From positions 1 through 32,372 of the forward strand of contig CAJBZC010000114.1 in the NCBI GenBank assembly GCA_903959965.1: DNA of 32,372 nt, given 5' to 3'. Shown here one piece after another: positions 1 through 32,372 of this stretch (positions within the stretch are counted from its first letter, which is position 1; each line of letters opens with the position of its first letter). The position numbers and the translations under genes are program-made. This stretch comes from an uncultured bacterium. Lineage in GTDB: Bacteria > Bacteroidota > Bacteroidia > Chitinophagales > Chitinophagaceae. The notes below the pieces were generated by a model. The model had not been told where the DNA came from. It saw nothing but the letters and a program-made list of their open reading frames with translations, and did no database searches.

Positions 1-1
1 C

Positions 2-1609
2 ATCCTGGTACTCTTCATGACCAAGGCCCTGCTGTTCGACAAGGTATTCGCCTCCAATCTTTATGGCAGTTACACCTCCCTGGTTTATCTCACCCCGCTG
101 ATCGGTGGCTATATCTCTGACAGATATTGGGGTAACAAGCGATCGATCATCGCTGGCGGACTGGTAATGGCCATCGGGGAAATCCTGCTGTTCTTCTGCG
201 GTTCACTCTACGACTCCAACCAGTCTCTGTCCTCCTTGTTCTTCTTCTCCGGACTTGGTTTCATGATCGCGGGCAACGGATTCTTCAAGCCTAACATCTC
301 CTCACTGGTCGGGCAACTCTATCCCAAGAATGACAGGAGGATAGACCCCGCTTATACCATCTTTTACATGGGCATCAACGTAGGTGGTGCCCTGGGTCCT
401 TTTGTATGCGGACTGGTGGGCGATACCGGAAATCCGGCCGATTTCAAATGGGCATTTCTGGCCGCCGGTATCGGTATGCTCCTCAGCGTGGTCGTCCAAT
501 ATGTTTTTCAGCAGAAATACATCATCGATGCTGATGGAAAACCACTCGGTGAAACACCGGCGCACGCCCCCAGGTGGTGGACCCGCCCGATTTTCATGAC
601 CGTCGGACTGGCCCTGTTATCCGTGCTGATGATCGGACTCCTCTATGTGGATGCGAATGTCTTCAGCTTCCTTTCCTATCTGCTCATTGGAGCCCTGGCA
701 TTGATCGGATTTGTGGTTTTCTCCGATAAATCCCTTTCGTTGCTCGAAAAGAAAAGGATCGCCGTCATCTTCATCGTCTCCTTCTTCGTCGTTTTCTTCT
801 GGAGCGCCTTCGAACAGGCTGGTGCCTCGCTTACCTTCTTCGCCGACGAACAGACCGACCGAAGTCTGGGATTAAGCATCCCCACCTGGAGCATCCACCT
901 CCTATCCGCCGGATTGCTGTATTATGTCTATACCCTGTACAGGAAAGCCGCTGCCGGACTGGGTGCTGATGAAGGCGCACTCAGGACGACCGTTTTCGGG
1001 CTACTGGCGCTGCTGGCCGCCGGCACCGTTTATGGCAACGTTACCTTGCTGATGGATGGAAATTCCACCCTTTCAATGGATACCGTACCCGCCAGCCTCT
1101 TCCAGTCGCTGAACTCGATCTTCGTGGTGGCACTCGCCCCCATCTTTGCCTGGCTCTGGCTGAAACTAGGCCGTCACGAGCCCTCCTCCCCAACAAAAAT
1201 GGCCATCGGACTACTCCTGCTCTGCCTCGGCTACCTCTGGATCGCCTTCGGCGTGAACAGCGTCCAGCCAGGCATCAAGGTGAGCATGATCTGGCTGACC
1301 GGCATGTACATGATGCATACCATGGGTGAACTCTGCCTTTCGCCTATCGGCCTCTCACTGGTCAATAAACTGGCCCCGCTCAAGTTCGCCTCCCTGCTCA
1401 TGGCCGTCTGGTTCCTCGCCAACGCCTTTGCCAACAAACTGGCCGGCGTGCTGAGCGCCCTGTACCCGGAGGGTAAGACAACCCAATTCCTGGGATATGA
1501 AATGAATACGCTGTACGACTTCTTCATGCTCTTCGTCGTCATGTCCGGTGTGGCTGCGCTCATCCTGTTCCTGCTCACCCGCTGGCTGCAGACCCTCATG
1601 AAAGACTGA
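2..1609 (+). CDS. POT/PTR family proton-dependent oligopeptide MFS transporter, 5' truncated by window edge
   Basis: The frame is open to the window start (ILVLFMTKALLFDKVFASNLYGSY...). Motifs GGYISDRYWGNKRSI, GNGFFKPNISSLVGQLY and MYMMHTMGELCLSPIGLS are typical of the POT family; multiple TM segments. Confidence 0.9.
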   Translation: MLVLFMTKALLFDKVFASNLYGSYTSLVYLTPLIGGYISDRYWGNKRSIIAGGLVMAIGEILLFFCGSLYDSNQSLSSLFFFSGLGFMIAGNGFFKPNISSLVGQLYPKNDRRIDPAYTIFYMGINVGGALGPFVCGLVGDTGNPADFKWAFLAAGIGMLLSVVVQYVFQQKYIIDADGKPLGETPAHAPRWWTRPIFMTVGLALLSVLMIGLLYVDANVFSFLSYLLIGALALIGFVVFSDKSLSLLEKKRIAVIFIVSFFVVFFWSAFEQAGASLTFFADEQTDRSLGLSIPTWSIHLLSAGLLYYVYTLYRKAAAGLGADEGALRTTVFGLLALLAAGTVYGNVTLLMDGNSTLSMDTVPASLFQSLNSIFVVALAPIFAWLWLKLGRHEPSSPTKMAIGLLLLCLGYLWIAFGVNSVQPGIKVSMIWLTGMYMMHTMGELCLSPIGLSLVNKLAPLKFASLLMAVWFLANAFANKLAGVLSALYPEGKTTQFLGYEMNTLYDFFMLFVVMSGVAALILFLLTRWLQTLMKD

Positions 1610-1629
1610 TGCCAGGGTCGGAAATAATC

Positions 1630-1666
1630 AAAAGACACCCGGGGCTTAGCCTTGCGGTGTCTTTTT
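1630..1666 (+). terminator. Rho-independent terminator after the POT transporter gene
   Basis: AAAGACACC (1631-1639) pairs perfectly with GGTGTCTTT (1656-1664), followed by a T-run. The ORF-track TTG start at 1652 lies inside this hairpin. Confidence 0.8.
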
Positions 1667-1705
1667 TATTTTCACTATCTTCCGGCATCAACCAAAACGA
1701 CGGCC

Positions 1706-3757
1706 ATGTCTGAAAAGAAATTCCAGCCCTTTGTGGCTTCAGAAACACAGATGAAGGAATTCACGCTCAAAGCGGTGCTCGTCGGCTCCGCCTTCGGCAT
1801 CATCTTCGGAGCTTCCACCGTGTACCTCGCGCTGAAAGCGGGCCTCACAGTTTCGGCTTCTATACCCATCGCTGTCATGGCCATCGCCCTGAGCAAACTC
1901 TTCCTACGTACCACCATCCTCGAAAATAACATCATACAGACAACCGGGTCCGCTGGAGAAAGCATCGCCGCCGGCGTGGTCTTCACCCTGCCAGGCTTCC
2001 TTTTTCTGAGCGAACCCTCCAGTGCCCAGTATTTCAATTACATCACCATCCTCACCCTGGCCATCTTCGGCGGCATCCTGGGCACCCTGATGATGATCCC
2101 CCTGCGCAAACCGCTGATTGTCAAAGAGCACGGCACGCTGCCATATCCCGAAGGCACCGCCTGTGCCTCCGTACTCAAGGCAGGAGAAAAAGGCGGCGAT
2201 TTCGCGCGGACTGCCTTCTGGGGACTGGGCATCGCCATGGTCTATGCCTTCCTGCAAAAGATCCTGCACCTCATCGCCGAAACGCCTTCGTTTATGACGA
2301 AGCAGGCCAATAAGTTCTTCCCGTCTGCCAAGGTCAGCGGAGAAATCACCCCGGAATACCTAGGCGTTGGTTATATCATCGGACCTAAGATCGCTGGTAT
2401 TCTCGTCGCAGGTTCCGTGCTGACCTGGTTTGTATTCAACCCGCTCCTGGCATCCCTCGTGCCGGCAGACACCATCGCCCTCCAACTCATCAAACTCGGA
2501 TACCTGAGCGATCTGGCCACCGCCGGAGGCCCTGGCGGTTGGGATCCCGCCACCCATACCTTCAACGACTACGCCGTGGCCATTTATCGTGCCTATGTCC
2601 GACAGATCGGCGCCGGAGCCGTGGCCGCAGGTGGCTTCATCACGCTGTTCAAGACCATCCCTACCATCATCTCCTCCTTCAAGGGAAGCGTGGGTTCCCT
2701 GAAGAACAGCGGAGGAGAAAACAACCAAAACCTCGACAGAACCGAACGAGACCTGTCCATCAAGATCGTTGGCTTCGGTTCCCTCGGACTGATCCTGCTC
2801 ATGACCATCCTGCCGCAGGTACCCGGCGACAGCTTCGTCAGCAAACTCCTGCTGGGCGTACTCGTCGTCATCTTCGGTGCCTTCTTCGTGACCGTCTCTT
2901 CCCGGATCGTGGGTCTGATCGGATCCTCTAACAACCCGATCTCGGGTATGACCATCGCCACGCTCATGGGAACCTGCCTGGTGTTCATCTCTGTCGGTTG
3001 GACCGGCAAGTTCTACGAGCCCATGGCATTGGTAGTCGGCGGCATGATCTGCATCGCTGCGGCCAATGCCGGCGCTACTTCACAGGACCTGAAAACCGGC
3101 TACATCGTAGGCGCAACGCCTCGTTACCAGCAGATGGCCCTGTTCATCGGTGCCATCGTATCCTCCCTCGCCATCGGCCTGACTGTGAAGATCCTCGACA
3201 CACCCTCCGCTGAGATGGTCGCTCAGGGCATCGATCACGCCATCGGAACGGATAAATATTCGGCCCCGCAGGCCACCTTGATGGCTACCCTGATTAAAGG
3301 CATTCTGTCCTTCAACCTCGACTGGCAATTCGTGATCGTCGGCGTGGCCATCGCCGTAGTAATGGAACTCTGCGGCATAAAGGCCCTCAGCTTCGCCATC
3401 GGCATCTATCTGCCATTGTCCACTACCCTGCCGATATTTATCGGGGGTGCCATCCGCGGACTGGCAGATAAGCAACTCACCAAACGCAAGAACGAAACCC
3501 ATGAAGAAGAGGAAGAAGACCTGCGCAAAGGCAACCTTTTCGCTACCGGACTGGTTGCCGGCGGAGCTCTGGCCGGCGTGGCCGTTGCCTTCCTCTTCGC
3601 CAATGACAGCATCAGCAAGTCACTGGGTGGTATCAACCTCGAACACACGCTCTCGGAAAACCTTGGTACCAATGGCTACTACCTGCTGGGTACGGCACTT
3701 TTCGCCGCCATGGCCTTCCTGCTGTACCGAATAGCTGTAAGCCGCGAAAAATCATAA
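1706..3757 (+). CDS. OPT family oligopeptide transporter
   Basis: MSEKKFQPFVASETQMKEFTLKAVLVGSAFGIIFGASTVYLALKAGLTVSASIPIAVMAI..., NNIIQTTGSAGESIAAGVVFTLP and AANAGATSQDLKTGYIVGATPRYQQ are OPT hallmarks. Start moved to ATG 1706. Confidence 0.92.
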   Translation: MSEKKFQPFVASETQMKEFTLKAVLVGSAFGIIFGASTVYLALKAGLTVSASIPIAVMAIALSKLFLRTTILENNIIQTTGSAGESIAAGVVFTLPGFLFLSEPSSAQYFNYITILTLAIFGGILGTLMMIPLRKPLIVKEHGTLPYPEGTACASVLKAGEKGGDFARTAFWGLGIAMVYAFLQKILHLIAETPSFMTKQANKFFPSAKVSGEITPEYLGVGYIIGPKIAGILVAGSVLTWFVFNPLLASLVPADTIALQLIKLGYLSDLATAGGPGGWDPATHTFNDYAVAIYRAYVRQIGAGAVAAGGFITLFKTIPTIISSFKGSVGSLKNSGGENNQNLDRTERDLSIKIVGFGSLGLILLMTILPQVPGDSFVSKLLLGVLVVIFGAFFVTVSSRIVGLIGSSNNPISGMTIATLMGTCLVFISVGWTGKFYEPMALVVGGMICIAAANAGATSQDLKTGYIVGATPRYQQMALFIGAIVSSLAIGLTVKILDTPSAEMVAQGIDHAIGTDKYSAPQATLMATLIKGILSFNLDWQFVIVGVAIAVVMELCGIKALSFAIGIYLPLSTTLPIFIGGAIRGLADKQLTKRKNETHEEEEEDLRKGNLFATGLVAGGALAGVAVAFLFANDSISKSLGGINLEHTLSENLGTNGYYLLGTALFAAMAFLLYRIAVSREKS

Positions 3758-3761
3758 GAAA

Positions 3762-4808
3762 ATGAACTGGAAAGCATTTAAATACGCCACCCCGATCCTG
3801 ATCTATGCCCTGGCGGTGAACGCATTCTTCGCAAAGGATATCGGTATCTTCCTGCCGCTTATCGTTGTATGGATCGGCATACCGGTGCTCGAACTCCTAT
3901 TCAAACCGGATCCCACCAACATGGATGCAGCGGAAGAGGAAATCGCAAAGGCAGACAGCACCTACGATTATCTGCTGTACATGATCGTACCGATGCAGTA
4001 CGTGGCCTTGTATTTATTTTTAAACTCCTTTGCACAGGAAGGCATCGAAGGATGGATGATCGCCGGAAGGATCTTCGTCATGGGACTGCTCTGCGGCACC
4101 TTCGGCATCAATGTGGGACACGAACTCGGTCATCGAACCATTCGCTTCGAGCAACAACTCGCCAAGGCCCTGCTGCTCACTTCCCTCTACATGCACTTTT
4201 ACATCGAGCACAATCGCGGTCATCATAAACGGGTCAGCACCCCGGAAGACCCGAGCAGCGCCAGACCCGGTGAATCAGTATATGCATTCTACTTGCGATC
4301 CATCATCGGTTCTTACCGCTCGGCCTGGGAGATATCAAACCTGGAGCGAAACAAAAAAAACATCCCATGGTGGCATCCGAACAACGAAATGCTGATGTTC
4401 CAGCTGATTCAGATCGGATTAGTCGCCGGCATCGCTATGGCTTTTGGCATGCTGACCGCCCTTTGGTTCATTTGTGCCGCAGTCATCGGATTTCTGTTAC
4501 TGGAAACAGTCAACTACATCGAACACTACGGACTGCAACGCAAAAAGACCGGAGCGGACAGCTATGAACGCCCAAGACCCGCACATAGCTGGAACAGCGA
4601 TCATGTCGTCGGCAGGCTCGTACTGTTCGAACTCTCCAGACACAGCGATCATCATTACATGGCCTCCAGAAAGTATCAGATACTCAAACACCACGAAGAT
4701 GCACCCCAGATGCCGACAGGTTATCCGGGCATGATGATCCTGTCCCTTATCCCCCCGCTTTGGTTCAGGGTGATGGACCAGAGGGCTCTGTATCCTCAGA
4801 CAAGCTGA
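3762..4808 (+). CDS. alkB: AlkB-like alkane 1-monooxygenase / membrane fatty acid desaturase-hydroxylase family
   Basis: Histidine boxes HELGHR, EHNRGHHKRVSTPEDPSSAR and LSRHSDHH plus NYIEHYGL match the membrane di-iron AlkB family; N-terminal TM segments. Confidence 0.85.
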   Translation: MNWKAFKYATPILIYALAVNAFFAKDIGIFLPLIVVWIGIPVLELLFKPDPTNMDAAEEEIAKADSTYDYLLYMIVPMQYVALYLFLNSFAQEGIEGWMIAGRIFVMGLLCGTFGINVGHELGHRTIRFEQQLAKALLLTSLYMHFYIEHNRGHHKRVSTPEDPSSARPGESVYAFYLRSIIGSYRSAWEISNLERNKKNIPWWHPNNEMLMFQLIQIGLVAGIAMAFGMLTALWFICAAVIGFLLLETVNYIEHYGLQRKKTGADSYERPRPAHSWNSDHVVGRLVLFELSRHSDHHYMASRKYQILKHHEDAPQMPTGYPGMMILSLIPPLWFRVMDQRALYPQTS

Positions 4809-4827
4809 ACAACCGAATCTATCAGCT

Positions 4828-6099
4828 TCAATCGATCCTGTCCGATCCGAAATAACGATGAAGCACGGCTGGAAGCATGATCCCTTCCGTTGTCTGATTG
4901 TTCTCCAGCAGGCCGGCCATGATGCGCGGCAACGCGAGCGAACTGCCATTCAGGGTGTGCAACAGATGGATCTTCCCATCCGCATCCTTGAAACGGGCCT
5001 TCATTCGGTTGGCCTGGAATGATTCGAAATTCGACACGGAACTGACCTCCAGCCAACGCTGCTGAGCGGCACTGTAGATCTCGAAATCATAGGTCATCGC
5101 CGAGGCAAAACCCATGTCGCCTCCACAAAGTCGAAGGATGCGATATGGAAGTCCCAGGGAGGCTACCAGGCCTTCCACATGCGATACCATCCGCTCAAGG
5201 ACTTCATAACTTGTGTCGGGATGCACCAGTTCCACGATCTCCACTTTATCAAACTGATGTACCCGGTTCAGCCCGCGGACATCCTTCCCGAAACTGCCGG
5301 CCTCCCGCCTGAAACAGGGAGAATGAGCCGTCATACGAACCGGAAGATCCGATGCCTTCAGGATCACATCCCGGTAGATGTTGGTCACTGGCACCTCCGC
5401 CGTCGGAATCAGATAGAGGTTGTCCTCGGTCATGTGGTACATCTGGCCCTCCTTGTCTGGCAACTGGCCGGTTCCGTATGCGGATGCCTCATTCACCAGG
5501 TACGGCGGGATAAACTCCGTATAACCCGCCTCGGTATTGTAATCCAGGAAATACTGGATCAAGGCACGCTGAAGCCTGGCGCCTTTACCCTTGTACAGCG
5601 GAAACCCACTGCCGGTCAGTTTGGCCCCCGTTTCGAAATCGACAAGGTCATAATCTTTGATCAGGTCCCAATGTGGCTCGGCCGCGGAGTGCAACTCGGG
5701 CACACTCCCTTCAGAACGCACAACGATATTATCTTCCGGCGTACGGCCGACCGGAACATCCTTGTAAGGCAGATTGGGGATCCGCTGCAACATCTCCCTC
5801 ACTGTAGTCTCCAAAGCCAGCAGCGTTTTTTCGTTCTCTTCAATGCGATCCTTCAGGGCTGTGACCTCGGCCTTCAAGGCTTCAGCCTCTGTGCGCTTGC
5901 CGGAAGCCATGAGTCCGCCAATCTCCTTGGAAGCCTGGTTTCGCCTTGCCAGCAATTCATCGGTTGCCTGTTGCACCCGCTTCCGCTCATCATCCCTTGC
6001 CAGCACCTCTTCCACAAGGGATGGTTCAGAAAAATACTTGACAGCCAGGCGTTCCTTCACCAATGCCGTATATTGACGAATATGATTGACCTGCAACAT
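4828..6099 (-). CDS. serS: Serine--tRNA ligase
   Basis: MLQVNHIRQYTALVKERL... N-terminal coiled-coil; class II motifs TAEVPVTNIYRD, HSPCFRREAGSFGKDVRGLNRVHQFDKVE and TLNGSSLALPRIMAGLLENNQ. Start set at 6099. Confidence 0.95.
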   Translation of the reverse strand: MLQVNHIRQYTALVKERLAVKYFSEPSLVEEVLARDDERKRVQQATDELLARRNQASKEIGGLMASGKRTEAEALKAEVTALKDRIEENEKTLLALETTVREMLQRIPNLPYKDVPVGRTPEDNIVVRSEGSVPELHSAAEPHWDLIKDYDLVDFETGAKLTGSGFPLYKGKGARLQRALIQYFLDYNTEAGYTEFIPPYLVNEASAYGTGQLPDKEGQMYHMTEDNLYLIPTAEVPVTNIYRDVILKASDLPVRMTAHSPCFRREAGSFGKDVRGLNRVHQFDKVEIVELVHPDTSYEVLERMVSHVEGLVASLGLPYRILRLCGGDMGFASAMTYDFEIYSAAQQRWLEVSSVSNFESFQANRMKARFKDADGKIHLLHTLNGSSLALPRIMAGLLENNQTTEGIMLPAVLHRYFGSDRID

Positions 6100-6116
6100 A
6101 ATTGCTGAATTTGGCG

Positions 6117-6124
6117 CAAAGATA
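6117..6124 (-). promoter_or_regulatory. Putative Bacteroidota -7 promoter element (TATCTTTG) for serS
   Basis: CAAAGATA on + is TATCTTTG on -, matching TAnnTTTG, just upstream of the serS start. No convincing -33 TTG at ideal spacing. Confidence 0.4.
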
Positions 6125-6171
6125 ACCAACCGCCCGAAAGGTCCTGCGTCCTTCGATTGCCCCGAGTTGTC

Positions 6172-6179
6172 TAATTTTG
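6172..6179 (+). promoter_or_regulatory. Putative Bacteroidota -7 promoter element (TAATTTTG)
   Basis: TAATTTTG matches TAnnTTTG immediately upstream of the ATG at 6185. Confidence 0.4.
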
Positions 6180-6184
6180 CACAC

Positions 6185-6535
6185 ATGAACATGGAAGACG
6201 ACCTCCAGATCAGATGGTGGAAACTGGAAGAGAAAATGATGCAGCGATTCGGGAAGAAACCCGACCTTGAATCTGTATTGTTCCTGATAGGCTTGCAGGA
6301 ACTCGGCGCCGCTCAGGATAAATATTCGAAGGAGCAAAAACAGGATCTGATGCATGTAGCCGTCTGCACCGTCCTTTCTTCGAGCGGATATTACGAACTG
6401 GAAGGAGTGGATAAGGATGGCTGGCCACATTTCAGGCAACTGAAGGAAATCGTGCCCATGCCGCTGAAACAACAGGAGGATTTCATAAAAGACCATGTAC
6501 TGTTGTATTTTCAGCAGGAACAATTCCTCGATTGA
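6185..6535 (+). CDS. Conserved hypothetical protein (~116 aa)
   Basis: MNMEDDLQIRWWKLEEKMMQRFGKKPDLESVLFLIGLQELG...; good coding composition, divergent from serS, 4-nt ORF-track overlap with the PPIase gene. Confidence 0.75.
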   Translation: MNMEDDLQIRWWKLEEKMMQRFGKKPDLESVLFLIGLQELGAAQDKYSKEQKQDLMHVAVCTVLSSSGYYELEGVDKDGWPHFRQLKEIVPMPLKQQEDFIKDHVLLYFQQEQFLD

Positions 6536-6543
6536 CCGTAAAG

Positions 6544-7272
6544 ATGATCACGGGATACACACACATACTTAAGACCGGACTTCTTACCTGCCTGCTGGTC
6601 ACCGCCTCGGTACTACAGGCTCAGATGCCGACCCTTCGCGTCAGGGAAAGAGACAGAAAGAGGGATGTAGAAATGGTCACATCCCTCGGCTCCATTTTAC
6701 TTCGCCTCTCAGATGAGACACCGAACCATCGCGACAATTTCATCCGGCTCGTCAGATCTCGCTTTTACGAAGGCATCGCCTTTCACCGCGTCATCAAAGG
6801 ATTCATGATTCAGACCGGAGATCCGAAAAGCCGCGACAGCAGCCTTCGAAAACCACGCAGGGTAAGGGATTCCGCCTACACTATACCGGCAGAGATTCGG
6901 GAAACGATGTATCATCGAAGAGGTGTGCTGGCCGCGGCCCGCATGGGCGACCAGGTAAATCCCGCCAAAGCCAGCAGCGGAACACAGTTTTATATCGTGC
7001 AGGGAAGAAAATTCACGGACATCAGCCTCGACTCCGTGGAGACCTTCCGCCTCAATGGCCGAAAGATACCAGGCCCCCATCGCGAAATTTACAAATCAGA
7101 AGGCGGAGCACCCCACCTCGACCAGTCGTACACCATCTTTGGAGAAGTGATCTGGGGAATGGACATTGTCGACCACATTGCCGACGTGAATACCACCGGA
7201 CGTTCCGGCAACGATAAACCACTCAAGCCCGTCAGCATCCTGAAAATGCGACTTGTCAGACGGAACTCATGA
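6544..7272 (+). CDS. Cyclophilin-type peptidyl-prolyl cis-trans isomerase, exported
   Basis: N-terminal signal-like segment; VTSLGSILLRLSDETPNHRDNFIRLVRSRFYEGIAFHRVIKGFMIQTGDP, SSGTQFYIVQG and YTIFGEVIWGMDIVDHIA. Confidence 0.9.
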   Translation: MITGYTHILKTGLLTCLLVTASVLQAQMPTLRVRERDRKRDVEMVTSLGSILLRLSDETPNHRDNFIRLVRSRFYEGIAFHRVIKGFMIQTGDPKSRDSSLRKPRRVRDSAYTIPAEIRETMYHRRGVLAAARMGDQVNPAKASSGTQFYIVQGRKFTDISLDSVETFRLNGRKIPGPHREIYKSEGGAPHLDQSYTIFGEVIWGMDIVDHIADVNTTGRSGNDKPLKPVSILKMRLVRRNS

Positions 7273-7346
7273 AATGAAGTCCATAATAATAAACCGTTCT
7301 ACAAAGGTTCCGACGGAATTCTGTAAACTTGCATAAACTGAAGAAG

Positions 7347-7727
7347 ATGAGCATCCCTGCCAACCTGCGCTATTCCAAGGAACACGAATGGGTATCCGTA
7401 GATGGAGACATCGCCACCATCGGGATCACCTATCACGCTCAAGACCAACTCGGAGACATCGTGTATGTGGACATCGATACGATTGGAAAAACACTGACCG
7501 CAGAAGCGGTATTCGGAACCGTTGAAGCGGTCAAAACCGTAAGTGACCTGTTCCTGCCTGTGGGTGGTACCATCCTCGAAAAAAATCCCGAACTCGATGG
7601 CAATCCCGAATTTGTCAACAACGACCCCTACGGTGATGGCTGGATGATCAAAGTGAAAATCGATAACCCTGCCGACCTGGATAAGCTCATGGATCATGAA
7701 GCCTATCAGGCCCTGACGGGTGCATGA
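7347..7727 (+). CDS. gcvH: Glycine cleavage system H protein
   Basis: MSIPANLRYSKEHEWVSVDGDIATIGITYHAQDQLGDIVYVDI...; lipoylation-site context FGTVEAVKTVSDLFLPVGG; ELDGNPEFVNNDPYGDGWMIKVK. Confidence 0.95.
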   Translation: MSIPANLRYSKEHEWVSVDGDIATIGITYHAQDQLGDIVYVDIDTIGKTLTAEAVFGTVEAVKTVSDLFLPVGGTILEKNPELDGNPEFVNNDPYGDGWMIKVKIDNPADLDKLMDHEAYQALTGA

Positions 7728-7739
7728 TATGCAGCTCCG

Positions 7740-8099
7740 ATGAAATTCAATAGCAAATGGCCGGCCATTTTATGGACCGGCCTCATTTTTATACTCCTGG
7801 TGATCCCATCCGAAGGAATCCCCCATGCTGGTATGCTCGGCCTGCCGCACATGGACAAGCTGGCACATGTAGTCCTGTTTGGTGTCTTTGTATGGCTTTG
7901 GTCGAGCAGCGGACCTTCTGGTCAACCCGGGAAAGGCTTCCGTTTTTTTATCATATCCTCTGGCTATGGCATCCTCATGGAATTCGTACAGGCAGGCTTT
8001 ACAAACCGTGCCTTTGAAGGACTGGATATATTGGCCGACCTCTCCGGAGCAGCCCTGGCCTGGTTGCTCATTAGCCTGAGAAATAAGCACAAAAAATAA
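7740..8099 (+). CDS. VanZ-like family membrane protein
   Basis: 119 aa; MDKLAHVVLFGVFVWLW, EFVQAGFTNRAFEGLDILADLSGAALAWLL, typical of VanZ-like proteins. Confidence 0.82.
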   Translation: MKFNSKWPAILWTGLIFILLVIPSEGIPHAGMLGLPHMDKLAHVVLFGVFVWLWSSSGPSGQPGKGFRFFIISSGYGILMEFVQAGFTNRAFEGLDILADLSGAALAWLLISLRNKHKK

Positions 8100-8119
8100 G
8101 CCCCTATGGAAATAGGGGC
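8100..8119. other. Perfect 8-bp hairpin with GGAA (GNRA-type) tetraloop abutting the VanZ stop codon
   Basis: GCCCCTAT-GGAA-ATAGGGGC; not followed by a T-tract on +. Confidence 0.7.
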
Positions 8120-8357
8120 CGTAACCAAAACTAACTGCTTATGAGAAATTTGACTGCTTACCTGATTTAGACGCTTTGAAAACGCCATTGGTTTGCCTGT
8201 CAGCTGTTAATGAAAGGTCAAGATTGTACGTTGACGTTTCAAAACAATGCTCAAAAACAAATATTGGATGACAAACTGTTCACAAACTTTCTTAACGAAA
8301 TGTTAAAGGGATTGAGGGAACAGTTTCGCTTTGTTTAAACGTGGACTCAACACGGAC

Positions 8358-9422
8358 TCACTGCTGCTGGGCCATTTTCTCAGCATTTTCTGCAAATTGA
8401 AGCGCATCAATCAGTTCCTGGATTTCGCCGTTCATAACCTCTCCCAGATTATACAGCGTCATACCGATACGATGGTCCGTCACCCTTCCCTGCGGAAAAT
8501 TATAGGTACGGATCTTGGCAGACCGGTCACCCGTGCTGACGAGACTCTTTCTTCTTCTGGAGATTTCCTCTTCCTGCTTCCGGACCTGTTCTTCATATAG
8601 GCGCGTGCGAAGCATCTGCATCGCCTTTTCACGATTGCCCAGCTGTGTACGCTCTGTCTGGCAGATAACTACCGTACCCGTGGGGATATGCGTCAACATC
8701 ACCTTAGTTTCCACCTTGTTCACGTTCTGGCCACCGGCGCCGCCACTTCGGGCAGTTTCCATCTTCACATCACTTTCCCGGATCTCGACGTCCACTTCCT
8801 CGGCTTCGGGCATGACGGCAACCGTTGCCGCACTCGTATGCACACGTCCACTGGCCTCCGTATCAGGTACGCGCTGCACACGATGCACGCCGCTTTCGAA
8901 TTTCAGGATGCCATACACATCATCCCCCACAACCTCAAGTTGTACTTCCTTGAAGCCGCCGACGGATCCCTCGTTCTCCGTAAGAATACTGGTTCGCCAA
9001 CCCTTTCTTTCACAATACCTCAGATACATTCGGAGCAGGTCTCCGGCGAAAAGCGAGGCTTCATCGCCTCCCGTTCCTGCCCGGATCTCGATGATCGCAT
9101 TCTTGTCGTCTTGTGGGTCTTTCGGGATCAACAGATTTCGGATATACTGCTCCATCGTGCCTCGCTGTTCGTCAAGTCCGGCCGCTTCAAGTTTGGCCAG
9201 CTCGCGCAACTCATCATCATCACCATGAAGCGCCTCGCGATTGAATTCAATATCACCAAGCAGCCGCTGGTAGGATTCATAGGCCTGCACAATACGCTCG
9301 AGACTACGATATTCCTTGCTGACCTGGGCGAACTGGCGATTATTGCCTACGATCTCCGGGTTGGTCAGTGCAATACCGAGTTCATCGAACCTGGCTTTGA
9401 TTGCGGCTAGTTTGTCAAGCAT
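8358..9422 (-). CDS. prfA: Peptide chain release factor 1
   Basis: [25 protein letters not shown] (GGQ motif) and [26 protein letters not shown]. Confidence 0.95.
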
Positions 9423-9479
9423 GCGTGAATAGAGTGAGATCGTCCACCTTTGTTACAGGAAGACGTAATTTCAGGGGGA

Positions 9480-9487
9480 CAAAGTTA
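9480..9487 (-). promoter_or_regulatory. Putative Bacteroidota -7 promoter element (TAACTTTG) for prfA
   Basis: CAAAGTTA on + is TAACTTTG on -, about 58 nt upstream of the prfA start. Confidence 0.4.
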
Positions 9488-9500
9488 ACCAAATCATCGT

Positions 9501-10685
9501 ATGCCGGGGATGAAATTGAAGGCAGACAGGATATTCGATGGCTGTCAATGGCTGGAGAGCGATCGTGTGCTGATCACGGATGCAAACGGACAGATCGTCG
9601 ATATCATTCCCGAAGCCGAAGCGGGAGAAGATATCATGCGATACAAAGGAACACTTTGCCCCGGATTCGTAAACGTACACGGCCACCTGGAACTCAGTCA
9701 CCTCCAAGGGCATATGTTACGCGGAACCGGCCTTCCTGGATTTCTGACGCAAGTCATCCAACAGCGTGGCTTCGATCCGGCTCAGATCCTCGATGCTATG
9801 TTCCGGGCGGATCGGGAAATGTATCAGGCAGGCATACAGGCCATGGGAGACATCTGTAACACCGCAGACTCCATCCCCGTGAAGGCCGCCAGCCGCATCA
9901 GATGGTACAACTTCATCGAAGTACTGAGTAGCAGGGATGAAGGCGCAGCACAACGTCTGGCATATTTTACCGATATACGGGACAGATTCCGGGAGACACG
10001 CTCACATATCCGGAACAGACAACCACCCTCTCCCGCCTCGCTCGCTCCACATGCACCTTACAGTGTAAGTCCGCTGAGTTTCCAAAACATCAACCTGGCA
10101 ACAACGGGAGAAACCGTCTCCCTGCACAGTCAGGAATCCCAGGCAGAAGATGAGTTATTCAGACACGGGACCGGCCCCTTCCTTGATTTTTACCGGTCGA
10201 TTGGCTTGACAGAGAACCCGGTCTCTGTAACGGGAAAATCAAGTCTAATGTCGGTACTTCCTTACTTCAACGGCAGGCAACGCATCATCCTGGTGCATAA
10301 TACATACACGACTGAAGATGACCTGTCATTTGCCGACAACATGGCACGTGAAAGAGGCCTATCCATTCACTATTGCCTGTGCCCGAATGCCAATCTTTTT
10401 ATTGAAGGCAGTTTGCCACCGGTCTCTTTGCTGTTGGCCGATGATCGAAATATTGTCATTGGCACGGACAGCCTGGCCAGCAACGATGGTTTAAGTATTG
10501 CATCGGAACTCAACACCCTGCTGAAGGCATTCCCCTCCTTAGCTGTAGAACAGGTTCTGAAATGGGCTACCTCCAACGGTGCTGCCGCCCTCGGCTTTGA
10601 AAACGAACTGGGCAGTTTCCGGATAGGAAAAACACCTGGGGTCATCCTGTTGGATGATCAACTGTCTGTACAACGGATTTGTTGA
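9501..10685 (+). CDS. Amidohydrolase superfamily protein (chlorohydrolase/deaminase-like)
   Basis: Metal-site motifs GFVNVHGHLELSHL, LAPHAPYSVS, LHSQESQAEDE, ILVHNTYT and IGTDSLASNDGLSIASELN. Confidence 0.85.
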   Translation: MPGMKLKADRIFDGCQWLESDRVLITDANGQIVDIIPEAEAGEDIMRYKGTLCPGFVNVHGHLELSHLQGHMLRGTGLPGFLTQVIQQRGFDPAQILDAMFRADREMYQAGIQAMGDICNTADSIPVKAASRIRWYNFIEVLSSRDEGAAQRLAYFTDIRDRFRETRSHIRNRQPPSPASLAPHAPYSVSPLSFQNINLATTGETVSLHSQESQAEDELFRHGTGPFLDFYRSIGLTENPVSVTGKSSLMSVLPYFNGRQRIILVHNTYTTEDDLSFADNMARERGLSIHYCLCPNANLFIEGSLPPVSLLLADDRNIVIGTDSLASNDGLSIASELNTLLKAFPSLAVEQVLKWATSNGAAALGFENELGSFRIGKTPGVILLDDQLSVQRIC

Positions 10686-10701
10686 AAATGCACAGTCCCT
10701 T

Positions 10702-11439
10702 TCAATCTAATAATGTCTGTAAAACCGGCAGGGATCTTAATGGCCCGAAATCAGAGAGATGTAGTCGATAATACTGCATGCATACCTCCAGCAGTTGACG
10801 TCTGAGGTCCCGGTTCAAGGGAATCTCCGGGAGATCTGACGGCATCGTGACTTTCAGAAACTGACTGATCCGATCACTAATGACCGGATCCGCCCAGTGG
10901 GGATGATCGGGGGGCTCCGGAATAAAGATCCCCTCCTGGAGATCCAGGAAAAAGGGCTCGGGGACTGTAGAATCCTCCATCCTGAATCCAAAGAAATGAG
11001 TCAGGTGCAACGCAAAAAAAATCGGAAAATTTGCAGATACCAACGGTTCAGCTTCATCCAACCCGACCAGTGCATCCTCCGTAAATTGAAACAGCTCCGT
11101 CATGGGATCAGGCTGTTTCAGGCATTTCTGCAAAACCTCCATCATAAAGATGACGACCGTCTGCTTCCGAATATCCCGGTCAATGGTCCGATAAAGCCTC
11201 GCCCACTGGCATTCCCGGATATGATGCAGACCCTGCCGGTCATGATGTGTGACCACCAGATCAAGTATGTTTGACGGCTGGAACTGGCTGGCACGTAAGC
11301 CGGAACTAATGCCCGACTTTCGTACCCCCTTCACCATATAACTCTGCATGCCGAACTTTTCCGTAAAAATGGTCACGATCAAGCTCGTTTCACCGTATTT
11401 AACCTGCCTGACGACGATGCCCCGGGTCTTGTGTAACAT
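10702..11439 (-). CDS. recO: DNA repair protein RecO
   Basis: MLHKTRGIVVRQVKYGETSLIVTIFTEKFGMQSYMVKGVRKSGI..., typical RecO N-terminal OB fold; adjacent to porZ. Confidence 0.88.
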   Translation of the reverse strand: MLHKTRGIVVRQVKYGETSLIVTIFTEKFGMQSYMVKGVRKSGISSGLRASQFQPSNILDLVVTHHDRQGLHHIRECQWARLYRTIDRDIRKQTVVIFMMEVLQKCLKQPDPMTELFQFTEDALVGLDEAEPLVSANFPIFFALHLTHFFGFRMEDSTVPEPFFLDLQEGIFIPEPPDHPHWADPVISDRISQFLKVTMPSDLPEIPLNRDLRRQLLEVCMQYYRLHLSDFGPLRSLPVLQTLLD

Positions 11440-11463
11440 GCTATTCTTTTGATGACACCGCCC

Positions 11464-13749
11464 TCACCGGACAATGAACACTTTGGTCACTAAGCGTTCC
11501 CGCCCCGTATCATCTGTTGCGATGACAAGATACGCTCCGCTGGCGACCCGTTCCCCCCGGTAATTCAGACCATTCCATACGGCCTGTCCTCCAAGGGCAC
11601 GGGTTTGATGCACTAGTCGTCCGTCGGGTTCCGTAATCTTCACTATGCCATCCTGCATCAACCCCCTGATGGCGATGGTACCGCTGTAACCCGGAGGAAC
11701 AGGATTCGGAAATACCACTACTTTTCCTGCAGTAGCCTCTGACGTCGTCGCCGTACCCCTAAAGGAACAGATGCCATCAAACGTGGAGATGAAAACCTCT
11801 CCCGTCAGTGGCACCACGGCAATGCGGTGCACCAGGTCGTTCAGCAACGGACTGTTCCGTTCGGTAAAGCGGTGAATGATCCTTGAACCGTCCATCCCCA
11901 CCAGCCAGACTCCGTTTCGGGTTCCGATCCACTTACGGTTGGCACCATCCACGGCGATCGTCCTGACCTCTTCGTCTCCAAACAGATAGCCCGCAAAACG
12001 GTCGAGCTGCACCACCGGCTGAAAAGCTTCGCAAGCAGCTGAAAAGGGATCTTCAAGACATTGGATGATACATACGCCCTTGGAAGTACCCACCCAAAGG
12101 AATCCATCCCGATCCAGGGCAATACATTGCACGGTTGAAGATGGAAGATTTCCCTGCCCAACCCCCTGTCTGAAAAATCTCCACCGGTCATCGGAAGGAT
12201 TGTCGGGCGTACCCCGGTCATCCAGACAGAAAAGTCCGTTCCCCTTGGGTGCCACAATCCATTTATAACCGAATTCATCGATGAGTATCTGTGAAACGGC
12301 ATTCTCCGTATGCAGAAAGGGGATAGTGAAACGTATCCATTTACCGTCTTTCTTTCTGGCCACCAGGTTCTGTGGAGCCCCATAATTGGAGATCCAGAGG
12401 GTTCCTTCCTTATCGACTGCCAATCCGGACACACGAAAGGATCCGCGGTCACCGACCGTCTCCTGTAATCCCGTACCCTGTTTAAAAATACGGATGTCAT
12501 TGTTTGAGGTGATCTCCACCAGACCACCACCAAAGGAACCAGCAAAGACCGAACCTGAAACCGGATCCCCGGCCAATGCTACCAGGTCCAGCAGACTGTC
12601 CAATACAGACCGGACATAGAGGTTGATGTTCGACCAACCTGCATCCGTAAGTCGGTAGAGTCCATTGGGATTGTAGGTGTAATTCCATGCATCATTCACG
12701 GCTCCCGCCGCTGCCCACACCTGATCTTCGAAGACCATGATATCGCCCGCCGCCGTATTGATGGGTGAATTGGGGAAGATTCGAGAAGACCTCCCTTCCG
12801 ATATCCTTAATAACCCGTTATTTTGATCGGCAACCCAAAGGGAGTTGCCCTGTATTACCGCCTGTCGGGGCAACGAAAGATCCGGATGCTCGATAATTCC
12901 TCGGATCTGACCCCGTGCATCCATCCGAATGACATAGTTTTTGCCCGGTCTCTGCAGACAAATCAGCAGCTGTCCGCCGGAGACATCCAAACCCAGGACG
13001 GAGCCGGTAAACACAGATGTCCAGCGACCATCGATGCGCATGTGCAAGGTGTCCCGGACGACGGCGACGAGCGTCTGATCGATCAAATCCACAAACCTTA
13101 CAGCTCCGGACGGAAAGCCAGGTGCCCCGACCGTCCTCCATTGACGATGATCAGCCAGATTTACTCCGTTGGCAGGAGCTGCTTTCAAACCTTCAGCTGT
13201 AGCTGCGAAGATGCTGTCGCTCGTCCTCAAGAGGTCATAGACTGCAATATTTCCCCCGGTTGTCGAAGGACGCCAGGTATCCTTCACTTCACGTCTGTCG
13301 GGATTCAATACGACGATACCCAGCCCGGTTGCCAACATGATCTCGTTACCCTGCCATGCTACGTGATGACAGGTCTTATCACCTGGAACCGAACTCAGCA
13401 TCAGATCCGGGATATTCCGAACCCTGTTCCCATCGATCAGATCCACATTCCCGTTCTCATAGACCAATACGATCCGCTTTCCCGTTGACTCACAAGCCAT
13501 TTTCCGGACCCTTAACTCACTCAATCCATTGATCTTGGTCAACCGGTCGAATGATGCTTCCTGGGTGTCATAGCGAAAAAATCCGTAGGGTGTGGCACAA
13601 AGGACCTCATTGCCGGCCATAGCCACCTGGAGCGCATTGTTGAAAGGGAGATGCTCCCTCCATGCACCGATGGGAGGAAGTTCCTGAGCATGCAGGCTGC
13701 AGACATGCATTGAAAGGCTCAGAATGATCAGGCTTCGGAGATTCACCAT
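11464..13749 (-). CDS. porZ: PorZ-like beta-propeller protein of the type IX secretion system, with C-terminal sorting domain
   Basis: Signal peptide, then IGAWREHLPFNNALQVAMAGNEVLCATPYGFFRYDT; repeated two-component-propeller motifs (LWVGTSKGVCII, KWIGTRNGVWLV); C-terminal VVFPNPVPPGYSG...GAYLVIATDDTGRERLVTKVFIVR sorting domain; recO neighbour. Confidence 0.82.
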   Translation of the reverse strand: MVNLRSLIILSLSMHVCSLHAQELPPIGAWREHLPFNNALQVAMAGNEVLCATPYGFFRYDTQEASFDRLTKINGLSELRVRKMACESTGKRIVLVYENGNVDLIDGNRVRNIPDLMLSSVPGDKTCHHVAWQGNEIMLATGLGIVVLNPDRREVKDTWRPSTTGGNIAVYDLLRTSDSIFAATAEGLKAAPANGVNLADHRQWRTVGAPGFPSGAVRFVDLIDQTLVAVVRDTLHMRIDGRWTSVFTGSVLGLDVSGGQLLICLQRPGKNYVIRMDARGQIRGIIEHPDLSLPRQAVIQGNSLWVADQNNGLLRISEGRSSRIFPNSPINTAAGDIMVFEDQVWAAAGAVNDAWNYTYNPNGLYRLTDAGWSNINLYVRSVLDSLLDLVALAGDPVSGSVFAGSFGGGLVEITSNNDIRIFKQGTGLQETVGDRGSFRVSGLAVDKEGTLWISNYGAPQNLVARKKDGKWIRFTIPFLHTENAVSQILIDEFGYKWIVAPKGNGLFCLDDRGTPDNPSDDRWRFFRQGVGQGNLPSSTVQCIALDRDGFLWVGTSKGVCIIQCLEDPFSAACEAFQPVVQLDRFAGYLFGDEEVRTIAVDGANRKWIGTRNGVWLVGMDGSRIIHRFTERNSPLLNDLVHRIAVVPLTGEVFISTFDGICSFRGTATTSEATAGKVVVFPNPVPPGYSGTIAIRGLMQDGIVKITEPDGRLVHQTRALGGQAVWNGLNYRGERVASGAYLVIATDDTGRERLVTKVFIVR

Positions 13750-13886
13750 GTAAAAATATCGAAAAAGGAGGCGGCCACATGATCAGGATGTGAATTTCAA
13801 TGGATCACAAGCATGGGTTTCCATAGCCACTCCTGATCGCATGATTAAATTACGTTCCTTTGTGAGCGAAATGAAATACAGCTGAT

Positions 13887-16235
13887 ATGTGGCAAAAAAT
13901 CGGTGAAGCCGTACTGCGCTATCGTCTCGCCCTACTTCTTAGTATCGTAGGCATAACCGGCATCATGGCGTACTACGCCGCACAGGTGAAAATGAGTTAT
14001 GACTTCATCAGAGCCATACCCACCGACCACCCGCAGTACCAGTCTTACTTGTCTTTCAAAGAAAAGTTTGGTGAAGATGGCAACATTTTGGCAGTAGGAT
14101 TCCAGACCAAGAAACTATTTGAATGGAAAACCTTCAACCGATTCAGTGCACTGCATGATTCAATAAAGCGGATTCGTGGTGTAGACGATGTACTCAGTCC
14201 CGTTTCCGCCATAAATCTGGTGAAAAATGAAGGTACCGGGCGACTGATGGCTGTGCGGATATTCCCGGCACGAGCGTCGAATCAGTTTGAAATGGACAGT
14301 GCACGCACGGTTTTTGAAAATCTCCCTTTTTACAGAGGCCTGATGTACAATCCCGAGTCCGGAACCTATCTGCTGGGCGTGAGCATTTCAAAAAATGTAC
14401 TGAACAGCAAGACAAGGGATACGGTGGTCGCAGATATCGAGACGGCAACTGCTGCTTTTGAGCGGGAAACAGGTATCAAACTGAGATACAGCGGGCTTCC
14501 GCACATCAGAACCTATATGACCACCCGAATCAATGCGGAGATGCGATTGTTCCTGCTGGGGTCCATCCTGTTTTCCGCACTGATACTGTTGCTTTTCTTC
14601 CGATCATTCAGCACTACCGTGTTATCCTTGTCGGTTGTGATCATGGGGGTCATATGGAGTATGGGGACCTTACATCTCTTCGGTTTCAAGATCACGTTGC
14701 TTTCCGCGCTCATACCGCCGCTGATCGTGGTGATCGGGATTCCCAACTGCATCTATTTCCTGAACAAGTATCATACTTCCTACATCAACAAGACGGATCA
14801 ACGCAAGGCCCTGGTGGAGATGGTGGGGAAGATGGGCATCGTCACCCTGTTCTGCAATATCGCAGCTGCTATCGGTTTTGGGGTATTCGCGCTCACCAGC
14901 AGTGTGATCCTGAAGGAATTTGGCATCGTGGCTGGCATCAACATCATGGCCTTATTTTTCATATCCCTCATCGTTATCCCGGCCGTACTCAGCTATCTGC
15001 CCATTCCGAAAGAAAAGCATACTAGATATCTCACCAATCCCTGGCTGACCTCCATCCTGACCAGGATAGAAAGATGGGTATTCGCTCACACAAAGTGGGT
15101 CTATGCCATCACCATTGCCCTTGTCCTGTTTTCCGTTGCAGGAATCTTCAGACTAAGATCTGAAGGCTTTGTAGTGGATGATCTGCCCGAGGAAGACCAG
15201 GTGTTCAGTGACCTGAAATTCTTCGAGACGCATTTCAAAGGGGTCATTCCGCTTGAGATCGTAGTGGACAGCCGAAAAAAGAACGGACTTTCCGGGATGC
15301 GTGCGCTGACTGTTTTCGAACAGATAGACTCTTTTTCGGCTTACATCACTCGGAGACCGGACATGGCGCGTCCGCTTTCCCTGGCGGAAGGTTTGAAATT
15401 TGCAAAACAGGGTTTCTATGACGGCGACAGCAACAATTACGTGTTGCCCAATGCCTTTGACGGAGCCTTTGTCGGAGAATATCTACGCCCTTCTAAAGCC
15501 AATGGAAATACGACAAACGTCGGCTTTGAACGCATCATGAAATCCTTCATCGACAGCAACAGACAGGTAACTCGTATATCGATCAATATGGCGGATGTAG
15601 GAAGCAGAAGACTGCCAATGATTCTCGATTCCCTGAAAACGGTTACAAACCGCCTGTTCGATACTTCGAAATACACGGTATCCTTCACGGGTACCAGCGT
15701 GACTTTCCTGGAAGGCAGCCGGTTCATCATAAACGGGCTATGGGAAAGTATATTCTGGGCATTCCTGCTGATCTCAGCCAGCATGCTATATCTGTTCCGC
15801 TCACTCAGGATCCTGGTTTGCTCACTCATCCCCAACATCATCCCCCTGGTCATGACGGCGGGCGTGATGGGTTGGATGAATATCCCACTTAAACCTTCAA
15901 CTGTATTGGTATTTAGTGTGGCTTTGGGGATCGCCATCGATGTGACCATCCGTTTTCTTGTGAATTATAAACAGGAATTGCCGCTTCAGAAGGGCAATGT
16001 TCGCGAGACCGTCATGAACACGATCCGACAGACAGGGATCAGCATCATTTATACATCGCTGGTATTGATTGCCGGATTCATCATCTTCGTCTTCAGCGGT
16101 TTTGGAGGTACACAAGCACTGGGCTGGCTGACATCTTTGACTTTGTTCACGGCGACAGTAACCAACCTCGTACTACTTCCTGTACTGCTGATGGCTTTCG
16201 ATAACACACCGCGTTATTCAATCAACAAGGGTTAG
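13887..16235 (+). CDS. RND/MMPL superfamily permease
   Basis: 782 aa; two MMPL-type TM bundles, FRSFSTTVLSLSVVIMGVIWSMG, GIPNCIYFLNKYH and FSVALGIAIDVTIRFLVNYKQEL. Confidence 0.85.
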   Translation: MWQKIGEAVLRYRLALLLSIVGITGIMAYYAAQVKMSYDFIRAIPTDHPQYQSYLSFKEKFGEDGNILAVGFQTKKLFEWKTFNRFSALHDSIKRIRGVDDVLSPVSAINLVKNEGTGRLMAVRIFPARASNQFEMDSARTVFENLPFYRGLMYNPESGTYLLGVSISKNVLNSKTRDTVVADIETATAAFERETGIKLRYSGLPHIRTYMTTRINAEMRLFLLGSILFSALILLLFFRSFSTTVLSLSVVIMGVIWSMGTLHLFGFKITLLSALIPPLIVVIGIPNCIYFLNKYHTSYINKTDQRKALVEMVGKMGIVTLFCNIAAAIGFGVFALTSSVILKEFGIVAGINIMALFFISLIVIPAVLSYLPIPKEKHTRYLTNPWLTSILTRIERWVFAHTKWVYAITIALVLFSVAGIFRLRSEGFVVDDLPEEDQVFSDLKFFETHFKGVIPLEIVVDSRKKNGLSGMRALTVFEQIDSFSAYITRRPDMARPLSLAEGLKFAKQGFYDGDSNNYVLPNAFDGAFVGEYLRPSKANGNTTNVGFERIMKSFIDSNRQVTRISINMADVGSRRLPMILDSLKTVTNRLFDTSKYTVSFTGTSVTFLEGSRFIINGLWESIFWAFLLISASMLYLFRSLRILVCSLIPNIIPLVMTAGVMGWMNIPLKPSTVLVFSVALGIAIDVTIRFLVNYKQELPLQKGNVRETVMNTIRQTGISIIYTSLVLIAGFIIFVFSGFGGTQALGWLTSLTLFTATVTNLVLLPVLLMAFDNTPRYSINKG

Positions 16236-16421
16236 AGATAACAAAGTCAGCAGAGATTCCATCAAGGCTCAACCTACAGAAGTTATCCATGATACCCGTT
16301 GGGAATACGCTTGTATTTCCCATTGCAGTGCAGACAATGCGCACACTATAGCCGGCCTGTCTGTAAATTTTCATGAGGATTGGATATTTGTGTTGACCTC
16401 GACTCATGTCATATTTAAAAA

Positions 16422-16456
16422 GCAAATGGCCGCTCTTTGACAGAGCGGCCATTTGC
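16422..16456 (-). terminator. Strong rho-independent terminator of the susCD-lipoprotein operon
   Basis: Perfect 15-bp inverted repeat GCAAATGGCCGCTCT-(5 nt)-AGAGCGGCCATTTGC; on the - strand it is followed by TTTTTAAATAT. Confidence 0.9.
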
Positions 16457-16476
16457 ATGTTGTATCAGTTATGATA

Positions 16477-17313
16477 TTACTTAACCAGCTGAACCTGATA
16501 ACCTGCATAAGTAACGGCACCGGCCGCATTCAGGAAGTCAAGCGTGATGGTGATCGTATTATCGCAAGCAGAGAACGCGTTAGGCTTTCCTGCAGCGCTT
16601 CTCACGAAATATGCATCACTGCCAAAAGTTTGCTGCTGGGGGATGGTAGCCTTCGGATTGATCGGATCCGTCCAATCCAGGTTGACAGTGAGGTCAGCCC
16701 AATCCCAATCATACACGTTCCTGATCTTACCGGTAGCAGTGGTAGCACTGGTGGCGGTCAGACTGTGTACCTGGGTGGTGTATGGTCCGTAAGCAAGAGC
16801 CCCCGTGTTGTTATACTCACGCGTTTTAGTATAGTTCCCTGCGAGGCTGGTCAGGCTCACGTCACACAGCTTACGCATGATGATCGTGTAGGTGTTGTTG
16901 TAATCGTTCTTGGGAACATCACCACCACCGACAGTAACACGCAGTGTGTCAACCCGCGTAGCCAGCGGATATCCTGCGAAAAGACCGGTGATCTTCAATG
17001 TATCCAGCGCCTTACCTGCAGGTATGGTGATGGTTGCGGGTCCATTATACTGCACCCCTGCCGCTGCTCCGGTACTGGATGCATAGGTCAGGTTGATGAC
17101 ACGTGCCTTGTCAGATACCGTGGTTACACCGACGGGAAGACTGAAAGGAACGGCGGATGCACGCACATAATAAGTGCTTTGCAGAACGGACGTATTGAAC
17201 TTGGCAGCGGAAGCCGGTACAAGATCCGTATCCACGGCCATATTGTTCTTTTGGCAGGAACTGAATCCAGCAAGCACTGCCAGGGTAAGTATGCTTATTG
17301 ATAGTTGCTTCAT
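16477..17313 (-). CDS. SusCD-associated surface lipoprotein (Calx-beta/DUF4843-like N-terminal region by resemblance)
   Basis: Lipobox VLAGFSSC; NLTYASSTGAAAGVQYNGPATITIPAGKALDTLKI resembles lipoproteins downstream of susCD; third gene of the operon. Confidence 0.65.
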   Translation of the reverse strand: MKQLSISILTLAVLAGFSSCQKNNMAVDTDLVPASAAKFNTSVLQSTYYVRASAVPFSLPVGVTTVSDKARVINLTYASSTGAAAGVQYNGPATITIPAGKALDTLKITGLFAGYPLATRVDTLRVTVGGGDVPKNDYNNTYTIIMRKLCDVSLTSLAGNYTKTREYNNTGALAYGPYTTQVHSLTATSATTATGKIRNVYDWDWADLTVNLDWTDPINPKATIPQQQTFGSDAYFVRSAAGKPNAFSACDNTITITLDFLNAAGAVTYAGYQVQLVK

Positions 17314-17338
17314 GGTCTGTTTGTTTTATCCATTGGGA

Positions 17339-18829
17339 TTATTCCGGATTCTGATCTGCCGGCGTCATGCTGGCATTATTGTCCAGTTCACGCTGCGGGA
17401 TACGCATCAGGAATCGGTTATCGGCAGGACTGGTTGTATAAACAACAGGGTTGAAGTTTGGTGCACCATGGTTGCCAGCACCTGTCGGTCTGTTCAAGCC
17501 TAATTTCAGACGCTTGATGTCAAGCAGACCGAAACCTTCGCCCCAAAGTTCAATGCGACGCTGCAGGAGGATTTCAGAAACAAGGGCAGCACCGCTGCGC
17601 GTACCGGCAGAGTAAGCCGGATTACGAACTTTTACAAGTGCTTCCAATACGGTGCGTGCACCTGCATCGTTAGCCTGACGAGCCAGGGCTTCAGCTTCGA
17701 TCAGAAACATTTCTGAAGCCCTCATATAGAGGTAATCAGCCTGCCAGCGATTGGACAGATCGGGAACCTGATGCTTCAGCTGGCAATAATCAGGGATCGT
17801 AGTGGTACCAGTACCCGGGGTGCGGAAAACGGTCTTGCGCACGTCACCGGTCGGAATCTGGTCGTACAGATCCTTCGTTATCTTCTTTTGCTGACCCAGT
17901 GCTGCATAACCACCAACATTGGGATCTATATGAGAGAAGAATGAAGCGTAGATCGTTGCCTCAGCAGCCGGGATGATAGAACCCCACATCCATTCCGGAT
18001 TGGTGATGGAAGAGAAGGCGCTGCGGGCCGTGTACTGAGCCGAAGTCATCAGGGTATAACCTGCCTTGGCCAGGTTGGCATACTTGGAAGCGTTTGCCCA
18101 ATCTTCCTGAGCCAATGCAACCCTTGCACGGATACCCCTGACCACACTCACATCCATGTAGTTCTTCGTAGAGCGAGTCTTGCCGTTCAGCAGCGTCTCA
18201 GCCTCTGTGAGGTCTGCGATCATGCGGGTATAGACATCCTGAACTGTTCCGCGAGCTTTACCGCCCGTCGTGTCCTTAGTATAGATGGGAATGCCTTTGG
18301 CACTCTCATTACCCTTGTAGGTCTGCTGATAAAGATTCACAAGGTAATAGTAGCAATAAGCACGAATACCCAATGCCTGCCCTTTGATGGACTCTTTCTG
18401 GGTAGCAGAGGCATTCTTCACACCATCCACAAAATTGTACAGCTTGTTGGCTTGCTTGATCATATCGTAGTAACGATACCAGACAAAATCAGGCATTTGA
18501 CCACCCGTGGCCAATCCAAAATGCGTGTACTGGTAAGTGGTGTTGTACCAGCTGTAACCCTGGGTATGCACAACCATATCGTTGCCCATCAGATCCAGGG
18601 ACAGATCGATGGATTTCTGACCGTAGTCGGAGTGGCTGCCCCCGCCTACGGCGAAGGTGAACATCTCCTTGTAAAGTCCTTCCACCGTGGCATTCACAGC
18701 GGAGATATCACTGAAGATCTGGGCCTCTGAAACGGCATTCTGCGGAACCGTTTCCAGATAGTCCTTCTTACATCCTCCGAGGGCTATAAGACCCGTCAGA
18801 GATGCCATTATCAGGATTCTTTTATTCAT
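17339..18829 (-). CDS. SusD/RagB family nutrient-binding outer membrane lipoprotein
   Basis: Lipobox LIALGGC; LETVPQNAVSEAQIFSDISAVNATVEGLY, IKGQALGIRAYCYYYLVNLYQQTYKG, YLYMRASEMFLIEAEALAR and EILLQRRIELWGEGFGLLDIKRL. Confidence 0.93.
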   Translation of the reverse strand: MNKRILIMASLTGLIALGGCKKDYLETVPQNAVSEAQIFSDISAVNATVEGLYKEMFTFAVGGGSHSDYGQKSIDLSLDLMGNDMVVHTQGYSWYNTTYQYTHFGLATGGQMPDFVWYRYYDMIKQANKLYNFVDGVKNASATQKESIKGQALGIRAYCYYYLVNLYQQTYKGNESAKGIPIYTKDTTGGKARGTVQDVYTRMIADLTEAETLLNGKTRSTKNYMDVSVVRGIRARVALAQEDWANASKYANLAKAGYTLMTSAQYTARSAFSSITNPEWMWGSIIPAAEATIYASFFSHIDPNVGGYAALGQQKKITKDLYDQIPTGDVRKTVFRTPGTGTTTIPDYCQLKHQVPDLSNRWQADYLYMRASEMFLIEAEALARQANDAGARTVLEALVKVRNPAYSAGTRSGAALVSEILLQRRIELWGEGFGLLDIKRLKLGLNRPTGAGNHGAPNFNPVVYTTSPADNRFLMRIPQRELDNNASMTPADQNPE

Positions 18830-18853
18830 AGTCTTCGTATTTGAGGTTTGTTA

Positions 18854-21800
18854 TTACTTTAAACTCAGGTTGGCTCCGATGGTAAATGTACGGAACGGTG
18901 TATATGAAGCGTCGGACGTACCACCGAATGAACGCTGGGGATCCATTCCGCGCTTACCGGTAAACAGATAAGCATTGTCCACATTCACGAAGATCTGTGC
19001 CCCTGTCAGGAACAGACGCTCAGCCGTGAGGCGAGGCATTGTGTAGCTCAGGGTGATGTTCTTGACATTCAGGTAAGAACCATCCATCAGGAAGCGGGTG
19101 GAAGTACCATCCTGTCCGGCAATGGCATTCTGCAGACGTGGAACCACGGTGACATCACCAGGCTTCTGCCAACGCTTCAGGATATCGGTATGCCAGTGTG
19201 TGCCCGGGCTGCCACGGTGCATGATGCCGGCATAGTTGCCATCATAGAAACTGCCACCATAACCAAATACCGTCAGGAAAGACAGATCAAATTTACCCAT
19301 GCGGAGCGAATTCGTCAAGCCACCGGAGAACTTGGGCAACGAGGATCCGAAGAAGTAGAAGGTCGCGTTGTTGTATACATTGGTCAACACGCGCTCTCCT
19401 GTAGGCTTGCCGTCGGTACCAAGTACATCCTTGTAATAAAGGGCGTCACCATTGGAGGCGTCGACACCGGCGAACTCACGCAGCCAGAAGTCAAAAATAC
19501 CCTTGCCTTCCATCAGCTTCTTGGTGCCACTCACGATACCCTTCTCACGCTGGTTCGGCGGAAGTTTGGTGATCTCGTTCTTGAAACTGGTGAGGTTCAG
19601 ATCTGCACGCCAGCTGAAGTTCTTATTGTTGACGATGGTGTAACCCAATTGAAGTTCAATACCGTAGTTACGCATGGAACCGATGTTCTGCCATACGGAA
19701 CCATAGCCTGTGGAGATGGGCAGGGGCACATCAAACAACAGGTTGTCCGACTGCTTGTTGAACACTTCGATCGTACCTTGGAGACGACGCTTGAACATCT
19801 CAAAATCAACACCGATGTTGGCTGTCTTGTTCGTTTCCCATAGCAGGTTTTCATTGGCCGGGCGGGAAGGCGGAATGTAGGTTCCGTTTCCGCTGGCATA
19901 ATACCAATTCACATAGGGGTAGTACAAACCAATGCTTTCGTTGCCCTGCTCACCATAAGAGCCCTTCAGCTTCAATTCATTCAACCAGGAAATACCCTTC
20001 ATGAATCCAAGTTCTGTCAGACGAACACCTGCACCAACAGAATAGAACTGACCCCAACGGACTGCATCACGGAAACGGGAAGAACCATCCGTACGGAAGC
20101 TGCCCGACAGAAGATAGGTCTGATCGAAGTCATAGTTTACGTTGGCGAAATAACTCTCAATCCGATGATTGTCGGTATTCGAGGTTGGGTTGCCGAACGG
20201 ACGCGTACCATTTACGATCTCCGTCTGACCTGGGAAGGTGAAGCCGGAAGAGTTCGCAGATACATAGCTATAACGATAGAGATAATTCTCGTGACCTGCC
20301 AGTGCGCGTACGTTGTGCTTGTCAAAGGAGTGATTCCACGACAACACCTGGTTAGCGGTCAGCGACAAAGAACGGTCGAAGGATTTGGTAGAACGACCAC
20401 CGTCATTCAGACCCGGCGTCGGAGCCGCATCACCATACTGGTTGTTCTGATAGCTGGTGCTGTTGGAATTATAAAGATTGATACCGATGGTATTCTTGAA
20501 GGAGAAATCCTTCAGGAATTTGATCTCACTGTATGCGTTCATGTTACCATTCAGGATCACACTGGAACGATCATCAAGATCAAGGGAACCCAGCAGGTTC
20601 GAACGGCCGGCATAAGGACGGGTTCCCATTTGCTCGGGAACACCCCAGTCCAACATAGGCTTTCCGGTCACGGGATCCATCACGCGCTGACCATTGGTCG
20701 GGTTGTACTGATAGACCGGATAGATCGGTCCCATCTGGCGGGAATAGTAGAATGGGTTGGTCGTAGCCGTACCACCGGAAGGAACATCGTCGCGGTTGGC
20801 AACAGCACCATCCATGTTCACACCCACCGTCATCCAATCGGTAGCGGCAGCATCCAGGTTGAGGCGCATGTTGTAACGACGATATCCGGAAAACTTGGCA
20901 ATACCATCCTCATTCAGATAACCTGCAGACAGGTAGTAGTTGGTTTTGTCAGAAGCACCGGAAAGGTTGATGTTGACGTTGGTCCTGTTCGCGTTACGGA
21001 ACAGATACTTTTCCCAAGGCTCGTTCCAAAGTTGTTGTGCAGCGCCATTCAGCTTGCCGGTAGCCGGATCAATAAGCTGGGCAGCCGGTACATTATAAGC
21101 ATTGTACACCAGGCCGTTGGGGCTGGCTACCAGGTTCGAGGCGCTGACACCGGCGGCGGCAGGCGTCTGGCCCTGGGCCAGGAAGGAATTGCGATAGGAT
21201 TCCCAGAACATTTCGTAATACTGCTGCGTGTTGACGCGGTCATATTCAGGAATACCGCGGCTCATGACACCCTGACGGATCGTTACATTTGTAGCTGCAC
21301 GACCTTTTTTGCCCTTCTTGGTCGTGATCATGATCACTCCGTTGGCAGCACGAGAACCGTAGAGCGCTGCTGCAGCAGCATCCTTCAGAACGGTTACCGC
21401 TTCGATGTCTTCACTGGCGATGGCCGAAATGGAACCATCATAGGGAACGCCATTGAGTACATAAAGCGGGCTGGAAGAAGCGTTGACAGAACCGACACCG
21501 CGGATCAACACACTGGCACCAGATCCCGGCGCACCACCACCGTTGGTGGCAATGATACCAGGCACAAGACCCTCCAGCGCACGAGTTACGTTCGTAACCT
21601 GCTGCTTTTGGAGACTGGCTGCCGTAATGGTGTTCTCAGATCCTGTGAAGGCCGTCTTCTTGACCGTACCATAAGGAACAGTCACAACAACAGCGTCAAA
21701 GGATGATACATTGGGCTCCATCGTCAGGTTCACGACAGACTGACCCGTCAGTGCAACCTGACGCTCAAGCATATTCACCGAGGAGAAAACAAGCGTTTTG

Positions 21801-21997
21801 ACACCTGCAGGAACTGCCAGGGAAAAGAAACCCTCACCGTTCGTCTTGGTGGCAGCCTGCGTGCCCTTGGCCTGCACGGTGATGTCCGACAAGGGAGCCC
21901 CGGCCGGATCCGTCACCTTGCCCGTAACGGTCCTTTGTGCCTGTGCACTCAGAACCATAAACGGTAGCACCAAGGCAAGAAATAATAATTTCTTCAT
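18854..21997 (-). CDS. SusC/RagA family TonB-linked outer membrane protein
   Basis: Signal peptide; carboxypeptidase-regulatory-like domain (RTVTGKVTDPAGAPLSDITVQAKGT); plug region with VLIRGVGSVNASSSPLYVLNGVPYDG, IEAVTVLKDAAAAALYGSRAANGVIMITTKKGK; C-terminal barrel. Confidence 0.95.
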   Translation of the reverse strand: MKKLLFLALVLPFMVLSAQAQRTVTGKVTDPAGAPLSDITVQAKGTQAATKTNGEGFFSLAVPAGVKTLVFSSVNMLERQVALTGQSVVNLTMEPNVSSFDAVVVTVPYGTVKKTAFTGSENTITAASLQKQQVTNVTRALEGLVPGIIATNGGGAPGSGASVLIRGVGSVNASSSPLYVLNGVPYDGSISAIASEDIEAVTVLKDAAAAALYGSRAANGVIMITTKKGKKGRAATNVTIRQGVMSRGIPEYDRVNTQQYYEMFWESYRNSFLAQGQTPAAAGVSASNLVASPNGLVYNAYNVPAAQLIDPATGKLNGAAQQLWNEPWEKYLFRNANRTNVNINLSGASDKTNYYLSAGYLNEDGIAKFSGYRRYNMRLNLDAAATDWMTVGVNMDGAVANRDDVPSGGTATTNPFYYSRQMGPIYPVYQYNPTNGQRVMDPVTGKPMLDWGVPEQMGTRPYAGRSNLLGSLDLDDRSSVILNGNMNAYSEIKFLKDFSFKNTIGINLYNSNSTSYQNNQYGDAAPTPGLNDGGRSTKSFDRSLSLTANQVLSWNHSFDKHNVRALAGHENYLYRYSYVSANSSGFTFPGQTEIVNGTRPFGNPTSNTDNHRIESYFANVNYDFDQTYLLSGSFRTDGSSRFRDAVRWGQFYSVGAGVRLTELGFMKGISWLNELKLKGSYGEQGNESIGLYYPYVNWYYASGNGTYIPPSRPANENLLWETNKTANIGVDFEMFKRRLQGTIEVFNKQSDNLLFDVPLPISTGYGSVWQNIGSMRNYGIELQLGYTIVNNKNFSWRADLNLTSFKNEITKLPPNQREKGIVSGTKKLMEGKGIFDFWLREFAGVDASNGDALYYKDVLGTDGKPTGERVLTNVYNNATFYFFGSSLPKFSGGLTNSLRMGKFDLSFLTVFGYGGSFYDGNYAGIMHRGSPGTHWHTDILKRWQKPGDVTVVPRLQNAIAGQDGTSTRFLMDGSYLNVKNITLSYTMPRLTAERLFLTGAQIFVNVDNAYLFTGKRGMDPQRSFGGTSDASYTPFRTFTIGANLSLK

Positions 21998-22270
21998 GGA
22001 ATGTAGTTTTAAAATTATCGGGGAAAATTAAGAAATATTTAGCATAAAGCACATTTAAGCAACATCAATTGAAGTATTCATAGATATTCTGTGATTTTTT
22101 TTGAATGTTGTTAAACAATCTGGCGTCTTTTTCGGAAATTATTCATCAAAAGCATAAAAGCGCATGATTCATTTTGTTCCCAGAACAACGTCGGATCATC
22201 AAAAAATGAATACCCCACCCCTTTCAGGCTGCTTTTATCACGGGTTCGCTGCATAAATAGTAAAAAAACG

Positions 22271-23413
22271 TCACCGAAGGGTGGTCGCCAGGGTGGATTC
22301 CAACTGAGCGCCACGCAGATTGCTGGCCACAATCCTGCCCTGCGGATCCACCAACACATTAAAAGGAATGCCCTCGATCTGATAAAGTGGCACCACGCTG
22401 CTCTCCCAGAATTTCAGATCGCTCACATGCGTCCAGGTCAGCCGGTCATCATTGATTGCCTGTAACCAGGCATCCCTGTCACGGTCAAGCGAAACACCCA
22501 AAATCGTGAAGTTGCGATCCTTGTACTTTTGATAGGCGGCCACAATATTTGGATTTTCTGCGCGGCAGGGACCGCACCAGCTGGCCCAGAAGTCAACCAG
22601 CACATACTTTCCACGCAGATCATGCAGACTCACCTGTTTCCCCGAAGGATCCGGCAGGGTGAAATCAGGCGCCTCCCCTCCATTCTGGTTTTTCCGCTCC
22701 TGCTCCTGCAGGTAACTGAAGAACTGACCAGTGAGGGTGGTGACCTGCTGATTATCGGAAAATCTCTTTGCAAGATTGAGCATCACCGGCTTCATTTTCT
22801 CGATATTGATCTGATCCCTGCCCATACCGATCGCATACAAGGCTACGGTAGGACTCTTGGCTGTATCTGCATAGGCCATGAGGAAGTCCTCCAGTTTGCC
22901 GATACCGGCATTGTAAGTCTCTTCTGCCGCCCGTTTCAGGCTGTCGGAAGTTCCCGAAGGCATGGAGTCCAGCTGAGCCCGCTGAACAGACAAGCTTCCC
23001 ACCCGATCGTTGAAAGAGGTGAGCAGACTCCTGAGTGAATTGCTCGCCGGAGAATTGGTTTCATATGTGCCGGGAGCGGCAGCATCCAACGAAATCCTCA
23101 GGTCTGATCGGTCTGCCACCATCAATATATATTGACCTTCCCCTCCGATCCGAATCCGGTAGAGGTCGTCAGTCCCCATGGCAACACCCTCGAGTTCAAA
23201 CGCTGATGCACCCTTGCCGACCCGGGCGGTATCAACGGTTTTAAGCTGAGACGCACCCGCTTCCACCAGATCAAGATAAACATCCTGCTCCGCTGAATTA
23301 TTCTTTATCGTCCCCCCTATACTAACTATGCCGTCTCCGTTGTTGCCGCAGGACAAGAGCATGACAAGTGTCAGGGTAAAGAAAAGCGGACGGGCGATGC
23401 TGGCTGATTTCAT
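22271..23413 (-). CDS. TlpA-like thioredoxin-fold lipoprotein (N-terminal DUF4369-like region)
   Basis: Lipobox VMLLSC; redox motif FWASWCGPCRAENPN; IEGIPFNVLVDPQGRIVASNLRG. Confidence 0.9.
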   Translation of the reverse strand: MKSASIARPLFFTLTLVMLLSCGNNGDGIVSIGGTIKNNSAEQDVYLDLVEAGASQLKTVDTARVGKGASAFELEGVAMGTDDLYRIRIGGEGQYILMVADRSDLRISLDAAAPGTYETNSPASNSLRSLLTSFNDRVGSLSVQRAQLDSMPSGTSDSLKRAAEETYNAGIGKLEDFLMAYADTAKSPTVALYAIGMGRDQINIEKMKPVMLNLAKRFSDNQQVTTLTGQFFSYLQEQERKNQNGGEAPDFTLPDPSGKQVSLHDLRGKYVLVDFWASWCGPCRAENPNIVAAYQKYKDRNFTILGVSLDRDRDAWLQAINDDRLTWTHVSDLKFWESSVVPLYQIEGIPFNVLVDPQGRIVASNLRGAQLESTLATTLR

Positions 23414-24861
23414 GATGCTGCGTTTAATTTTTTTTGTAGTATTTCCTGGGTTTTGCGGGGGTCAGCCTTGCCACGGGACAGTTTTTTGACTTCTCCCATA
23501 AACAGCCCAATCAGTCCCTTTTTCCCTTTACGGTATTCCAGCACCTTGTCGGGCATCGATTGCATGGCCTGTTCCACCCAACCTTCGATCTCATCCCCTC
23601 CGGCATCCTGCAACAAACCTTCAGCCGCTGCAATGTCCGAAGGCAATCGCCCATCCGCCGACATCATCCGGGGGAACAAGTGCTGGGAAGCCGAAGAAAA
23701 AGAAATGCGACCTGATGAAACCAGCAACAAAAGATCTGCCCATTCATCCCGGGAGATATTCAACAAAACCCATTCACCGCCCCGTTCATTGATCAGGGAG
23801 CGAACCGGCCCCAACAACCAGTTGGCAAAAGGCTTGGCATGGTCAGTGGCTGGCAGATGACTGAGAAAATAATCACAGAGATCCTTTTCTTCACATAATT
23901 GACGGGCATCATATTCGGAAAGACCGTATTCGTGTTGGAAACGGGCGATCATGACCTCTGGCAATGATGGAAGTGAAGACATTAGACGATCCAGCCAGTC
24001 TTCCGTGATATGAAACGGAGGAAGATCCGGCTCCGGAAAATACCTGTAGTCATCTGCATCCTCCTTCGTTCTGATCGCAAAAGTTGTTTCATCCGATGCC
24101 TGAAAGCTCCGGGTCTCCTGGCGGACAATGGCACCGGCGTCCAATATGACAGCCAGGCGCTCCACCTCTATCTCGATGGCCCTGCGCACATGACGGATGG
24201 AGTTGAGGTTCTTGACCTCCACCCGGGTGCCCAAACGCGGGTCCCCATGAAGCCTGAGAGAAATATTCGCATCACATCTCAGACTACCCTCTTCCATGTT
24301 TCCGTCACACACACCGATCCAGCGTACCAGTTTACGGATCTCGGTGAGGAAAACAAATGCTTCCTCCGCAGACCTGATGTCCGGCTCCGTGACGATCTCT
24401 ATCAGCGGTGTGCCCGCCCGGTTATAGTCCAGCAGGGTCTGACTCGGGTCCTGATCATGTATGCTCTTGCCCGCATCCTCCTCCAGATGAATCCTCGTCA
24501 ACCGGATATCTTTCGAAATGCCGTCTGACAATTGGATATGAATCGAACCTCCCAGACAAACCGGGTCATGATGCTGAGAGATCTGATACCCCTTGGGAAG
24601 ATCCGGATAGAAATAGTTCTTCCGTGCGAAATAACTCCTTCTCGAGATGGAGGATCCACAGGCAAGCCCCATTCTTAGCGCATGCTCGAGGGCTTCCCTG
24701 TTCAGGTAGGGAAGTGTTCCGGGATGGGCAAGCGTAAGCGGACTAACCTGGGTATTCGGTTCCGCACCGAATCGGGTGGAATCCCCGCAGAATAATTTGC
24801 TTGACGTGCGCAGCTGGGCATGAACTTCCAGTCCGATCACGACCTCGTATCTGGGATGCAT
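23410..24861 (-). CDS. gatB: Aspartyl/glutamyl-tRNA(Asn/Gln) amidotransferase subunit B
   Basis: MHPRYEVVIGLEVHAQLRTSSKLFCGD, NYFYPDLPKGYQISQ, DYNRAGTPLIEIVTEPDI, RCDANISLR and VEVKNLNS. Start at 24861 or 24870. ATGA overlap with the downstream tlpA-like gene. Confidence 0.95.
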   Translation of the reverse strand: MHPRYEVVIGLEVHAQLRTSSKLFCGDSTRFGAEPNTQVSPLTLAHPGTLPYLNREALEHALRMGLACGSSISRRSYFARKNYFYPDLPKGYQISQHHDPVCLGGSIHIQLSDGISKDIRLTRIHLEEDAGKSIHDQDPSQTLLDYNRAGTPLIEIVTEPDIRSAEEAFVFLTEIRKLVRWIGVCDGNMEEGSLRCDANISLRLHGDPRLGTRVEVKNLNSIRHVRRAIEIEVERLAVILDAGAIVRQETRSFQASDETTFAIRTKEDADDYRYFPEPDLPPFHITEDWLDRLMSSLPSLPEVMIARFQHEYGLSEYDARQLCEEKDLCDYFLSHLPATDHAKPFANWLLGPVRSLINERGGEWVLLNISRDEWADLLLLVSSGRISFSSASQHLFPRMMSADGRLPSDIAAAEGLLQDAGGDEIEGWVEQAMQSMPDKVLEYRKGKKGLIGLFMGEVKKLSRGKADPRKTQEILQKKLNAAS

Positions 24862-24939
24862 CGATGACATGGAGCAAATGTACCCCTTGACGCCGATAGA
24901 TGGATTGACAGATGTCACATATAATGAAGTATACCAACC

Positions 24940-27567
24940 TCAGAGCAGCAGGGCCCTGACCCGTTCCGATACCTCGGAAAGCCTGCTCGGATCCTGACCG
25001 CCTGCGGTGGCGAGGTTCTTCTGTCCGCCACCACCACCCCGTATCAACGGAGCAACCACCTCCTTGATGATTTTGCCGGCATCCAGTCCCCTGGCGGCAA
25101 CAACGGTATCAGAGATGCCCACCGCGACATGTGGCTTGCCGCCAATATTGGCCGTCAGCACCACCAGGTGGTCGTTCAGATTGTTCCGCAAATCGAAACA
25201 CAGACGCTTGAGTGCATCTGCCTGCGATACCTGAACCGTGGCGCCAATGAATGTGACACCTTCGATGATCTCATCCCTGGTCAGCAACTCATTGCGGATG
25301 CCAACCAGGATGCGCGACTCCAAATGCTCCGAATGCCTGCGCAGTTGTGCAATCTCCTCCTGGAGCGCCATCACAGCCCTGACGATGTCGCCGGGCTGCT
25401 TCAGCATGGCCCCAACCTCTGCAAACATGGTCATGTGCTCGGCAACATATTCCGCCGCAGCCTGTCCGCATACCGCTTCTATCCTCCTGACACCCGCAGC
25501 CACTGCAGATTCGGCCTGGATGGCAAAATAGCCGAGGGAGCCGGTGCTACCGGCATGCGTGCCTCCGCAGAGCTCCACCGAGAATGCTGGATCGATGGTC
25601 ACGACCCGAACGATGTCGGCATATTTTTCTCCAAAGAGGGCCATGGCCCCCTGAGCGATGGCTTCCTCCCGGGGCATCTCCCGGATGACAACAGGGATGT
25701 TTTCCCGAATCTTCTCATTGACGATCGCCTCCACCTGGGCCAGCTCCTCATTGCTCATACGTGCGAAATGTGAGAAGTCAAACCTTAGACCGTCTGGTTG
25801 CACCATCGATCCCTTCTGTGCAACGTGCGTGCCCAGCACCTTTCTTAAGGCAGCATGCAGCAGGTGGGTGGCCGTATGATGCGCCGCTACTTCACGTCGG
25901 CGTGGAGTATCCACAAAGGCTTCCGCCTCCGCTACCAGGTGTTCAGGAAGATGTTGAACCACATGTATGGTCAGCCCGTTCTCTTTTCGTGTATCCGTCA
26001 CAGCTATCTGCTGATCGCCGATGCGAATCCAGCCCTGATCACCCGTCTGGCCGCCACTCTCCGCATAAAAAGGTGTGCGGTCGAGTATGAGTTGATGAAA
26101 ATCCTTTCCTTTGGCACGCACCCGGCGATACCGCAAGAGTTTTGCTTCCGTTTGCAGCAGATCATAGCCTACGAAACGCTGGCCCCCAGCCTCATCCTCC
26201 GAAACCACGATCCAGTCTTCCGTATCTGTGGCCGTGGCGGCCCGGCTTCTGTCCTTCTGCCCTTTCATCTCCCTTTCAAAACCCTCCTCATCCACCGAAT
26301 AACCATGCTCCTGCGCGATCAGGCGGGTAAGGTCGATAGGAAAGCCATAAGTGTCATACAATTCAAAGGCCGCAGCACCCTCAATGGCACTGCCCGGAGC
26401 GGAACGCTCCAGCATATCATCCATCTTCCGGAGTCCCTTCTCAAGGGTGCGCAGGAAAGATTCCTCCTCCTCCCTGACTACTCGGGAGACAAATTCAAGT
26501 TGTGCCTTCAGTTCCGGAAAAACATCCCTGAACTGCTCAGCCAACTGGGGCAGCAGCTGACATAACAGAGGGGCCCTGTAGTCGAGCCAGGAATAATAAT
26601 AACGAACCGCTCTGCGCAGGATCCTGCGGATGACATAGCCTGCACCATTGTTGGAGGGGAGCTGCCCGTCGGCAATGGTGAAGGCGATGGCCCGGATGTG
26701 ATCGGAGATCACCCGGAAGGCGACATCCTGACGTCCTTCACCACCGCCATAGCGCTTACCTGCTATGGTTTCCGTAGCGGATATCGTACCGGTAAAAAGG
26801 TCGGTGTCGTAATTGGACGACTTGCCTTGCAAGACACGGACCAGCCGCTCCAGACCCATACCCGTATCCACATGTGTGCTGGCCAACGGTTCGAGGCGTC
26901 CGTCCTTGAGCCGGTTATACTGAATGAACACATTGTTCCAGATCTCTATCACCTGGGGATGATCCTTGTTGACGAGCAGTTGACCAGGTGTTTCCGCGCG
27001 CTCCACATCCGGACGACAATCCACATGAATTTCACTGCAGGGTCCACAAGGACCCGTGTCTCCCATCTCCCAGAAATTATCCTTCTTATTTCCGAATACG
27101 ATCTGGGAAGAAGGCAGGATCTTACGCCAAACTTCCAGGGCAATGCTGGATGCGGGGATCCCTTCGGCTTGATCCCCTTCAAAAACCGTGGCATACAATC
27201 TGTCTTTGGGAATGCCATAGACTTCGGTCAGTAACTCCCAACTCCATTCGATCGCTTCACGCTTGAAATAATCTCCGAAACTCCAGTTGCCCAGCATTTC
27301 AAACATCGTGTGGTGATAGGTGTCCACACCCACTTCCTCCAGGTCGTTGTGCTTGCCACTCACCCGCAGGCATTTCTGTGTATCGGCCACCCGACGATAG
27401 GGAGGCTGACGATTCCCCAAAAAATAGTCCTTGAACTGATTCATGCCCGCATTCGTGAACAGCAGTGTCGGGTCATTTTTTACCACAATGGGGGCAGAAG
27501 GAACGATTTGATGGCCCTTGGAAGCGAAAAAATCTAAGAATTTTTGTCTGATGTCAGCCGAAGTCAT
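24940..27567 (-). CDS. alaS: Alanine--tRNA ligase
   Basis: MTSADIRQKFLDFFASKGHQIVPSAPIVVKNDPTLLFTNAGMNQFKDYFLG, HTATHLLHAAL, VELCGGTHAGSTGSLGYF and RGGGGGQKNLATAGG. Start set at 27567. Confidence 0.96.
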   Translation of the reverse strand: MTSADIRQKFLDFFASKGHQIVPSAPIVVKNDPTLLFTNAGMNQFKDYFLGNRQPPYRRVADTQKCLRVSGKHNDLEEVGVDTYHHTMFEMLGNWSFGDYFKREAIEWSWELLTEVYGIPKDRLYATVFEGDQAEGIPASSIALEVWRKILPSSQIVFGNKKDNFWEMGDTGPCGPCSEIHVDCRPDVERAETPGQLLVNKDHPQVIEIWNNVFIQYNRLKDGRLEPLASTHVDTGMGLERLVRVLQGKSSNYDTDLFTGTISATETIAGKRYGGGEGRQDVAFRVISDHIRAIAFTIADGQLPSNNGAGYVIRRILRRAVRYYYSWLDYRAPLLCQLLPQLAEQFRDVFPELKAQLEFVSRVVREEEESFLRTLEKGLRKMDDMLERSAPGSAIEGAAAFELYDTYGFPIDLTRLIAQEHGYSVDEEGFEREMKGQKDRSRAATATDTEDWIVVSEDEAGGQRFVGYDLLQTEAKLLRYRRVRAKGKDFHQLILDRTPFYAESGGQTGDQGWIRIGDQQIAVTDTRKENGLTIHVVQHLPEHLVAEAEAFVDTPRRREVAAHHTATHLLHAALRKVLGTHVAQKGSMVQPDGLRFDFSHFARMSNEELAQVEAIVNEKIRENIPVVIREMPREEAIAQGAMALFGEKYADIVRVVTIDPAFSVELCGGTHAGSTGSLGYFAIQAESAVAAGVRRIEAVCGQAAAEYVAEHMTMFAEVGAMLKQPGDIVRAVMALQEEIAQLRRHSEHLESRILVGIRNELLTRDEIIEGVTFIGATVQVSQADALKRLCFDLRNNLNDHLVVLTANIGGKPHVAVGISDTVVAARGLDAGKIIKEVVAPLIRGGGGGQKNLATAGGQDPSRLSEVSERVRALLL

Positions 27568-27612
27568 GGAAGAGTGTGTTGTTAAAAATGGGCCGATTTT
27601 TGCTGCATGGTC

Positions 27613-27620
27613 TATATTTG
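27613..27620 (+). promoter_or_regulatory. Putative Bacteroidota -7 promoter element (TATATTTG) for the M23 peptidase gene
   Basis: TATATTTG matches TAnnTTTG, upstream of ATG 27700. Confidence 0.4.
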
Positions 27621-27633
27621 CCCGCATTGAATA

Positions 27634-27641
27634 CAAAATTA
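27634..27641 (-). promoter_or_regulatory. Putative Bacteroidota -7 promoter element (TAATTTTG) for alaS
   Basis: CAAAATTA on + is TAATTTTG on -, divergent to the element at 27613. Confidence 0.4.
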
Positions 27642-27699
27642 AGCGATTTGGCGTTTCTCACGGGAAAGGCATTGCTTATTGCGGGACTTTCCCAGTGAC

Positions 27700-28671
27700 A
27701 TGAAGAAGGTAAAATATTATTACAATCCGAGCACCCTCCGATACGAGCGGTTGGACGTACCCTTCAAGGTGGTGGTTCTTCGTGTGCTTGGCTTCGTTGC
27801 CACCGCCTCCGTAACGGGGCTTCTCATCGTCGCCTTCGCCTTTAAATACCTCGACTCACCCAAGGAGCGCATCATGCGCATGCAGTACGAAAGGGCACTC
27901 CAGGACTTCCAAGTTCTGAACGGCAAGGTCAAGAAGATCGACAAGCAGATGCGGGAGCTTGAAAGCAGAGACAACGATGTGTACCGAACCATCTTCGAAG
28001 CCAACCCTGTACCTGATAGCGCCCGTTCCAAAGAGTTAGAAATGGCGCAAGAGATCAGACTGGTATCATCCATGGATGAAAACCAGCTGGCACACTCGCT
28101 CAACAAAACCCTGACGAACATCGTCAGCAGGATGAAATTCCAGGAAAAGTCCTATGTGGACATTGAAGGGATGATCAAAAACAAGGAAAAGCTGCTGTCT
28201 TCCACACCTGCCATCCAACCCATCGACAACCGAAACATGAAACGCATCGCTTCAGGATTCGGGCAACGCATCGATCCGGTCTACAAAACCATCAAGTTTC
28301 ACCCTGGCCTTGACTTCTCCGCTCCCCAGGGTACGCCCATCTTTGCCACCGCTGACGGTCGGATAGCCACGGCTGGAAACCTGGGTAACGGATATGGCAA
28401 TCACGTCATTATAAACCACGGTTTCGGTTACGAGACCTTGTACGGTCATATGTACAGGATCAAGGTGAAACCCGGTACCTACGTGAAGCGTGGTGAAGTC
28501 ATAGGTTGGGTCGGAAACACCGGAAAATCTACCGGACCGCACGTGCATTACGAAGTCAAGAAATATGGGAAACACCTTGATCCCGTTTACTTCTTCTACA
28601 ACGATCTCTCGCCCGAACAGTTCCAGCAAATGCTGAAGATGGCTGCATCCGGCAACCAGTCCTTCGACTGA
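27700..28671 (+). CDS. M23 family metallopeptidase (LytM/murein endopeptidase-like) with N-terminal TM and coiled coil
   Basis: GFGQRIDPVYKTIKFHPGLDFSAPQGTPIFATADGRIATAGNLGNGYGNHVIINHGFGYETLYGHM and STGPHVHYEV. Start moved to ATG 27700. Confidence 0.93.
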   Translation: MKKVKYYYNPSTLRYERLDVPFKVVVLRVLGFVATASVTGLLIVAFAFKYLDSPKERIMRMQYERALQDFQVLNGKVKKIDKQMRELESRDNDVYRTIFEANPVPDSARSKELEMAQEIRLVSSMDENQLAHSLNKTLTNIVSRMKFQEKSYVDIEGMIKNKEKLLSSTPAIQPIDNRNMKRIASGFGQRIDPVYKTIKFHPGLDFSAPQGTPIFATADGRIATAGNLGNGYGNHVIINHGFGYETLYGHMYRIKVKPGTYVKRGEVIGWVGNTGKSTGPHVHYEVKKYGKHLDPVYFFYNDLSPEQFQQMLKMAASGNQSFD

Positions 28672-28755
28672 TTAGATCATAATGCCCGCAATCCCGGGCG
28701 ACTGTTGAAAAGTTTTGACAACCCATCAACGGCGTTTGCCTAATTTGCCTGCGCG

Positions 28756-30243
28756 ATGTTCACACAATTGGACCTGTTTGGTGACTTACCCGCGCCGGAA
28801 AAACCGTCGACCCCTTCACAGCGGACTGAAAAAAAATCCACTGCAAGATCCGGCAATACCGGCTCCTCAACCCAGCCGACCCAGGCACAATTAAGCATGG
28901 GACTGCCTGAGGACGCGTTCCCGGAACCTTCCCGAGCATGGGCGGCACAGGAAGATGCACAAAAAGATCAAACTAAGGAAGTTCTTCAGAATGATCCCGC
29001 TAACCTTGTTGAATCCGAGCCCGAAAACATCATCCACCAAGCAGTCGAACACCCTGAACCATTAAATCCGACCGAAAAGCTTGATCAGCCATCGGCTTCA
29101 GATCCTTCAGCGGCATCAGAACTATCCGATGCGCAGAGAGAGTCGAACAAAATCCAGTCACTGATCTCAAGATCCGCCCCGGAAATTCCAGAAGAAAGCA
29201 GGGCAGAAAAAGGACGCAGATATTACATTCAGACAGAGATCCCTGCCGATCCACCCCTCGCCGCCAAACCTCCCGGGCCCGAAATATTGATGGCAGGCCT
29301 CATCTCCAACCGAAATACGGCTCAGGAACCCCGCCCCAGATATATTCAGACGGAAATACCCTCAGATCTGATCGAACCTGCAGCCATTGCCGTTAAAGCA
29401 TCGGATGCCGGGGTTACAACCACTGCGGAAACGGTTAATACTTCTTCCAACCTGCCGATACCTCCCGTGCCAGACGCTTCGACACCTGTCACCCCGGTAT
29501 TAGTAGAACAGGAGAAGATTCGGCCTGAAATATCCGAAGCCTCGTTGCGAAGAACCAGACCGCTCATGCCTCCCAAGGTGATCATGGCTGATCCGGAATG
29601 GGAAAAAGAGGCCCATTCAAACACAGAGGCAGTTGATGCGCTTAAGAACAGTACAAGATTATTATCGGAATCCAGCATAGACATCCCTGCCACTACTGAC
29701 AGCACGAGTGCAGATATCGACGAGAAATATCTGTCGGATGTCCAGGTATCCCGTCAGGAAACTGTGGTTCCGTCTATGCCCGACCCATTGCCTGCCCCCG
29801 AAACAGTAGTGCAAAGCATACAAGCCTCAATGCGTCGCAAAAAGGTTTCAAAGGAAGCTGTGATCGACAACGCAGGAGCAGGTGTGCCCGCGGACGAGCA
29901 ACTCAATGCACGTCAATATTACAGCATCGGGGAGGTGGCCACTATGTTCAATGTGAAAGCATCCCTGTTGAGATACTGGGAATCTGAATTCGACATGTTG
30001 AAACTGCGAAAGAACAGAAAGGGAGACCGTTTTTTTCGACCTGACGACATCAAAAGTCTGCAACTGATCCACCACCTGCTCAAGGAAAAGAAATATACCA
30101 TCGAAGGCGCGCGTGAATACATGAGGAATGCGGGAAAAATGAAAGAGAAGTTCGAGACAATTGAAACGCTTCAACGGATTCGTCAGTTCCTAGTCGAAAT
30201 GCGGAACGGACTACAAATCGAGCGTATACAGGATAATCATTGA
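28756..30243 (+). CDS. MerR-family-like HTH protein with ~385-aa low-complexity N-terminal extension
   Basis: C-terminal RQYYSIGEVATMFNVKASLLRYWESEFDMLKLRKNRKGDRFFRPDDIKSLQLIHHLLKEKKYTIEGAREYMRN is a MerR HTH; the rest is P/S/T/A/E-rich. Confidence 0.88.
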   Translation: MFTQLDLFGDLPAPEKPSTPSQRTEKKSTARSGNTGSSTQPTQAQLSMGLPEDAFPEPSRAWAAQEDAQKDQTKEVLQNDPANLVESEPENIIHQAVEHPEPLNPTEKLDQPSASDPSAASELSDAQRESNKIQSLISRSAPEIPEESRAEKGRRYYIQTEIPADPPLAAKPPGPEILMAGLISNRNTAQEPRPRYIQTEIPSDLIEPAAIAVKASDAGVTTTAETVNTSSNLPIPPVPDASTPVTPVLVEQEKIRPEISEASLRRTRPLMPPKVIMADPEWEKEAHSNTEAVDALKNSTRLLSESSIDIPATTDSTSADIDEKYLSDVQVSRQETVVPSMPDPLPAPETVVQSIQASMRRKKVSKEAVIDNAGAGVPADEQLNARQYYSIGEVATMFNVKASLLRYWESEFDMLKLRKNRKGDRFFRPDDIKSLQLIHHLLKEKKYTIEGAREYMRNAGKMKEKFETIETLQRIRQFLVEMRNGLQIERIQDNH

Positions 30244-31058
30244 TTTCGGCTGGCATTACGAGGGAGACGTATTATCCCATTGTTGTCTATGGCATACAAG
30301 CCCGCAGGCTGAAAAATAATCTGTCTTATATCGGTGGAATCGAAAGACAAAGGCCATTTGATCATTCGACCGGTTTTCAGATCGTAACTCATGATCTGAC
30401 CGTTGCATATGCCCTCAAAAGACCTGCCGGTCACCCTCACATCCGAGCATCCCAACAGCGGGATTCGTTGCTGAAAGGCTCCATAGAGATCGAATATGTA
30501 AAGTCCCCTGGCCGTATCGTACATAGACACAGTTCCCTGTTGATCTGAAAGAAACGAAGGATGCGGGACTTCATCCATGATCATCCGAAGATCCGGGCTT
30601 TCCAACAGCAGCCTGCCCTGAACATCAATCTTCCGGAGCCGTGCCTCCTGGTCATCATATAACCAGCAGTGATTGTCGTAGGATGTTGCAACAGCACTTA
30701 CCTGAATCATAGATAATCTCCGCAGATCGATGGCCTCAATCGGCTTCAGCATCCGGTCCAGCAAGAGGATCGTTCCAAAATCCGGATAGAACAGCACAAT
30801 GCGCATCGGATTTGACACATCCAGGTTTCTGAGTCTTCCATATCTGACAAAATCGTTGAAGACACCGACCGAGTCGCCCTCAGGTGAATATTTCCTCAAT
30901 TGATTGCTGCGGGTGATGACATAAAGATTGCCCAGATTGTCGACATCAAAGCGTTTAAAATCCCCCGAAATGATGCGCTGTGGTCGCTCTTGGGCATTGG
31001 CCTGCCGCAAGATCATGACCGAAGAGATCATCATAAACAGGAGGATATTAAGTTTCAT
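30237..31058 (-). CDS. Exported hypothetical protein, beta-propeller-like
   Basis: MKLNILLFMMISSVMILRQANAQ signal peptide; repeating motifs FDVDNLGNLYVITRSNQLRKYSPEG and RLRKIDVQGRLLLES suggest NHL/6-bladed-propeller-like repeats. Start overlaps the lpxH end by 11 nt. Confidence 0.7.
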   Translation of the reverse strand: MKLNILLFMMISSVMILRQANAQERPQRIISGDFKRFDVDNLGNLYVITRSNQLRKYSPEGDSVGVFNDFVRYGRLRNLDVSNPMRIVLFYPDFGTILLLDRMLKPIEAIDLRRLSMIQVSAVATSYDNHCWLYDDQEARLRKIDVQGRLLLESPDLRMIMDEVPHPSFLSDQQGTVSMYDTARGLYIFDLYGAFQQRIPLLGCSDVRVTGRSFEGICNGQIMSYDLKTGRMIKWPLSFDSTDIRQIIFQPAGLYAIDNNGIIRLPRNASRNQ

Positions 31059-31806
31059 AGCTAAGCAATGAAAGGTTTTCGCCGTCGAATACGGCATAGG
31101 TGTCGTATCTGATCCAATCTCCGAGGTTAATGTACCTGCTTTGTGGGGTCAGGGTAAAGTCGATCGGCAGATGTCGATGCCCAAAAATGAAGTATGCCAC
31201 CTGCTTCTCCCGGAGCACATCCTTGCAATAGGTCACCAGCCATTCCCGCTGCTCACCCAGGAACTCGTCATCAGCGTGACCTGTCAGGGCTCTGCTGCGC
31301 CTGCTGAAATGATCTGCCACTCCGATGCCAATGGCCGGAGGCAGGATCCCGAACAGCCACCGGCAGACCGGATTTCGAAATACCTTTTTTAAGAATTTAT
31401 ATCCATGGTCCCCGGGGCCCAGGCCATCACCATGGCCAATATGAAAGCGAAAACCATTAAACAGGTAGTCTCTGGGTTCGTCGAACACAGGGATATTCAG
31501 TTCATGTTCAAAATAACCGCTCATCCACATGTCGTGGTTGCCTATGAAAAAGTGTACCGGGATCCCGCTATCGGTAATATCCGCGAGTTTTCCGAGGATC
31601 CGCACATACCCTTTAGGGACCACCTTCCGATATTCAAACCAGAAATCAAACATGTCGCCCAGTATAAAAATCATGGCGGCATCCGCACGAGCGGATTCAA
31701 GAAAACGGACAATTTTGCGTTCCCTGACGAGGCTTTGCTTCTTGTCGGGAGCTCCGAGGTGAAAATCGGAGAGGAAATAGACTTTTTTTCCGGCGGGAAT
31801 GTCCAT
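31048..31806 (-). CDS. lpxH: UDP-2,3-diacylglucosamine diphosphatase (LpxH-like metallophosphoesterase)
   Basis: YFLSDFHLGAP, ILGDMFDFWFEYR, FIGNHDMWM, HIGHGDGLGPGDHGYKF and FIFGHRHLPID. Confidence 0.85.
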   Translation of the reverse strand: MDIPAGKKVYFLSDFHLGAPDKKQSLVRERKIVRFLESARADAAMIFILGDMFDFWFEYRKVVPKGYVRILGKLADITDSGIPVHFFIGNHDMWMSGYFEHELNIPVFDEPRDYLFNGFRFHIGHGDGLGPGDHGYKFLKKVFRNPVCRWLFGILPPAIGIGVADHFSRRSRALTGHADDEFLGEQREWLVTYCKDVLREKQVAYFIFGHRHLPIDFTLTPQSRYINLGDWIRYDTYAVFDGENLSLLSYET

Positions 31807-31844
31807 GATGGCGGGAAAAGTTATCTGTCCGTGTACTGATCAGG

Positions 31845-32372
31845 TCAAAGTGGGAGTCCATCTTCCACCAGCAGACAGTACACTTCACGGGGACCGTGTA
31901 CCCCAACAACCAGTGTCTTTTCTATGTCCGCTGTCCGGCTCGGGCCTGTTGCAAAACTGATGACGGAAGGGATTTCGCCATGGTAACGTTTTCTGACCAT
32001 ACCGAGGGCGTCTGAGATGTCATAGGTTAATTGGGAAGTGAGGGCAATGCACACATGCACCGGCGCATATACGCTGGCGGTCCTTCCATGGGGAAGGGCT
32101 GCACTGAGTACGATGGTACCCGTTCGGGCTACCAAAGCCTCACAACCGGTAAAGGATACATCGCAGTCGGATAAGTCATCCGTGTAATGAAAATCCGATA
32201 GACCCATGAGGTCGAACATCTTAACCAGCGGTGCTTCCTTGCAATAGATTTTTGACCAACCCTTTTCCTTGATCAGCGCTCCAGCCTGTTGAGCCAGGTC
32301 TTCCCGGGAGGGGCAATACGCGAATTTTCCGAGCAAACGGGTGAATTCGGTAGCGAAAATCACGGATAGGTC
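31845..32372 (-). CDS. LUD-domain protein (LutC/YkgG-like), 5' truncated by window edge
   Basis: Frame is open to the window end (DLSVIFATEFTRLLGKF...); DVSFTGCEALVARTGTIVLSAALPHGRTASVYAPVHVCI and VISFATGPSRTADIEKTLVVGVHGPREVYCLLVEDG. Confidence 0.85.
   Translation of the reverse strand, partial: DLSVIFATEFTRLLGKFAYCPSREDLAQQAGALIKEKGWSKIYCKEAPLVKMFDLMGLSDFHYTDDLSDCDVSFTGCEALVARTGTIVLSAALPHGRTASVYAPVHVCIALTSQLTYDISDALGMVRKRYHGEIPSVISFATGPSRTADIEKTLVVGVHGPREVYCLLVEDGLPL

Follow-up and report, generated by a model that had tools for sequence, protein, structure and literature searches.

A candidate sliding-clamp-binding motif at the N-terminus of an MliR-family MerR-type protein in Chitinophagaceae

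The window, a stretch of 32,372 nucleotides from an uncultured member of the Chitinophagaceae, encodes a MerR-type protein of the MliR family whose N-terminus carries QLDLF, the consensus of the clamp-binding motif, in a region predicted to be disordered. The motif is conserved in most orthologues of the family, and it is probable that the protein is a DNA-binding protein, likely dimeric, that is tethered to the sliding clamp by this motif and acts in a replication-coupled manner. The bacterial clamp clients described so far consist largely of polymerases, ligase, mismatch-repair proteins, the clamp loader and a small number of initiation regulators. If the proposal is true, a winged-helix protein of the transcription-factor type on the clamp represents a new kind of client, and the tether would couple gene regulation directly to replication. 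No description of a clamp motif on a MerR protein was found in the open-access literature. To our knowledge, replication control in Bacteroidota has been little studied, and the motif-bearing regulator offers a specific, testable entry point to it in named strains such as Terrimonas ferruginea DSM 30193 and Agriterribacter humi.

Architecture of the protein

The first 12 codons (28756-28791), read from the ATG at 28756, encode MFTQLDLFGDLP. The original prediction of QLDLF at the extreme N-terminus of a MerR-like regulator proved real (Table 1), and across the window the degenerate DNA pattern for Q-L-D-L-F has a single occurrence vs 0.04 expected from shuffles. In many orthologues a TAnnTTTR-type (-7) box lies a few nucleotides before the ATG, which supports the choice of start codon; the TAATTTG of the window is one base shorter than this consensus. 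The position of the element suggests that the mRNA may be leaderless or near-leaderless.

Table 1. Features of the MerR-type gene and its upstream region in the window
Feature	Position	Strand	Evidence
495-aa MerR-type (MliR-family) protein with N-terminal extension	28756..30243, stop codon included	+	ORF, Pfam, AlphaFold2
QLDLF, putative clamp-binding motif, residues 4-8	28765..28779	+	Sequence; family conservation
Disordered linker, about residues 9-378	28780..29889	+	AlphaFold2 low confidence, no secondary structure; length and sequence unconserved
MerR winged-helix DNA-binding domain, residues 389-458	29920..30129	+	Pfam PF13411 (MerR_1), E 7.6e-18; predicted fold
C-terminal long helix, residues 459-494	30130..30237	+	Predicted structure
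TAATTTG, possible -7 promoter element just 5' of the start codon	28741..28747	+	Sequence; TAnnTTTR at this place in many orthologues
DnaA-box-like site TTTTCAACA	28703..28711	-	One mismatch to TTWTNCACA; degenerate copy of a family-conserved site

A Pfam search of the window protein returned MerR families only, and no AAA+ (DnaA-like) ATPase domain of the kind present in Hda. The best solved-structure matches to the predicted fold are MerR proteins, GlnR/TnrA and RacA. By analogy with the MerR family, the C-terminal helix is likely a dimerisation coiled coil; in the predicted structure no effector-binding domain follows it, and the protein ends there. The long, probably disordered linker that had been proposed between motif and domain is supported by AlphaFold2, in which the first ~375 residues of the window protein are of low confidence and lack secondary structure, and the folded domain extends from ~380 to 494. 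The model of a 201-aa orthologue (51 sequences) likewise has a disordered start and a confident domain from residue 91. Across the family orthologues the linker measures 26 to 892 residues and its sequence is unalignable.

Neither model places the motif region with confidence or docks it on the domain, and no contact-like order is seen there. These features, together with the range of linker lengths, make intramolecular regulation, with the motif packed against the MerR domain or coiled coil of its own chain, very improbable. Such packing has a precedent in the MliR of Bizionia argentinensis, whose first residues were modelled as lying on its domain (PMC9478572), but the equivalent of that N-terminal segment is the stretch immediately ahead of the domain, not the motif. 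The idea that the motif forms part of a folded domain is unsupported by structure prediction and by linker length variation.

Several further elements occur between motif and domain. The peptide RYIQTEIP is repeated in the linker of the window protein (about 29217-29250 and 29336-29367), and L098 has a similar KYVQTELP. Directly before the winged helix, at least 93 of the 112 orthologues (e.g., residues 74-80 of L003) have a conserved basic patch of sequence RGRKSLK, its core AT-hook-like (GRP/GRK); the patch is degenerate or absent in the window's genus. A second linker mini-motif, VFxDDKIxVKIKxK or GVRIKSLK, is present in 25 orthologues (e.g., L104, L105, L117, L086, and L088).

The motif in Chitinophagaceae and its predicted partner

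The MerR core is present in 146 of 150 family genomes, and in 132 of the 133 of good quality. Named strains of Terrimonas, Agriterribacter and Ferruginibacter show the family to be Chitinophagaceae, and 112 of its orthologues were read. After four non-ATG starts and one domain boundary (L115, MALQQLDLF) had been reset, Q-x-x-[LIMF]-(x)-F was found near the start of 100 of them; the counts and shuffles ignore shared ancestry, and the sample spans about 100 genera. Fifty orthologues carry a pentameric form (QLDLF, QLSLF, QLELF, QLNIF, and others) and 50 a hexameric one (QITFDF, QITFEF, QIAFDF, QISLDF, QITLDF, and others). A version lacking the glutamine occurs in nine: [VI]L[TS]LF in six and PTLF in L137, all within the deepest branch, and PDLF in L010 and L022. 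The remaining three (L033, L084, and L100) have nothing similar near the start. Conservation of the motif in Chitinophagaceae, which the original prediction had proposed as a check, is therefore found, and it includes exchange between the two forms. Since QLDLF, QITLF and QITFDF all occur among named Terrimonas, the forms interconvert. On the tree of the MerR domain the motif classes require 5-7 changes, although this tree is poorly resolved, its well-supported branches force just one change, and the window protein is a poorly placed long branch. Within the protein, conservation is highest in the winged helix. Since all sequences chosen for the alignments A1 and A2 bear the motif, the invariant Gln and Phe in them are not independent evidence.

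Single pentapeptides do arise by chance, a possibility that the original prediction had allowed for QLDLF, and a few spurious frames in the searched genomes also open with MxQLDLF. This explanation now has a negligible probability: it is ruled out by the retention of the motif at one set place throughout the family, next to sequence that does not align, and by the fact that the 33 genes with QLDLF write it in 23 different 15-base DNA sequences, which shows that selection acts on the peptide. No further match to the motif was found in 12,949 linker positions of the family. The N-terminal pattern M-x5-Q-I-x-F-[DE]-F, sought in 21 genomes, gave nine matches, of which eight are the start of the MerR-type gene and the ninth contains an in-frame stop, while MxQLDLF starts in 15 genomes comprise the MerR-type gene (L311) and four tiny or internal frames. 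A permissive form of the motif is present in 15 of 405 neighbouring ORFs, about nine of these being the homologous N-terminus of AlaS.

Pentameric and hexameric classes are both documented clamp-binding motifs that share one pocket; QLDLF is the strongest clamp peptide, and LQLELDF is a hexamer obtained by phage display (PMC11139829). The Pol IV of the window's genome has QTNLF near its C-terminus, and the Pol IV of relatives has QLELF, QLSLF, QIDLF or QMDIF. The replicative DnaE of the family (loci L299-L304) has a Gln-less [ST]N[TS]LFG, or MGSLFG in L303, aligned to the QADMF of E. coli. From DnaE, a Gln-less clamp motif may be acceptable in this lineage, which would explain the branch of orthologues without the glutamine. 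The pocket of the clamp (L209) is identical to that of E. coli at 10 of 19 positions (R152, T172, H175, R176, L177, P242, V247, N320, M362, and P363 are retained), and the remaining positions are mostly conservative and nearly invariant in the family. The differences include E. coli R246 and R365, which are V and M in L209.

Tethering of the protein to DnaN by its N-terminal motif is favored by the presence of the motif in so many orthologues, by the agreement of both forms with clamp motif classes, by the largely conserved pocket, by the predicted disorder around the motif, and by the comparable motifs in Pol IV and DnaE of the same family. It is weighed down by the Gln-less and absent motifs, by the two arginine replacements in the pocket (R246V and R365M), and by the Phe at position 4 of 37 of the 50 hexamers, where known binders usually have Leu or Met. 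On balance we consider tethering to the clamp probable, with fairly good confidence. The same irregularities, namely the Phe-containing hexamers and the deep branch without Gln, would suit a short linear motif for another partner, such as RNA polymerase or a protease adaptor, the more so because the link to DnaN is one of sequence resemblance only. This alternative is nevertheless quite unlikely, given that the exchange is between exactly the two clamp motif classes, that the motif matches those of Pol IV in the same genomes, and that the Gln-less variants resemble the DnaE motif of the family.

Clamp binding could also serve competition, with the protein filling the pocket and so throttling clamp users such as Pol IV, the MerR domain acting mainly as a DNA anchor and transcription control being secondary. 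Many natural clamp peptides are weaker than QLDLF, and overexpression of a QLDLF peptide inhibits the growth of E. coli (PMC11139829), and the motifs of Pol IV and DnaE in the family (QTNLF and NTLF) look weaker. Against this purpose, which we judge unlikely, stand the winged helix as the most conserved part of the protein and the altered gene expression associated with MliR, an orthologue without the motif.

In the favored mechanism, that of a clamp-tethered regulator, the Chitinophagaceae form of MliR would have gained an N-terminal short linear motif that docks in the standard partner pocket of DnaN. The disordered linker would then provide a flexible tether, and the winged helix would act on nearby DNA. 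Through this arrangement the DNA-binding domain would be concentrated in the vicinity of replication forks, or of clamps that remain on newly made DNA, and the tethered protein could function as a replication-coupled regulator of transcription or of nucleoid state. Expression of translesion polymerases and cell division are candidate outputs.

Orthologues outside the family and comparison with known systems

Neither the motif nor the N-terminal extension occurs in the 50 loci taken from other families of this order and class, where the protein opens ~10 residues ahead of the domain with a sequence of the MPYKEKEIE or MHIELSKD type. The loci read in detail are the best-scoring ones; distant orthologues were seen through their open-frame lengths, which for most of the other outside-family matches agree with no extension. 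The motif is thus rejected as a general property of all orthologues: the expectation that it accompanies the MerR domain holds inside Chitinophagaceae and fails outside, where the whole extension is missing. Judged from these sequences, the extension with its putative tether is a lineage-specific gain of Chitinophagaceae.

Most genomes of the class contain one strong match, which indicates orthology to MliR. The MliR of B. argentinensis is a MerR-like iron-responsive regulator of 109 residues, numbered among them M1, I3, L5, K8, Y11, E15, A19, and F20, and its deletion results in slow growth, filaments and altered transcription (PMC9478572). The class member L036 has the same length of 109 aa and the residues numbered in that work. 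MliR belongs to the same family as the window protein and shares the MerR winged helix and the C-terminal helix without an effector domain. However, it starts about nine residues before the domain and has neither clamp motif nor linker, and the work on it concerns the regulation of iron and envelope functions and makes no link to DnaN. Since MliR lacks the clamp motif, its phenotype is independent of the clamp tether and describes the ancestral function. The neighboring genes include an M23 peptidase, AlaS, an LpxH-like hydrolase and a mechanosensitive-channel-like protein, among others. The M23 peptidase is a neighbor in 22 of 80 family loci and in 29 of 50 outside loci, so that orthology inside and outside the family is supported by a partly shared M23/AlaS neighborhood. 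The neighbors differ between clades, and no operon with replication genes was found among them.

The original comparison with Hda, the DnaN-binding inactivator of DnaA, is apt for the placement of the motif, which in Hda also lies in a disordered N-terminus (PMC11139829). By contrast, the proteins themselves are unrelated, Hda being an AAA+ ATPase without a MerR domain. Eight family genomes each contained one strong DnaA-type ATPase and no clear Hda. A closer likeness is found in late transcription of phage T4, where the transcription proteins gp33 and gp55 are tied to the clamp gp45 by a short motif on a linker (PMC7892883). These would be the closest working analogue of a clamp-tethered MerR-type protein. 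They differ in being phage proteins that bind RNA polymerase, with the motif at the C-terminus and no homology to the MerR-type protein. We know of no RNA polymerase contact for the latter. YabA of Bacillus subtilis is not a winged-helix DNA-binding protein. Its likeness to the protein described here, which is predicted to bind DnaN, lies in regulating replication as a DnaN-binding protein, and in doing so in bacteria that work without the E. coli system, but it is an unrelated tetramer that binds DnaA and DnaN (PMC4705661).

The DnaA-box-like site upstream

Where the window has TTTTCAACA, congeners have TTATGCACA and TTATTCACA. Between -90 and -35 relative to the ATG, the pattern TT[AT]TNCAC[ACT] is present in 50 of 95 orthologues vs 13 of 403 neighboring ORFs, and the exact TTWTNCACA in 32 of the 95 vs 0.7 in shuffles. 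Most copies of the site lie 57-66 nt from the start codon, and it accompanies both motif classes and various upstream genes (e.g., L008, L065, L066, L017, L094, and L102). Outside the family it is not enriched, with 2 of 39 loci having it within 300 nt. The sequence is similar to the DnaA box TTATNCACA, position 3 being A or T. The commonest upstream form, TTTTCCACA (the TTTT form), is missing from the putative oriC cluster of the complete family genome G019, and DnaA is for this reason an inferred binder; autoregulation by the MerR-type protein is the main alternative. Close pairs of TTTTCCACA were not found in 14 genomes, nor was a cluster of boxes within about 1.5 kb of dnaA, as an oriC check on the box, in eight genomes.

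The case for replication coupling draws on the enrichment of this upstream site in the family and is weighed down by neighbors that are not replication genes and by the mismatch in the upstream site of the window. A gene controlled by DnaA through the upstream box, with its product on the clamp and the winged helix linking fork activity to the transcription of repair and division genes, is a tentative proposal. Taken in full, such a DnaA-controlled, replication-coupled protein could be a cellular equivalent of the clamp-activated transcription of T4, in bacteria without an evident Hda, an analogy that is possible although doubtful.

The putative oriC of G019 (L336, G019:C1, about 2375.6-2375.9 kb) contains eight or nine TTATNCAC boxes; the cluster of TTATNCAC[ACT] lies within about 280 bp, is intergenic, and is adjacent to a nadA-like gene. 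Clustered TTATNCACA boxes are also located upstream of an mraZ-like gene (L343, G019:C1, 2763.6 kb; L339, G005:C1, 2214.0 kb) that heads a division and cell-wall cluster, which suggests DnaA control of division genes.
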